From Marisediminitalea oceani (GTDB lineage Bacteria > Pseudomonadota > Gammaproteobacteria > Enterobacterales > Alteromonadaceae): 64,000 nt of DNA. Shown here piece after piece: positions 1 to 64,000 of the stretch; the first letter of the stretch is position 1; the number at the start of each line of letters is the position of its first letter. The translations under genes were made by a program, and so were the position numbers. A model generated the notes under the pieces. The model searched no databases, had not been told where the DNA came from, and was given only the letters and a program-made list of their open reading frames with translations. The stretch lies in contig NZ_RCUA01000087.1 in assembly GCF_003731635.1 (NCBI RefSeq), positions 62,001 to 126,000 on the forward strand, written 5' to 3'.

Positions 1-625
1 TATCCACTGCCGCTTCCGCTTTATATTCCCAGCGACAGGCATTGGTGCAGGCACCCTGATTAGGATCCCGTTTGTTTATATAGCCGGATAACAGACAACG
101 TCCCGAGTAGGCCATACACAAAGCGCCATGCACAAACACTTCAAGTTCGATATCCGGGCAACGCTGCCTGATTTCTTCGATTTCGTTTAAACCCAGCTCT
201 CGCGACAGGATAACCCGCTTGATCCCCTGCTGCTGCCAGAACTTTACAGCCGCCCAGTTCACGGCATTGGCCTGCACTGAGAGATGAATAGGTAAGTCAG
301 GAAAATGCTCGCGAGTGAGCATTATAATGCCCGGGTCCGACATGATCATGGCATCGGGCTGTAACTCAGCCACCGGGGCCAGGTCCTGCACGAAGGTTTT
401 TAACTTAGTGTTGTGCGGCGCAATATTATTAACGATATACAGCTGCTTATGATGAGCACTGGTGTAATCCCGGGCTTCCTGCAATTTGGCCAGGGTAAAT
501 TCGTTGTTGCGTACTCGCAGTGAATAACGGGGCTGACCGGCATACACCGCATCGGCGCCATAGTGCAGTGCATATCTCAGGTTTTTCATTGACCCGGCGG
601 GTGACAGTAATTCAGGTTTTCGCAT
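1..625 (-). CDS. trhP: tRNA uridine 5-hydroxylation protein TrhP (U32 peptidase family), partial
   Basis: Only the first 208 codons lie in the window; the 3' end runs off the left edge. The family (YegQ/TrhP) makes 5-hydroxyuridine at tRNA position 34 using prephenate. The start reads MRKPELLSPAGSMKNLRYAL, followed by GADAVYAGQPRYSLRVRNN, and further on come HGALCMAYSGRCLLSGY and DPNQGACTNACRWEY; these match E. coli YegQ closely, including the cysteine cluster typical of U32 proteins. It lies downstream of trxA on the same strand, beyond a terminator, so it probably has its own promoter. Family assignment is firm; the exact substrate is inferred from the E. coli protein. Confidence 0.93.
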   Translation of the reverse strand, partial: MRKPELLSPAGSMKNLRYALHYGADAVYAGQPRYSLRVRNNEFTLAKLQEARDYTSAHHKQLYIVNNIAPHNTKLKTFVQDLAPVAELQPDAMIMSDPGIIMLTREHFPDLPIHLSVQANAVNWAAVKFWQQQGIKRVILSRELGLNEIEEIRQRCPDIELEVFVHGALCMAYSGRCLLSGYINKRDPNQGACTNACRWEYKAEAAVD

Positions 626-718
626 AACGTTAAGGTAACCGGTTAAAAAAAGCGCCGAAGCTTAACCAACCTATGCAGTAATGGTATTAACCGAGATCAA
701 ATAATGCGTTTTTCGGGC

Positions 719-745
719 ACAAAAAAACCGGCCTTAGCCGGTTTT
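719..745 (-). terminator. Rho-independent terminator of trxA
   Basis: AAAACCGGC and GCCGGTTTT form a perfect 9-bp stem with a 4-base loop. Read on the minus strand it is followed by further T residues. It begins 22 bases past the trxA stop and separates trxA from trhP. Confidence 0.88.
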
Positions 746-766
746 CTCAGTACGATTTTCACCGTA

Positions 767-1093
767 TCAGATGTTTTCGTTCAAAAACTCAGTCAGCTGC
801 GCTTTTGACAGTGCACCCACTTTAGTGGCTGCAACATTACCGCCTTTAAACAGCAATAACGTAGGGATACCACGGATACCGTATTTCGGCGGAGTTTCAT
901 TATTTTCATCGACATTCAGCTTGCCAACTGTTAACTTTCCTTCAAAGTCGGTTGCGACCTCTTCCAGAATAGGGGCAATCATTTTACACGGGCCACACCA
1001 TTCAGCCCAGAAGTCAACCAGCACAGGACCTTCAGCATTGATAACATCTGCTTCGAACTTATCGTCAGTCAACTGGATAATTTTGTCGCTCAT
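767..1093 (-). CDS. trxA: thioredoxin 1
   Basis: Cytoplasmic dithiol-disulfide reductase that donates electrons to ribonucleotide reductase, PAPS reductase and many oxidised proteins. At 108 residues it has the standard single-domain length. The redox motif WCGPC lies at residues 32-36, preceded by the conserved VDFWAEW, and the cis-proline loop [11 protein letters not shown] is present. It is transcribed divergently from rhlB, as in E. coli, and ends at a strong hairpin terminator. The ATG start is preceded by an AGAAAAGAATG context with a purine-rich ribosome site. Nothing is missing or unusual. Confidence 0.98.
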
Positions 1094-1192
1094 TCTTTTC
1101 TCCGTAATTGGTCTGTCGCTGAATTGTTCAGCTCTACCATAAGTGTTATATAGAAACTGTTTTTTAATGCAAGCACTGATAAGCTATAAGCT

Positions 1193-2476
1193 ATGCAAAC
1201 AACTCATTTAACCGAAACACATTTTTCCGATTTACCCATCAATGGCAAAGTCATTGATGCCTTAAATGCTGCAAATTTTACGCATTGTACACCAATTCAG
1301 GCGCTAAGCTTACCTCCTTTATTAGAAGGTAATGACATAGCCGGCCAGGCCCAAACCGGAACGGGTAAGACCATGGCATTTCTGGTCGCAACTTTCCACC
1401 ATATTTTGAGCCGGGAACCAAATCCTGACGGTGAAAAGGAAGGGCCAAAAGCCATCATTATGGCACCTACGCGGGAACTTGCCGTACAAATTTACAATGA
1501 TGCAGAACTGCTTAGTAAGCATACAGGGCTTTCACTTGCTCTCATTTATGGGGGCGAAGGTTACCAAAGTCAACGCGAAACTTTGCAGGATGGGGTAGAT
1601 ATCGTTATAGGTACGACAGGCCGCATACTGGATTATTACAAACAAGGCGTGTTCTCGCTGAATAATATCCAGGTTGCCGTGCTCGATGAAGCCGATCGTA
1701 TGTTTGACCTTGGCTTTATCAAGGACATTCGCTTTTTATTCCGTCGTATGCCGCCAGCCGCCGAACGCCTGAGCATGCTGTTCTCAGCCACGCTAAGCTA
1801 CCGTGTGCAGGAACTGGCTTACGAGCATATGAACAACCCTACTCACGTACAGGTTGAAGCCCAGCAAATGACCGCAAGTCGCGTGTCAGAAGAATTATTT
1901 TACCCGTCAGACGACGATAAAATAAAGCTGCTGCTAACCCTGATGGAAGAAGAATGGCCGGACAAAGCCATTGTATTTTCTAACACCAAGCATGGCTGTG
2001 AGCGCGTTGCCGACTGGCTTGAAGCCGACGGTCACCGGGTCGGTCTGTTAAGCGGCGATGTACCGCAGAAAAAACGTCTGGGTATTCTGGAAGACTTTAC
2101 CGGCGGCAAACTGGACATTCTGGTCGCCACCGATGTAGCAGCCCGAGGCCTGCATATCGAAGCAGTTTCCCACGTTTTCAACTATGATTTACCCGACGAC
2201 CCGGAAGATTACGTACACCGCATCGGCCGTACCGGTCGGGCCGGAAAAAGCGGCGTTGCAATTAGTTTTGCCTGCGAGAAATACGCGCTCAACTTGCCGG
2301 GCATCGAAAGCTATATCCAGCATGCGATTCCGGTTACGGAATATGTGCAGGATGCCTTGCTTGACGATATTAAGCCACCGAAACCGCGTCAGCGTCGCCA
2401 GAACCGTCGCCCGTCTTCGCGTCGCAATAACTCAGGCAGAAGTTCAGGTAAGCGCCCACAGCATAAAAAGAATTAA
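1193..2476 (+). CDS. rhlB: ATP-dependent RNA helicase RhlB
   Basis: DEAD-box helicase; in E. coli it is the helicase of the RNA degradosome, bound to RNase E. All core motifs are visible: the Q-motif region near residues 30-40, motif I AQTGTGKT (53-60), PTREL, DEAD (165-168), SAT (198-200) and [10 protein letters not shown] near 345. Sequence similarity to E. coli RhlB runs along the whole length, for example in LFRRMPP and [15 protein letters not shown] basic Arg/Lys-rich tail follows residue 390 and probably contacts RNA. gppA follows 17 bases downstream, so the two are likely co-transcribed, as in E. coli. Confidence 0.97.
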
Positions 2477-2493
2477 TATCGCAGTAAAACGTT

Positions 2494-4005
2494 ATGCAGC
2501 CACAAACCGATTTTGACGCCGAGACACTCGGCGAATACTACGCCGCCGTAGACCTCGGGTCGAACAGCTTTCATATGGTGGTTGTACATGTTGCCAATGG
2601 CAGCGTACAGATCATCGGTAAGGTAAAACAAAAGGTCCGCCTGGCGGCCGGTCTCGACAAAGACATGGTTTTAAGTGAAGAAGCCATGCAACGTGGCTGG
2701 GATTGTTTGCAGACGTTTGCTGAGCGATTACAGGACATTCCGGCTTCTAATATTCGTATAGTTGCTACGGCAACACTGCGTCTTGCAGTCAATGCGCAGA
2801 CCTTTATCGATAAAGCAGAGAAAATCCTCCACCATCAGCTCGACGTCATTCCCGGCGAAGAAGAAGCCCGGCAGATTTATCTTGGCGTAGCCTATACGTC
2901 GGCTAATCAGGGCAATTCCCTGGTAATTGATATTGGCGGGGCCAGTACCGAAATTATCATCGGTAATGATATGCAGCCTATCCATATGGTCAGCCTCGAT
3001 ATGGGCTGTGTCACTTTTATGGAGCGCTATTTCCTCGATGGCGAGCTATCGGAAGCCAACTTCCAGCGCGCCAAAGAAGCCGCCTACGAGCTGCTTGACC
3101 CGGTTGCCGATGCTTTCCTTTGCTTTGACTGGCAAAACTGTCTGGGCGCGTCTGGTACGCCTCAGGCGATCACTGAAATTCTGGTAAAACAGGGGATCAG
3201 CGATGCTATCCGGATTGACTATCTGTATAACCTGAGACAGCAGTGTATTGACTGTGGCAACCTGAAAGATTTGGTGATCGATGGTCTTGAGCCTAATCGA
3301 CAGCCTATTTTCCCCAGTGGCCTGACTATTCTGCTGGCCTTGTTTGAACGATTAAAAATCCGCACCATGAATATTTCCGGCGGCGCGCTCCGCGAGGGTT
3401 TGATTTATGGCATGCTGGATAACCTTAAACATAACGACCGCCGTACCCAGACCTTAAATACCGCCATTCGCCGGTACCATATTGATAAGCCCCATGCGGT
3501 TAACGTAAAGCAACTGGCAATCAATTTGTGTAAGCAGCTCTGTCAGCAATCAACGTTTTGTCATCTGGACACCGAGACGGTGCTGGATGCAGCCGCCATG
3601 CTGCACGAGATTGGCTTGCATATTGAGTATAAAAAGCACCATGAACACGGTGCCTATATTCTTAATTATATCGATTTACCTGGTTACACGCGCTTACAGC
3701 GAGCCGCTATCAGAGACCTGGTAGGCGGTCATCGTCAGGCTATCGATTTGCAACCTTTTGCCTTGTATCACGAGGACGTAAAGCCCATGCTGGAAGGTTT
3801 GCTGCGGATCCTGCGAATTGCGGTGGTTGTGTGTTTACGCCGCCATCAGCAACATATTCCTGCCATTGAGCTGAAAGTCGACGGCCTTGACTGGACACTG
3901 ACATTCCCGGAGAAATGGCTCAAGGAGCATCCTCTTATTAATGCGGAACTGGTTAACGAAGCCTGGTTACAGCATAAAGCAGGCTGGCACCTTACCTGTC
4001 AGTAG
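2494..4005 (+). CDS. gppA: exopolyphosphatase / guanosine pentaphosphate phosphatase (Ppx/GppA)
   Basis: Member of the Ppx/GppA branch of the ASKHA ATPase fold. It hydrolyses pppGpp to ppGpp and/or inorganic polyphosphate, linking it to stringent control. The N-terminus has AAVDLGSNSFHMVVV (phosphate-1 loop), then IDIGGASTEIIIG (phosphate-2) near residue 145, and SGGALREGLIYGM near 305. The C-terminal half contains an HD-like helical domain (LHEIGLHIEYKKHHEHG). Length of 503 fits GppA (494 in E. coli). Position directly after rhlB supports gppA over ppx, although in species with one copy the enzyme may do both jobs. It converges with hemB across 19 bases with no clear terminator. Confidence 0.93.
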   Translation: MQPQTDFDAETLGEYYAAVDLGSNSFHMVVVHVANGSVQIIGKVKQKVRLAAGLDKDMVLSEEAMQRGWDCLQTFAERLQDIPASNIRIVATATLRLAVNAQTFIDKAEKILHHQLDVIPGEEEARQIYLGVAYTSANQGNSLVIDIGGASTEIIIGNDMQPIHMVSLDMGCVTFMERYFLDGELSEANFQRAKEAAYELLDPVADAFLCFDWQNCLGASGTPQAITEILVKQGISDAIRIDYLYNLRQQCIDCGNLKDLVIDGLEPNRQPIFPSGLTILLALFERLKIRTMNISGGALREGLIYGMLDNLKHNDRRTQTLNTAIRRYHIDKPHAVNVKQLAINLCKQLCQQSTFCHLDTETVLDAAAMLHEIGLHIEYKKHHEHGAYILNYIDLPGYTRLQRAAIRDLVGGHRQAIDLQPFALYHEDVKPMLEGLLRILRIAVVVCLRRHQQHIPAIELKVDGLDWTLTFPEKWLKEHPLINAELVNEAWLQHKAGWHLTCQ

Positions 4006-4024
4006 GGCCAGCCAGTCTGGTAGA

Positions 4025-5035
<1,011 letters not shown>

Positions 5036-6913
5036 TCAATGTGGTTTAACTGAGGTAGCAACAACCCGGTTTCGACCGGCCTGTTTAGCGGCATACAGCC
5101 TTTCATCGGCCAGTTTAAGCAATTCTGTTTCGGCATCCTCATGGGAAATAATTGCACTGGCGACACCGCCACTCATGGTTAGTGAAATGCTTTCATTATC
5201 GATAATACAAGGGGTATCGGCTAACTGCTGACGAATCGACTCAATGAGCTGACCGGCCCCCTCGGTCTCGGTATTGGGCAAAATAATAGCAAACTCTTCT
5301 CCACCGTAGCGGCACACATCGTCGGACGGGCGTTTAAGTAAGCTCTGCAGCGTTTGCGCCACATGGCGAATACAGGTGTCGCCAACACTGTGGCCGTATT
5401 GATCGTTAATCTGTTTAAAGTGGTCGATGTCTATCATCGCCAGTGCCAGTGGTGTTTGCTCTCGCCTGCTGCGTCGCCCTTCGGCTTGTATGCGCTTGTC
5501 AAAGTGCCTGCGATTGCGGATGCCGGTGAGCGGGTCGATGGTATTGAGTTTTTCCAGTTCGCGGTTAGCATCCGACAGCTCACGCAGCGCAATTTCAAGC
5601 TCCAGCGTGCGCTCCTGCACTTTGTACTCCAGCTCATCCTGAGCTCGTTGTTGCAGCTCAATAAGCTCCTGTTTAGCCGATACCGCTTCGCGCTCCTGTT
5701 CGAGCGCCTGCTCCTTTGCCTGCATCATCTGATCGCGCTGGCGACTGTAACTCATTGCGAGGATAAACGATAACATCAGAGCTTCGATAGTCGCACCGTA
5801 CACCAGCAGTACCTGTGACGGAATGCTGATATTCAGTACACCAAGATTATCCAGACTGGCCGACAAGGCACTGATTAACAGCGCACTCCACGCCAGCGCG
5901 TAATATCCGGCAATACTGATGCGGCGCACGGCAAACCAGATGGCCACACCCATAATCAGAATAACCGTGATGGTAAGCAGCATTAAAAAGACTTTAATCG
6001 AGATGGCGTAATCGAGCAGCAATGCGCTGACTGTTAATACCAGAAATGATAGCGCCAGGGCTCTGAAGCACTTGGTAAAGAACGGGCTGTGTTGCCGGAC
6101 TTCCAGCAGTGAACCTGAAAAAATAACCGCAAAAAACAACGTGGCGCTGGCCAGAAACCCGACGGCCTGGCTTTGGAACCAAACCTGGTTGGGCCACAGG
6201 TACTTATAACCAAAACCATGCAGACTTGCCAGCGTGAGGCCAAGGCACAGTACGTAACCAGTATAAAACAGAAAGGTCAGATTACGGGTGGTAAAAAAGA
6301 AAAACAGATTACTCAGCCCCATGGCTAGTAACAGGCCAAAGAACAGGCCCATTATCAGGTTGGTGTTGGCGGTATACTCACTGAATGCCTGGCGCTGCCA
6401 AACCTTTACCGGTAGTTTCACTACACTGGATGACTGCACCCGCACAAACACCTCTGCCGGCCGGTCATTTTCCGGCAGGGCAAATAAAAAGCTGTTGTAA
6501 CGCAACTCGCGTTGATTAAAGGGTTCCTTATCACCCGCCGAAAAATGCTGCTGCGCTTCACCCTGCACCACCCACAGGTCAATGTAATCCAGCAGGGGAT
6601 AGTCGATTTCGATATAGGACGGCTGACTATCAAGACTGGCAGAGGCTAACGAAAACCTTACCCAATGGGCTTTATCGCTGTAGCCAAAGCTGATTGGGTT
6701 GCTAATCGGGTGCCAGTCGGTATTAGTCCTTATCGCTGTTAAGGTACCTGGCGAAGAGGTAGCGACAGCAGCTTGCAGTTCAGGCGTAAAACTTTGCTGG
6801 GTATCATCGAGGGCAGACCGGGTGATTACAATAAGCACCGCCACAACCAACAGGCTGGTTAGTATAAATAACCACTTTTCTGTAACCAGTTTGGTTGACG
6901 CAAAAAACTGCAT
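5036..6913 (-). CDS. membrane diguanylate cyclase with 7TMR-DISM sensor
   Basis: Predicted to make cyclic di-GMP in response to a periplasmic signal. Order of parts: an N-terminal membrane anchor (WLFILTSLLVVAVLIVI), a periplasmic 7TMR-DISMED2-type domain to about residue 170, a block of seven membrane helices to about 390, a Glu/Gln-rich coiled coil, and a GGDEF domain. The signature is GGEEF at about 537-541, preceded by RPSD five residues upstream, which is the allosteric inhibition site for product feedback. The frame stays open to 6982, inside tatD, but the ATG at 6913 lies 13 bases past the tatD stop and gives a normal 625-residue protein. The sensed ligand is unknown. Confidence 0.9.
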   Translation of the reverse strand: MQFFASTKLVTEKWLFILTSLLVVAVLIVITRSALDDTQQSFTPELQAAVATSSPGTLTAIRTNTDWHPISNPISFGYSDKAHWVRFSLASASLDSQPSYIEIDYPLLDYIDLWVVQGEAQQHFSAGDKEPFNQRELRYNSFLFALPENDRPAEVFVRVQSSSVVKLPVKVWQRQAFSEYTANTNLIMGLFFGLLLAMGLSNLFFFFTTRNLTFLFYTGYVLCLGLTLASLHGFGYKYLWPNQVWFQSQAVGFLASATLFFAVIFSGSLLEVRQHSPFFTKCFRALALSFLVLTVSALLLDYAISIKVFLMLLTITVILIMGVAIWFAVRRISIAGYYALAWSALLISALSASLDNLGVLNISIPSQVLLVYGATIEALMLSFILAMSYSRQRDQMMQAKEQALEQEREAVSAKQELIELQQRAQDELEYKVQERTLELEIALRELSDANRELEKLNTIDPLTGIRNRRHFDKRIQAEGRRSRREQTPLALAMIDIDHFKQINDQYGHSVGDTCIRHVAQTLQSLLKRPSDDVCRYGGEEFAIILPNTETEGAGQLIESIRQQLADTPCIIDNESISLTMSGGVASAIISHEDAETELLKLADERLYAAKQAGRNRVVATSVKPH

Positions 6914-6926
6914 ACTATTCGCTCTG

Positions 6927-7697
6927 CTAGCCAAATAACTGTTTGGCGTTGTTAAAGCTGATATTTTGTACCTGTTCAACACTCAGCGTTTTGATCTGAG
7001 CGACAGTTTGGCCAATATGCGGCAAACAGGCCGGCGCATTATTGCGCTGTCTCGGCTTCCGATCCTTAGGATACAGATAGGGCGCATCGGTTTCCAGAAT
7101 AAGCCGCTCTGCTGGCAGCTCGCTTAGCGCTTCTCGTAGTGACTCTCCGCGTTTAGCGTCACACACCCAACCGGTAATCCCTATGTACAGTCCCAGCGCC
7201 AGGTAGGCTCGCATTTCTTCAGGGGTACCGGTAAAACAATGGGCGATCCCGCCTGCCAGCTTACTTTTGAAAGGTTCGAGAATAGCCAGTTGTTCGGTAA
7301 AAGCGTCCCTTTCATGCAGATATACCGGTTTGTTGAGCTCAACCGCCAACGCCAGCTGTTCAGCAAACACGGCGCGCTGCACATCACGGGGAGAGAAATC
7401 ACGGTTAAAATCCAGACCGCACTCCCCCACTGCCACCACGCCGGGCTGTTTAGCTTTTTCCCGCAATTCCTGCCAGTGTTCCGGACGGGCATCTTTAGCA
7501 TTGTGAGGATGAACGCCGAGGGTATAACAGAGCTGCTCAGGATACTGTTGATAGTAATCTTCAGCCTGCTGCCATTCATTCGGATGAGTGGTGATAAGAC
7601 AAAGTCTGGAAACGCCGGCAGCAAGGGCATCTTCGATGGTTTGTTCGACGGGCATACGCGTATCGAACATATTTACCCCGGCATCAAACCAGGCCAT
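6927..7697 (-). CDS. tatD: TatD family metal-dependent hydrolase
   Basis: Cytoplasmic TIM-barrel metal-dependent nuclease of the TatD family; E. coli TatD has 3'-5' DNA/RNA exonuclease activity. Family motifs seen: GVHPHNAKD, VAVGECGLDFNRDFSP, HCFTGTPEEM, IGITGWVCDAKRGESL and LETDAPYLYPKDRKP. The N-terminus MAWFDAGVNMFDTRMP lacks the HxH found in other TatD paralogues, as in E. coli TatD itself, so it is a true TatD rather than YcfH or YjjV. Length is 256. It is the fourth tat gene in the order but is separated from tatC by one small gene; the 1-base gap to that gene suggests one transcript. Confidence 0.93.
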   Translation of the reverse strand: MAWFDAGVNMFDTRMPVEQTIEDALAAGVSRLCLITTHPNEWQQAEDYYQQYPEQLCYTLGVHPHNAKDARPEHWQELREKAKQPGVVAVGECGLDFNRDFSPRDVQRAVFAEQLALAVELNKPVYLHERDAFTEQLAILEPFKSKLAGGIAHCFTGTPEEMRAYLALGLYIGITGWVCDAKRGESLREALSELPAERLILETDAPYLYPKDRKPRQRNNAPACLPHIGQTVAQIKTLSVEQVQNISFNNAKQLFG

Positions 7698-7698
7698 G

Positions 7699-8274
7699 TT
7701 AGCGGATCCGCTTTACTTTAATGCGGCGGTTAACGCCGTCATGACTCAGAAAGAAAGCGCCGAGAAAACCGCTTTCGATAGTCACTTCCATGCCGGTGTC
7801 GAGCTGCATTGGCTGACTATCTTTTTGTTGCCACTGAGTGCCGTTATCCAGAGTGATTAGCAGTTTGCCACGGGCAGTCTCACCAAGTTGTGAGATAGTG
7901 GCGGTGATTTCATCAATGTCTTCCTCAACCGTCTTTGGCGGTAAACCAAAGTCGGCAGGTGCCTGACTACGCGGCTGAGTCTGCTTGCGCTCGTCACGTC
8001 GGGCCTGAGCTTGTTCAGACCTGTTAGCAGCCTGCTTGTCACGTGCCTTTTCTGTGCCAGTGACCGCTGGTTTCTGTGGCTTTTTCTGGTTGTTTTCGGA
8101 TGCGGTAAAACGCTCAAGGGCCGGGGATTGGATGGCATCAAAACAAGCGAGGCGCCGGGAATCATTGTCGATGGCTTTACAGGATGCAATGGCCTGAAGC
8201 AGGTTGTCGGCATAGCTATTTACCGACACCAGCCACAACAAAGCAGGTAAAATCAAAGCGGACAGTTTTTTCAT
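7699..8274 (-). CDS. small exported protein of unknown function between tatC and tatD
   Basis: Not assigned to a named family with confidence. It has a signal peptide (MKKLSALILPALLWLVSVNSYA), then LLQAIASCKAIDNDSRRLACFD, a two-cysteine motif also found at the N-terminus of type VI secretion-associated exported proteins, then a long basic, Gln/Lys/Arg-rich linker (about residues 50-110) and a C-terminal beta-rich segment ending GVNRRIKVKRIR. The start at 8274 is chosen because AAGGA lies 8 bases before it; an in-frame ATG at 8283 overlaps that ribosome site. The gene sits inside the tat run, 1 base from tatD, so it is probably co-transcribed with it. Function is unknown. Confidence 0.75.
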   Translation of the reverse strand: MKKLSALILPALLWLVSVNSYADNLLQAIASCKAIDNDSRRLACFDAIQSPALERFTASENNQKKPQKPAVTGTEKARDKQAANRSEQAQARRDERKQTQPRSQAPADFGLPPKTVEEDIDEITATISQLGETARGKLLITLDNGTQWQQKDSQPMQLDTGMEVTIESGFLGAFFLSHDGVNRRIKVKRIR

Positions 8275-8328
8275 GGCTGGCATCCTTTGGTTTTGTTTTA
8301 GTGTCTCAGGCCATTTGTTGTAAACAGT

Positions 8329-9090
8329 TTAGTCCTTCGCGGCGGACTCTTCCTCATCATCTTCGTTTTCATCTTCGTCATCGCGACTATACAATGCGCC
8401 GATGACTACACCGCACTCAAACAATATCCACATTGGGATAGCCAGTAACGACTGGGAAATAATATCCGGCGGTGTCAGCAGCATGCCAATAACAAAGGCC
8501 CCGACAATAACGTAAGGCCGTTTCTGTCGCAGGCTGTTGGCATCGGTTACGCCGGTCCAGCACAGCAGAACTATGGCAATGGGGATTTCAAATGACACGC
8601 CAAAAGCAAAAAACAGCTTCAATACAAAATTAAGATAACTGTTGATATCGGTAGCAACGGTTACGCCTTCCGGGGCCACCGAGGTAAAGAATGCAAACAC
8701 CACCGGAAATACCACGTAATAGGCGAACGCCATACCGGCATAAAACAGCAGGGTGCTGGAGAACAGCAGCGGTGCTACCAGCTTCTTCTCGTTGCGATAC
8801 AACCCCGGAGCAACAAAACCCCACACCTGAAACAGCACATAGGGGATGGCAATGAAAAACGACAGCACCATGGTTAACTTGAAAGGTGCGAAGAAAGGCG
8901 ACGCGACGTCTGTCGCAATCATGGATGAATTAACCGGTAACGTCCGTAACAGCGGCTGAGCCAGCAACTGATAAAGATCGTTAGAAAAATAAGCCAGGCA
9001 TGCAAATACCAGAAATACGCTGAGGACAGCGCGCAGCAACCGTGAGCGCAACTCAATCAGATGCGATATAAGACTATTTTCTTCAGACAT
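8329..9090 (-). CDS. tatC: Sec-independent protein translocase TatC
   Basis: Core membrane subunit of the twin-arginine translocase; with TatB it binds RR signal peptides of folded exported proteins. The N-terminus [16 protein letters not shown] carries the conserved cytoplasmic region with the family Glu, and six membrane helices follow. Conserved segments seen are [29 protein letters not shown] and the FGVSFEIP loop. The tail after the last helix is very acidic ([13 protein letters not shown]), longer than in E. coli and probably cytoplasmic. The tatB stop directly abuts the tatC start, so translation is coupled. Confidence 0.97.
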
Positions 9091-9390
9091 TTATGGCTTT
9101 TTATACGGTTTTTGAACAGATTCGGCAGCTTCTTTTAGTTCGTCAACGCTGTTTTTCAACTCCGGAGACAAATCTTTAAGCCCTTGTTGTTCCGCTTTTT
9201 TTAAATTCTCATGCAACTCGTGAACCCGCAGTTGATGCTCAACTTCTTCCTTGAACCCACTGGCCACGTTCCTAACGCTTCGAATTGTTTTCAGAGTAGA
9301 GCGCATAGCACCGGGCAGCCGTTCAGGCCCCAGCACAACAAGCGCCAATACACCAATTAACAGGATTTCCCAAAACCCAATATCGAACAT
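9091..9390 (-). CDS. tatB: Sec-independent protein translocase TatB
   Basis: Single-span membrane subunit that partners TatC in the twin-arginine signal receptor. The N-terminus [20 protein letters not shown] includes the TatB-specific glutamate in the helix, followed by [10 protein letters not shown] and an amphipathic helix, then a charged tail. At 99 residues it is much shorter than E. coli TatB (171), lacking most of the Pro-rich tail; short forms are common outside enterics. It overlaps the last base of the tatA stop codon. Confidence 0.95.
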
Positions 9391-9626
9391 TAGTGTTTTT
9401 CTTTAGTTTCGCTTTCTGTTTTAACAGATTCGCTACCGGCCTTTGGCTTTTCTTCCACTTTAGACTGCGGCTCTTTAAAGTCGGCGTCTTCTTCAGACAC
9501 AGCTTTCTTGAAACCTTTAATTGCTCCGCCTAAATCCGAACCAATGCCTTTTAATTTTTTGGTACCAAATAACAGCACAACAATTACCAGCACGATGAGT
9601 AGTTGTACCCAACCAATATTGCCCAT
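9390..9626 (-). CDS. tatA: Sec-independent protein translocase TatA
   Basis: Pore-forming subunit of the twin-arginine translocase. The 78-residue protein has the standard layout: one N-terminal membrane helix ([20 protein letters not shown]), the [20 protein letters not shown] hinge and amphipathic helix, and a charged Lys/Glu tail. It is the first gene of tatABC; the promoter must lie in 9627-9926, shared with the divergent gene at 9927. Confidence 0.97.
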
Positions 9627-9926
9627 AAAAACCTCTTGCTTACATCAATGACTACAGTATGCCATTGACTGTCAATTCAAACAGCACTTTTATCGATTAA
9701 TCGCGATATTCTACCGAGCTATTTGTGATAAGCCAGTATTGATTAGTCCGCAAGCCAAAAAAATCGCAGGTCAGATCTGTGCCGCCCGATGACGAAAATT
9801 TTATTTGCAGCAATCGGCATTATCGCGCAAGCTAACTTAATCAGTTACAAGCATTTTCATGGAAGTCAGGTGCTTAACTACCAATGTCCGAATTAGACAC
9901 GCTAACGATAAAAGGAACTGGCCATC
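9627..9926. other. divergent intergenic region, tatA / exported protein gene
   Basis: About 300 bases between two divergent genes, expected to hold both promoters. I see AT-rich stretches and, for the rightward gene, AAAGGA at 9911-9916. No convincing operator or hairpin was recognised. Confidence 0.6.
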
Positions 9927-10895
9927 TTGTTTAAACGCAGGCAATTCGCCAGTTTGCTGCTCCTTGGGTTATGGGTGAGTAGTCAGGCCCTCGGTCAGTC
10001 TGATGACACATCGGTTGAACGGGATAAGCCGCAGCAAAGTCCGCCGGTCACAGAAAGCTGGCTGGACAACTGGCACAGTAATTTTAGTGAGTCCATGGAT
10101 TACACAGCGCAACGTCTTGACGAGTTTTTTGCGCTGGCAGACAGTGACGAGCATAAAAATGCCAGGGCTGAAGGCAGAGTGCGATTTGGCTGGGAGCCCC
10201 GTACCCGGGATCTGGCTGCGCAGGATTTTCGCTTCAGGGTCAGGGTAAAATTACCGGCTTTAAAAGACCGCGTAGATTTAATGCTATCTGATGACGAAAG
10301 CTACGACCGTCAGGACTCCATCCGCGCAGCAAGGGATGCGGTTAACGAAAACCGCGACTCCACTACCCTGTCGCTACGCTATCAGGAAGAACAGGACTCG
10401 CCTATATCCCACCGTATTGGTGCCGGAAGACGAGGCCAGTTGTTTGCCAAAAGTCAGTACGAAAACGATTATCACTTTACTGATGTGCTGAAGATGGATT
10501 ACGACGCCGAGCTTTACTATTACACCCGGGATGAGCTTGGCGCCGAGCTCGGACTCGATTTCACCTACCTGCTGGCCGATGAAAAATACCTGCGCTTTAA
10601 TAACCGTTATTATTACCGCGACCGCTTTGAAGACTGGTTCTGGCGACACGAAGTGCAATACCTACGACCGCTCACTCAGGAAAGTGCCATATTGTATACC
10701 TTTGTGACCAAAGGCCTGACCAAGCCCAATCACCACCTGAATGAGGTGTATACCAGTGCCCGCTGGCGCACTAACTACTTGCGCTCGTGGCTTTATTTTG
10801 AACTTGAGCCGTTTGTATTATGGCTTCGCAAAGAAGACTTTAAGCCCTCTTATGGAGTAGCCATGCGCTTTGAGTTTTACTACGGCCAACAGTAA
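9927..10895 (+). CDS. outer-membrane-type exported protein of unknown function
   Basis: The family was not recognised. The start is TTG, chosen because AAAGGA lies 10 bases upstream and a signal peptide (LLLLGLWVSSQALG) follows directly. The mature part begins with an acidic, helical stretch to about residue 75, then changes to alternating polar and aromatic strands rich in Tyr, Arg, Asp and Trp (for example RFNNRYYYRDRFEDWFWRH), and ends FEFYYGQQ. This pattern suggests an outer-membrane beta barrel, although the last residue is not Phe. It is divergent from the tat operon; no Tat-type twin-arginine signal is clear (FKRRQFAS has RR but lacks the rest of the motif). Confidence 0.75.
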   Translation: MFKRRQFASLLLLGLWVSSQALGQSDDTSVERDKPQQSPPVTESWLDNWHSNFSESMDYTAQRLDEFFALADSDEHKNARAEGRVRFGWEPRTRDLAAQDFRFRVRVKLPALKDRVDLMLSDDESYDRQDSIRAARDAVNENRDSTTLSLRYQEEQDSPISHRIGAGRRGQLFAKSQYENDYHFTDVLKMDYDAELYYYTRDELGAELGLDFTYLLADEKYLRFNNRYYYRDRFEDWFWRHEVQYLRPLTQESAILYTFVTKGLTKPNHHLNEVYTSARWRTNYLRSWLYFELEPFVLWLRKEDFKPSYGVAMRFEFYYGQQ

Positions 10896-11135
10896 CTGGC
10901 CATAGAGCGCGTTTCATTGCCCATTGCGCTCACATTGTGATTTTTCTGGCGGATACTTTCTCACCATACCAGCTGAAAAATAAAACAAAATGAAATCAGT
11001 GTATTACTCTGCATTAATGTATTTTCGTAACAGTTATAAACCGCAACCCTCTTGCTCACAAACCCAGAATTGGGTTTAATAGACCATCTGGACTGGTTAA
11101 TTATTAATCGCTATACGCAACAAGGAGGGGCATCA

Positions 11136-11450
11136 ATGCTATTTAAAAGCTGCATTAAACTGTTATTTTGCCTCGGGCTATCCCTGCCAGCGTCGGCGTT
11201 ACAACCAGATCACGACGAACTCCTTTTACAGTTCCAGCAAAGCTTCGGTTATCAGAGTCCACCGCTGTTTTACAAACCTCCGCCACAACTCAGCTCCCGG
11301 TTTGACGAAAGTCACCTCAGTGTGTTTTTTTCCTTCTTCTCTGTGGCACTCATTATACTGGCCATTCGTGGTCAGCAACGTCAGGATTACAGCCAGTTTC
11401 GGGATCCCCGCAAACACCACCGGCTGGCCTTACCTAACCACCAGTTTTAG
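11136..11450 (+). CDS. small exported or membrane protein, hypothetical
   Basis: 104 residues, not assigned to any family. The frame is open from 11052, but the ATG at 11136 has AAGGAGGG five bases upstream and begins a signal peptide (MLFKSCIKLLFCLGLSLPASA), so this start is preferred. A second hydrophobic segment (SVFFSFFSVALIILAI) at about residues 61-76 is followed by a basic tail, giving a short periplasmic domain rich in Gln and Pro and one membrane span. It stands alone, ends at a strong bidirectional terminator shared with ilvH, and shows no link to its neighbours. Confidence 0.65.
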   Translation: MLFKSCIKLLFCLGLSLPASALQPDHDELLLQFQQSFGYQSPPLFYKPPPQLSSRFDESHLSVFFSFFSVALIILAIRGQQRQDYSQFRDPRKHHRLALPNHQF

Positions 11451-11452
11451 AC

Positions 11453-11482
11453 AAAAAAAAGCCCGGCTAAGCCGGGCTTTTT
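11453..11482. terminator. bidirectional rho-independent terminator
   Basis: AAAAAGCCCGGC, TAA loop, GCCGGGCTTTTT: a GC-rich perfect stem flanked by A and T runs on both sides. It lies between two convergent genes (11136 gene and ilvH) and can stop transcription in both directions. Confidence 0.93.
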
Positions 11483-11495
11483 AATGTTTGAGTGG

Positions 11496-11993
11496 TTATG
11501 GGCGCAGAGCGCGCTCACCCCGGGCCAGGCCACACACGCCGGTGCGGGATGACTCGATGATCTCTGTGCATTGCGCCATGGTGGTAGCAAAGGCATCCAG
11601 TTTATCTGTGGTACCGGTTACTTCCATGGTGTAGTTGTTTAACGATACATCAAGGATGTTGGCGCGGAAAATGTCGGCGTTGCGCTTCACTTCTGCACGA
11701 ATAGCTTCATTACGGGTTGCTACTTTAATCAGCATCATTTCCCGTTCAATGTGCGCATTTTCTGATAAATCGATCACCTTAAGCACGTCCACCAGCTTAT
11801 TCACCTGTTTGGTAATTTGCTCAATAACCTTATCATCGCCATGGGTGATGATGGTCAGGCGAGACAAGCTCGGATCTTCGGTTGGTGCCACACATAAAGA
11901 GTCAACGTTGTAACCGCGCTGTGAAAACACCCCAACAATTCTCGACAGTGCACCTGGCGCGTTTTCCATTAATACTGAAATAATTCTTTTCAT
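11496..11993 (-). CDS. ilvH: acetolactate synthase small (regulatory) subunit
   Basis: Regulatory subunit of acetohydroxyacid synthase III; it confers valine feedback control and raises activity of the large subunit. At 165 residues it matches IlvH (163 in E. coli). The ACT domain is seen at the N-terminus (RIISVLMENAPGALSRIVGVFSQRGYN, with the GALSR turn), followed by the second ferredoxin-like domain (DIFRANILDVS). The ATG overlaps the last base of the large-subunit stop, a coupling usual in ilvIH. It ends at the shared terminator. Confidence 0.96.
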   Translation of the reverse strand: MKRIISVLMENAPGALSRIVGVFSQRGYNVDSLCVAPTEDPSLSRLTIITHGDDKVIEQITKQVNKLVDVLKVIDLSENAHIEREMMLIKVATRNEAIRAEVKRNADIFRANILDVSLNNYTMEVTGTTDKLDAFATTMAQCTEIIESSRTGVCGLARGERALRP

Positions 11994-13711
11994 CAGGTTC
12001 TCTCCGTCTTACTTAAGCGCATGTCATCCATCGCGCCGTACTTAATTTGCATGGGATATACGTGTTCATTCTGGTCGACTGCAATATCCATAAATACCAG
12101 ACGATCAGTGATGCTAAAGCACTTCTCCATTGCTGCGTCTAATTCAGACAGCGAGTCAACTTTGATCCCCACGTGGCCATATGCCTCGGCCAGTTTGACG
12201 AAGTCGGGCATGGAATCCATATAAGAATGGGAGTGACGCCCTTTATAAATCATATCCTGCCACTGACGAACCATACCCAGAGCACGGTTATTCAGTGAAA
12301 TAATCTTGACCGGCAGGTTGTACTGCAAGCAGGTTGACAGTTCCTGAATGTTCATCTGGATACTACCGTCGCCAGTCACAACCACTGAGGTCGCATCCGG
12401 ATGAGCAAACTGCACGCCCATAGCGGCCGGTAAACCAAAGCCCATAGTGCCCAGGCCACCGGAATTGATCCAGCGGCGCGGCTTATCATACGGGTAGTAA
12501 AGCGCAGCAAACATCTGGTGCTGACCAACGTCAGAACTAACGTACGCCTCGCCATTGGTGTGCTTGTACAGTGATTCAATCACCTTTTGCGGTTTAATTA
12601 CCGACTCACCCTGCTCGAAGTTCAGGCACTTGCGGCTACGCCACTGAGTGATTTGCTCCCACCAGTCAGCCAGTTTAGCTTTCTGCTCTGGCAGCTCTTC
12701 AGGGGTTAACAGGTTTAAAATTTGCTCCAGTACGGTTTCTACTGAGCCAACCACCGGAATATGGGCATTCACTGTTTTAGAAATCGACGCTGGGTCAATA
12801 TCCACATGAATGATATCCGCATGCGGACAGAATTTCTCAACGTTATTGGTAACACGGTCATCAAAACGAGCACCCAGTGCTAAAATGCAGTCTGAGTTGT
12901 GCATGGTTTTGTTGGCCTCAAGCGTACCGTGCATGCCCAGCATACCGACAAACTGCTCGTGAGTGCCTGGGAATGCACCAAGCCCCATGAGGGTACAGGT
13001 TACCGGTGCTTGTAGTAATTCAGCCAGTTGGGTAACTAAGCCAGACGCTTCCGCCGTAATTGCACCGCCGCCTACGTAAAGTACCGGGCGCTCTGCCTTT
13101 TTAAGTGAAGCAACGGCTTTTTTCACCTGCTTCATGTGGCCGCGTACGGTTGGGTTGTAAGAACGCATGGTTACATCAGACGGGAACACATAAGGGTGCT
13201 CTTCCATGACGTTAACGATATCTTTTGGTAAATCAACCACTACCGGGCCCGGACGGCCGGAATTGGCAATGTAGTAAGCCTTCGCAATGGCATCAGGAAT
13301 ATCTTCTGCCCGCTTAACCAGGAAGCTATGTTTTACGATTGGTCGTGAACAACCCACCATATCGGTTTCCTGGAAGGCATCTTCACCGATGTGCATCGAT
13401 GGCACCTGACCAGACAGGATAACCATAGGAATCGAATCCATATAGGCTGTAGCAATACCCGTTAAGGTATTAGTAGCACCTGGGCCTGAAGTGACGAGGA
13501 CGGTACCGGTTTTACCTGTCGAACGCGCGTAACCATCTGCCATATGAGCAGCAGCCTGTTCATGACGCACGAGGACATGTTTGACATCATCCTGAGCAAA
13601 TAATGCATCATAAATGTCAAGAACGGCACCACCCGGGTAACCGAATACATGTGTAACTCCTACATCTTTTAGCGCTTCCACCACCATGGCGGCGCCCGAC
13701 ATCATCTTCAC
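11993..13711 (-). CDS. ilvI: acetolactate synthase large (catalytic) subunit, isozyme III type
   Basis: Thiamine-diphosphate and FAD enzyme for the first common step of valine, leucine and isoleucine synthesis. The conserved elements are [14 protein letters not shown], the catalytic glutamate in [34 protein letters not shown], and the ThDP site [12 protein letters not shown] through LNNRALGM. Length 572 and the residues [18 protein letters not shown] and [20 protein letters not shown] match E. coli IlvI (574) better than IlvB or IlvG. A 370-base AT-rich upstream region is suitable for Lrp-type control, which is established in E. coli ilvIH, but Lrp sites were not assigned here. Confidence 0.96.
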
Positions 13712-14080
13712 GGTGTTATCTCCTGTTGGATCATTAATTCAAACTAACCATTTAAGTAATTCAATGAATTAGTTAAAGCAAACTGCTTGGCTGACAATCA
13801 CTGAAAGTCAATTGTAAACTGACCTTGGTTGTTGTGTACGCGGACTATATCGAAGGCACCGGGAAGATCAAATAACTTTTTTCATAAAAGTGAGATACAT
13901 ATCCCAAATAATGAATATAATAGGATAAACATCCTATTTTTAACTATCCAAACCACAGAAAACGAAATTTTTGTATTTACATGATTTTAACAGTAGCAAT
14001 TATCAAAACTGCCCTGCAGCGCTTAATAATTAACACCTTGCAAATTTATTACGGCGAAAAAATCAATTTAATTTACCACA
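13712..14080. promoter_or_regulatory. AT-rich upstream region of ilvIH with a palindrome
   Basis: No gene. An exact inverted repeat AATAGGAT-AAAC-ATCCTATT lies at 13919-13938, about 210 bases upstream of ilvI, and a shorter one (GATACATATC) lies about 25 bases nearer the gene. They look like operator or DNA-bending sites. The T run after the first repeat is on the plus strand, where no gene would end, so a terminator role is unlikely. Confidence 0.45.
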
Positions 14081-15031
14081 TCAAATTAGGATAAATATTT
14101 CGCTTAATCTTTTCAGCTTTTTTAGCTCGTCCGCTGGCAATGGCTTAGTTACAGCTTTATTGGCCACTGTGGCGATGAGCACCCGCTGCCTCTGCACATT
14201 CCCGTACCTGGCAACCCACTGTTCCAGTGTAACGGATTTCTGTACACAAAACGATCCGGCACCAATTTTTTCTACATCGGTACGTCCGGAATAGGTGCCA
14301 AAAATGCGATCCCAGATAATGATGACACAGCCCAAATTGGTATTGCTGCTGGCAAAATCATGGGAGTGGTGAAGGTACCGGATACTGCGATGACTTCATC
14401 GCTGGCCCTCATAATTGCCAGAATAATGGGTGAACCCACGGATAAAGCTAAAAACTACAGAGGATGGCCGCGATCAGCCCTCGCCGCTCCCATTTTAGTG
14501 ATGTGATGATGGGTCGCGTGGATACGCCACCAGAACAAAGAACTGTGCTGTGCGCGATGTAACCAGTAGTAAATAAACTCTATGAGGGTTCTGACCATGA
14601 TAGCGGCAAAGACCAGTCCTAAGACCGAAGTCGGCTCAATGGTAAAACCCAGCGGCAGGCTATCCCGCACGGCTTTAAACTCTTCTGATATGGGGGTTTG
14701 ATAATAATCAGTATAAAAGGGATACCAGATAAACACCGCGCCGGCGAGCCAGAATACATCCTCGGTAAATTCTTTAGGGGTCAGAACCCAGTCCGGCCGT
14801 TTGGTCCAGATCCTTTCGGCGATGAGCACCAGCGGTAATAGCAGTACAATCATCCGAGCGGTAAATAAATCCGCATCGAACCAGTTATAAATCTGTATTG
14901 AGGCAACCGCAAAAACCGCCGAAAACTAACACCGGTTGCGGAAGGCTTAACAAAAAGTCCCGCCATGACGACGAATTTGCTATTGATGACTCTGCTACAG
15001 AGGCTTGCTCGGGGGTATGCTCATCACTCAT
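14081..15031 (-). pseudogene. broken sterol desaturase / fatty acid hydroxylase family gene
   Basis: Three frames together spell one member of the di-iron membrane hydroxylase family. Frame one begins MSDEHTPEQ at 15031 and runs to QPVLVFGGF; an extra base in an A5 run (14911-14915; T5 on the coding strand) then shifts the frame. Frame two continues through AVASIQIYNWF to RTLIEFIYYWLHRAQHSSLFWW and HATHHHITKMGAARADR, the first two histidine clusters, and stops after HPL. Frame three holds FSFIRGFTHYSGNYEGQR, then an in-frame TGA at 14396-14398, then LHHSHDF and IIIWDRIFGTYSGR. Conserved sequence between HPL and FIRGF is missing. Three independent lesions make this a decayed gene rather than a sequencing slip. 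Confidence 0.88.
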
Positions 15032-15265
15032 ATAGTTATCCGGAGGTAATATGTCTTGAGAAGGGCATAAGAATTTCTTAGACAACGCCACGAACCAAGA
15101 ATGAACAGCTACCATTTTAACTGAACAAAAACCACCGGCAGTAAACAAGTTCAGCTTAGTGCATTTTTTAACCAACAGCCATTAAAAATGTACTTCCTGA
15201 TTCTGGCGGAGCAGATATCCAAAGGGGACAATACGCTTTCTGACTTATCTGTTGCTGATTTACAA

Positions 15266-15751
15266 CTACTTTTTGGGCACCCAGGCCCACAGCATTTCAC
15301 ACACCACAGGTTCGATATTATTAGCATCGGTTACGGTGACCTTAACCAACACCTCACCTTTTTCCTGTTGTTGCATCATCTGAATCTGTTCGTCACTGAG
15401 CGAGGCCACTGCCGTCATATCGCCTGTCGCCCGCTTCACGTATTGCAGATTCATCGATTTGATCAGTGGTAACTTATCCCCCGGCAGGTTTAAGCCAACA
15501 ATAAAACCTGTTGCCGATTCTGCCAGTAAAGCCATTGCCGCAGCATGAACACTACCAATGTGATTCTGCACTTTTTTATAGTTTGGTTGCCTAAAAGTGA
15601 CTGTAGAAAAGTCAGTAGACACAATATCCACCCGCGCAGTGCCCGCCAGTTTAACTTTATAGCGAAACATCCAGGTCAGCAGACGGCTGCTCAGCCAGGC
15701 AGGATAGTGATTTACTTTTTCGGCGTAGCGCCTTAAGGGGTTACTCGACAT
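15266..15751 (-). CDS. DUF4442 hotdog-fold protein (putative thioesterase)
   Basis: 161 residues with the layout of DUF4442/YiiD-C-type hotdog proteins: an N-terminal helix, then a strand and the central hotdog helix region VQNHIGSVHAAAMALLAESATGFIVG. The segment N-H-x-G-S-V-H-A matches the substrate-helix motif of acyl-CoA thioesterase relatives. Exact substrate is unknown. A FadR-like palindrome lies 14 bases upstream of its ATG, pointing to fatty-acid control and supporting an acyl-CoA-linked role. It is a single gene; the next gene on the same strand is about 2 kb downstream in transcription order and is the broken hydroxylase's far neighbour ilvI, so no operon is evident. Confidence 0.83.
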   Translation of the reverse strand: MSSNPLRRYAEKVNHYPAWLSSRLLTWMFRYKVKLAGTARVDIVSTDFSTVTFRQPNYKKVQNHIGSVHAAAMALLAESATGFIVGLNLPGDKLPLIKSMNLQYVKRATGDMTAVASLSDEQIQMMQQQEKGEVLVKVTVTDANNIEPVVCEMLWAWVPKK

Positions 15752-15760
15752 AAAAACGGC

Positions 15761-15781
15761 TCAACTGGTTAGACCAGAAGA
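15761..15781. promoter_or_regulatory. FadR-like operator before the DUF4442 gene
   Basis: AACTGGTTAGACCAGAAG contains the palindrome CTGGT-TAG-ACCAG (15765-15777), close to the enterobacterial FadR consensus AACTGGTCNGACC. The same 18 bases occur at 42193-42210 before another hydrolase gene. Placed 14 bases before the start codon, it would act as a repressor site. Confidence 0.6.
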
Positions 15782-15826
15782 GCCTACGTTTTCTTCGCGC
15801 ACAAATCAAGAGCAAGCCGCGCCCTG

Positions 15827-17389
15827 TTAATTTGCTTTGAGGTCTGCCAGCAGCGCCTCGAGCTTTGCGGTATGCGCAGCATACTGCCGCCAGCGGCCAA
15901 TGGACCGGGTGTTGATTGCTTCTCTTACCTGCACTTTACTGGCAGTTGAAACCGGAGCCTTATTTTTTTCTACCTGCAGACAGGCGGCCTCCCAACTGAG
16001 ACCGCAAAAATCAATCAGTGCCGGGATTTCTTCAGCTGGCCGGGTAACCAGTTCCTCATAGGATTGCAGCCGCACGTTGTGTGGAAACAGGTTTTGCCAA
16101 TGATGTACTAAAGAATAAAAATTCTTATAAAAACGTCCTGTAGATTCAAGATCATAGGCGTAAGCAAAATAAGGGCTGCTTAATGAAAACAACTGCCGGA
16201 AGTTACCAATACAGGTATCCATGGGATCCCTTAACAGACACACGATTTTTGCATTGGGCAGGGCCCGGCGAATTAACCCCACGTAGAAAAAGTTGAACGG
16301 GAGTTTATCCACCAGGTATTTTTTATTGTTTAGCAGAAATGACGTTCTTTCAAGATACCGACTGCCCAGTTCAGCAAAGGAGAGCTGCTCGGCGGCTTGT
16401 AAAGTGGGTAAATCGAGCACCTGATTAGAAGGCGTTTTCGCCAGCTCTTTGACAGCTAACCCGAAATCCTGGAGTTCCCCCCCTGAGGCCACCTGACTAT
16501 GACTGGTAATGATACGCTCCACCAGCGTAGTACCCGAGCGCGGCATACCGAGCACAAAGATGGGTTGCGATGACGGATCGCCCTGATTAGCGGAGCTAAC
16601 AGCCGGCTGCTGCGCCTGCAACCAGTTAAAGATAGCGTCATAATGTTGCTCAACCGCTGTAAACTGGCGCCTTTTAGCCTGCTTTGCCTCACTGAGAACA
16701 TTGAAGGCTTTATCGTACTCTTTAAAAGCTTCGTATTCTTTTGCCAGTGCATGACTTAAATGCAATTTACCATCGATATCAGTGGTTTTTGCATGAAGAA
16801 CAGATAGTCTTTCAATATGATTATTGGTATCACTGATGCCGCCGAGATCAGAAAGCGCATAGTGCGCCTGGTAATAGTCAGGCTTAAGCGCAATTGCTTG
16901 TTCAAATGCTTGCCGCGCTGTATCAAACTGCCCGGCAAACTTGGCCGATACTGCAAAGTTATAATAAAAACTGGCGTTATCCGGCGCCTTAGCCAGCGCC
17001 GCTTTAAAATACTTCAGCGCTTCTTCGTGCAAGCCCACCCGGCTTAAAGACACACCAACCGTATCCAGCGCCAGCGGTTTATCCAGACTGGATACCGGAC
17101 ACCTTGAGGCCGCGTCGACCGCAGCGGGCATATTGCCTAGCAGGGCATAACACTTGGTGAGATATGCATAGGTTTGGGGTTCTGGCGTCAGCTCGGCAGA
17201 TTTATTTAACAGGCGCACCGCCTTCTGGATTTGCAGGATCTCAATATGCACTATGCCGAGCAGAAAGTAGGCCTCGGCATCATCGCCGTAGTGTTTAATC
17301 AACGTCACACAGGCGCTGTGTGCAGCGACATAATCACGTTGATTAATCGCACTCAGCGCCTGCTGAATAAACTGTTGCTTGTTTTGCAT
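15827..17389 (-). CDS. TPR-repeat sulfotransferase family protein
   Basis: About 520 residues. The N-terminal half is built of tetratricopeptide repeats (YFLLGIVHIEILQIQKAVRLL, ALKYFKAALAKAPDNASFYY, ARQAFEQAIALKPDYYQAHY). The C-terminal half is a sulfotransferase fold with the PAPS 5'-phosphosulfate loop GMPRSGTTLVERIITSH at about residue 285, the later RDPMDTCIGNF and the 3'-phosphate region INTRSIGRWRQYAAH. Acceptor unknown. The frame is open to a TTG at 17407, but that lies in the terminator of the upstream gene; the ATG at 17389 is preferred although its ribosome site (GGAAC) is weak. It follows a TonB receptor gene on the same strand. Confidence 0.88.
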   Translation of the reverse strand: MQNKQQFIQQALSAINQRDYVAAHSACVTLIKHYGDDAEAYFLLGIVHIEILQIQKAVRLLNKSAELTPEPQTYAYLTKCYALLGNMPAAVDAASRCPVSSLDKPLALDTVGVSLSRVGLHEEALKYFKAALAKAPDNASFYYNFAVSAKFAGQFDTARQAFEQAIALKPDYYQAHYALSDLGGISDTNNHIERLSVLHAKTTDIDGKLHLSHALAKEYEAFKEYDKAFNVLSEAKQAKRRQFTAVEQHYDAIFNWLQAQQPAVSSANQGDPSSQPIFVLGMPRSGTTLVERIITSHSQVASGGELQDFGLAVKELAKTPSNQVLDLPTLQAAEQLSFAELGSRYLERTSFLLNNKKYLVDKLPFNFFYVGLIRRALPNAKIVCLLRDPMDTCIGNFRQLFSLSSPYFAYAYDLESTGRFYKNFYSLVHHWQNLFPHNVRLQSYEELVTRPAEEIPALIDFCGLSWEAACLQVEKNKAPVSTASKVQVREAINTRSIGRWRQYAAHTAKLEALLADLKAN

Positions 17390-17404
17390 AGGTTGCTGTT
17401 CCAA

Positions 17405-17430
17405 CAAAAAGGCACCTTGCGGTGCCTTTT
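17405..17430 (-). terminator. Rho-independent terminator after the TonB receptor gene
   Basis: AAAAGGCACC-TTGC-GGTGCCTTTT is a perfect 10-bp stem with a 4-base loop. On the minus strand the 3' arm ends in a T run. It lies 49 bases past the receptor stop and just before the sulfotransferase start, so read-through or a promoter nearby must serve the latter. Confidence 0.88.
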
Positions 17431-17478
17431 AAGTAGTGATTTGCCAGGCTTGCTCTGCAAGCCCGAGGTTATGCAGTT

Positions 17479-19950
17479 TTACATCTCAAACTGATAACTG
17501 AACGTTACACCAACGGTGCGAGGGCGCAGCAGGAAGTGGCCGTAACCACGTTGTAAATCGGTGCGGTTAATCTCTATGTCACCAATTCCCTGATAACCCT
17601 GGTGGGCACGAGTTGATACAAAGGCGTATTTGTCGAACAGGTTATCAACATAGAAAGTGACACTCCAGTCAAAATCAGAGATTTTGGCGGTCAGGTTGCT
17701 TACCGCATAACCGGCCAGGCTCTCACCACTACGACGTTGACCAACCGTAGTAATGATATCGCTTTGCGCGGTAATACCGTAGTTAACATCAAGCATCTTA
17801 TCGCCAAACACTTCCTGAGTGTAGGTCAGACCAAATGAGAACTGTTGTTCTGGAGAGCCAGGCAGGCGATCGCCATCTTTACCGTCAAACAGCTCATCCA
17901 GATTAGTTGGGTTACCATCTTCGTCAAACTCGTCGTACACGTTAAACAGGAATGGCGCGTCGGCCGTTAATTCTGCCTTGGTGTAGGAGTAAGTCGCATA
18001 CATAGTTAACTCATCAGTGAGCACTGCGCGGGTAAACAACTCGACACCGCGTGAGTTTGCGCCTTCAGCATTGGTTGTGATGGGTTGCTGACCATTAACC
18101 GTTGCACCACCTACCTGCGCATCTTCCCAGTCAACATTAAACACTGCCGCATTGAAGTGCAGTTTGTTTTTAAAGAACGTGGTTTTCAGGCCTAATTCAT
18201 AGTTGGTGGTGGTATCGGCGGTATAGACCTGCTCGTCTGGTAACGCACAGATAATCTGATTCTGGATTTCATCGATGTCCGGAGGACACGCGGCCACACC
18301 GTTGGCTCCACCGATACGGAAACCTTCACTTACTGTTGCGTAGGCTAATACATCATCAGTAACCTGGTAGCTGGCATTAAACTTAAACAGGGTACCTGAA
18401 TCATCCGCGCCTTCTTCACCGAAATCGAGCACGATGGAGTCGGGATCGCGGCCCAGGAACACTGTTTCGAACAGCGGTAAGTCAACGGCTGAGCGTGAGT
18501 TCACCTCATACTCGTAAGCCCGTAAACCAGCGGTAATGGTTAGTTTATCGGTGACTTCATAACTTACCTCACCAAACAACGCCTGCTCTTTAACATCGGT
18601 ATAATCCACCGAGTAGTATTCGAGCGAGTCCGGTCGAGGATTTCCACCCACTCCCCACACGTTCAGTGCGTACTCATCAAAGCCTGGCGTAAATTCCTTA
18701 CTGTAGCCAAAGCTTTCTGTGTCGTAGTAAAACCCACCTACAATCCAGGATAACGGGCCACTGGGCTCAGACACTAAACGAATTTCCTGGGTAAAGCGGT
18801 CGATATCGCCCACTTCTTCAGTGAATGCACTGAAAGCCGGGAACTCTTCATAGGAATAGGCCAGACGAATTAGCAGATCAGTCTGGTCACGATTACCGAT
18901 GTCTTCTGAGCCTGACCAACCGGTTGCTGAAACCAGTTCAGCAAAGCCTAAGTCGGCTTTTAATTCCAGGCTCAGCAGGTCATCTTCCTGCTCACGAGGT
19001 TCTTCGTAACGGTAAGCAGACTCGTACGGACCTAGCACGTCGTTTAAACCGTTAGCCGGGTCCAGGGCACCGTACTGAGTAATTGAACGGCCCTCTACCT
19101 CACGCTTCTGGTAGAAGTAGGAAACGGTTCCGTCGAACCAGTCATTCGGTGTCCAGCGCAAGGCAACACGGCCAGTCAGGGTCTTTTCGCCGTTGGCATC
19201 CTTAACCTGCTTAAGGTTTTCAGACACGGCGGTTGGATCTGTCCAGTCCGGATCAGGCAGCGAGACACCGCTTTCACGAACCACGTAGTTGTAATCCAGG
19301 TAGCCCGGATCGTTGAAATAGTTTACTGCGGCGCGAATGGCCAGCGTGTCGTCAATTAACGGCGTGTTAAATACGAAGCTCGCTTCGCCACCCATGGAAT
19401 CACTTTCGGCAACGCTGAACACATCACCTTTTACACGGCCAGTGGTCAGATCCATCTCTACTTCATTGGGCAGATAACGAATTGCACCACCAAGAGTACC
19501 GGCACCGTACAGTGTTCCCTGTGGACCAATCAGTACCTCAACCCGGTTTACATCGATTAAGCGCATGTTCAAAAACAGCGGCACATCGCCAAAGTAGGTG
19601 GCAACCGTGCCACCGTCAGAAGACGGACCCGAAGAGTTAGTATTTAATCCTCGCACAATAATAGGAGAGTCAGTTCGACCGCCCTGGTTGGTAATAGTCA
19701 GACCTGGCACCCAACGGGCCAAATCTTCTAAATCTTCTAAATTCTGGTCTTCCATGATATCAGCGGTAATCGCTGAAATATTTAGCGGAACTTCCTGTAA
19801 TGAACCGGTACGACGGGTAGCCGTTACTTCAATCTTTTCTATCTCTTTTGCACCATCAGGCTCCTGAGCCATAACAGCTGGTACCATGCAGGCAGTCATA
19901 ACTGCGCTTGCAACGATAGAATAGGCAAATCGATTACCTGGTTTATTCAT
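17479..19950 (-). CDS. TonB-dependent outer-membrane receptor
   Basis: 823 residues: signal peptide to AQEPDG, a TonB box (EKIEVTATRR, about 39-48), a plug domain with QEVPLNISAITADIMEDQNLEDLEDLARWVPGL and RGLNTNSSG, RVEVLIGPQGTLYGAGTLGGAIRYLPN, then a 22-strand-type barrel rich in aromatic and acidic residues, with the closing strand VTFSYQFEM. The plug sequence resembles receptors for organic substrates in marine bacteria rather than a named siderophore type; the ligand cannot be told. ExbB/TonB partners are not in the window. Upstream are ARG-box-like palindromes of doubtful meaning. It pairs with the downstream sulfotransferase gene. Confidence 0.95.
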   Translation of the reverse strand: MNKPGNRFAYSIVASAVMTACMVPAVMAQEPDGAKEIEKIEVTATRRTGSLQEVPLNISAITADIMEDQNLEDLEDLARWVPGLTITNQGGRTDSPIIVRGLNTNSSGPSSDGGTVATYFGDVPLFLNMRLIDVNRVEVLIGPQGTLYGAGTLGGAIRYLPNEVEMDLTTGRVKGDVFSVAESDSMGGEASFVFNTPLIDDTLAIRAAVNYFNDPGYLDYNYVVRESGVSLPDPDWTDPTAVSENLKQVKDANGEKTLTGRVALRWTPNDWFDGTVSYFYQKREVEGRSITQYGALDPANGLNDVLGPYESAYRYEEPREQEDDLLSLELKADLGFAELVSATGWSGSEDIGNRDQTDLLIRLAYSYEEFPAFSAFTEEVGDIDRFTQEIRLVSEPSGPLSWIVGGFYYDTESFGYSKEFTPGFDEYALNVWGVGGNPRPDSLEYYSVDYTDVKEQALFGEVSYEVTDKLTITAGLRAYEYEVNSRSAVDLPLFETVFLGRDPDSIVLDFGEEGADDSGTLFKFNASYQVTDDVLAYATVSEGFRIGGANGVAACPPDIDEIQNQIICALPDEQVYTADTTTNYELGLKTTFFKNKLHFNAAVFNVDWEDAQVGGATVNGQQPITTNAEGANSRGVELFTRAVLTDELTMYATYSYTKAELTADAPFLFNVYDEFDEDGNPTNLDELFDGKDGDRLPGSPEQQFSFGLTYTQEVFGDKMLDVNYGITAQSDIITTVGQRRSGESLAGYAVSNLTAKISDFDWSVTFYVDNLFDKYAFVSTRAHQGYQGIGDIEINRTDLQRGYGHFLLRPRTVGVTFSYQFEM

Positions 19951-20486
19951 GTATGCTCCTCAACGACGATAAATCGACAACTGGTTTTTTTATATCCGGC
20001 CAATACAGCAGCTTTTGTGCCTGTTTTTATTTACTTAGCCTAATTATTTAGTGGTTTTGTACAAATAATCCGCATAGTTATGCATTACTGTTCAAGAAAA
20101 ATGCAATATAGCGCTTTCACGACCGGATTGACGGCCCAATTAAGTGCAAAAAATAGTTTTAATGGCGCAAAATCGGCTGACATTCACCATTTTAGGGCGC
20201 TATTAGAAAAGTCGCACATAAAACATGCATAATTATGTGAATAAATATGTAGAACGACACACTTTGTGTATAAACTCCCGGCTGCTTTTTGTCTTCATCA
20301 ACAGCTTACGTGGACAGGAGAATGTTGCAGATAACAAAGTGGTTTTGTTCAGGCTTTGTTTATTGCTCTAAATCTTTACTAATTTTGCAATCTGACTAAA
20401 CAGAAAATTCGAAATACGATTACACGTCGATGTCCCTTAGGGACGATAAAGAATTTTTGATTTAAAAACTTCTCTGGATGAGAAAT
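19951..20486. promoter_or_regulatory. 536-base upstream region of the TonB receptor
   Basis: No gene seen. Palindromic AT-rich sites occur: GCATAGTTATGC at 20072-20083, TGCATAATTATGTG at 20226-20239 and the overlapping TGAATAAATATGTA at 20238-20251. Each matches 12-13 of the 14 positions of the ArgR half-operator TGMATWWWWATKCA, but not in the 21-base phased pairs of real ArgR operators. A short GTCCC-TTA-GGGAC hairpin at 20432-20444 lies downstream of the tRNA without a T run. Confidence 0.35.
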
Positions 20487-20562
20487 TGGAGCGGGAAACG
20501 AGATTCGAACTCGCGACCCCAACCTTGGCAAGGTTGTGCTCTACCAACTGAGCTATTCCCGC
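20487..20562 (-). tRNA. tRNA-Gly (anticodon GCC)
   Basis: Read on the minus strand: acceptor GCGGGAA, D arm with AGCTCAGTTGGTAGAGC, anticodon loop TTGCCAA (anticodon GCC), T arm with GTTCGAATC, acceptor TTCCCGC, discriminator T and an encoded CCA at 20487-20489. The cloverleaf is complete. E. coli has three such genes at the equivalent site next to orn; only one is present here. Confidence 0.98.
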
Positions 20563-20661
20563 TTAAGAGTGGTACTTCGTTTGAAGTGGTGCGCATTTTA
20601 CAAAATTATTTTGCCAGTGCAACACCTATTTTCATTTTTTTGCGTTTTTTTGTCTGAATGC

Positions 20662-21207
20662 TTAAATACTAAACACTTTCTCGCGATAGAACTGCATTTC
20701 AGCGATAGATTCACGGATATCATCCAGTGCCTGGTGAGTGCCCTGCTTGGTAAATCCATCGAGCGCTTCCGGCTTCCAGCGACGAACCAACTCTTTAATG
20801 GTGCTAACATCCACATTGCGATAATGGAAGTAGGCTTCAAGCTCCGGCATGTATTTCACCATGAAGCGGCGATCCTGACCTATAGTGTTGCCACACAGCG
20901 GCGATTTGCCGGCATCTACGTACTGAGCCAAAAAGGCAATGGTTTGTTTAGCCGCGGCATCTTCATCAAACTCACTGTCACGACAACGCTGGGTAAGACC
21001 ACTCTCGCCATGTACCCGGGTACACCACTCATCCATCCCATCAAGAATTGCATCGCTCTGGTGCACGGCAATCACCGGCCCTTCGGCAATAACATTTAGC
21101 TGGGGGTCCGTCACAATAGTGGCAATTTCCAGTACTTTACAGGTTTCAGGGTCCAGACCGGTCATTTCCATATCGATCCACACCAGGTTGTCATTGTTTT
21201 TTGCCAT
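20662..21207 (-). CDS. orn: oligoribonuclease
   Basis: Essential 3'-5' exoribonuclease of the DEDDh family that degrades 2-5-mers, including pGpG from cyclic di-GMP turnover, which connects it to the diguanylate cyclase in this window. Motifs seen: Exo[13 protein letters not shown] at the N-terminus, ExoII with [25 protein letters not shown] in the middle (catalytic Asp in GQDRRF), and Exo[17 protein letters not shown] at the end. At 181 residues it has the usual length. It is divergent from rsgA, as in E. coli, and tRNA-Gly lies beyond its 3' end on the same strand. Confidence 0.97.
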
Positions 21208-21295
21208 TAACCTTGCCTATTTTCTCTCAAGAGGTGACACATAAAGTGCACAAAAGGTATCATGCACAGCCTAAAACGCAAACTTCGAGAACGGC

Positions 21296-22342
21296 GTGGC
21301 CAAGAAACCCAAATTATCCCATCGACAAAAGCGACAGGTAGCGGCAAACCGCCAGAAACGCCTGTCTCGCAAACAGCAATCATCTCCTGATTTATCTTCA
21401 TTGCTGGCTGGCCGGGTAATTGGTCGTTTTGGTAAACAAGCCGATGTTCAGGACACCGAAGGCAACGTGGTTCGGTGTCATATTCGTCGCACCATCGAAT
21501 CGGTAGTATGCGGCGATGAGGTGCTGTTTGCCCGTTCCGAAGTCCCCGACGAAAATATAGGCGGGGTTATCGAAATTGTACAGGATCGGCGCACCGTGCT
21601 AACCCGCCCGGATTTTTATGATGGCGTGAAACCCATTGCTGCCAATATCGACCAGATTATCGTGGTGTCGTCGGTAAAGCCGGAATTGTCGCTTAACATT
21701 ATCGACCGCTATCTGGTGGCCTGTGAAGACACCGACATCAAGCCCTTACTGGTGCTTAATAAAGTCGAGCTTTTAAGTGACGAAGAACGTGAAACCGTGA
21801 GTGCTTCTCTGGCCATCTACCAGGAGCTTGGCTACGAGTTATTGCTTACCAGTTGTAAAAGTGGCGAAGGCATTACTGAGCTGCATGAACGTTTACGTGA
21901 TAAAACCAGCGTGTTTGTGGGTCAGTCCGGGGTGGGTAAATCGAGTATCATCAATCAGGTACTGCCCGATGCCGACGAATTAGTGGGTGAGATTTCCGAA
22001 AACTCAGGTTTAGGGACACACACTACTACCGCTGCAAAATTATTACCCATTCCTTCTGGCGGGGAGTTGATAGACTCTCCCGGGGTGCGTGAATTTGCTT
22101 TGTGGCACCTCCCTCAGGAACGCATCACCTGGGGCTTTATTGAATTCAGAGATTACCTGGGCGGCTGTAAATTCCGTGACTGTAAACACCTCAACGATCC
22201 GGGCTGTATCATTCGTCAGGCCGTGGAAGAGGGTAAAATCAATCAGCAGCGTTATGATAATTACCATCGGATCATCGCCGCCATGGCCGAGCAGCGCCCG
22301 GCATATGCGAACCGTCTTATATCAAACCCTGATGAACCATAA
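21296..22342 (+). CDS. rsgA: small ribosomal subunit biogenesis GTPase RsgA
   Basis: Circularly permuted GTPase that helps finish 30S subunits. The order is OB domain (about 35-105), then G4 (LNKVEL, 154-159), G1 (GQSGVGKSS, 209-217) and G3 (DSPG, 260-263), then the zinc site C291-C296-H298-C304. The GTG at 21296 gives the basic N-terminus MAKKPKLSHRQKRQ that matches the family. At 348 residues it has normal length. It is divergent from orn and upstream of psd, the same order as in E. coli. Confidence 0.97.
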   Translation: MAKKPKLSHRQKRQVAANRQKRLSRKQQSSPDLSSLLAGRVIGRFGKQADVQDTEGNVVRCHIRRTIESVVCGDEVLFARSEVPDENIGGVIEIVQDRRTVLTRPDFYDGVKPIAANIDQIIVVSSVKPELSLNIIDRYLVACEDTDIKPLLVLNKVELLSDEERETVSASLAIYQELGYELLLTSCKSGEGITELHERLRDKTSVFVGQSGVGKSSIINQVLPDADELVGEISENSGLGTHTTTAAKLLPIPSGGELIDSPGVREFALWHLPQERITWGFIEFRDYLGGCKFRDCKHLNDPGCIIRQAVEEGKINQQRYDNYHRIIAAMAEQRPAYANRLISNPDEP

Positions 22343-22446
22343 CCTTATGTTGGTATGTTTCCCCGCAAAATCGGCTACAATAGGCACCATTAGGCGCAAA
22401 TAGCCCTCAGGCTGTGCCAGACAACATGTAATTAGGAGCATTCACT

Positions 22447-23313
22447 TTGTTGAATTGGTTTAAAGTCAACCTGCAGTATGTACTGCCTAAACACCTTATT
22501 TCCCGGTTAGTGGGTAAACTGGCCGCTGCAGAAGCAGGCGCCCTGACTACCTGGCTGATCAAGCTGTTTATAAAACAGTTTAAGGTCAATATGGACGAGG
22601 CAATGTACTCTCAGCCAGAAGACTATCGTACCTTTAATGCTTTCTTTACCCGACCGTTAAAGCCCGGCGTACGTCCTATTGAAGAAAATGACGACGTGCT
22701 GTGTCATTCTGTAGACGGCACTGTCAGCCAGTTTGGTGATATTGTTGGCGAAGACCTTATTCAGGCGAAAGGCCACAAGTTTACTTTATCGGCTCTACTG
22801 GGTGGCAATCCGGATCTGGCCCAGCCATTTAAAGGCGGTAAGTTTGCCACCATCTATCTGTCACCTAAGGACTACCACCGTATCCATATGCCTATCGAAG
22901 GCAAGCTTACCGACATGGTGTATGTGCCCGGCGAACTATTTTCAGTGAATCCGCTAACGGCAGAAAATGTACCAGGCTTGTTTGCCCGCAACGAGCGGGT
23001 AGTCACCATTTATGATACGCCGGTGGGCAAAATGGCCATTGTACTGGTGGGTGCAACGATTGTTGCCAGTATCGATACCGTTTGGGCCGGCACCGTTACC
23101 CCGCCAGCCGGTAAGCATGTCACTCATTGGCGCTACGAAGGCGACGAAGGGATTAATCTGGCCAAAGGTGAAGAGCTTGGTCAGTTTAAGCTGGGCTCAA
23201 CGATTGTGGTGTGTTTTGAGCCGGATAAGGTCGACTTTGCCGACCTGGCCCTTGAGCAGGTTACCCGGTTAGGCCAGCCTTTTGCGACCAAAACAGCCCC
23301 TGCCGCTGATTAA
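22447..23313 (+). CDS. psd: phosphatidylserine decarboxylase proenzyme
   Basis: Inner-membrane enzyme that makes phosphatidylethanolamine. It is self-cleaved at the LGST motif (249-252, Gly-Ser bond), which yields the pyruvoyl alpha chain. Also seen are the [10 protein letters not shown] region, [12 protein letters not shown] with the active-site histidine, and LFARNERV. The start is TTG, chosen because AGGAG lies about 8 bases upstream and the protein then begins [15 protein letters not shown], like E. coli Psd. At 288 residues it lacks the C-terminal extension of E. coli. Its TAA overlaps the ATG of the next gene (TAATG). Confidence 0.96.
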
Positions 23314-24188
23314 TGGATCCCGTTAAAAAGAGCCTTGTTACCCTTCACCTTGCGGTAGTGCTTTTAGGGGGTACCGGGCTCTTTTCCAAGATCATCCCAC
23401 TAAACGCCATCGACATCACGTTGGGGCGAAGTCTGTTTGCCTGTCTGGCCTTATGCCTTTTCGTCAGGGCTGGCAGAGAGCATCTGCGTCTTGAACGCCG
23501 CCTCGATTATTTTATTGCCATTGGGCTGGGCGTACTTATGGCGGCTCACTGGGCCACCTATTTTGCTTCCATGCAGTACGCAGGTGTCTCGGTAGGGATG
23601 ATTGCCATGTTCACTTTTCCGGTGATTACCGTATTACTTGAGCCGCTGTTTGAGAAAACCCGACTGGCCTGGCAGGACATGCTCAGCGCACTGGTTGTTG
23701 TTATCGGTATCGTGTTAATTGTGCCTGAGATATCGTTGGATAATGATGTCACGCTTGGCGTGGGACTCGGTGTGATTTCAGCAGTCCTTTATGCAGTACG
23801 AAACTTATCCTTAAGAAAGTACTTTTCTCACTATAGCGGTGCCCGTTCCATGGCCTGGCAAACGCTGATTATTGTTTTATGCCTGCTACCGTTCAGTGAC
23901 CTGACAAGTACCCAACAGGACACCAGTGTATGGTTGTTGCTGCTGGCACTGGGTACGGCATTTACGGCGCTGCCTCATGCGCTCGTGGCGAATAGTCTGG
24001 CCCACCTGCGTGCCAAAACCTTTTCACTAATCGCCTGTATGCAGCCTTTTTACGGGGTGATTTTTGCCATTATCCTGCTTAACGAGTCGCCGGGATGGCA
24101 GACCCTGCTGGGCGGAATTTTAGTGACCTCAGCGTCAATTTATGAAACAGTAAACACCCATAAATCAGCATCTGCCACCAATGAGTAA
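23313..24188 (+). CDS. EamA/DMT-family membrane transporter
   Basis: 291 residues with ten predicted membrane helices in two EamA repeats of five; LFVRAGREHLRLERR is one of the cytoplasmic loops. The first repeat ends near residue 140, the second contains AVLYAVRNLSLRKYF and TAFTALPHALVANSLAHLRA. Members export or import small metabolites such as amino acids and nucleotides; the substrate is not evident. It overlaps psd by one base and is followed 5 bases on by the phosphodiesterase gene, so the three are likely co-transcribed. It is not in the E. coli psd neighbourhood, so this is a lineage-specific addition. Confidence 0.85.
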   Translation: MDPVKKSLVTLHLAVVLLGGTGLFSKIIPLNAIDITLGRSLFACLALCLFVRAGREHLRLERRLDYFIAIGLGVLMAAHWATYFASMQYAGVSVGMIAMFTFPVITVLLEPLFEKTRLAWQDMLSALVVVIGIVLIVPEISLDNDVTLGVGLGVISAVLYAVRNLSLRKYFSHYSGARSMAWQTLIIVLCLLPFSDLTSTQQDTSVWLLLLALGTAFTALPHALVANSLAHLRAKTFSLIACMQPFYGVIFAIILLNESPGWQTLLGGILVTSASIYETVNTHKSASATNE

Positions 24189-24193
24189 TCGTT

Positions 24194-24892
24194 ATGTGGA
24201 TCTTAGGTCACCGCGGCGCCAGCGCAGCAGCACCTGAAAATACTCTGGCCGCGTTTTCACTGGCCATGACACAACAGGCAACGGGTATCGAACTCGATGT
24301 TTATCAGGTCGAAGATGAAATTGTCATTATTCACGACCGCTGGTTAAACCGCACTACCAACGGCAAGGGCATGGTTACCAGCCATCCGCTTTCATACCTG
24401 CGTAGTCTGGATGCCGGTAATGGTGAAGTCATCCCCTATCTGGCAGAGGTATTCGAAATTCTGCCCGCAGACGCCGTGCTTAATGTGGAAATTAAACACC
24501 TGAGTAATGTGGATAGCTGGCTGGAGAAAATTCGCCAGGGCCTTGCTCAGAGCGGCTTCCCGGCTGAAAACCTGATTATCTCTTCGTTTAATCACCGCTG
24601 GATCCGCCAGATTAAAGCCGCCTGGCCGCAGGTGCACATTGGCGCACTCACTGCTACCTATCCCGAGAATGGGTTGGGTTTTGCCCACGATTTGGATGCC
24701 TTTTCGCTCCATATGGCACTGGATGTAGTAGATGAGTTCTATGTAAAAGAAGCCCGTCAGGCAGGTTTAAAAGTACTGGTGTATACCGTGGATTATCCTG
24801 AGGATATGCTGATGCTGAAAGCCTGGGGCGTAGATGGGATTTTTACCAATGTGCCGGACATAGCCCGACAGGTACTTAGCCCCGGGGAATAA
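24194..24892 (+). CDS. ugpQ: cytosolic-type glycerophosphodiester phosphodiesterase
   Basis: Hydrolyses glycerophosphodiesters, products of phospholipid breakdown, to glycerol 3-phosphate and an alcohol. The N-terminal block MWILGHRGASAAAPENTLAAF has the catalytic HR and PENT, followed by GIELDVYQVEDEIVIIHD with the metal ligands E and D and the second catalytic His. VEIKH near residue 97 continues the TIM barrel. There is no signal peptide, so it is UgpQ-like rather than GlpQ. It sits in an apparent phospholipid cluster with psd. It converges with the MerC-like gene with only 2 bases between the stop codons. Confidence 0.92.
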   Translation: MWILGHRGASAAAPENTLAAFSLAMTQQATGIELDVYQVEDEIVIIHDRWLNRTTNGKGMVTSHPLSYLRSLDAGNGEVIPYLAEVFEILPADAVLNVEIKHLSNVDSWLEKIRQGLAQSGFPAENLIISSFNHRWIRQIKAAWPQVHIGALTATYPENGLGFAHDLDAFSLHMALDVVDEFYVKEARQAGLKVLVYTVDYPEDMLMLKAWGVDGIFTNVPDIARQVLSPGE

Positions 24893-24894
24893 TC

Positions 24895-25311
24895 TTAACG
24901 GTGATTACTGGCCAGATGCTGAGAAACCACTTTGCCTTTGCAGCATCGACACTTTCGGCACAAGCGCAGGTTTAGCCAGTGGCCGAGAATAATCAGGCCG
25001 GCGCCAAAAGCGATAGTAAAGGGCTCGCCGGACTCACCAAACATGTCCTTAAACCAGTAAATCACCCCGCCACTTAGCAGTAGCAACAACGGGTAGTATT
25101 TACCATGATAGCGCACGGCACCGCTGATAAGCGCGACGCTACCGATAAGAATGGATAAGCTTAAAATGGTCCGTTCAAACCAGGTTTGGCCGAACATGCT
25201 GGAAGCCAGCAATGGTAGCAGCGGGATCGCCAGACAATGCAAAGCGCACAGACTTGAGATCCAGATCCCAAGCCGGTCTAAAAATGTTGGATTGTCGATG
25301 GGTGATTGCAT
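24895..25311 (-). CDS. MerC-domain membrane protein, probably zinc-related
   Basis: 138 residues with four membrane segments and an N-terminal cysteine pair (ISSLCALHCLAIPLLPLL) typical of the MerC family of metal carriers, plus a Cys-rich C-terminal tail (LRLCRKCRCCKGK) not usual in MerC. Mercury transport is the founding role, but no mer genes are nearby. A near-perfect Zur-box palindrome lies 20 bases upstream of the ATG, so the protein is more likely derepressed under zinc starvation and concerned with zinc uptake. That role is an inference from the operator and family. Confidence 0.82.
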   Translation of the reverse strand: MQSPIDNPTFLDRLGIWISSLCALHCLAIPLLPLLASSMFGQTWFERTILSLSILIGSVALISGAVRYHGKYYPLLLLLSGGVIYWFKDMFGESGEPFTIAFGAGLIILGHWLNLRLCRKCRCCKGKVVSQHLASNHR

Positions 25312-25330
25312 AACTACCTTACCTTCAGCT

Positions 25331-25349
25331 GATGTTATAATATAACATC
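25331..25349. promoter_or_regulatory. Zur-box palindrome
   Basis: GATGTTATAATATAACATC is a 19-base perfect palindrome about its central base. It contains GTTATAnTATAAC, the core of the gammaproteobacterial Zur consensus (as in the E. coli znu promoters). It lies 20 bases upstream of the MerC-like gene start. Confidence 0.75.
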
Positions 25350-25452
25350 CTTGAGTTTTTTCAAGATCCCATCAACGATCTTCATGCAAATAGCGGCAAA
25401 TTTCGACGAATGACATAGGGTAATAGCTTAAAACCCTGCTAAGAGCGTTTGT

Positions 25453-26271
25453 TTAGTTAGGCGCGGCAACACTTACCTGAGTGCTGCTGGCGTATTCACG
25501 TTGCGGTGTGTCAGGTTTAGCAAAGTAGTCGTGCATTGATTTCAGCACGAAGTGCTGTGCCGGCAGATTAGCGAGTTTTTCCTGCAGAAACTCAATGGTT
25601 CCCGGGTGGGGGTGAGCAATTATAATCACTTTAGAGTGCTTACGGGTTAGCGCTATCGCCCGCTGCCACTGCTCATTCATGAAGTCTTCGGTTTGTTCAT
25701 GATCCAGAAACACGTGACGTCTGGCATTGGGGATCTGTTTTTCACGGGCCACCTGTTGGGCCACGGTAAAGCGCGTGGTGCGACTATCAACAAAAAATAA
25801 CCCGGTGTGTTTAATCACATTCATCAGCGGGTGTAGCGCCTGGCCCGATGCCGTAAGTACACTGCCCATGTGATTGTTCACGCCAATAGCATAAGGTACC
25901 GAGGCAAGAGCAGCCTCAAAGGTCGCGGTAATTTCGTTGGCATACATCGAAGAGGTGATGGCTCCGGGCCCCAGCGGTTTGTCGGATTGCGCTTCCATTG
26001 GCAGATGCAGCATTACATCACGGGATTGAGCATGTGCTCGCTCAGCAAAAGCCTGGCCCTGCGGTGTATGGGGCAAAATGGAGAAAGTCACGGATTCAGG
26101 CAGCGCGAATGCCCGTTCGTCGGTGGCACGATAGCCCATATCATCAATGATGATATAAAGTTCTGCAGGTGCCTGGGATGGCTGATGTGCGGTCGCACGA
26201 CTGGCAGCCGTTGTTGTCTGGCTAACCAGCATTCCCCACACAATAACGCAATATATACCGAGCTGTTTCAA
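25453..26271 (-). CDS. yibQ: divergent polysaccharide deacetylase family protein (YibQ type)
   Basis: Exported protein with a signal peptide (MKQLGIYCVIVWGMLVSQTTTAASR) and a DUF610/divergent polysaccharide deacetylase domain: LYIIIDDMGY (metal Asp pair), FSILPHTPQG, DVMLHLPMEAQ, GVNNHMGS and FVDSRTT, later IIAHPHPGTIEFL. The catalytic mechanism in E. coli YibQ is not settled. It is next to envC and gpmM as in E. coli, and the gap of 135 bases to envC holds no terminator, so it may share the transcript. At 272 residues it is shorter than E. coli YibQ (319). Confidence 0.9.
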   Translation of the reverse strand: MKQLGIYCVIVWGMLVSQTTTAASRATAHQPSQAPAELYIIIDDMGYRATDERAFALPESVTFSILPHTPQGQAFAERAHAQSRDVMLHLPMEAQSDKPLGPGAITSSMYANEITATFEAALASVPYAIGVNNHMGSVLTASGQALHPLMNVIKHTGLFFVDSRTTRFTVAQQVAREKQIPNARRHVFLDHEQTEDFMNEQWQRAIALTRKHSKVIIIAHPHPGTIEFLQEKLANLPAQHFVLKSMHDYFAKPDTPQREYASSTQVSVAAPN

Positions 26272-26406
26272 GAGCGCACTTAAACCTGATTATTTGTAAT
26301 TGTTATGGCCGCTAGCATACCAGCCGGGTTCACAATTACCAATATCAACTGCCATCAACCGCCTTATCTGCATCCATACCAGTCTGGCCCAGGCTATACG
26401 AATAGG

Positions 26407-27564
26407 CTAAATATCCAGCCACTGTAACGGGTTAAGTGCTTTGCCCTTATGGCGTATCTCAAAATACAAATTAGGTGAAGACTGACCGCCACTCTGACCC
26501 AGTAATGCCACGGTCTCGCCTTTGGCCACCGCATCACCGGCCGAGCGCAGCAGTGCCTGATTGTGTCCGTAGACCGACATATAACCATCACCGTGTTCAA
26601 TAATAGTGACCAGGCCGAAGCCTCTCAGCCAGTCAGAATAAATAACCCGGCCATGGGCAATGGCTTTTACCGAACTGCCTTCGCGGCCATCTATCATGAT
26701 CCCTTTCCATCGCACCTGGCCCTGACGACGCTTACCAAATAAACGCCGCAGTGTACCGTTGGCAGGCTTAAGTAACTTTCCCTTTTCGCCGGATAAGCCG
26801 GTTAACTCCTGCGGCACCTGACTGGCCCGCTGAGCACGCTCGATGGCCTCTACCAGTGCCTGTTCCGCTTCTCTTAACTGCGCAATCCGGCTTTCTTCGC
26901 TGGCAATTTTGCTACGCAGCTTTACCAGTGTTTGCTGGCGATCCTGTTGGCGGGCAACCAGTTCATTTTGCTGACGCTCCTGATCGCTCAGCAACGCGGT
27001 TAACTCCTGAGCCTTAGCCTGCAATTCGGCATTAACCTGCTCCAGCTCGGTGACACTTGCTTTAAACTGAGTGATTTCTTTCTGTCGGGCTTCATTCAGG
27101 TATTTGTAGTAAGTCAGCACGCGTTCGAAGCGCGCGGCGTCCTCCTGGTAAAACACCATTTTGGCATAGTCGTAGTTACCGGAGATAAAAGCGGTTCTTA
27201 GCTGACCGCCAAGCAGTTCCTGTTGCTGAGCAATAGCTTGCTCAAGCTCATCACGCCGGCTTTTGAGGCTTTCCTGCTGGTCGCGGTTTTCGGCCAACGC
27301 GGTTTTTGTGTTATTGAGCCGCCGGGCCACTGCACCGATGTCTTTTTCTGATTGTTCCAGCACTAATTGCAGTTCCTGGGCATCGGCTTTACTGCCCTGC
27401 AGTGCCTGTTGACGGGCTTTTAATTCTTCCTGTAGCTCCGCCAGTTCCTGCTCGGCGTCATTACTTTGCGCAAAGACAAGGCCAGCAGGCGATAGCCCAT
27501 ACAACAATGCCACCAGCACAAGGCTGATGGCACAGTTCTTTAGCAACACTATGATGGGCTGCAT
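26407..27564 (-). CDS. envC: murein hydrolase activator EnvC
   Basis: Septal activator of the amidases AmiA and AmiB during division. A signal peptide is followed by a long coiled coil (about residues 35-275, Gln/Glu/Lys/Arg-rich) and a C-terminal LytM domain with SSVKAIAHGRVIYSDWLRGFG and PNLYFEIRHKGKALNPLQWL. The LytM domain lacks the first zinc-binding H-x3-D pair of active M23 peptidases, so it is non-catalytic as in E. coli EnvC. It lies 8 bases downstream of gpmM and upstream of yibQ, the same order as E. coli. Confidence 0.95.
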   Translation of the reverse strand: MQPIIVLLKNCAISLVLVALLYGLSPAGLVFAQSNDAEQELAELQEELKARQQALQGSKADAQELQLVLEQSEKDIGAVARRLNNTKTALAENRDQQESLKSRRDELEQAIAQQQELLGGQLRTAFISGNYDYAKMVFYQEDAARFERVLTYYKYLNEARQKEITQFKASVTELEQVNAELQAKAQELTALLSDQERQQNELVARQQDRQQTLVKLRSKIASEESRIAQLREAEQALVEAIERAQRASQVPQELTGLSGEKGKLLKPANGTLRRLFGKRRQGQVRWKGIMIDGREGSSVKAIAHGRVIYSDWLRGFGLVTIIEHGDGYMSVYGHNQALLRSAGDAVAKGETVALLGQSGGQSSPNLYFEIRHKGKALNPLQWLDI

Positions 27565-27572
27565 ATCTCTAT

Positions 27573-29108
27573 TTAAGATTTTAGAGTCATGATAGTTTTG
27601 CCGGTCATTTCTTCTGGTTGCTCAACGCCCATCAGATGCAACATCGTCGGCGCTACATCGCTGAGTGTGCCGCCCTTACGGGGTTCAGCATCACGACCAA
27701 AGTAAATAAACGGTACAGGCTCACTGGTATGGGCGGTATGAGCCTGGCCAGACTCGTTATCTACCATTTGTTCTGCATTACCGTGGTCAGCAGTGATCAG
27801 GCACTCACCGCCGGTTTTCTTCAGTGCCTCAATTACGCGTCCGATACACTTATCTACTGCTTCACAGGCTTTAACTGCCGCGTCGAAGTCGCCGGTATGA
27901 CCAACCATATCGCCATTTGGATAGTTACAGATGATCACGTCAAACTTGCCGGATTCAATCGCTCCAACCAGTTCGTCCGTGAGTTTTTCTGAGTTCATTT
28001 CCGGCTGCAGATCGTAGGTGGCTACATCGGGTGATGGGATCAGAATACGCTCTTCGCCTTTAAATTCTTTCTCGACACCGCCAGAGAAGAAAAAGGTAAC
28101 GTGGGCGTACTTTTCGGTTTCTGAAATGCGCAGTTGGGTCTTATCCTGCTTTTCCAGCCATTCGCCTAACACATTTACCAGCTTCTCGGCTGGGAAAGCA
28201 ACTGGCGCATCAAAATCTGCCGAGTACTGAGTCAGCATAACAAAGGCCGAAAGCTCTGGTTTAACCGCGAGCTCAAAGCCATCAAAGTTTTTATCAACAA
28301 ATACCTGGGTCAGCTGACGCGCACGGTCGGCACGGAAGTTCATAAAAATAATGGCATCGCCATCTTCTACACTCACGCTTTCGCCAATAACGGTTGGAGG
28401 TACAAATTCATCGTTTTTGCCTGCCTCGTAAGAGGCTTTTAATCCGGCAACTGCTGAATCGGCGGTCGCTTCGCCTTTACCCTGAGTAATCAGGTCGTAA
28501 GCTTTTGTTACCCGATCCCAACGTTTGTCACGGTCCATAGCAAAGTAGCGGCCGATGATAGTAGCTGTTTTACCACAACCTATCTCAGCAAATACCGCAT
28601 CGGCTTTTTCCAGCGACGCTTCAGCGCTTTGTGGCGGCGTATCACGACCATCCAGGAAAGCGTGTAAGTAAACTTTTTTCGCACCGCGGTGAGCAGCCAT
28701 TTTCAGCGCTGCAAAAATATGGTCTTCGTGACTGTGAACACCACCTGGTGAAAGCAGACCCATAATATGTACCGCTTTATCTTTACTTACCGCGTCGTCA
28801 ATGGCTTTTACCAGTGCCGGATTGTGCTCAAACTCGCCGTCTGCAATGGATTTGGTTACTTTGGTAAAGTCCTGATACACCACGCGGCCTGCGCCGAGGT
28901 TAACATGACCTACTTCAGAGTTACCCATTTGACCCTCGGGTAAACCCACATCCAGCCCGGAACCGCTGATTAACGTGTTTGGGTACTCTTTGGTTAAAGC
29001 ATCCAGATTTGGCGTGTTCGCGGCCAGGATGGCATTTTGATCTGCATCCTCACGATATCCCCAGCCATCGAGTACGATTAGTGCCAGTGTCTTCTTGGAT
29101 TGCGTCAT
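27573..29108 (-). CDS. gpmM: 2,3-bisphosphoglycerate-independent phosphoglycerate mutase
   Basis: Manganese-dependent glycolytic enzyme that interconverts 3- and 2-phosphoglycerate. The alkaline-phosphatase fold is seen: [18 protein letters not shown] with metal Asp, the nucleophile Ser64 in [10 protein letters not shown], then [11 protein letters not shown], the phosphatase lid region, and the C-terminal [10 protein letters not shown] and AHTSEPVPF that complete the metal sites. At 511 residues it has the usual length. It is the first gene of gpmM-envC-yibQ and divergent from the yibN-grxC-secB-gpsA group. Confidence 0.97.
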
Positions 29109-29453
29109 GGGTTCTCCTGTAAAATTTCGTTGCCCTTATCAGGCGATGCTGTTCGGGTTAGTTATCCGCTTGCCCGGCTTATTATTAGGTACCGATATTG
29201 TCAGGCTTTGGATTGTTCCGTAGGGCGAGGCATACATTTATATTACCAAACCCTAGAGGGGATTGAAGAGCAGATGTTGAAAAATACCTCAATCAGTTTA
29301 ATTGAGAATGTGAATTAACCAACCGAAGTACAGTAATTTAGCGCGCTTAGCGTTGTATTAACTGGGCTTCCTCCGCGCAAAGCTGGTTTCTGTTGTTTTT
29401 TTCTATATACTTTGCACTCTTTTTTTAACAAACCGATGCATTGGGAAGACGTA
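29109..29453. promoter_or_regulatory. divergent intergenic region gpmM / yibN
   Basis: About 345 bases without a supported gene. A weak hairpin CTCAAT-CAGTTTA-ATTGAG (29289-29307) is the only structure noticed; it has no T run. Promoters for both directions are expected here. Confidence 0.45.
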
Positions 29454-29879
29454 ATGGATCAACTCATCGAATTTGCCAGCAATAACATTATACTGGCGGG
29501 TATCTGGCTGGCGCTGGTTATTATGCTGATTTACAGCTATGTCAGCGGTCTGATTTCCTCTGTCAAAGAAGTCAGTGTGCACGAAATGACATTGCTGATT
29601 AACCGTGAAGATGCAGTGGTTCTTGACACCCGCCCTGCCAACGACTTTAAGGCAGGTCATATCACCGGTGCCCGGCAGATCAAGCCGGAAGAGGTTCGTG
29701 AAAAGAACTTCAGCAAGCTTGAAAAATACAAAGACACGCCCATTATTGTTGTTTGTGCCATGGGTAACAGCGCACGCGGCGTAGCTGCTGCAATGACAAA
29801 AGACGGTTTCAGTAAAGTAAATGTACTGAAAGGCGGCATGAACGCCTGGTCTCAGGCCGGCTTACCCGTTGCTAAATAA
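29454..29879 (+). CDS. yibN: membrane-anchored rhodanese-like protein YibN
   Basis: One N-terminal membrane helix (LAGIWLALVIMLIYSYVSG) followed by a single rhodanese domain with HEMTLLINREDAVVLDTRP and the active-site loop CAMGNSARGVAAA, catalytic Cys present, so sulfur transfer is possible. The frame is open from a TTG at 29412, but the ATG at 29454 has GGAAG just upstream and gives 141 residues, like E. coli YibN (143). It leads the yibN-grxC-secB-gpsA run; this position is conserved in enterics. Confidence 0.93.
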   Translation: MDQLIEFASNNIILAGIWLALVIMLIYSYVSGLISSVKEVSVHEMTLLINREDAVVLDTRPANDFKAGHITGARQIKPEEVREKNFSKLEKYKDTPIIVVCAMGNSARGVAAAMTKDGFSKVNVLKGGMNAWSQAGLPVAK

Positions 29880-29899
29880 TCAACCAAAAGGCCGCTATT

Positions 29900-30157
29900 G
29901 TGAGTAAAGTTGAAATCTACACCAAAGCTTATTGCCCCTTTTGCACCCGGGCAAAAGCCCTGCTCCAGCAAAAAGGTGTTGAATACACTGAGTATGCCAT
30001 CGATGCCGAGCCTGCCTTGCGCGATGTTATGATTGAGCGCGCAAATGGCGGTTATACAGTGCCGCAAATATTCATTAACGACCAGCACATTGGTGGTTGT
30101 GATGATATGTTTGCGCTGGAAAGACAGCAAGAACTGGATCCACTGCTGGCCAGCTAA
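29900..30157 (+). CDS. grxC: glutaredoxin 3
   Basis: 85-residue glutathione-dependent disulfide reductase. The redox motif CPFC lies at residues 12-15 (TKAYCPFCTRAKALL); the TVPQIFINDQHIGGCDD segment carries the cis-Pro and glutathione-binding GGCDD. The start is GTG, 20 bases past the yibN stop. Standard length and composition. Confidence 0.97.
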   Translation: MSKVEIYTKAYCPFCTRAKALLQQKGVEYTEYAIDAEPALRDVMIERANGGYTVPQIFINDQHIGGCDDMFALERQQELDPLLAS

Positions 30158-30196
30158 TTATTCTTATAAAATTTAAAATTACACTTAGGTAAAAAC

Positions 30197-30703
30197 ATGT
30201 CTGAAGAAAACCAAAGCAATCAAGAAAACGCCGCTGCCGGCCAGGGTCAAACGCCACAGTTCAACATTCAGCGTATCTACACAAAAGACATTTCTTTTGA
30301 GTCTCCGAACGCACCAGGTATCTTCACTAAAGAGTGGAAGCCAGAAATCAAACTGGACATCGATACCTCTACTGACAAACTGGATGGTAACCTGTTCGAA
30401 GTTGTTCTGTCGGTTACCGTTACAGCCACCATGGGCGAAGAAACTGCATTCCTGTGTGAAGTAGAGCAAGCCGGTATTTTCATGATTGGTGACATGCCAG
30501 AACAAAACAAAGCGCACATGCTGGGTTCTTTCTGTCCGAACACGCTGTTCCCATATGCTCGTGAAACTATTTCTAACCTGGTTAATCGCGGTACCTTCCC
30601 GCCGTTAAACCTGGCGCCGGTAAACTTTGACGCGATCTTTGCTGCATACATGCAAAAACGTGCTCAGGAAGCTCAGGCATCTCAGCAACAACTGGACGCC
30701 TAA
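30197..30703 (+). CDS. secB: protein-export chaperone SecB
   Basis: Cytoplasmic tetrameric chaperone that keeps preproteins unfolded and hands them to SecA. At 168 residues it has normal length; the sequence [19 protein letters not shown] at the N-terminus, [12 protein letters not shown] in the middle and [15 protein letters not shown], then [17 protein letters not shown], are strongly conserved. The first 20 residues are Asn/Gln/Ala-rich and disordered. gpsA begins 8 bases after its stop, so the two are co-transcribed, as in E. coli. Confidence 0.98.
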
Positions 30704-30710
30704 GACGCCC

Positions 30711-31712
30711 ATGAATGATGCGTCGGTTACCGTTCTTGGAGCAGGCTCCTATGGCACTGCTCTGGCTATCTGTTTAGCCCGTAACAATACACCCACCGTA
30801 CTGTGGGGCAGAGACGCCAAACAGTTATCTGTTATGGCTGACAGCCGCCAGAACGAACGGTATCTGCCCGGCGCCTCCTTTCCCGATGCGCTCTCGGTTG
30901 AGAGCGATTTAGCCTCTGCTGTTGCGCACAGTCGCGATATTCTGGTGGTGGTACCAAGCCATGCCTTTAAAGGCATGCTTGAGCAATTAGCGCCGTTACT
31001 GCACGACTCTCAGCGAATTGTGTGGGCCACCAAAGGCCTAGAGCCGGGCAGCGGTCGTCTGCTCAAAGAAGTTGCTTTGGAAGTGCTGGGTGATAAATAC
31101 CCGCTGGCAGTGTTATCAGGGCCGACTTTCGCCAAAGAAATGGCGGCGGGATTACCCACGGCTATCTCACTGTCTTCCACTGACGATGAGTTTATCGACG
31201 CCATGGCAGCCAAACTGCATTGCGCCCGTTCATTTCGGGTTTACAAAAACCCCGACTTTACCGGTGTGCAACTTGGCGGCGCGGTTAAGAACGTAATTGC
31301 CATTGGTGCCGGGCTGGCCGATGGGCTGGGTTTTGGTGCCAATGCCCGTACTGCGTTAATTACCCGCGGACTGGCTGAACTGACCCGTTTGGGCGTTCAG
31401 GCCGGCGCGCAGCCAGAAACCTTTATGGGTATGGCCGGGTTAGGCGATCTGGTGCTTACCTGTACTGACAACCAGTCCCGTAATCGCCGCTTCGGCCTTG
31501 CTTTGGGTAAAGGCACATCGGTGGACAACGCCATGGAAGAAATCGGTCAGGTAGTAGAAGGCTACCGCAACACCGAAGAAGTGGTTATCCTGGCTCGTAA
31601 GCTGGGCGTGGAAATGCCCATTTGCGAACAGATTTATGCGGTACTTTACGAGGGCAAATCGCCTAAAGACGCCGCCCTGGCCTTACTGGGCAGAGAGCTA
31701 ACGTCGGAATGA
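30711..31712 (+). CDS. gpsA: glycerol-3-phosphate dehydrogenase [NAD(P)+]
   Basis: Makes sn-glycerol 3-phosphate for phospholipid synthesis. The Rossmann motif [10 protein letters not shown] is at residues 9-18, then [44 protein letters not shown] with the catalytic Lys in [13 protein letters not shown], and [12 protein letters not shown]. The frame is open from 30627 inside secB, but the ATG at 30711 gives the family's usual 333 residues. It ends the yibN-grxC-secB-gpsA run; cysE, which follows in E. coli, is not here. Confidence 0.97.
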
Positions 31713-31748
31713 GATAAATCTCCCTACAGCACGAATCAAGGATGATTG

Positions 31749-32534
31749 ATGCGACTTTTTTGGTACTCTCTAATATATTCATTGCTCGTAGGCTGCGCCT
31801 CCCCTGACAATACCACTATTCACGAGCAAGAAAATGAATACATTGGTATACAAAATGGACAGCTAGTTTTTAATAGTGGCATAACAAAACAATCAAAAGT
31901 TGAACTATTCAAAGCATTTCAGTCGGCATCAGTAATTCCAAATCGCCTTTTAGTTTCCAGTAAAGGGGGAGACATAGAACAAGCTCTGGAAATAGGTCGC
32001 TGGATTCATCACCATAAACTTGATGTTGAAGTAACAAAGTTCTGTTTCTCCTCTTGTGCAAATTATATCTTTCCTGCCGGAGTCAATAAGTTCTTAAGAA
32101 AAGACTCTATTCTGCTTTGGCATGGCAGTGCCTGGCAGCAGTCTTGGCGGATACCAGACACTGCAATCAATATGTCAGAACAAGATATTAGGAAGCTGTT
32201 TACGAACTTAAGGACGGAAGAATCACTATTTTTCGACGAAATTGGTGTAGATAACCTGTTGACTGTATACGGACAACATATTGATTCACTAATAGATCAT
32301 TTTTGGAGAATGATTGGACGAGGGTCTATTGGATTCGACTACTCACTTAATGATTTAGAACGACTTGGGCTAACAAATATTCGATTAATTGACGGCGATT
32401 GGAACTGGCGAGATTCAAATACAGATAAATCGCATCTGATAAAACGAGTTAAATTAGACGACAACTATCAGTTTGAGAGGCTTCGCTTTGATAAAAATGA
32501 CGCCGAATCAATACCTCTCATACTAAAAAATTAA
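31749..32534 (+). CDS. ClpP-like periplasmic lipoprotein, AT-rich orphan gene
   Basis: 261 residues. A lipoprotein signal (MRLFWYSLIYSLLVGCAS, lipobox LVGC) anchors it. The middle contains LLVSSKGGDIEQALEIGRWI and VTKFCFSSCANYIFPAG, the pattern of periplasmic ClpP/crotonase-fold serine proteases of the COG3904 kind, with a candidate nucleophile Ser in CFSSCAN between two cysteines; LLWHGSAW follows, with a candidate His. The ATG at 31749 has AAGGA 7 bases upstream; an earlier in-frame TTG does not. The codon use is visibly richer in A/T than neighbours, and it splits gpsA from trmL, which suggests a recent arrival. It converges on trmL with 6 bases between. Proteolytic role is an inference. 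Confidence 0.75.
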   Translation: MRLFWYSLIYSLLVGCASPDNTTIHEQENEYIGIQNGQLVFNSGITKQSKVELFKAFQSASVIPNRLLVSSKGGDIEQALEIGRWIHHHKLDVEVTKFCFSSCANYIFPAGVNKFLRKDSILLWHGSAWQQSWRIPDTAINMSEQDIRKLFTNLRTEESLFFDEIGVDNLLTVYGQHIDSLIDHFWRMIGRGSIGFDYSLNDLERLGLTNIRLIDGDWNWRDSNTDKSHLIKRVKLDDNYQFERLRFDKNDAESIPLILKN

Positions 32535-32540
32535 TATGGC

Positions 32541-33005
32541 TTAACGCGCACCGTCGTAACCAAACTGACGCCAGGACTCATACACAAATACCGATACCGC
32601 ATTCGACAGATTCATGCTTCGACTATCTGGCAGCATAGGAATGCGCACCCGTTGCCCGGGCGGTAACGAGTCGATGATGTCATCGGGTAATCCGCGGGTT
32701 TCCGGCCCGAACAATAACGCGTCACCCTTTTTGTATTGCACATCAGAGTGAAACGCTTTGCCTTTGGTGGTACATGCAAATACCCGTGCTGGCTGACGCT
32801 CTTCAAGAAAACGCTCGAAACTGGCATAGCGCTTAACTTCTGCAAACTCGTGATAATCCAGCCCTGCCCGACGCACCCGTTTATCATCCCAGTCAAAACC
32901 CAACGGCTCGATAAGATGCAGTGCATAACCGGTATTGGCACACAGGCGAATAATGTTACCGGTGTTAGGTGGAATTTCTGGCTGGTATAACACGATGTCT
33001 AACAT
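32541..33005 (-). CDS. trmL: tRNA (cytidine/uridine-34-2'-O)-methyltransferase TrmL
   Basis: SPOUT-class methyltransferase that modifies the wobble ribose of tRNA-Leu isoacceptors with S-adenosylmethionine. The 154-residue protein matches E. coli TrmL along its length: [30 protein letters not shown], then the deep trefoil knot region [31 protein letters not shown]. Transcribed against the gpsA-lipoprotein run. In E. coli it is close to the same secB cluster, so the synteny is retained. Confidence 0.96.
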
Positions 33006-33060
33006 GCTGGTTCACTCTTTTCTAAGTCGGGCGGCATTATGAGAGGTTTCGTGCAGCCGG

Positions 33061-34041
33061 TCAAAATTCGCTGCTAAAGAAATCGAATATACGCTTCATC
33101 ACCGGTTGGCGAATGGTGTCTTTCTCAATCAGAATTTCATGGCGGGCAGCTTCTACCAGAATATATTCGGCATCCGGCATGTTCGCTACTACCCTTTGCT
33201 GGCGCTTATTGTCGACCACGGTATCTTCGCCAGCTCCGAACACCAGGGCAGGCAATGTAATTTGCTGCGCATGTTGTTCCACCTTCCACATGGCGGCACT
33301 GGCCGCGGCAAGCCATTGCGGAGTTACTCCGCCTAGCTGAATCTCGGGCTGTTCAGCGTACAGGTTTCTGAATAACTGATAACGTATCTCACTACTGGTA
33401 AGCCGGTTAACCATAAAATCATCGGCATGATAATCGCGCTGACCAAAAAAATAGCCCGAACTCCCCGGCAGCAGCCAGTTGGCGCAGCGGTTAACTCCGA
33501 TTAAAACTTTAGCCAGCCATTCGGGTAAAGCCGGACGAATCCCAAACATGGGCGAACCAAATACCACCCGATTAAACTGGGCAGGCCGTTGCAGGATAGT
33601 TAGCGCACCAATGGCTGAGCCCATGGAATGGCACAGCAGATTTAACGCCCCGCGCTGCTGTGGGGTAACAATCTCATCGATAAAGTGGCACATGTCATCC
33701 ACATAGTGCTGAAAATCGTCGATGTATCCCTGGTGAGGATTAACCGTCATACGGCCAGACAGCCCCTGCCCCCGGTGATCAAGCACAAATACCGCAAAAC
33801 CGTTGCGGTAAAGCTCATAAATCACTTCTTTATATTTAAGCAGTGATTCAATGCGGCCAGAGCTGATAAGCACCGATTGCCTGGCTTGCTCGGGAACACA
33901 GAAGGCATAACTAACTCTGATATCACCGTTTCCCTGAAAACTTCCCTGGGTCACATGCGTCTGCCAGAACGGCACAATGTGCTCTGAGAATTGTTGTTCT
34001 AACCGGGATTCGGTACACAGGTACCAGTTATGCTCTGTCAT
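33061..34041 (-). CDS. pldB: lysophospholipase L2-type alpha/beta hydrolase
   Basis: Alpha/beta hydrolase with the E. coli PldB signature in order: SGRIESLLKYKEVIYELYRNGF, VFVLDHRGQGLSGRM, FQHYVDDMCHF and the nucleophile elbow CHSMGS (GxSxG-like with Cys replacing the first Gly; the E. coli protein has AHSMGG). The Asp/His region comes late (GAGEDTVVDNKRQQ and EAARHEILIEKD). Predicted to hydrolyse lysophospholipids at the inner membrane. There is no signal peptide. It stands alone, divergent from the TonB-C gene. Confidence 0.88.
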   Translation of the reverse strand: MTEHNWYLCTESRLEQQFSEHIVPFWQTHVTQGSFQGNGDIRVSYAFCVPEQARQSVLISSGRIESLLKYKEVIYELYRNGFAVFVLDHRGQGLSGRMTVNPHQGYIDDFQHYVDDMCHFIDEIVTPQQRGALNLLCHSMGSAIGALTILQRPAQFNRVVFGSPMFGIRPALPEWLAKVLIGVNRCANWLLPGSSGYFFGQRDYHADDFMVNRLTSSEIRYQLFRNLYAEQPEIQLGGVTPQWLAAASAAMWKVEQHAQQITLPALVFGAGEDTVVDNKRQQRVVANMPDAEYILVEAARHEILIEKDTIRQPVMKRIFDFFSSEF

Positions 34042-34145
34042 AGGATTTACAGGGATGTTGCCAAATGGTGTTCAGCTTGAATTAATCCCCCCCTGATGGC
34101 AATGTAATTTTGGTTATAGCGACATTCACGAAAAAGGAAAATCGA

Positions 34146-34538
34146 ATGAACAAAGCAATCAGGATGCTGGGATTGGGCGCGTTAATAGCGTTTTGTAGCA
34201 CAGCCTGGGCAGCCACCCAACCGCCAAGACAAGCCCCCACAATGTCTGCCGATGATATTGAGCTGGCCGAATCCAGTTTAATTGTGCGTATTGACCCCAA
34301 ATACCCGTCTCAGGCCGCCCGCGACGGCCTGGAAGGTTGGGTTATGCTGTCTTACAACATCGATAAGCATGGCAGCGTTAGCGATATTGCGGTGCTCGAC
34401 GCCAGCCCCAAAGGGATCTTCGACCGCGAAGCTCGCAGGGCACTGGCTAAATGGCGCTATAAACCCGCCGTTAAAGGCGGCAAAACACAGGCTGTACCAG
34501 GCGTAATGGTGTTACTGGAGTTTAACCTTAGCGACTAA
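34146..34538 (+). CDS. exported stand-alone TonB C-terminal domain protein
   Basis: 130 residues: a signal peptide (KAIRMLGLGALIAFCSTAWA) and then only the TonB C-terminal fold, with RIDPKYPSQAARDGLEGWVMLSYNIDKHGSVSDIAVLDASP and ARRALAKWRYKPA. The typical TonB membrane anchor and Pro-rich spacer are missing, so it is not a classical energy transducer; it may bind TonB boxes or compete in the periplasm. The ATG at 34146 has a good purine-rich site (AAAAGGAAAA), better than the earlier in-frame ATG at 34110. It is between pldB and mgsA with no operon partner. Function not known. Confidence 0.87.
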   Translation: MNKAIRMLGLGALIAFCSTAWAATQPPRQAPTMSADDIELAESSLIVRIDPKYPSQAARDGLEGWVMLSYNIDKHGSVSDIAVLDASPKGIFDREARRALAKWRYKPAVKGGKTQAVPGVMVLLEFNLSD

Positions 34539-34548
34539 ATGGCGGTGT

Positions 34549-34965
34549 TTACTTACCGTAATCCGGCACCAGACGCTGATGACCGGCATCGCTGAACAAG
34601 GGCGAAGTGACCACCAGATCGGCGGTAGCCGGGGTACAGGCTACCGGAACATTCCATACAGAACACAATCTCAGCAGCGCTTTAACATCGGGGTCGTGAG
34701 GCGCCGGATTGAGTGGATCCCAAAAGAAAAACAACGCATCGAGCTTATTTTCCGCGATAAGTGCCCCGATTTGCTGATCCCCGCCGAGCGGCCCGCTTTT
34801 ATAGCGATGCACTGACAAACCAGTTTCATCACTGATTAATTTCCCCGTTGTGCCAGTGGCAACCAGATTAAACGGGGCTAATAACGCCTTGTGGTGTTTG
34901 ACCCATTGGAGTAATTCGGCTTTTTTGTGGTCGTGGGCGACCAGAGCAACAGTGCGGGCTGTCAT
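34549..34965 (-). CDS. mgsA: methylglyoxal synthase
   Basis: Converts dihydroxyacetone phosphate to methylglyoxal, a bypass of lower glycolysis under sugar-phosphate stress. The 138-residue protein contains [23 protein letters not shown] with phosphate-binding residues, [16 protein letters not shown], and [21 protein letters not shown]. The catalytic aspartate is in GGDQ. It converges with the TonB-C gene, 10 bases apart, and is divergent from the arg operon leader. Confidence 0.96.
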
Positions 34966-35078
34966 GGGATATCCTGTTTTTATTTGTATGATTTTTGGCG
35001 AACTATGGCAAATCCTGCTACATCCGGCAAGAAATACAACATAAATTGTTGAAAAACCGTAAAGCCATTCATTTCCTT

Positions 35079-35113
35079 TAAATATTTATACAAAATTATT
35101 GCATAAATATGCC
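35079..35113. promoter_or_regulatory. tandem ARG boxes (ArgR operator) of the argC operon
   Basis: Box 1 TAAATATTTATACA (35079-35092) matches 12 of 14 positions of TGMATWWWWATKCA; box 2 TGCATAAATATGCC (35100-35113) matches 13 of 14. Starts are 21 bases apart, the exact spacing of paired ArgR boxes in E. coli. Box 2 covers the -35 region of the candidate promoter, consistent with arginine-dependent repression. Confidence 0.75.
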
Positions 35114-35126
35114 AAGATTGTATCAT
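35099..35126 (+). promoter_or_regulatory. candidate sigma-70 promoter of the arginine operon
   Basis: TTGCAT (35099-35104), a 16-base spacer, and TATCAT (35121-35126, 5 of 6 to consensus). The -35 lies in ARG box 2. The implied transcript start near 35133 leaves a leader of about 320 bases before argC. Confidence 0.5.
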
Positions 35127-35206
35127 TAGCAGCAATTAAGATTCCGCACATTGTCTGTGCCTGACTAAACTATCAGTGTAGCGGAAGAAAATGACAGGAT
35201 TAGGAC

Positions 35207-35329
35207 ATGAATATTAAAACCAACCGGCATTTCCCTGCGGTTGCTTTATCACAGTTTAGCTCTCCCCTGGCTGGCTACACTATGCAGTGCCTGTGGCGAC
35301 GATGGAGTTCATCAACGCCGAAGAAGTAA
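35207..35329 (+). CDS. putative 40-codon leader peptide of the arginine operon
   Basis: Small reading frame in the argC leader, starting MNIKTNRHFPAVALSQFSSP and ending WRRWSSSTPKK. AGGA lies 7 bases before the ATG. It has three arginine codons, two of them adjacent (CGA-CGA at 35297-35302); CGA is slowly decoded in E. coli, especially in tandem. The stop lies 20 bases before the stem of a strong terminator. Position and codons suit a leader peptide that senses arginyl-tRNA. No homologue is known to me, and translation is not proven. Confidence 0.45.
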   Translation: MNIKTNRHFPAVALSQFSSPLAGYTMQCLWRRWSSSTPKK

Positions 35330-35348
35330 TGCACTAGTATGCGTAGCG

Positions 35349-35417
35349 CACTTTTTACCTTTGTGGTTTTATCGGCCTGCTCACAAGCACCAACACAAAG
35401 GTAAAAAGTGTTTTTTT
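35349..35417 (+). terminator. strong terminator-like hairpin in the argC leader (putative attenuator)
   Basis: CACTTTTTACCTTTGTG at 35349-35365 and its exact complement at 35394-35410 form a 17-bp perfect stem, with a 28-base loop and a T7 tract at 35411-35417. It lies 36 bases before argC, and transcription from the upstream promoter must pass it to reach argC-argA, so it can only act conditionally or partly. Confidence 0.7.
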
Positions 35418-35452
35418 AATTTTGTAACCAATCAATTTCAAACGATCAGATT

Positions 35453-36472
35453 ATGTTTAACGTAGCAGTGATAGGCGCCAGCGGCTATACCGGGGCGCAG
35501 TTAGTGAGTTTAATCAGTGGACATTCACACATGACCTTGCAGCATGTACTGGTGTCTGAAAACAGTCAGGATGCCGGCAAGACGATTGCCCAGCTGCACG
35601 GTAACCTCGCGCACCTGACCCAACACGTACTTGAGCCATTAGCCCCGCACCGTCTGGCCGAACTGGCAGACTCTATGGATGCGATATTCCTGGCCACCCC
35701 TCACGAAGCCAGCCACGACTGGATGGCTGAGTTATCTGCCGGTAAAGCTAAAGTATTCGATTTGTCTGGCGCGTTCCGCCTCAAAGACACCGAAGTGTTT
35801 GCCAAACACTATGGCTTTGCGCACACCTCGCAGGAATGTCTGGCCCAGGCGGTCTATGGTCTTGCTGAATACAATGCCGATGCCATCAGCCAGGCCAGTA
35901 TTGTGGCGGTTCCAGGATGTTATCCCACCGCTTCTTTGCTGGCGTTAAAACCTTTACACGATGCCGGTCTGCTGGACAACAGCGTACGCCCAATCATCAA
36001 TGCCGTTTCCGGCGTAAGTGGTGCCGGTCGTAAAGCCAGCCTTGGTACCAGTTTCTATGAAGTGAGCCTGCAGGCTTATGGGGTGCTGGGTCATCGTCAT
36101 ACGCCGGAGATCGAACTCCACCTGGGTACGCCCGTTATCTTCACACCGCACCTGGGTAATTTCAAACGTGGGATCCTGGCTACGGTTACCGTTAAGCTAG
36201 CAAGTGGTACCAGCCAATCGACACTGGATAATCTGTATAGCGAAGTGTATGGTGACCAGCCTGTTGTGCGTTTGCGCGAAAGTTTCCCTAAAATTGATGA
36301 TGTTGCGCATACGCCGTATTGCGATCTGCACTGGAAAGTCGACGAGCAATCAGGCTACGCCGTGATTACCAGTGCCATCGATAACGTGATGAAAGGCGCG
36401 GCCTCGCAAGCCATGCAGTGTGCCAATTTAGCGCTGGGTTTCCCGGCGACCGAGGGATTAATCAATGGCTGA
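35453..36472 (+). CDS. argC: N-acetyl-gamma-glutamyl-phosphate reductase
   Basis: Third step of arginine synthesis: NADPH-dependent reduction of N-acetylglutamyl phosphate. At 339 residues it has the nucleotide-binding GASGYTGAQL (residues 8-17), the loop ATPHEASHDW and the catalytic Cys in VPGCYPTASLLAL, then AVSGVSGAGRKA and HRHTPEIE. It is the first gene of argCBFGH-argA. There is no good ribosome site just upstream of the ATG, which suits regulated expression through a structured leader. argB begins 8 bases inside the end of this gene. Confidence 0.97.
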   Translation: MFNVAVIGASGYTGAQLVSLISGHSHMTLQHVLVSENSQDAGKTIAQLHGNLAHLTQHVLEPLAPHRLAELADSMDAIFLATPHEASHDWMAELSAGKAKVFDLSGAFRLKDTEVFAKHYGFAHTSQECLAQAVYGLAEYNADAISQASIVAVPGCYPTASLLALKPLHDAGLLDNSVRPIINAVSGVSGAGRKASLGTSFYEVSLQAYGVLGHRHTPEIELHLGTPVIFTPHLGNFKRGILATVTVKLASGTSQSTLDNLYSEVYGDQPVVRLRESFPKIDDVAHTPYCDLHWKVDEQSGYAVITSAIDNVMKGAASQAMQCANLALGFPATEGLING

Positions 36473-37256
36473 CATATCATCGCCGGTGGTTATAAAAGTG
36501 GGTGGCGCTCTGCTGGAAAATCCTCAGATTGCCGGCCAGTTATTGGCTGAGATCAAAACACTGCAAAGCCAGCGTCCGGTAATATTAGTCCATGGCGGTG
36601 GCCCGCTGGTGGAAACCTTACTGGCCGCCATGCAACTTACCAGTACCAAGATCGACGGTTTACGGGTAACCCCCGATGAACAAATGCCATTTGTTTGTGG
36701 CGCACTGGCTGGCAGTGCCAATAAAAGTTTATGCGGCCTGGCTATTGGTGCCGGTATCACACCGGTGGGACTATCTTTGCTGGATGGTGGCATAACCGAT
36801 TGTAAAGTACTGAATGAAAATTACGGCGCAGTGGGCGTACCGGCTGCCGGCAAACCAGAGTTGCTTAATCAGCTGCTCAGCGCCGGCTTTCTGCCCGTTA
36901 TAAGCTCGATTGGCAGCAACGCCGAGGGGCGTTTGCTCAATGTTAATGCCGATCAGGCAGCCACTGTAATTGCTGAACTGATGGGCGGCGATCTGTTGCT
37001 GCTGTCAAACGTTGACGGCGTATTTGATGGCGACAAACTACTGATACATGAACTCGACCAGCCACGGCTTGATGAAGAAGTGGCTAAAGGCGTGATCAAA
37101 GACGGCATGTTGGTTAAAGTGGCAGCAGCAATGCAGGCCGCCACCGAACTGGCTAAGCCGGTAACTATTGCAAACTGGTCAGCGCCGCTGACAGCAATAT
37201 TGGACAATCAAACCGGAACCCGCGTAATTCCGGCCTCCCAGACATCTGGAGTATAA
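36465..37256 (+). CDS. argB: acetylglutamate kinase
   Basis: Phosphorylates N-acetylglutamate, second step of arginine synthesis. The 263-residue amino-acid kinase fold has VIKVGGALLENP (catalytic Lys), HGGGPLVETLL, the substrate region DGLRVT and NADQAATVIAELMGGDLLLLSNVDGVF. The short N-terminus lacks the extra helix that makes arginine-inhibited hexamers in other bacteria, so it should be the arginine-insensitive, E. coli-like type; feedback then falls on ArgA. It overlaps argC by 8 bases, and argF starts two bases after its stop. Confidence 0.97.
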   Translation: MADISSPVVIKVGGALLENPQIAGQLLAEIKTLQSQRPVILVHGGGPLVETLLAAMQLTSTKIDGLRVTPDEQMPFVCGALAGSANKSLCGLAIGAGITPVGLSLLDGGITDCKVLNENYGAVGVPAAGKPELLNQLLSAGFLPVISSIGSNAEGRLLNVNADQAATVIAELMGGDLLLLSNVDGVFDGDKLLIHELDQPRLDEEVAKGVIKDGMLVKVAAAMQAATELAKPVTIANWSAPLTAILDNQTGTRVIPASQTSGV

Positions 37257-37257
37257 A

Positions 37258-38169
37258 ATGAAGCAGGATTTATTGACGTTTGCTAACTGGACACCAGAGC
37301 AAATGCAGGAGCTATTGTCATTAGCGGTACAAATTAAACAGGCGCCACAAGCTTATTCACAGGCGTTGGCGGGCAAGTCCATTGTTGCCCTGTTTGAAAA
37401 ACCATCGCTGCGTACGCGCGTCAGCTTCGATATTGGTATTAACCGTTTAGGCGGACACATGGTTTACTTAGACAGTCAGTCCAACAAGCTGGCTGGTCGT
37501 GAGGACTCAGTAGACGTGGCCGCTAACCTGGCTTGCTGGGCAGATGCCATTGTCGCCCGGGTATTTTCTCACAGCACGCTGGAAACCTTTGCCGAAGCGG
37601 CCAAGGTTCCGGTAATCAACGCGCTGTGCGACAAATACCATCCTTGTCAGGGCTTAGCCGACTACCTCACCCTGTTCGAAAAATTTGGCAGTTGTGAAGG
37701 CCTGACCATGGCTTATGTGGGCGATGGCAACAATGTTACCCATTCGCTGCTTATCGTAGGCGCGCTGCTGGGTTGTCATCAGGTAGTTGTGACTCCTGAA
37801 GGCCATGAAGCCAGCCCTGAGATGGTTGCTCAGGCCAAAGCTATCGCCGCCAAGACCGGCGTAAAAATCGTTGAGTCAAATGACGTTGCGGCAGCCAAAG
37901 GCGCCAACGTGATTTACACCGATACCTGGTTATCAATGGGCGATGACACGCCACTTGAAACCATTAAAGACAAATTCATGCCGTACCAGGTTAACGAAGC
38001 CCTAATGGAACTGACCGGTGCAACCCACGTGTTGCACTGTCAGCCTGCTCACCGCGACCTGGAAATTACCGGCAGCCTGATGGACAGCGATGCGTCGTTG
38101 TTAATGCAGCAGGCTGAAAACCGGATGCACGGCCAAAACGCAATTTTAACCCATTTACTTGGAGCCTAG
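37258..38169 (+). CDS. argF: ornithine carbamoyltransferase
   Basis: Makes citrulline from ornithine and carbamoyl phosphate. Motifs: carbamoyl-phosphate loop SLRTR (50-54), where many enzymes have STRTR; HPCQ (128-131); ornithine loop SMGDD (226-230), which fits ornithine rather than acetylornithine; and HCQPAHR (260-266) with the ornithine-binding Cys261, where Leu is the usual residue in place of Gln. At 303 residues it has standard length. It follows argB by one base gap, and argG follows 14 bases on. Confidence 0.95.
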
Positions 38170-38183
38170 TCAGGACACTCATT

Positions 38184-39392
38184 ATGCGCAAAATCAATAA
38201 AGTTGTGCTTGCCTATTCAGGCGGTTTAGACACATCAGCCATCATTCCCTGGTTAAAAGAAAACTATGACTGTGAAGTAGTTGCTTTCGCAGCCGATGTT
38301 GGTCAGGGTGACGAAGAGCTGGAAGGCTTAAAAGAAAAAGCCATCGCCACCGGTGCCAGCGAATGTTACATCGTTGACCTGAAAGAAGAATTCGTTAAAG
38401 AATATATCTTCCCAACCATTACCACCGGCGCAATTTATGAAGGTGAGTACCTGCTGGGTACATCCATGGCCCGCCCGGTTATCGCCAAAGCGCAGGTAGA
38501 AATTGCCCGTAAAGTCGGCGCCGATGCGCTGTGCCACGGTTGTACCGGTAAAGGTAACGACCAGGTTCGTTTTGAAGGCGCATTCAACGCGCTGGCCCCT
38601 GATTTAGCGGTTATCGCGCCATGGCGCGAGTGGGATATGGTATCCCGTGAAGATCTGCTGGCTTATCTGGCCGAGCGTAATATCAAAACCACCGCATCAG
38701 CCACCAAGATTTACAGCCGTGATGCCAACGCCTGGCACATTTCTCACGAAGGCGGCGAACTGGAAGATCCATGGTGTGAGCCTAGCAAACAGGTCTGGAC
38801 CATGACGGTTGATCCGGAAGAAGCGCCGGATCAGGCAGAGCGTATTAACCTGAAGTTTAACGAAGGCGCGCTGACTCACGTAAACGGCAAAGAAGTTTCA
38901 CCGTACGAAGGCCTGGTTGAGCTTAACAATCTGGCTGCCGCCCACGGTGTTGGCCGTATCGACATCGTTGAAAACCGTCTGGTTGGTATGAAGTCGCGTG
39001 GTTGTTACGAAACTCCGGGAGGCACAGTACTGCTCAAAGCGTATAAAGCGCTGGAAACCATGGTACTGGACAAAGCTTCACTGAAATACCGTGAACAACT
39101 GGCGCTGGAGTTCTCTCACGTAATGTATGACGGCCGTTGGTTTACGCCGCTGAGCGATGCCCTGATTGCTGGCGCAGCCTCTTTTGCCAAGTACGTGACT
39201 GGTGAAATCGTGGTTAAGCTTTATAAGGGCCAGGCTACGGTTACTCAACGTCAGTCACCAAACAGCCTGTACTCTGAAGACTTCGCTACCTTTGGCGCCG
39301 ACGACGTATACGACCAGAAGCACGCTGAAGGCTTTATCCGCCTGTTCAGTTTATCAAGCCGTATTGCGGCCTTGAAAAAGCAGGGAGAGTAA
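38184..39392 (+). CDS. argG: argininosuccinate synthase
   Basis: ATP-dependent joining of citrulline and aspartate. At 402 residues it is the short (bacterial type 1) form. The PP-loop motif [16 protein letters not shown] is at the N-terminus, followed by [15 protein letters not shown] with the citrulline/Asp site, and [20 protein letters not shown]. Gene order argF-argG-argH with gaps of 14 and 2 bases shows one transcript. Codon use is rich in frequent codons, as expected for a highly expressed enzyme. Confidence 0.97.
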
Positions 39393-39394
39393 TC

Positions 39395-40777
39395 ATGGCA
39401 TTGTGGGGAGGCCGGTTCGCTGCCGGCAGCAGTAACATGTTCCGTCAGGTCAACGACTCATTGCCGTTCGACCAGGCCATGGCCGCGCAGGATATGGAAG
39501 GTTCAATCGTATGGTCACGGGCACTGGCAAAAGCCGGCGTGCTGACCAGCGAGGAACAGCAGCAACTCGAAGCTGCACTCAGCGAATTAAAAGCCCAGGC
39601 GGAAGCCGGTGAAATCGACTTTAACGCCAGTGGCGAAGAAGACATTCACAGCTTTGTCGAAGCAGCCTTAATTGACAAGCTCGGCGACGTGGGGCGTAAA
39701 CTGCACACCGGCCGCAGCCGTAACGATCAGGTTGCGACAGATTTCCGCTTGTGGTGCCGTACCCACATTGAGTCATTAAAAGCCGATGTGACGGCAGTGG
39801 TTCGCAGCCTGCTGCATACCGCCAGTCGTCACCAGCAAGCGATTATTCCCGGCTATACGCACTTACAGCGCGCCCAGCCGATCCGTTTCCCGCACTGGTG
39901 CTTAGCCTATGTGGAAATGTTTAAACGCGACCTGAGCCGGTTAAACGATTTACATGAACGCATGAATCAGTGCCCGCTGGGCTCTGGTGCACTGGCCGGT
40001 ACTACGTACCCGGTCGACCGTCATGAAATCGCCGATCAACTGGGTTTCAGTGGCCCCTGCTTGAACAGCCTGGATGCGGTATCAGACCGTGACTTCGTGC
40101 TGGAGCTGCTATTTACCGCCAGCACCAGCATGATGCACCTGTCGCGTCTGGCTGAAGATTTAATTTTCTATAACTCTGGCGAAGCCGGTTTTCTGCAACT
40201 GGGCGACAGCGTGACCTCTGGTTCATCACTGATGCCGCAGAAGAAAAACCCCGATGCGCTGGAATTACTGCGCGGCAAATGCGGCCGGGTATTTGGCCAC
40301 TTGCAGGCGCTGCTGGTCACCATGAAAGGTCTGCCTCTGGCGTACAACAAAGACATGCAGGAAGACAAAGAAGGTGCCTTTGATGCCGTGAATCAATGGC
40401 ACTGCTGTCTGTGTATCGCTTGTGAAGTGCTCGACAGTCTGGCGCTTAACGAAGAACGCTGCCGGATTGCCGCCGCCCAGGGCTATTCTAATGCCACTGA
40501 GCTGGCCGATTACCTGGTAGGTAAAGGCATTCCGTTCAGAACGGCTCATGATATCTCTGGTCAGGTAGTATTACTGGCACTGGAGCAGAATGCACCCATT
40601 GAAGATTTATCGCTGGCACAGCTGCAATCAGTGTGCAGTGATATTGATGAAGATGTTTACCCGGTTCTCCAACTCGAATATGGCGTGGATAAGCGCAATA
40701 TTCTGGGTGGAACCAGTGCTGAGACGGTCACCAAGGCACTGTACGAAGAACTGGAAAAACTGGATAAGTTAGGATAA
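39395..40777 (+). CDS. argH: argininosuccinate lyase
   Basis: Cleaves argininosuccinate to arginine and fumarate. The 460-residue fumarase/aspartase-superfamily protein has LWGGRFAAGSSNMFRQVNDSL, HTGRSRNDQVATDFRLW, TLHLQ-type GYTHLQRAQPIRFPHW and the signature GSSLMPQKKNPDALELLRGK with the catalytic Ser. It ends without the C-terminal GNAT extension of the ArgHA fusion proteins of some marine gammaproteobacteria. argA follows 6 bases later. Confidence 0.97.
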   Translation: MALWGGRFAAGSSNMFRQVNDSLPFDQAMAAQDMEGSIVWSRALAKAGVLTSEEQQQLEAALSELKAQAEAGEIDFNASGEEDIHSFVEAALIDKLGDVGRKLHTGRSRNDQVATDFRLWCRTHIESLKADVTAVVRSLLHTASRHQQAIIPGYTHLQRAQPIRFPHWCLAYVEMFKRDLSRLNDLHERMNQCPLGSGALAGTTYPVDRHEIADQLGFSGPCLNSLDAVSDRDFVLELLFTASTSMMHLSRLAEDLIFYNSGEAGFLQLGDSVTSGSSLMPQKKNPDALELLRGKCGRVFGHLQALLVTMKGLPLAYNKDMQEDKEGAFDAVNQWHCCLCIACEVLDSLALNEERCRIAAAQGYSNATELADYLVGKGIPFRTAHDISGQVVLLALEQNAPIEDLSLAQLQSVCSDIDEDVYPVLQLEYGVDKRNILGGTSAETVTKALYEELEKLDKLG

Positions 40778-40783
40778 CTGCAA

Positions 40784-42094
40784 ATGGTGCTATCGCATCA
40801 CGAAAGTATTGGATTATTCAGAAGCTCGGCGCCTTACATCAATGCACACCGGGGTAAAACCTTTGTGCTGATGTTTGGCGGCGAGGCCATTGAAGACGAT
40901 AACTTTCCCAATATTATTCAGGATATCGCACTGCTGAGCAGTCTGGGGGTACGTCTGGTACTGGTGCACGGTGCCCGCCCGCAAATTGATCAACGGGTAG
41001 CCCTGCGTAAAACCGAGGCGCGCTTTAGTCACGACGTGCGTATTACCGATAAAGAAACCCTGGAATGCGTAAAAGACGCAGCTGGCTCGGTGCGCTGCCA
41101 TATTGAAGCGTTGCTGACCATGGGTTTACCCAACTCACCTATGCACGGTGCGCATATTCGCGTGTGTACGGGTAATCTGGTGGTCGCTAAACCTATGGGT
41201 GTACTCGACGGTGTAGACTTTGAAAACACCGGTCAGGTGCGTCGTATCGACACCACAGGTATCAACGACCACCTTAATGATGGCTCTATCGTGCTACTGT
41301 CGCCGATGGGCTACTCTTCTACCGGTGAAGTGTTTAACCTGTCTCACGAAGATGTGGCAACCCAGGCCGCGATCGCGCTGGAAGCCGATAAACTGGTGGT
41401 ATTCTCCAACTATTCGGGCATTTTCCGTAAAGACGGCAAGCTTATTCGCACCATTGAGCGAAACCTGCTTGAACAGTTACACCGCGACGATGAGCTGATG
41501 ACCGAAGCCACGGTTATCCGCGCACTGACTACCAGCGTGGCAGCGGGCATTCCTCGTGCTCACTGTGTCAGTTATGAAACCGATGGTGCCCTGCTGCAGG
41601 AATTATTTACCCGTGACGGTGCCGGTTCACTGGTGATGGAAAACCACTACGAGCAGCTTCGGGAAGCCACCATCGACGACGTGGGCGGCATCCTCAATCT
41701 CATCAAACCGCTGGAAGAAAGTGGTGTATTGGTGAAACGTTCCCGGGAACGGCTGGAGAATGAAATTCATCAGTTTATTGTGATAGAACGGGACGGCATG
41801 ATCATCGCCTGTGCCGCGCTTTACCTTTATCCTGATGACGGCTCAGCCGAGCTTGCCTGTGTAGCAACCCACTCCGATTATCGGGGTAAAAACCGTGGCG
41901 AGCGGATCCTCGATGAAGTTCGCGAACGCGCCATTGCCGCCGGTATTCAGCGCCTCTTCGTTTTAACCACTGTGACCGGTCACTGGTTTCTGGATCAGGG
42001 TTTCAAGGCGGCGGATGTTGACGCGCTGCCAGCTCAAAAGAAAGAGCTGTATAACTTTCAGCGTAAATCAAAAGTCTACACCCTCGATTTATAG
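40784..42094 (+). CDS. argA: N-acetylglutamate synthase, ArgA type
   Basis: First committed enzyme of arginine synthesis. An N-terminal amino-acid-kinase-like regulatory domain (about 1-290; FVLMFGGEAIED, LVLVHGARPQID, IVLLSPMGYSSTGEVFNL) is followed by a C-terminal GNAT acetyltransferase domain (about 295-436) with LACVATHSDYRGKNRGERIL and VLTTVTGHWFLDQGF. The AAK domain is the arginine feedback sensor in E. coli. Its placement as last gene of the operon, separate from argH, is unlike the fused ArgHA arrangement. A hairpin follows at 42105-42133. Confidence 0.95.
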   Translation: MVLSHHESIGLFRSSAPYINAHRGKTFVLMFGGEAIEDDNFPNIIQDIALLSSLGVRLVLVHGARPQIDQRVALRKTEARFSHDVRITDKETLECVKDAAGSVRCHIEALLTMGLPNSPMHGAHIRVCTGNLVVAKPMGVLDGVDFENTGQVRRIDTTGINDHLNDGSIVLLSPMGYSSTGEVFNLSHEDVATQAAIALEADKLVVFSNYSGIFRKDGKLIRTIERNLLEQLHRDDELMTEATVIRALTTSVAAGIPRAHCVSYETDGALLQELFTRDGAGSLVMENHYEQLREATIDDVGGILNLIKPLEESGVLVKRSRERLENEIHQFIVIERDGMIIACAALYLYPDDGSAELACVATHSDYRGKNRGERILDEVRERAIAAGIQRLFVLTTVTGHWFLDQGFKAADVDALPAQKKELYNFQRKSKVYTLDL

Positions 42095-42104
42095 CTATAG
42101 CCTG

Positions 42105-42133
42105 CACTGTAGCCGGGTTCCCCGGTTGCAGTG
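42105..42133 (+). terminator. hairpin after argA
   Basis: CACTGTAGCCGGG and CCCGGTTGCAGTG form a 13-bp stem with two G-U pairs and a 3-base loop, 10 bases after the argA stop. No T run follows, so a role in mRNA 3' end stability or weak termination is possible. Confidence 0.4.
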
Positions 42134-42192
42134 GAAGCGTCACGAAAAATCCCCCTCTTTCATATTGTTAAGAGTTGGTTATAATTGGCTCA

Positions 42193-42210
42193 AACTGGTT
42201 AGACCAGAAG
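42193..42210. promoter_or_regulatory. FadR-like operator before the alpha/beta hydrolase
   Basis: AACTGGTTAGACCAGAAG, identical to the site at 15763-15780. The palindrome CTGGT-TAG-ACCAG lies at 42195-42207, ten bases before the start codon, and overlaps the ribosome site AGAAGG. Confidence 0.6.
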
Positions 42211-42217
42211 GTCATTT

Positions 42218-43078
42218 ATGCTTTCTCCCCACGCTGTCACCATTGAGTGTACAGACGATATTGCTTTATCCGGCTTACTCTATAAGCCATTAGATTCACC
42301 CGTTGCGGCGGTAATGATTGCGCCGGCTACGGGCATCAAACAAGGATTCTATACCCGCTTTGCCACCTTTCTGGCCGAACAGGGTATTGCCGTGCTGACC
42401 TTTGATAACCGCGGCATCGGAGACTCACCCAAAACCCGCAAAGTGATGCGCGAAACCCGCTTACAGGACTGGGGCCAGAAAGACATGCCGGCAGCACTGG
42501 CTTTTCTACAACAACAGTATCCAGAGCAGCCACTGCACCTGATTGGCCACAGTGCCGGCGGCCAGTTGGCAGGACTAATGCCCAACGCCACCGAGCTGAC
42601 CAGCATTATTACCTACGGCAGCTCATCCGGCTGTTTACGTAACTTTACCGGCGCCTATAAGTACCAGGCACAGTTTTATATGAACGTGTTTATTCCAGTG
42701 ACCAATGCGTTATTTGGCCGTACTCAGTCCCACTGGATGGGTATGGGCGAACCGCTGCCGAAGGGAGTGGGTGCTCAGTGGCGTCGTTGGTGTAACGGTC
42801 AGGGGTATGCCAAAACTGAGTTTGGCAGCCATATTCAGCAGCAATATTATGACCAGCTTACCCAGCCGGCATTATGGATACGCGCAGTCGACGACCAAAT
42901 CTCTCCACAGATCAATATGGAAGATATCCTCACCGTTTATGAAAATCTGAAGGTTACACGCAAAGTAATCGAACCTGCTGAGCATGGTCTCGGGCATCTT
43001 GGTCATATGCGTTTTTTCTCGAAACACGGACTGCCGTTTTGGCCGGATATTGTGAGCTGGATCGTTAAACATTCCTGA
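42218..43078 (+). CDS. alpha/beta hydrolase (S33/COG4757 type)
   Basis: 286 residues. The nucleophile elbow GHSAGG is in HLIGHSAGGQLAGL, preceded by LTFDNRGIGDSPKTR; the catalytic His is near the end in EPAEHGLGHLGHMRFF. No signal peptide, so cytoplasmic. Substrate unknown; the upstream FadR-like site suggests an ester of fatty acid metabolism. It follows argA by 123 bases but with a separate promoter likely, because of the hairpin and operator between them. Ribosome site AGAAGG is 6 bases before the ATG. Confidence 0.85.
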   Translation: MLSPHAVTIECTDDIALSGLLYKPLDSPVAAVMIAPATGIKQGFYTRFATFLAEQGIAVLTFDNRGIGDSPKTRKVMRETRLQDWGQKDMPAALAFLQQQYPEQPLHLIGHSAGGQLAGLMPNATELTSIITYGSSSGCLRNFTGAYKYQAQFYMNVFIPVTNALFGRTQSHWMGMGEPLPKGVGAQWRRWCNGQGYAKTEFGSHIQQQYYDQLTQPALWIRAVDDQISPQINMEDILTVYENLKVTRKVIEPAEHGLGHLGHMRFFSKHGLPFWPDIVSWIVKHS

Positions 43079-43404
43079 TCCTAATCCGCTAGAAGTGTGC
43101 AAAAAAAGAGGGGGCACTCCATCGCCCCCTGAGGATCAAAAGAAGGGAACCACAAGCGCTTCACCCATCCGGATTGACGCCGTTGTGACACATCTGAAAA
43201 GCAATGTGCAATGCATGCCCTAGTGAAGCAAATGCATTACACTTTAGTATAATCAAGAGCCGTGCCAAATAGACTTTATCTTTATTTTACAGATAGTTAA
43301 TTAAATACAGCGGAAAAACAGGCGGATAAAGGGTGGGTAAATGTTGCAAAACGATAACAGTTTTTACCGACTGCGCAGCTGCGCAGCCGGTAATCGGGCC
43401 AGAA
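43079..43404. other. intergenic region with two hairpins between hydrolase and maeA
   Basis: No gene found in 326 bases. It contains the terminator at 43101-43130 and a 16-base perfect palindrome CTGCGCAGCTGCGCAG at 43371-43386, 18 bases past the maeA stop. AT-rich sequence with runs of A and T fills the rest. A small RNA cannot be excluded but no support was seen. Confidence 0.4.
43101..43130 (-). terminator. leftward Rho-independent terminator
   Basis: AGGGGGC and GCCCCCT (7 bp, 8-base loop) followed on the minus strand by C then seven T residues. It is 275 bases beyond the maeA stop and may end that transcript. On the plus strand there is no T run. Confidence 0.7.
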
Positions 43405-45096
43405 TCAGATACTGACCCGCTTGTAGGGACGGTATTCCGCGCGCCAGTAGTTTTTCTCAATGCTGGCTAGCAGGTTGTCGTCAGTTTGCTCCAGTGCCAG
43501 TCCTTGCTGCATTGCCACCTTGGCAACATCAAAGGCAATCTGGCGACTCAGGGCCGAGATCTTACGCAGTGGTGGCAACAACTCCCCCTCACCGGTATTG
43601 GCCAGCGGTGAAGCATTGGCCAGCGCGTTACTGGCAGCCATCAGCATTTCGTCACTGATTAAGCGTGCCTTTGAGGCAATCACGCCCAGGCCGATCCCCG
43701 GGAAGATATAACTGTTATTACACTGGGCAACCGGGTAAACATTGCCTTCGTATTCCACAGGCTTGAAGGGGCTGCCGGTAGCAATAACCACTTCCCCGTC
43801 GGTCCATTCGATCACCTGCTCCGGACGGGCCTCAACCTGGCGGGACGGATTGCTGAGCGGGAATATGATAGGCAGTTCTGTATGCCTTTTCATGGCGCGT
43901 ACCACATGCTCGGTAAATAAGCCTGGCTGACCGGACACACCAATCAGCACATCGGGCTGTGCGCAGTTAACCACATCCAGCAATACCGGATATTCACCGC
44001 TGAACGACCACTCAGCAATTTCTTCCTGGGTATGTTGCAGGCGTTGTTGGAAGTCCCGCAGGCCATCCTGCCCTTCCATGACCAGTCCGTAACGGTCGAC
44101 CATAAATATTTGCTTACGCGCCTCTGCATCGCTGAGACCTTCAGAAACCATTTGCTGGATCAGCATTTCGGCAATACCGCAGCCGGCAGAGCCTGCGCCC
44201 ACAAACACTACTTTCAGCTCCGAGAGTTTCGCTTGTTTCATGCGGCATGCCGCCAGAATGGTACCTAGAGTGACTGCCGCAGTGCCCTGGATATCATCAT
44301 TAAAGCAGCACACCTCGTTGCGATAACGGTTCAACAGTGGCATTGCGTTGGGCTGAGCGAAGTCTTCAAACTGAATCAGCGCTTCCGGCCAGCGTCGGTT
44401 TACGGCCCGAATAAACAAATCGAGGAATTCATCGTACTCCGCCTGGCTTATACGAGGGTGACGCGCCCCCATATACATTGGGTCATTAAGCAGTTTTTCG
44501 TTATTGGTTCCCACATCCAGCATCACCGGTAAGGTGTAGGCAGGTGAAATACCACCGCAAGCGGTATACAGGGAAAGCTTACCGATAGGGATCCCCATCC
44601 CGCCAATGCCCTGATCACCAAGGCCGAGGATTCGCTCTCCGTCGGTTACCACAATGACTTTGACCTTACGTTTAGTCGCATTGCGGACGATGTCATCAAT
44701 CTGGTCGCGCTCTTCCCAGGAAATAAACAGGCCTCTTGAACTGCGATAGATATCGGAGAATTGTTCACAGGCGTCGCCCACCGTAGGGGTATAAATAATC
44801 GGCATCATTTCTTCAATGTGCGACTGGATCAGGCGGTAAAACAGGGTTTCGTTGTTATCCTGAATGGCACGTAAATAAATATGCTTATTCAGGGGCTCAT
44901 CAAAGGAGTTATATTGCAGATAAGCCCGTTCCACCTGTTCTTCGATGGTTTCGTAGCGCGGGGGTAACAGACCGGTAAGGTTAAAACGGGCCCTCTCTTT
45001 AGCGCTGAACGCACTGCCTTTATTCAGTAGGGGGGTTTCCAGCAAAGACGGGCCGGCATGCGGTATATACAAATATCGCTTATCGTCATCAGACAT
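43405..45096 (-). CDS. maeA: NAD-dependent malic enzyme
   Basis: Oxidative decarboxylation of malate to pyruvate. At 563 residues it is the long form (565 in E. coli MaeA/SfcA). Seen are [16 protein letters not shown], the malate site [28 protein letters not shown] with the catalytic region, [14 protein letters not shown] with metal ligands, then a dinucleotide fold [16 protein letters not shown] and [12 protein letters not shown]. The gene stands alone on the minus strand; mrcA is upstream with 43 bases between them. Confidence 0.97.
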
Positions 45097-45139
45097 TATT
45101 AGTAACCAGTTTCTTATTTTGTTGTTTTGAGTATAGACG

Positions 45140-47791
45140 TTAGAAGATTTCCTCTACGTCAGGCGTTGAGTCTTCCTGCTCAGCCGGATCCATGACTTCG
45201 TCATCTAAGACATACACGGTCGGCTCAGTGCCCCTCAGGAAATACTCGAATAGTGTGGTATGGTCTGTGCGCCGGGTCAACTTCCCACTGGTACGATCAA
45301 TCCGTACCCGCACAATATCATCTGGTACTGACATGGCTTCTTCCGGCTCGTCCTCGAGAGCCACCTGCATAAAGCGAATCCACGCTGGTTGTGCCGCCAT
45401 GGCACCGCTCTCGGTGCCCACCATAGCGTTACCCATCCAGCCAAACCGATCAGGATCGCGCTTAGCCAGCGGATTATTATAAGCCGCGCGACCCAGCTGC
45501 CTCGTCATGTCATCAAAACCAACCCAGGCAGTTGCCACCAGGTTACGGCTAAAGCCACTGAACCAGGCATCCCGGGAGTCGTTGGTGGTACCGGTTTTAC
45601 CAGCCAGGTCGGTGCGCTGCAGAATATTTCTCGCCCGCCAGCCAGTCCCCTGCCAGTAGGTCTTTTTATTCCAGCTACCATTGGCTCTTACAGCGGTGCG
45701 CATCATATCGGCAACCAAAAAGGCATTTTGCGGCGTAATCACCCGGGGGGCTACCAACACTTCATCACTATCGGTCTGTACCGGCAGCGACTGGTTTAAC
45801 TCGGCGGCCAGCAGCGCTTCGATATCCGCTTCCTCGCTGACCGGTTGCTGTTGTGGAGTATTGGTCTCATCACAGTCGTTGCAGGCAACCACCGGATTGG
45901 TTTGCCAAAGTACTTCACCCGTCTCGTTCAGTACCCGGTCGATAAAGTAAGGTTCAATCAGAAAGCCGCCGTTGGCAATGGTGGCCATGCCGCGCACTAT
46001 TTCCAGCGGCGTATGGGAGCTCGAGCCCAGCGACACGGTTTCATCGCGGTGGATATCGGCCTTATCGAGACCAAACCGGGTGAGGTGTTCAATGGTATTA
46101 TCCAGCCCTACGCCACGCAGTAAGCGCACTGATACGACGTTCTTCGATTTACCCAGAGCCACCCGCATACGGATAGGACCGTCATATTCTGCCGGTGAGT
46201 TTTGCGGACGCCAGGCCACACCCGTAGCTTCGTCCCATTCGTTGATGGGCGCATCGTTGATAATACTGGCCACAGTGTAGCCGTTGTCGAGTGCCGCAGA
46301 ATAAACGAACGGCTTAATGTTTGAGCCCACCTGACGCTTAGCCTGTGTAGCGCGGTTGAACTGGCTTTGGTAGAAACTGTAGCCGCCTACAATGGCTTGT
46401 ACCGCGCCGTCATGAGGGTCTAATGCCACAAAGGCGCCACTTACCTCTGGCAACTGTGCCAGACGCCACTGATTATCCTGTTCCCTGATATAGACAATGT
46501 CGCCCGCATTAACAATATCAGAGGCCTGAGCTGGAGGTTGTCCTTGTCGGCTATCACTTAAAAACGGCCGCGCCCAGTCCATCCCTTCCCATTCAATCAC
46601 CCGTTCGATGCCGGTGACGTCACGGGTAGTAAAAGATTGTTCATCAACACTGGTAACAGCCACCGGAAACACAAAACCAAACGCGCCGGCGTTATCCAGT
46701 TGGTTGATGAGGGTTTCTTCGGTTACTTCACAGGGCCAGTCAGGATAGAGCGAGTCACTATCACATTCCGTCGATGTCTCTTCCGGGTTCGGTTCTTCGT
46801 TGTTCTGCTCCTGTGGCCATAAACGAGCCACAGCGCCGCGATAACCGTGGCGTTCATCATAATCGTGAAGATTCTGTTTCACCGCATTTTGCGCGGCTTG
46901 CTGTAATTCAGACGAAACCGTCGCGTAAACCTGATAACCGCCGGTTTCAGCTTCTTCCTTGCCGTACAGCGTCACCATTTCTGAGTAAATCAGGTCGGCC
47001 AGATAAGGCGCGTCCAGTTCGATTTCGGCACCGTGTTTTTCAGCTGTCACCGGCGCACTGGCCGCTTCTTCAAATTGCTGACGGGTGATATACCCTTCAT
47101 CCAGCATCCGCAGCAACACGATACGACGACGCTCGACTGAGCGTTGTGGGCGGCTTACCGGGTTTAATACCGAAGGCGCCTGGGGCAGTCCGGCCAGTGT
47201 GGCAATTTGCGCCAGGGTTAGCTCGTCGAGCCGCTTACCGTAATACACCTGAGCGGCGGCACCAAAACCAAACGACCGGTGCCCCAACTCAACTTTGTTT
47301 AAATACAATTCGAAAATTTCGTCTTTGCTGAGCTCAGTTTCCATGTGCAGAGCAATAAAGACTTCCTTAATTTTGCGAATATAGGTTTTCTCGCGGGTTA
47401 AGAAGAAGCCCCGGGCCAGCTGTTGCGTGAGAGTACTCGCCCCCTGACTTTTCTCACCGGTCAATACAAGGTTAATGAAAGCCCGGGTGATGCCGATAGG
47501 ATCAATACCAAAGTGTTCGTAAAAACGATTGTCCTCGGTGGCCAGAATCGCTTTTTGCAGCAGATCCGGCGCCTGGTCAAGGGTAACCGGTATGCGGCGT
47601 TTTACACCATACTGGGAGATGAGTTTGCCGTCATGAGTGTAGATACGCATAGGCGTTTGCAGCCGCACATCCTTGAGGATTGCAACGCTGGGCAGGTCCG
47701 GCTTGATATAAAAATAAATACCCGTGAGTGCAATACCGCCGAGCAGTGCACCGACAAATCCGAGTAATAAGAAGGTTTTGATATACTTCAC
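45140..47791 (-). CDS. mrcA: penicillin-binding protein 1A (bifunctional peptidoglycan synthase)
   Basis: Class A PBP: a membrane anchor at residues 5-27; the glycosyltransferase domain with catalytic Glu in [17 protein letters not shown] (85-101) and [20 protein letters not shown]; an OB-type linker; and the transpeptidase domain with SNIK at about residue 489, SKN in [17 protein letters not shown], and KTGT at about 730 ([18 protein letters not shown]). At 883 residues it is slightly longer than E. coli PBP1A (850). It is divergent from pilM, the same placement as ponA/mrcA in Pseudomonas and enterics. Confidence 0.97.
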
Positions 47792-47930
47792 AATAAGAAT
47801 AAACAGGGCTTTTTTGCCAAAATGACTTATATTTTATACCTAAGTGTATTTATTAGAACCATTAAATGGAAAAAATTTAAGTAACATCTTATGTTAGAAA
47901 TTGATCGCAAGTAAATGAGACTCAGTTGAT

Positions 47931-49001
47931 ATGCTAAAATCGCTGTTCAAAAAAAAGCAACCCCCCATTGTCGGACTCGACATTGGCACCCGTTGCATCA
48001 AGGCAGTTGTGCTGGAAGGCGCTGAAGGCGACTACACGCTGACCGCGTTTGCCTGCGAGCCGATTATTAAAGATGCATTCAGAGAGCGAGAGATCACCGA
48101 CTTCGACGCTGTGAGTGTGGCGCTGCGTAAAGTACGTCTGGCACTTAAGAATAAAATTAAGCCAGCAGCCATTGCCGTAGCCGGCACATCCGTAATCAGT
48201 AAAATTGTTCATATGGAGCCTGACCAAACTGACTATGAGCTGGAAGGGCAGATAGAAGTAGAGGCCGACAGCCTGATCCCCTACCCGCTGGAAGAAGTTT
48301 ATCTGGACTTCGAGGAAGTGGGTATGAGTGAAACCCATTCTGGCAAAGTAAACGTGTTGCTTACCGCCGCCCACCGCGATGTGGTAGATAGCCGCTCAAC
48401 GCTGGTACGTGAACAAAGCTTCGAGCCGAAAGTGGTGGATGTGGAAACCTACGCAATGGGTAACGCGGTAGATTACTTTTATCCTCATGGCGAAGAAGCC
48501 CAGCGCATATGCTGCATCAATATTGGTGCCTCCCTCCTGCAGGTTTGCGTGTGGGACGATGGCAAGACTGTGTATACCAAAGAGCACACCTTCGGCGTAG
48601 ATTCACTGCTGCAGGATTTGTCTCTGGTACATATGCTTGACCGTAAAGACACCGAAGAGCAGTTAATCAACAACACCCTGCCAAGTAACTGGATCAGCGA
48701 TACCCTGCCTATTTTTGCGGCAAATCTGCAGCAGCAAATTAATCGTGCCTTACAAATGTACATGAGCACCATGCAGGCCAATCGCCCGGACAAGATCGTC
48801 CTGATCGGTGCTGGCGCGGTTATCCCGGCACTAGTAGATACCTTACAACAGGATCTCGGCATTGAGGTGGAAGTCTTTAATCCATTTGCCAATGTCAAAA
48901 TCAGCGACAAACTGAATACTGAGCAGGTCGAGCAGGTTGCACCGTTACTGGCAATTGCTGCAGGCCTGGCCAGTCGGGGGATGTCAAGATGGCACATGTA
49001 A
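47931..49001 (+). CDS. pilM: type IV pilus assembly protein PilM
   Basis: Actin-like ATPase that forms the inner-membrane platform of the type IV pilus machine, contacting the N-terminus of PilN. The actin fold segment VGLDIGTRCIKAVVLEG (15-31) and CCINIGASLLQVCVWDDG match the phosphate-1 and -2 loops, then IVLIGAGAVIPALVDTL. At 356 residues it has normal length. It opens pilMNOPQ and overlaps pilN by 13 bases. The pilMNOPQ run is complete here. Confidence 0.95.
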   Translation: MLKSLFKKKQPPIVGLDIGTRCIKAVVLEGAEGDYTLTAFACEPIIKDAFREREITDFDAVSVALRKVRLALKNKIKPAAIAVAGTSVISKIVHMEPDQTDYELEGQIEVEADSLIPYPLEEVYLDFEEVGMSETHSGKVNVLLTAAHRDVVDSRSTLVREQSFEPKVVDVETYAMGNAVDYFYPHGEEAQRICCINIGASLLQVCVWDDGKTVYTKEHTFGVDSLLQDLSLVHMLDRKDTEEQLINNTLPSNWISDTLPIFAANLQQQINRALQMYMSTMQANRPDKIVLIGAGAVIPALVDTLQQDLGIEVEVFNPFANVKISDKLNTEQVEQVAPLLAIAAGLASRGMSRWHM

Positions 49002-49570
49002 ACCTTCTGCCCTGGCGTGAACAACGCCGTCAGCAGCAGAAACAACAGTACATTGTTGTGCTGGCGTTTGTGGCCATTATGACGGGTTTAATCTTCTGGT
49101 TAATTGGCCAGATTATCGACACCCAGATCAGTAATCAAAACTCGCGCAACCAATATCTGCAAACCCAGATTACCTCTCTGGAGAGTCAGATTGCGGAAAT
49201 CAAACGCATTAAAGAAAGTAAATCGGCCATTGAGCAACGCATGGCCCTGATTGAACAACTGCAAAGCAGCCGTAATCTGGCTCCTCAGGTGCTCGATGAA
49301 CTCGCTCGTATTGTGCCGCAGGGCGTTAGCTTTAAATCGCTCCAGCGCACCGGCTCCAGCCTTCAGGTACGTGGCACCAGTGAGTCAAACAACCGCCTGG
49401 CCGAATTTATGCGCCAGTTGGAAACATCAAAAGTGTTCACTTCCGGCGAACTGTCATCCATCGTGGCTGACACCAGCGCCACTGATGCGGTTAGCGAATT
49501 TACCCTGACCTTTTCGATTACCGAACAGGTTGCCATGGAAAAAGAACAGCAAGAAAGAGGTGGCAAATGA
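48989..49570 (+). CDS. pilN: type IV pilus assembly protein PilN
   Basis: 193-residue bitopic inner-membrane protein. The N-terminal cytoplasmic peptide MAHVNLLPWREQRRQQQKQQ carries the conserved INLLPWR-like motif that docks into PilM. A membrane helix (IVVLAFVAIMTGLIFWLIG) follows, then a periplasmic coiled coil and a ferredoxin-like fold (SFKSLQRTGSSLQVRGTSESNNRLAEFM). pilO starts within its stop codon (4-base overlap). Confidence 0.95.
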   Translation: MAHVNLLPWREQRRQQQKQQYIVVLAFVAIMTGLIFWLIGQIIDTQISNQNSRNQYLQTQITSLESQIAEIKRIKESKSAIEQRMALIEQLQSSRNLAPQVLDELARIVPQGVSFKSLQRTGSSLQVRGTSESNNRLAEFMRQLETSKVFTSGELSSIVADTSATDAVSEFTLTFSITEQVAMEKEQQERGGK

Positions 49571-50175
49571 AAAAGTTTGACTTTGCCAAATTAAAAGAGA
49601 TTAACGACCTCGATTTTGAACAAATTGCCATCTGGCCATTTGAGGTAAAAACCGTTGTTGCCTTATTCATTGTGATTGTGGTGTCTGGTATCAGCTATTT
49701 CGGTATTGTTAGTCCCAAGCTACCGCTGTTGGATCAGGCTGAAGCCAAGGAAGCCGAGTTAAAAATGCAGTTTCAGGCAAAATACCGTCTGGCGGCTAAC
49801 CTTTCGGCGTACAAACAACAGCTGGCCCAAATCGAAGAAGATTTTTCCTCGATGTTAAAATCGCTGCCCACCCGCAACGAAACGCCCGGGCTGTTGGATG
49901 ACATCACCTATGTAGGAACCAGCGCTGGCCTTACTTTCCGACTGTTAAACTGGGAAAAAGAAATTCCCAAAGAATTTTACACTGAGCTACCTATTCGTAT
50001 CGAGGTATCCGGTGGCTATCACAATTTTGGTGAATTCGTGTCTAAAGTGGCCGACTTACCGCGAATAGTGACCATGCACGATTTTGAAGTGCACACCGAC
50101 CAGGGCGGTTTACGCCTGAGTCTGCTGGCCAAAACATACCGTGCCGCCAACACCGAGAACAAGGAGAGTAAGTAA
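49567..50175 (+). CDS. pilO: type IV pilus assembly protein PilO
   Basis: 202-residue partner of PilN with the same layout: a cytoplasmic N-terminus, one membrane helix (TVVALFIVIVVSGISYFGIV, about residues 30-49), a coiled coil to about residue 100, and a periplasmic ferredoxin-like domain (LPIRIEVSGGYHNFGEFVSKVADLPRIVTMHDF). PilN and PilO form heterodimers that hold the PilP lipoprotein. pilP begins on its last stop base. Confidence 0.95.
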   Translation: MKKFDFAKLKEINDLDFEQIAIWPFEVKTVVALFIVIVVSGISYFGIVSPKLPLLDQAEAKEAELKMQFQAKYRLAANLSAYKQQLAQIEEDFSSMLKSLPTRNETPGLLDDITYVGTSAGLTFRLLNWEKEIPKEFYTELPIRIEVSGGYHNFGEFVSKVADLPRIVTMHDFEVHTDQGGLRLSLLAKTYRAANTENKESK

Positions 50176-50699
50176 TGTCGCAATTTACTCGCCTCCTGGG
50201 GATCGCAGTGGTAGCCTTGACCGCGACAGGTTGTGCGCCGCATATTGACGATTTGGTGGCTTACACCAACGAAGTCAGACAAAACACCAAACCCAGTATC
50301 GAACCTTATCCGGAATTTGAACAAAAACCGGTGTTCGTTTACGACGCGCAAGGGTTTCGTAGTCCGTTTGTCCGCCCGAAAGCCAGCCGGGCGCCCGTGG
50401 TTGCTCAGGTAAAAGCAAATTGTTTACAGCCTGATGCCAACCGTACCCGTGAGCCTCTTGAAGCCTACGGCATAGATGCTTTGTCACTCACCGGTAGTTT
50501 CCGCTCAGACGGTGACACCTGGGTGTTATTTAAAACCAATGATGGCGGGCTTTACCAGGCTAAAAAAGGCAGCCGCCTGGGTTTGTTCTTCGGACAAATC
50601 ATCAGTATTGGCAACGACAAAGTGATTATTGAAGAGCTTGTTCCTGACGGCACTGGCTGCTGGCAGAAGAAAGAAACTACGCTAACGATGAAGTCGTGA
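50175..50699 (+). CDS. pilP: type IV pilus assembly lipoprotein PilP
   Basis: 174-residue lipoprotein. The signal peptide ends in the lipobox ATGC at about residue 20 (LTATGCAPHIDD). After a disordered part, a small beta-sandwich HR-type domain follows: LEAYGIDALSLTGSFRSDGDTWVLFKTNDGGLYQAKKGSRLG. PilP links PilN/O to the PilQ secretin in the periplasm. It lies between pilO (one-base overlap) and pilQ (15 bases on). Confidence 0.95.
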   Translation: MSQFTRLLGIAVVALTATGCAPHIDDLVAYTNEVRQNTKPSIEPYPEFEQKPVFVYDAQGFRSPFVRPKASRAPVVAQVKANCLQPDANRTREPLEAYGIDALSLTGSFRSDGDTWVLFKTNDGGLYQAKKGSRLGLFFGQIISIGNDKVIIEELVPDGTGCWQKKETTLTMKS

Positions 50700-50714
50700 G
50701 CAGGAGATTATTAG

Positions 50715-52490
50715 ATGTCTAAGCGATATATCTTTAACGAAAGACTAAATCGGCAAACCAAACGCCGCTACTGGGTAGCTGGCGCCGTGGTCACGTTTTT
50801 ACTATTTAATGTAGTTGCCGCTGAGCTCAGAGCTCAGGAATCTCCGCAATTGATTAACCCGAATGCCGAAGCTGAGAAAGTCTTTAAGTCGACACTGAAA
50901 GACATCGACTTTACCCGTGGCGCTAATGGTCTGGCAGTTACCACGCTGACCATGAATAACCGGGATGTGGAACCTCAGGTGATAGAAGCCAACGGTAAGT
51001 TAGTACTTACACTACCCGCAACCGAGCTCGCGGAAGATCAATTAATCGAACTGGATGTAACGGCGTTTGGCACGCAGGTAACCACTATCGAGACCTTTCA
51101 GGAGAAAGACTCATCGCGCATTGAATTTAATTACACCGGTAACGTAATCACTAACACTGAGCAGGACGGTAAAACCCTGACGGTGACTGTCAGTCCCATG
51201 AGCCAGGAGCAAATGGCCAAACTGGAAAAGAGCCAGTATGAAGGTGAGCCAATTTCCCTCGACTTCCAGGACGTTCCGGTTCGCCAGGTATTGCAGATTA
51301 TCGCCAAAGTGAACGGATTTAACCTGGTGACCACCGATACGGTTACCGGCAATGTATCGATTAGCCTGACGGGTGTGCCCTGGGATCAGGCGCTGGATAT
51401 GATTCTAAAAATTAAGGGGTTAGATAAACGTCAGGAAGGTAACATTTTACTGATCGCTCCCAGCGAAGAGCTTTCTCAGCGTGAAACCCAAAAACTGCAG
51501 TCAGACCAGCAGGTTGCGCAACTGGCACCACTTGCTTCAGCCAGCATTACGGTTAACTACGCGAAAGCCGCTGAATTATCGCAGATTCTGAAAGCCGAAG
51601 AAGGCGCCGGTGGTATTCTGACCGACCGTGGCACCGTTACGGTAGACAGTCGTACCAATACCATTCTGGTTCGTGATACGCAGGCGTCTATTGATGAAGC
51701 CCGCCGGGTCATTGAATCACTGGATATTCCGGTGAAACAGGTATTAATCGAATCACGCATGGTAACCGTGCGCGATAATGTGGACGAGCAGCTGGGCGTG
51801 CGCTGGGGTTTCTCTGACCGTCAGGACGAAAACGGCGTGTCAGGCTCACTCTCCGGAGCAGAAACTATAGCAGGCGGCAATGTCCCGGCCCTGAGTGACA
51901 GACTTAATGTTAATCTGCCGGTAGCCAGTGCCGCAGGCAGTATCGGCTTTCAAATTGCCAGCCTGGCTGATGGCACCATTTTAGACCTTGAATTATCGGC
52001 CCTGGAGTCAGAAAACAAAGGTGAAGTGATTGCCAGCCCGCGTATTACCGTGGCTAACCAGCAGGAAGCCTACATTGAACAAGGTACAGAAATACCTTAT
52101 TCACAGGCTACTTCCAGTGGTGCCACCTCGGTAGAGTTTAAAAAGGCCGTGTTAAGCCTCAAGGTAACGCCGCACATCACCCCGGATAACCGTATCATTC
52201 TGGATTTGATTGTTACTCAGGATACCCGTGGTGAAACCGTCCAAACCGCTACTGGTGATGCCGTGGCCATCGATACCCAGGAAATTAAAACCCAGGTATT
52301 GGTAGAAAACGGTGAAACCATTGTCCTCGGTGGTATCTTTCAACAGGTTAACAGCAATGATGTGAGTAAAGTGCCACTGTTTGGCGATTTGCCGGTGGTT
52401 GGCGCATTGTTCCGCAATAGCTCAACCGTGTACCAAAAACGTGAACTGCTGATTTTCGTAACGCCTAAAATCGTTACCGAAGCACTGTAA
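50715..52490 (+). CDS. pilQ: type IV pilus secretin PilQ
   Basis: Outer-membrane secretin through which the pilus leaves. 591 residues with a signal peptide, one AMIN domain (about 45-165), the N0 secretin/TonB short domain (LDFQDVPVRQVLQIIAKVNGFNLV, about 175-245), an N1 domain (SITVNYAKAAELSQILKAEEGAGG) and the secretin core ending VPLFGDLPVVGALFRNSS and ELLIFVTPKIV. It is shorter than Pseudomonas and Neisseria PilQ (over 700) because it has a single AMIN domain. Last gene of the pil run; a terminator follows at once. Confidence 0.95.
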   Translation: MSKRYIFNERLNRQTKRRYWVAGAVVTFLLFNVVAAELRAQESPQLINPNAEAEKVFKSTLKDIDFTRGANGLAVTTLTMNNRDVEPQVIEANGKLVLTLPATELAEDQLIELDVTAFGTQVTTIETFQEKDSSRIEFNYTGNVITNTEQDGKTLTVTVSPMSQEQMAKLEKSQYEGEPISLDFQDVPVRQVLQIIAKVNGFNLVTTDTVTGNVSISLTGVPWDQALDMILKIKGLDKRQEGNILLIAPSEELSQRETQKLQSDQQVAQLAPLASASITVNYAKAAELSQILKAEEGAGGILTDRGTVTVDSRTNTILVRDTQASIDEARRVIESLDIPVKQVLIESRMVTVRDNVDEQLGVRWGFSDRQDENGVSGSLSGAETIAGGNVPALSDRLNVNLPVASAAGSIGFQIASLADGTILDLELSALESENKGEVIASPRITVANQQEAYIEQGTEIPYSQATSSGATSVEFKKAVLSLKVTPHITPDNRIILDLIVTQDTRGETVQTATGDAVAIDTQEIKTQVLVENGETIVLGGIFQQVNSNDVSKVPLFGDLPVVGALFRNSSTVYQKRELLIFVTPKIVTEAL

Positions 52491-52498
52491 TTTTTTAT

Positions 52499-52527
52499 GC
52501 CTCAGGCAGGAAACCCCTGTCTGAGGC
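52499..52527 (+). terminator. terminator after pilQ
   Basis: GCCTCAGGCAGG and CCTGTCTGAGGC form a 12-bp stem (one G-U pair) with a 5-base loop, starting 8 bases past the pilQ stop. The T-rich sequence downstream is short (AATAATTTTCG), so termination may be partial. Confidence 0.75.
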
Positions 52528-52620
52528 AATAATTTTCGTCTTTTCTCCCCCCAATCCGGTTCTTAATCCTTTGGCTAAGCTTCATTTTTGGCGCTTTCGC
52601 CCTAATCCCTGCAACAAAAC

Positions 52621-52650
52621 TTGCATAGCGGTCTGAGAAACTGAGATAAT
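52621..52650 (+). promoter_or_regulatory. candidate sigma-70 promoter of aroK-aroB-damX-dam
   Basis: TTGCAT (52621-52626) and GATAAT (52645-52650) with an 18-base spacer, about 130 bases before aroK and after the pilQ terminator. It fits a separate transcript start for the shikimate genes. Confidence 0.55.
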
Positions 52651-52780
52651 CCCGCTCTCGAAATTTTTACGAGGTTTTGTGTATGTGCTTATTAGCGACA
52701 AAATAAGCACGTGTGAACGGGTGGTTGAGGAAAACAGAACATTCTGCCCTTAACATAGATAAGTTGTGAAATAAGCAAAT

Positions 52781-53296
52781 ATGGCTGAAAAACGTAATAT
52801 CTTTTTGGTTGGTCCAATGGGAGCAGGTAAAAGTACCATTGGTCGTCACTTAGCAGATGAGTTACACCTCGAGTTCTTCGATTCCGATCAGGAGATTGAA
52901 CGTCGTTCTGGCGCAGACATTACCTGGATCTTTGATCTCGAAGGTGAAGATGGATTCCGCAAACGCGAAGAAAATGTCATTAATGATTTAACTGACAAAC
53001 AAGGTATTGTGCTGGCCACTGGCGGCGGTTCTATTATGACCAAAGCAGTGCGTAACCGCCTGTCAGCGCGTGGTATTGTAGTGTATCTGCAAACCACCAT
53101 CGACAAACAGGTTGCCCGTACCCAGCGCGACAAGCGTCGCCCCTTGTTACAAAAGGATGATCCGGAAAAGGTATTAAGAGAACTCGCTGAACTGCGTAAC
53201 CCACTGTACGAAGAAGTGGCCGATTATGTGGTTGAAACCGACGATCAGTCAGCGCGAGCCGTTGCTAACCAAATTATAAGCAAGATTGGGTTATAA
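52781..53296 (+). CDS. aroK: shikimate kinase 1
   Basis: ATP-dependent phosphorylation of shikimate. At 171 residues it has the Walker [10 protein letters not shown] (11-19), shikimate-binding [18 protein letters not shown] with the DxD, and the GGGSIM loop with CP region ATGGGSI. Lid residues follow ([16 protein letters not shown]). It is typical AroK rather than AroL by its place before aroB. The 20-base gap to aroB indicates co-transcription. Confidence 0.97.
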
Positions 53297-53316
53297 CATT
53301 TAAAGGAGCTACAGGC

Positions 53317-54384
53317 GTGTCAACCTTAACCGTAGAACTTGACGAGCGTAGCTACCCTATTCAGATTGAAGCCGGACTGTTATCGCAGCCCGGCTTTTTT
53401 GTGCCCTACATCAAAGGGCAACGTGCTGTTATCGTCACCAACGAAACTGTGGCACCCCTTTATCTGGAGCGGGTACTGGCGGCTTGCGGAGACAAGCAAA
53501 CCGATGTCATCACTTTACCGGATGGCGAACAATATAAAACTCTTGAGCAGTTTGAAGTAGTAATGACCCGCCTGCTGGAAATTAACGCAGCCCGGGATGT
53601 CACTCTGATTGCCCTGGGCGGCGGTGTCATCGGCGACCTGTGCGGCTTTGTTGCAGCCACCTATCAGCGGGGCGTACCCTTTATTCAGGTACCTACCACC
53701 TTGTTATCGCAGGTAGATTCATCCGTAGGCGGTAAAACCGCGGTAAATCATCCCCTCGGCAAAAATATGATTGGCGCGTTTTATCAGCCTGTGCTGGTAG
53801 CTATTGATATCACCACGCTTAACACCCTGCCAGAGCGTGAATTTGCCGCCGGTATGGCAGAAGTCATTAAGTACGGCATTATTTATGACGCTGCGTTTTT
53901 TGACTGGCTGGAAGCCAATCAGCAAAATCTTAAATCACTCGAGCCAGAGGCCCTTGGCAAGGCTATTTTCCGTTGCTGTCAGATCAAAGCTGAGATTGTG
54001 GCTCAGGATGAACGTGAAGGCGGTATTCGTGCGCTGCTTAACCTTGGCCATACTTTCGGCCACGCTATCGAAGCCGAACAGGGTTATGGCAACTGGCTAC
54101 ATGGCGAAGCGGTAGCGGCTGGTATCATCCTTGCTTGTAAAACGGCAGAACACCTTGATTGGTTAACACCGTCAGAAACCCGTCGTGTTGAAGCGCTCCA
54201 GCAGCAATTTAAGCTGCCGGTTGCCGGCCCTGACAGTATGTCTGTGGCTGACTACATGCGCCATATGGCACGCGACAAGAAGGTCGAGGCAGGTCAGATC
54301 CGTTTTGTTATCCCCCAGGGCATTGGCAAAGCGGTGGTAACCAAAGACGTTACCCAGCCTATTCTGGACACGGTATTAAGTTAA
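53317..54384 (+). CDS. aroB: 3-dehydroquinate synthase
   Basis: Second step of the shikimate pathway, NAD- and metal-dependent. 355 residues with the NAD loop [70 protein letters not shown] and the metal histidines in [12 protein letters not shown] and LHGEAVAAG. The start is GTG with a good GGAG site. damX begins 38 bases downstream, as in E. coli. Confidence 0.97.
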
Positions 54385-54422
54385 TCGGGTAATATAACTG
54401 GCCGTTTAATGAGGAAACTACC

Positions 54423-55859
54423 GTGGCATCTGAGCTGCACAGCAGGCTTGAATATTTAGTCAACTACTCGTCTCAGCTGATTTTTGTCAGCGGAGACAGT
54501 ATTGCTGAGCAGCAACGCACGCTGGAATCCTTCGTTTTTCAGCAGTCCGACAACACCGAACTGGCGTTTATTACCGCCGAGCCGGATATGCAGGTCACCG
54601 ATTACCGTGGCACCCTTTGCAAACAACTCCTTGGCCAGGTTGTGGGCAGTTATATCCGGCCGTTAAATGAATTGCTCGCCGGTCTTAATCATCATGATGG
54701 ACCGGTACTCATCACCATCACTCAGGCGCAACATATTCCCAATAGTTTCCTGCAGGAATTGTGGGATTTGGTTTTACAAAGCCGGTTTGCCAATAATAAA
54801 CAGCACCTTAATGTGCTGCTATTTGGTGAAAGTGACTGGGCCGAACAAGCCAAAGAGTGGCTGCCGGCCAAGAATACCAACACGCCCCTGTTGATTAGCA
54901 GCCAGTCGGTATCTACCCAGCAATACAGCAGTGATGTGGATAAATTACTGGCTGAGCGCCGGGCCGCTTTTGAACGTTACCGTCAGGAACGCGGCGAAGC
55001 AGGCGCTCCCCCGCTCACCGATAACCGTTTACGTTCACCCTGGCTGTGGATTGGCGTAACGCTGGTGTTTTTATCCTGCTTTGTTGCGATTATGGGCTGG
55101 CAATACGGGGCTACCATGACCACCCTGTTTGATCCGCTCGATAGCAACGAACCGAGAAACACGCAGACTATAACTGATGAGCCAGAAGCGCTTATCAAGC
55201 CGACCCGAACACTGAGTATTGTAAAGCAGGATAATACCGCCGCTATGGACCAGCAGCCGGTAACAGAAGCTGAACTGCCGACTGCTCAGCCGCGCGTTAT
55301 GGCCAGTTTTAATGATGCAATTAAAGCGATTCCGGCCCCAGCCAACAATCAGGTTACCAACGATAAACCCAATACCAAGGAACCGCTCGCGGCTACGGAT
55401 GTAACAGAGCCTTCTTCGGCAGAAGCCGCCACCGCACAAAACGCTCAGCCACAGCAAGTTACTGCATCAGCTGAAACAGTAAATTCTTCAGAGCCTGCGG
55501 AAGTAACTAACATTCAGGCCGCGCCGCTACGAGACTCGCTGAATACCGGAACAGTGCAATTAGCCAATGATCAACCGGCCAATAGCGATGCCGGTCAGTA
55601 CTGGATTCAGATTGCCGGCATGAAAGATTTGGAGCTGGCCCGGGATTTCCTAACGGATCATCAGCTCACCAGCCAGGTCACTATTTACAAAACCTATCGC
55701 TACGGTGGTGACTGGTATGTCATTCTGTGGTCAACGCCCGCTGCCTCTTTACCAGCCGCTCAGCAGCAACTGCAGGCCTTACCGCAATTTCCTGGCAGCG
55801 ACAAGGCATTCGTTAAAGCCGGTAACCAGGTAAAAGCAGAAATAGCCAGTATCCCCTAA
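54423..55859 (+). CDS. damX: DamX-like SPOR-domain protein with degenerate AAA region
   Basis: Bitopic division-associated protein. Residues 1-170 resemble an AAA/ExeA ATPase domain but lack the Walker A loop (the region reads VSGDSIAEQQRTL), so nucleotide binding is doubtful. A membrane helix follows (WLWIGVTLVFLSCFVAIMGW, about 205-224), then a disordered Pro/Ala/Thr/Glu-rich periplasmic linker (to about 390) and a SPOR domain that binds denuded peptidoglycan (YWIQIAGMKDLELARDFLTDH to the end). The start is GTG with GAGGAAAC upstream. The gene lies between aroB and dam, the standard place. Confidence 0.92.
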   Translation: MASELHSRLEYLVNYSSQLIFVSGDSIAEQQRTLESFVFQQSDNTELAFITAEPDMQVTDYRGTLCKQLLGQVVGSYIRPLNELLAGLNHHDGPVLITITQAQHIPNSFLQELWDLVLQSRFANNKQHLNVLLFGESDWAEQAKEWLPAKNTNTPLLISSQSVSTQQYSSDVDKLLAERRAAFERYRQERGEAGAPPLTDNRLRSPWLWIGVTLVFLSCFVAIMGWQYGATMTTLFDPLDSNEPRNTQTITDEPEALIKPTRTLSIVKQDNTAAMDQQPVTEAELPTAQPRVMASFNDAIKAIPAPANNQVTNDKPNTKEPLAATDVTEPSSAEAATAQNAQPQQVTASAETVNSSEPAEVTNIQAAPLRDSLNTGTVQLANDQPANSDAGQYWIQIAGMKDLELARDFLTDHQLTSQVTIYKTYRYGGDWYVILWSTPAASLPAAQQQLQALPQFPGSDKAFVKAGNQVKAEIASIP

Positions 55860-56045
55860 TAATTATCGATTTCTGGCTATTGTCGGTTGTCGAGATCCGC
55901 GCTGACAGATACAATCAATGATTCGTTAAAGTTGAATGCCACCCAAGGGTAACCTTTCCGGGTGCGGGATGCTGGGCTTTGTGGCAGTTGTTCACAATAT
56001 CCCCAATAATAAAAATCATAGCGTCAGTGAGTAGTTACCAACATA

Positions 56046-56903
56046 ATGGCCGTCAGTAAACACCGGGCTTTCCTCAAATGGGCAGGAGGCAAATACAGTC
56101 TGGTTGAACAAATCAATGCACACCTGCCAGAAGGGAAGAAGCTCATCGAGCCTTTCGTTGGCGCAGGGTCGGTGTTTCTCAACTCTGACTTTAAGCACTA
56201 TGTGCTCAATGATATTAATCCGGACCTGATTAATCTCTACAATCTGCTAAAAGCGCAACCTGACCCGCTCATCAATGATCTGAAAGATTTTTTCTCGCCG
56301 CACCATAACAGCGAAAAAATCTATTATGGCCTGCGTGAGGAATTCAACCAGACCAGTGACCAGTATTACCGTGCTCTGTTGTTTGTGTATCTGAATCGAC
56401 ACGGCTATAACGGCTTGTGCCGCTACAGTCTCAAAGGCCGTTTTAATGTGCCATTTGGCCGATACAAACGCCCCTATTTCCCGGAGCGCGAGATGTTTGT
56501 GTTCGCTGAAAAGGCACAAAAAGCCAGGTTTACGTGTTTACCGTTTGAAAAAGTGTTTCAGCATGCCCGCAGAGGTAGCGTGATCTATTGCGACCCGCCT
56601 TATGCACCAATCAGTAAAACCGCTTTGTTTACCAGCTACGCGGCCAAGCAGTTCAGCTTATCCTGTCAGCATAAACTGGCAACTCTGGCTCAGCGTGCCG
56701 CGTTTAAACGAAACATTCCAGTACTGATTTCAAATCATGATTTACCGATGACGCGGCAGATGTACTATGGCGCTCAAATCACTACATTAAATGTAAAACG
56801 CTCAATCAGTCAGAAAGGAAGTGCTCGCAAGCCGGTAAGTGAGTTGCTTGCGTTATTCAAACACAAGCCTGTGTACCCAATCACCGCAGTAGACGACGAA
56901 TAG
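56046..56903 (+). CDS. dam: DNA adenine methylase Dam
   Basis: Methylates the adenine of GATC, used for mismatch repair and replication control. The 285-residue N6-adenine methyltransferase (alpha group) has the AdoMet motif FLKWAGGKYSLVEQI near the N-terminus, FVGAGSVFLNSDF, the target domain with LCRYSLKGRFNVPFGRYKRPYFPE and the catalytic motif DPPYAPI (about 182-188). It starts about 190 bases after damX. Two small minus-strand genes lie beyond it in place of rpe. Confidence 0.97.
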   Translation: MAVSKHRAFLKWAGGKYSLVEQINAHLPEGKKLIEPFVGAGSVFLNSDFKHYVLNDINPDLINLYNLLKAQPDPLINDLKDFFSPHHNSEKIYYGLREEFNQTSDQYYRALLFVYLNRHGYNGLCRYSLKGRFNVPFGRYKRPYFPEREMFVFAEKAQKARFTCLPFEKVFQHARRGSVIYCDPPYAPISKTALFTSYAAKQFSLSCQHKLATLAQRAAFKRNIPVLISNHDLPMTRQMYYGAQITTLNVKRSISQKGSARKPVSELLALFKHKPVYPITAVDDE

Positions 56904-56923
56904 TTACCAGCTATAAAACTGAT

Positions 56924-57115
56924 TCAGGGGGTAAGCCAGTTCACCAGGCCAATCAACCCGAGTACCAGCAATACAACGAAGATAATCCCCACCACAATAT
57001 AAGGAGCAATAGTTGTTTGTGAAAAATCCTGCTGGTATTTTTGCTGACTCTGAACACCAAAGGCACTGGCCAGTACGCTTTGTACGACTCTCAGGAAACC
57101 CGGTTTATTTGCCAC
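56924..57115 (-). CDS. DUF2970 small membrane protein
   Basis: 63 residues, with the DUF2970 pattern: a short N-terminal LRVVQSVLASAFGVQSQQKYQQDF segment followed by a C-terminal membrane helix (YIVVGIIFVVLLVLGLIGLVNW). Family function unknown. It converges on dam with 20 bases between the stops, and the next gene on the same strand is only 21 bases upstream, so they form a pair. Confidence 0.85.
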   Translation of the reverse strand: MANKPGFLRVVQSVLASAFGVQSQQKYQQDFSQTTIAPYIVVGIIFVVLLVLGLIGLVNWLTP

Positions 57116-57136
57116 AACATTACAACCAGCGAGCGG

Positions 57137-57394
57137 TTACTCGCTGTCTTTGCCTTTGTGACGTGACAGTAATTCGAGAAGATCGAGAAAATGAAAACGG
57201 TAGGATGTAGAGCGACCTGTCAACCAGCTGACCCAGCTGACTTGCTCAGCTTCATCAAGCACGTTTGCCACTCGGTTTTCCAGACAATCTGCCTCTGGCG
57301 ATCCTACGCTCAGGTTAAAACTGCCCACGGTTAAAGCCAGAGCAAATACTGCTCCTGCGACGCGCCAGTTCAAGCTTTTCTTTAGCTTTGTCAT
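57137..57394 (-). CDS. small exported hypothetical protein
   Basis: 85 residues, no known family. It begins with a signal-type hydrophobic segment (LNWRVAGAVFALALTVGSFNLSVG); the mature part includes ADCLENRVANVLDEAEQVSWVSWLTG and LDLLELLSRHK, a helical region with one cysteine. The ATG at 57394 gives GGAA at about 11 bases; an in-frame ATG at 57406 overlaps GGA and is less likely. It is near the DUF2970 gene, likely the same transcript, upstream of it. Confidence 0.6.
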   Translation of the reverse strand: MTKLKKSLNWRVAGAVFALALTVGSFNLSVGSPEADCLENRVANVLDEAEQVSWVSWLTGRSTSYRFHFLDLLELLSRHKGKDSE

Positions 57395-57480
57395 ACTGAA
57401 AACCATTCCAGAATAAAATCCATTGGTGTAATTATAATCAGTCTGTTACATCTGGCAATGAAAATTTTAACCAAAAGTAC

Positions 57481-57506
57481 AAAGGCCACACTAATGTGTG
57501 GCCTTT
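57481..57506 (-). terminator. terminator after the TorF-like porin gene
   Basis: AAAGGCCACAC-TAAT-GTGTGGCCTTT, an 11-bp perfect stem with a 4-base loop, 43 bases past the porin stop. The minus strand continues GTACTTTTGG, so the T run is short. Confidence 0.8.
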
Positions 57507-57548
57507 GCGTGCACAAAACATAAACACTGTAAAAGTGTTAAAGGTCTC

Positions 57549-58277
57549 TTACAGTTCGAAATCTACTGAGTAAGAAACAGTGTATTTGATTGAGTCATTA
57601 TCACGCTCTGGCGTGTTTGCGAAATCATCATTGTCGTCTAAATCAGTACCACTGATCATAAACGCAAAGCCATCTTTAGCAATGGTTACACCGTAATCAA
57701 TGTAAGCGTCAGTAACGCCGTTAAATGATTCGGCAAAATCACCCTGGTGGTGACCTAAGTGCAGACCAATCTCTGTACCGCTCTCCAGCGCAATGCCGTA
57801 ATCAAGTGAAAGGTAAGTTGCCTGGCCGAAACCGAAGTCTTCACCCGGACCTTCATCTGGCTCAGCATTCGCTAATACAGATAACGTTGCACTGAAGCTG
57901 CCGTAACCGATGCTTCCGTAAACTTCACCAAAATCATAACCCGCATTTTCATCGTAGTTATAATACAGGTAACCTACGTCGTAGCTGATATCACCAGCTT
58001 CGCCAGCAAAACCAAAGTAAACGTCATGCTCATAAGAGTAAGCGTCAGATTCTTCATACTTAACGTTAGATGCCCAGGTACCCGCGTAGAAGCCGCTATC
58101 GCTGGCGTAATCGATACCGCCCTGAACCGCTGCTTCGTTCATGGTCTGAGTCAGACCACGCCAGATGTAGTTGTTAGTTACGCTTACGTTACCAGACAGG
58201 CTATCAGCCAGTACAACTTGTGACGAAAGACAAGAGCCAACAACGGCTAAAGTTACCAGTGTTTTATTAAATTTCAT
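57549..58277 (-). CDS. TorF family putative porin
   Basis: 242 residues: signal peptide (MKFNKTLVTLAVVGSCLSSQVVLA) then alternating strands with Gly/Tyr/Asp, beginning LSGNVSVTNNYIWRGLTQTMNEAAVQGGIDY, the N-terminal mark of the TIGR02001/TorF family; the end is TVSYSVDFEL. An outer-membrane barrel of about 12 strands is inferred. Strongly acidic (many Asp/Glu), as expected for marine proteins. The physiological substrate is unknown. Alone on the minus strand, ending at a hairpin. Confidence 0.88.
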   Translation of the reverse strand: MKFNKTLVTLAVVGSCLSSQVVLADSLSGNVSVTNNYIWRGLTQTMNEAAVQGGIDYASDSGFYAGTWASNVKYEESDAYSYEHDVYFGFAGEAGDISYDVGYLYYNYDENAGYDFGEVYGSIGYGSFSATLSVLANAEPDEGPGEDFGFGQATYLSLDYGIALESGTEIGLHLGHHQGDFAESFNGVTDAYIDYGVTIAKDGFAFMISGTDLDDNDDFANTPERDNDSIKYTVSYSVDFEL

Positions 58278-58701
58278 GTGTGTTCTCCGTATAAATCACG
58301 CATAAGTGTTTTTATTTAAATCACTTTTCTGTCTGTATTTTTATTTTTGTGATGTCGGTATACGCAAAACTAGTGCCCAATGTGTCGACACTTGCCAATG
58401 GGCCACATAAACTTAATAAATTACTGTTTTAAATGCATTTTTATTCACAACTTTTACAGCATAAAAATCTTTAAAAGCGCTTTCGCACAGTCAATTAGCA
58501 ATAGTCTGCACCAAAAAGAAGCAAAATCACCGTTAAGGTGCGAGATAAAACCTTTTGCCAGTTACGATAATCCGTTAAAATATCGCCCAATAAATACGCT
58601 GGCCAAGTGTTTGTTTTGTCGTACATATCACATAACAACAGCGCTTCTCATCACTCGCCCGGCATTACTCTGCTTCCCTACACCGTCTATAAGGGTTAAT
58701 C
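58278..58701. promoter_or_regulatory. divergent region TorF-like gene / rpe
   Basis: 424 bases, no supported gene. AT-rich near the porin start, with the sequence TCCGTTAAAATATCGCCC nearer rpe. Promoters for both directions are expected; no known operator recognised. Confidence 0.5.
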
Positions 58702-59379
58702 ATGCAACGATTCCTGATAGCACCGTCGATACTCTCGGCGGACTTCGCCCGTCTGGGTGATGATGTACAGCGTGTGCTCGACGCCGGCGCTGACGTGGTT
58801 CACTTTGACGTGATGGACAATCACTACGTGCCTAACCTGACCTTTGGCCCGATGATTTGTTCTGCGCTGCGTAACTATGGCATTACCGCACCTATAGATG
58901 TGCACCTGATGGTTTCGCCGGTGGACGACTTAATTACCCAGTTTGCCGATGCCGGTGCCAGTTATATCAGTTTCCACCCGGAGGCCTGCCAGCATCTCGA
59001 CCGCAGTCTGCAGTTAATTGCTGATAAAGGCTGTCAGCCGGGTCTGGTATTTAATCCGGCCACGCCACTGCATTATCTCGACTATGTAATGGACAAACTG
59101 CATCACATCTTATTAATGTCGGTTAACCCTGGTTTTGGTGGTCAGTCGTTCATTCCTGGTACGCTCGATAAGCTCAGGGAAGTCAGGTCTCGTATCGACG
59201 CTTCTGGTCAAAACATCCGTTTGGAAGTTGACGGCGGAGTTAAAGTCGATAATATCGCAGCCATTGCCGCTGCCGGTGCGGATATGTTTGTCGCCGGTTC
59301 AGCGATCTTCAATCAGCCGGACTATGCCGCAGTTATCCAGCAAATGCGTGACGAACTGGCTACAGTGTCTTCAAAGTAA
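58702..59379 (+). CDS. rpe: ribulose-phosphate 3-epimerase
   Basis: Interconverts ribulose 5-phosphate and xylulose 5-phosphate in the pentose phosphate pathway. At 225 residues it is a TIM barrel with [17 protein letters not shown] at the N-terminus, [18 protein letters not shown] with the metal Asp/His, [18 protein letters not shown] and [11 protein letters not shown]. It is followed 25 bases on by trpS; gph, which lies between them in E. coli, is absent. Its ribosome site (AAGGGTTA) is at usual spacing. Confidence 0.97.
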
Positions 59380-59404
59380 TTAAGTGTGAATAGGTAAATA
59401 AGTA

Positions 59405-60412
59405 ATGAGCGCAAAACCAATCGTATTAAGCGGCTGTCAGCCATCCGGACAGCTTACCCTGGGTAACTACATGGGTGCGCTGAAGCAGTGGGTCTCCATG
59501 CAGGAAACACACGACTGTCTGTATATGATTGTGGATTTGCATGCCATAACGGTTCGTCAGGACCCGGCCAAACTCAAAGAAGCTTGTCTTGATGGTCTGG
59601 CGTTGTATCTGGCCTGTGGTATCGACCCAACCAAGAGTACGCTGTTTTTGCAGTCTCATGTGCCTGAGCACGCGCAGCTTTCGTGGGTGCTAAACTGCTT
59701 TACCCAAATGGGTGAACTGAACCGCATGACCCAGTTCAAGGACAAGTCGGCCCGCAATGCCAGCAATATTAATGTAGGCCTGTACAGCTACCCGGTTTTA
59801 CAAGCCGCCGATATCCTGCTTTATCAGGCAAATGAAGTGCCGGTAGGTGAAGACCAGAAACAACACCTGGAGCTTACCCGCGATATCGCTACCCGCTTCA
59901 ACAACATCTATGGCGACACTTTCCGCATTCCGGAGCCTTACATTCCTGAATTCGGTGCTCGTATTATGAGCTTGCAGGAGCCGGATAAGAAGATGTCTAA
60001 ATCAGACACCAACCCGAACAACTTTATCGGCTTGCTGGAAGAACCTAAGAAGGTAGCCAAGAAGATCAAACGCGCTGTCACCGATTCTGACGAGCAGGCG
60101 CGCATCTATTTTGACTGGGCGGAAAAACCAGGCGTGACTAACCTGCTGACGTTATTATCTCTGGCTACCGGCAGAACAGTAGACGAGCTGGTACCCGCTT
60201 ACGAAGATAAAATGTACGGTCATTTAAAGTCAGACGTGGCTGATGCAGTGGTTGCGCTGATTGAACCACTACAACAGCGTTACAATGAGCTGCGTGCCGA
60301 CCGGGCCTATCTGGATAAAGTAATGCACCAGGGCGCAGAAAAAGCCCAGGTACGTGCGGCCGCTACGCTCAAGGCTACTTACGAGGCGCTGGGATTTATA
60401 GCTAAGCCCTGA
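59405..60412 (+). CDS. trpS: tryptophanyl-tRNA synthetase
   Basis: Class I aminoacyl-tRNA synthetase, 335 residues. The HIGH-like motif is TLGN in [18 protein letters not shown] and KMSKS is at about residues 196-200 ([17 protein letters not shown]). Also seen: [24 protein letters not shown], typical of bacterial TrpRS. It follows rpe on one transcript and precedes pabA by 15 bases. Confidence 0.97.
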
Positions 60413-60427
60413 GAAGTCGATTAAACC

Positions 60428-61081
60428 TTGATACTACTGATCGACAATTACGATTCCTTTAGTCACAACCTGGCAAGATATTTTCAGGAGCTGGGTTGTG
60501 AGCTGCAGGTAGTGCGTAACGATGCTATTACAGTGGCCGATATCGATCCGGCACGGATTCAGGCAATTGTCATCTCGCCAGGCCCCTGCACACCCAATGA
60601 ATCCGGCGTCAGTCTGGAGGTAATCCGTCAGTTTGCCGGCATCATCCCAATCATGGGCGTGTGTCTTGGTCATCAGGCTATCGGTCAGGTATTTGGCGCT
60701 TCAGTAACCAATGCCCTGCAGGTTCGCCATGGTAAGCTCTCCGGCGTTAAGCACAATGGTGACAGTCTGTTTACTAATATTCCGCACCAGTTTGTAGTCA
60801 CCCGCTACCATTCTCTGGTTATCGATCCGGCTTCTATCCCCGACTGCCTGCAAGTAATAGCCTGGAGCGATGACGGCGAGACACCCGAAATCATGGCTGT
60901 GAAACACAAAGACCTGCCGGTATGGGGTGTTCAGTATCACCCGGAGTCGCTACTCACCGAGTATGGTCATCAGGTTCTGCTAAACTTTTTGCTACTGGCT
61001 AAGGTTGTTTCAGCAGATGCCGATATCAATTGTGTATCAGAATTCAACGGTCAGTCCGTTACACTGAACAATGCGATGTAA
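60428..61081 (+). CDS. pabA: glutamine amidotransferase, aminodeoxychorismate synthase component II (PabA/TrpG)
   Basis: Supplies ammonia from glutamine for para-aminobenzoate synthesis, and may also serve anthranilate synthase. At 217 residues it has the class I triad: Cys79 in [11 protein letters not shown], then His and Glu in VQYHPESLL (about 173-175). The oxyanion loop [11 protein letters not shown] is PabA-like; sequence is closer to E. coli PabA than to TrpG. The start is TTG ([11 protein letters not shown]). It follows trpS; the chorismate-binding PabB is not nearby. Confidence 0.93.
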
Positions 61082-61192
61082 GGCACTGGTTATTTAAACG
61101 GTCTGATTGCCTGAACAAACACAAACATGTCCTAGCCTTAGCATTGCAAAACAGATAAGGTTCGGGTATTACATGGATAGAGCGGGACTTCA

Positions 61193-62353
61193 ATGGTAGA
61201 GCGGTTACTGGCCCCACCAGCTTTTGCTAAACGATTTAACTATTTATTGCTGGCACCTGAGCTTGCGAAAGCGATGATTGGCCGTCGTGGACCCGGTGAA
61301 GTGAGTTACGCCGAGTCTGAGCAAAGCTTTACCCGCCGTCAGCTGCTAAAAGTTGAAAAAGACGCTATTAAAAGCAAACTGGAAACGGCTAAGATCCAGG
61401 CCAATTACGTACAGCAAATTAACCAGCAACTGCACACGGTTATCGACAAAAAGCTGCTACAGACACTGGCCGACACCCAGGATGTATGTGAAAACCTGCT
61501 GAACTGGTCAGAACATACTACCAACCTGATAGACTTACTTGCCACACCATCGGCTACCATCAGCAAGGTTGAAGCCATTGCGGTAAATATTCCCTGGCTG
61601 GTTGATGAACTGCTTAAGCAGGTAAACCAACCGCAATACCGACGCCGCGATGCCCGCGGTGATGTGATTGCCGTAGATACCCTCAAAACTGCTCTGAGCT
61701 TCATTGGTATAGACAATGTAAAGCGGGTCATCCCGGCCCTCATTTACAAACAGACCTTGCCGTTAATAAGCGATCCGTTTCCGCAAATAAAGCACAAGGT
61801 CTGGGAATACAGCCTTATATGCGCCAGAACTGCCGAAGCCATTGCGAAAAGCCATAAGGTAAAACCTTTTGAGGCCTACACCCTTGCCCTTTTTAGCCAG
61901 CTGGGTCGAAGTGCTATTATCAAGCTTTATTTTCGCCTGTTTGAACAGGTGCACCTCGACTTTTTACGCCATGCGCAAAAAGCCAAATTACGCAATCTGC
62001 ACTCGGCGCTGGTTCAACTGGTACCAGATCCAAAACGCTTACTGCCTTTAATTGATGAGCACAGTGACAAAGCAGCCCTGCATTTGTTTGAATACATGGT
62101 CTTTAAGCGCGTTGGATATACCAGCGCCATGCAACAGGTGTTGCAGGACGTATTACCAGAGGATGCAGATCCGCTCACACAAGTGTTGCAACAGGCCCGT
62201 TATTACGCCAAATACCGCATGTTAAAAGACAATAACCTGTTCCTCGATGACGAAAATGACAAGTTCATCGCGGGCTGCGCTATTGAGTCCGATTTGCTGC
62301 AAAAACTGCATAGCCAGACACTTCATCTGCTCCCCATACTGACCGATCTATGA
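61193..62353 (+). CDS. HDOD-like domain protein
   Basis: 386 residues. The middle (about 150-280) resembles an HDOD domain, with SFIGIDNVKRVIPALIYKQTLPLI, HKVWEYSLICARTAEAIAKSHKV and ALFSQLGRSAIIKLYF, where the last segment occupies the place of the LLHDIG motif. The metal-binding HD pair is absent, so it is a binding or scaffold domain and not an active phosphohydrolase. The N-terminal 100 residues are helical. Role unknown; HDOD proteins often work with signalling or chemotaxis. It lies between pabA and argD, with its own ATG at 61193. Confidence 0.75.
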   Translation: MVERLLAPPAFAKRFNYLLLAPELAKAMIGRRGPGEVSYAESEQSFTRRQLLKVEKDAIKSKLETAKIQANYVQQINQQLHTVIDKKLLQTLADTQDVCENLLNWSEHTTNLIDLLATPSATISKVEAIAVNIPWLVDELLKQVNQPQYRRRDARGDVIAVDTLKTALSFIGIDNVKRVIPALIYKQTLPLISDPFPQIKHKVWEYSLICARTAEAIAKSHKVKPFEAYTLALFSQLGRSAIIKLYFRLFEQVHLDFLRHAQKAKLRNLHSALVQLVPDPKRLLPLIDEHSDKAALHLFEYMVFKRVGYTSAMQQVLQDVLPEDADPLTQVLQQARYYAKYRMLKDNNLFLDDENDKFIAGCAIESDLLQKLHSQTLHLLPILTDL

Positions 62354-63921
<1,568 letters not shown>

Positions 63922-63938
63922 TTAACCGGGAATTGCTC

Positions 63939-64000
63939 ATGTACATTATTCGCCCTATTCGATCGAGTGATTATGACGCCCTGTATGCAGTAGCAGAAGA
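63939..64000 (+). CDS. astA: arginine N-succinyltransferase, partial
   Basis: Only the first 20 codons are inside the window: MYIIRPIRSSDYDALYAVAE. This matches the beginning of AstA (E. coli MMVIRPVERSDVSALMQLA), first enzyme of the arginine succinyltransferase degradation pathway. Being 18 bases after argD on the same strand, it shares its transcript. The rest lies beyond the right edge, and an AstD gene likely follows. Confidence 0.8.
   Translation, partial: MYIIRPIRSSDYDALYAVAE

Follow-up and report, generated by a model that had tools for sequence, protein, structure and literature searches.

A conserved leader upstream of argC in Alteromonas and its relatives, probably a ribosome-mediated attenuator specific for arginine

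The argC operon and its leader region

The window (the whole 64,000-nt stretch of DNA analysed here) contains an arginine biosynthesis operon on the forward strand with the gene order argC-argB-argF-argG-argH-argA, as judged from NCBIfam matches. The argC gene (35453–36472; TIGR01850, 373.7 bits) is followed by argB (36465–37256; TIGR00761), argF, encoding ornithine carbamoyltransferase (37258–38169; NF011380), argG (38184–39392; NF001770), argH (39395–40777; TIGR00838) and argA, encoding amino-acid N-acetyltransferase (40784–42094; NF003641). A methylglyoxal synthase gene (34549–34965, reverse strand) lies divergently upstream of the operon.

All the leader features described here are on the forward strand. 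The most distal from argC is an ARG-box-like tandem operator (35080–35113), which overlaps the −35 region and appears conserved in the alignment of Alteromonas argC upstream regions. It is called an ARG box from the E. coli consensus, and we take it to be an ArgR site. It is followed by a candidate −10 box, TATCAT (35121–35126), of which TA...T is conserved in the alignment. The original prediction had placed paired ARG boxes (35079–35113) over a candidate promoter; the operator-like sequence is indeed present and conserved, whereas the consensus scan returned no σ70 promoter. Stock scans of 34900–35700 reported neither a σ70 promoter nor a terminator, under rules (a terminator loop of 3–8 and at least 4/6 matches per hexamer) that the argC leader site fails.

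A leader ORF of 40 codons (MNIKTNRHFPAVALSQFSSPLAGYTMQCLWRRWSSSTPKK; 35207–35329) starts at ATG 35207, seven bases after the Shine–Dalgarno sequence AGGA (35196–35199; conserved as aGGA in the alignment). Within it lie a CUCCCnnGnCUn element that is conserved at the RNA level (35262–35273), the 5′ strand of a closing helix, P1 (GCUAC, 35274–35278), and the tandem arginine codons CGA-CGA (35297–35302), the proposed sensor. The 3′ strand of P1 (GUAGC, 35343–35347) ends one base 5′ of the stem of an intrinsic terminator, an inverted repeat with arms at 35349–35365 and 35394–35410 and a U7 run at 35411–35417. Together P1 and its inner stems would form a long hairpin, 1:2 (35274–35347), with the arginine codons inside. 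The original prediction took the ORF with its arginine codons and the terminator stem for a putative arginine attenuator, and its coordinates for the ORF, AGGA, CGA-CGA, the 17-bp perfect inverted repeat, T7 and the possible pairing partners AAGAAGT (35321–35327) and ACTTTTT (35350–35356) all check. The distance from stem to argC was given as 36 bases; on recounting, 35 bases separate the end of T7 from argC at 35453.

Conservation of the leader ORF and its tandem CGA codons

ArgC is present in all 59 genomes of Alteromonas (the GTDB genus, with the window counted within it), and 58 of the 59 argC upstream regions were aligned. The one left out (L055, genome G019) has a leader that is detected by the RNA covariance model described below. 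The alignment, read by eye from 23 of its 58 rows and the consensus, is conserved in the ARG-box-like block, the −10 box, the Shine–Dalgarno sequence, CUCCCnnGnCUnGCUAY, CGACGA, GUAGC and the terminator arms with their U-run. The reading frame is kept at all 58 loci examined, each having an ATG-started ORF of 8–60 codons in frame with the arginine codons, compared with 4/58 and 5/58 for the other two frames. CGACGA itself is found in 57 of the 58 leaders; the sole exception reads CGA-CAA-CGA, which counts against the attenuator reading. The spacing between GCUAY and CGACGA is either 15 or 18 nt, and so varies by whole codons. Retention in relatives of the frame and the arginine codons, ahead of a terminator before argC, was the test that the original prediction had set itself, and it was passed. 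The conserved argC leader is a real feature.

The analysis was extended to 94 argC upstream regions from outside Alteromonas, drawn from the family and the order (L078–L171), in which the stretch from −250 to −40 of argC was searched and the expectation was taken from dinucleotide shuffles. CGACGA is present in 43 of the 94 against 1.24 expected, counts that are not independent because several of the 94 sequences are from species of one genus. The excess ranks third of all hexamers, behind two ARG-box words, and the synonymous pairs CGTCGT (2), CGCCGC (1) and AGAAGA (0) are not enriched in the same 94 upstreams. In all 43 cases CGACGA is in frame with an ATG ORF, and in 39 a stop codon follows within six codons, the same test giving 2/43 and 1/43 for the other two frames. 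Moreover, the commonest C-terminal dipeptide of the ATG ORFs in the 94 upstreams is RR (26; the next has 7), the peptides being otherwise unrelated between genera (for example MHTLKLRR, MKMSTTIRR, MIKVQLMRRR and MNQYISQMKYTLNRRR). Tallied across eight families of the order, the carriers comprise 26 of 48 sequences from the window's family and 17 of 46 from the others.

The other 51 of the 94 regions are without CGACGA in the searched stretch, and some family members with an RR leader, such as L134 and L148, have no obvious terminator by eye; both observations count against an attenuator. CGACGA is absent from all 30 carA upstreams examined as a control (58 genomes with carA). At the class level it occurs in 1 of 29 argC upstreams examined (88 genomes with ArgC), a set that includes three cut, out-of-register loci (L311, L312 and L329) to which the sole match belongs. 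The distribution of CGACGA, taken with the carA and synonymous-pair controls, is consistent with the ribosome sensing charged tRNA-Arg. A chance origin of CGACGA was also considered and was rejected on the hexamer, frame and carA controls. At one locus of genus g5 (L081) the leader appears degenerate by eye, in that a stop interrupts it ahead of the arginine codons and CGA-CGA has gone; hairpin and terminator are still there.

In the 51 window ORFs of at least 150 codons, CGA accounts for 66 of 886 arginine codons, and none of the 57 tandem arginine pairs reads CGACGA. Excerpts of a Salmonella study report strong relief of his attenuation where an Arg-Arg pair includes CGA, AGA or AGG (PMC4046918). 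With CGA this rare in the window ORFs, and given the relief seen in Salmonella, the leader pair looks to have been chosen as a slow, charging-sensitive sensor. A bias towards CGA is not needed for sensing as such, since at Salmonella speF, as excerpted, arginine is sensed equally well whether the arginine codons are frequent or rare (PMC6386406).

Structure of the leader RNA

The argC leader folds more stably than expected by chance (z −3.25). In a chosen set of 35 sequences, 28 of them from the 58 Alteromonas loci and 7 from other genera, its terminator helix (17 bp, −26.8 kcal/mol) is paired in 97.7% of cells, and both strands have changed in 12 of the 15 pairs, which supports a predicted intrinsic terminator before argC that is conserved with compensatory changes. 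In the same 35 sequences three pairs of P1 are invariant, and both-side changes are seen at two of its seven positions; in four other-genus sequences it becomes GCUAUGC:GCAUAGC. Hairpin 1:2 of the window has a folding energy of −27.3 kcal/mol (z −3.3), and over 61 distinct sequences its mean z is −2.21, with 51 of the 61 below −1. For the inner stems, 17 gapless Alteromonas sequences gave 7 double-change cells versus 3.4 in shuffles, and in this set pairs with changes on both sides were no commoner than in shuffles; the inner stems are thus moderately supported. It is plausible from these folds that the arginine-codon hairpin, closed by GCUAC:GUAGC and adjoining the terminator, acts as an anti-antiterminator. 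The original prediction had recognized the terminator stem and had overlooked both this hairpin and the RNA-level CUCCC element. At L084, the simplest variant, the CGACGACGA codons are themselves the 5′ arm of the terminator, and by eye the leader CGA codons likewise form the 5′ arm of a terminator-like hairpin at L108, L109, L114 and L121. At such loci direct occlusion by a stalled ribosome would suffice.

The CUCCCnnGnCUn (CUCCC) element lies just 5′ of P1. By eye, its third codon positions are kept in the alignment while its residues vary (for example from Leu to Met, Gln, Pro or Ser codons), which indicates that the constraint on it acts on the RNA. Pairing of the element with the 3′ arm of the terminator was no stronger than in shuffles in 56 Alteromonas sequences (−5.8 own, −5.9 shuffled). 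In five other genera (12 sequences) own values ranged from −8.9 to −12.9 and shuffled values from −7.4 to −11.9, own being stronger in four of the five; this pairing analysis leaves out L015 and 20 further sequences, including all from g5, g12 and g17 and three of the five from g7. An all-column covariation scan of 88 sequences (without L015), in which some rows are in the wrong terminator register, gave no convincing partner for the element. Leaders of genus g7 (L299, L300, L301, L090 and L093) keep the CUCCC element, a P1-like closing hairpin and the terminator and are without CGACGA, which counts against the attenuator reading. By eye, the closing helix of L093 looks wholly rewritten, as UGUAAUAUGGGU with ACCCAAUAUACA.

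Rfam models matched at their gathering thresholds only a tRNA within the 64-kb window, and none came near its gathering score in 35050–35470; membership of a known riboswitch, T-box or other Rfam family was accordingly not found. A covariance model built from P1 and the terminator matches 67 of 395 family genomes in 11 of 52 genera, two of them weakly; 32 of the 67 are Alteromonas, and genomes used in building the model match by construction. No Alteromonas is among the misses listed, 308 further misses standing outside that listing. Most matching genomes have one full-length copy, and one Alteromonas has a second, weak full-length match; most of the other matches are the palindromic terminator read on the opposite strand. 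All 20 matches retrieved from the 35 matching genomes outside Alteromonas directly precede argC.

Candidate antiterminator strands in the window are GCCGA-AGAAGU on the 5′ side (35317–35327) and ACUUUUU (35350–35356) and UCGGC (35372–35376) on the 3′ side. When the window was folded with a ribosome stalled at the first CGA (masked to 35309) and the 3′ arm not yet made, GCCGA:UCGGC was predicted to pair at 0.68–0.99 and AAGAAGU:ACUUUUU at 0.23–0.56. Without a ribosome, the predicted value was 0.94 for P1 and 0.00–0.01 for both antiterminator helices. Once the whole leader is made, the terminator stands at 0.99 in both the stalled and the free state, which counts against the attenuator reading and means that any switch must be kinetic. 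The AAGAAGU:ACUUUUU antiterminator of the original prediction is therefore predicted to switch correctly in the window, where GCCGA:UCGGC, which that prediction had overlooked, extends it, and it is confined to the window's subclade, with no genus-wide support. Indeed, AAGAAGT is found in 9 of the 11 window-subclade sequences and in L015, and was not seen at that place in the other leaders listed. Nor does the suggestion that a ribosome at the stop codon covers AAGAAGT survive as a general rule, the distance from the first CGA to the stop ranging from 6 to 54 nt.

Genus-wide, mean pairing of the terminator arm was alike in the stalled (0.486), free (0.491) and shuffled-spacer (0.478) states (n = 45, a set holding one of the 11 window-subclade sequences, with its 5′ side cut), stalled exceeding free in 31 of the 45. 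In the 11 window-subclade sequences the corresponding values were 0.52, 0.37 and 0.47, the stalled value barely exceeding the shuffled one. Segment 2 pairing with the loop gave duplexes of −11.6 against −11.5 for shuffled sequences (p < 0.1 in 10 of 61). Both the arm-pairing and the segment-2 analyses leave out L015, which holds an N, and L039, which has no CGACGA. RNAalifold returned no structure for the main Alteromonas clade (36 sequences). An antiterminator as a general device across the genus is thus not supported by the folding models.

Proposed mechanism, alternatives and relation to known systems

Conservation of the ORF, its frame, the codon pair, the hairpin and the terminator is evident on comparison of the aligned upstream regions. 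At the level of sequence, the leader thus presents the parts of an attenuator: a leader ORF, tandem codons for the end product, hairpin 1:2 and a terminator before the first gene. We consider it likely that this is transcription attenuation of the ribosome-mediated kind, in which the leader gauges charged tRNA-Arg below the promoter of argCBFGHA that ArgR presumably controls. From this layout we infer translation of the leader, ribosome stalling, termination in vivo, a response to arginine and an antiterminator step. The ribosome would translate the leader ORF and, when arginyl-tRNA is scarce, would stall at the slow CGA-CGA pair and open hairpin 1:2 (GCUAC...GUAGC). The freed downstream RNA would then capture the 5′ side of the terminator, in the window's subclade through pairing of GCCGAAGAAGU with ACUUUUU and UCGGC, so that the terminator would be blocked and RNA polymerase would read into argC. 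When arginine is plentiful, the ribosome would pass CGA-CGA and leave at the stop codon, hairpin 1:2 would re-form and the adjoining terminator would end transcription.

The great strength of the terminator (17 bp, −26.8 kcal/mol) and the conservation of its arm sequence beyond pairing needs would also suit a plain terminator whose role is to generate a stable small RNA under ArgR control or to insulate argC, read-through being independent of arginine. Such a terminator leaves the in-frame CGA pair and the frame of the ORF unaccounted for, and we regard it as very unlikely. The CUCCC element raises a different possibility, namely that arginine or a protein is bound by the conserved CUCCCnnGnCUnGCUAC...GUAGC hairpin, which would then govern the terminator in the manner of a riboswitch, the ORF being secondary. 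The conserved third codon positions of the element, a pairing scan that leaves it without an accountable partner, and the g7 leaders that retain element, closing hairpin and terminator without tandem CGA all speak for such an RNA sensor. Against it, some family genomes (for example G070, G072 and G081) have an in-frame CGACGA without a match to the RNA model, Rfam gave no match, and conservation of the frame suggests translation, which makes control by the RNA sensor highly improbable.

The leader could, finally, act through its nascent peptide, with free arginine or ornithine arresting the ribosome on a specific sequence, as in the fungal arginine attenuator peptide or SpeFL. The distance between RR and the stop, at most one codon in 29 of the 40 ORFs listed, would suit such arrest, as would a SPLAGY-like stretch that looks conserved as peptide inside Alteromonas. 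Beyond RR, however, no conserved peptide was found between genera (by eye), CGA pairs are enriched and the synonymous pairs looked at are not, and the conserved stretch is RNA-level, third codon positions being kept while residues vary; on these grounds we judge peptide arrest to be exceedingly unlikely. It is also conceivable, if improbable, that the CUCCCnnGnCUnGCUAY...RUAGC hairpin serves as a sensory RNA in its own right, binding a ligand or protein and working with the CGA-CGA ribosome sensor and, in g7, in its place, and that the minimal ribosome sensor is the three-codon Met-Arg-Arg-stop ORF seen once in Pseudoalteromonas. The argC leader would then combine two sensors, one an RNA and the other reading tRNA charging, in a single attenuator.

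Ribosome-mediated attenuators control the trp, his, leu, ilv, thr and phe operons of proteobacteria, whereas arginine synthesis is a textbook case of repression without attenuation. With those attenuators the argC leader shares a leader ORF with tandem end-product codons, a hairpin over the codons and a terminator just before the first gene. It differs from them in its arginine specificity, in the dominance of CGA among the arginine pairs looked at, in having no antiterminator with genus-wide support, in the extra conserved RNA element and in its combination with a presumed ArgR-type operator. Judged by its sequence features, arginine is most likely a new specificity within known ribosome-mediated attenuation. 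The original prediction knew of no bacterial arginine operon with such a leader, and the open-access literature (subscription papers, preprints and supplements aside) likewise yielded no operon for arginine biosynthesis under the control of an attenuator with Arg codons. In Naville and Gautheret 2010 (PMC2965389), a search of the main text by term gave no arginine gene save one false match. An attenuator of leuA in Shewanella is described in excerpts of PMC2659441.

The fungal arginine attenuator peptide is also an arginine-linked leader peptide before an arginine gene, but there the ribosome is halted by free arginine acting via the peptide, whereas the argC leader conserves the codon pair and not the peptide. 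Further parallels come from papers cited here from excerpts. The uORFC-8-2 leader before cysS in Rhodobacterales (PMC8632094) also has two conserved tandem codons in a leader ORF within structured RNA, with attenuation proposed from comparison; it differs in having cysteine codons, a tRNA synthetase gene and an alphaproteobacterial host. In the Salmonella speF leader, two consecutive arginine codons of orf34 likewise sense arginine (PMC6386406), although there the codons are AGG-CGG, the peptide is another one, and ornithine decarboxylase is controlled via Rho, RNase G and RBS folding. Rare arginine codons in the leader peptide of S. aureus rbfL also sense arginine limitation (PMC13009471); in that case the RBS of a biofilm regulator is blocked, control is translational and starvation lowers expression. 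The Pseudomonas carA leader (PMC4997734) has a leader peptide (in P. aeruginosa) and possible attenuation before an arginine/pyrimidine gene, but the attenuation is ascribed to pyrimidines and the excerpt describes no tandem arginine codons. A modelling paper, also in excerpt, places a proposed sensor of tandem CGG codons within argA itself (PMC10325894).

If widespread, a CGA-CGA argC leader would bring arginine biosynthesis into the group of pathways monitored through ribosome stalling. Two layers of end-product control would result, the presumed ArgR responding to free arginine and the ribosome to charged tRNA, and the preference for CGA-CGA would make it possible to test, in a natural setting, why one synonymous codon serves as the sensor. 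With some leaders only as long as MHTLKLRR, and one reduced to MRR, these would be regulatory ORFs of very small size in which stalling at CGA could be tested cleanly. The MRR case lies upstream of argC in Pseudoalteromonas sp. OOF1S-7 (L174), where a three-codon ORF, ATG-CGA-CGA-TAA (Met-Arg-Arg-stop), is preceded by GAGGG; it is possibly the smallest version of the sensor.
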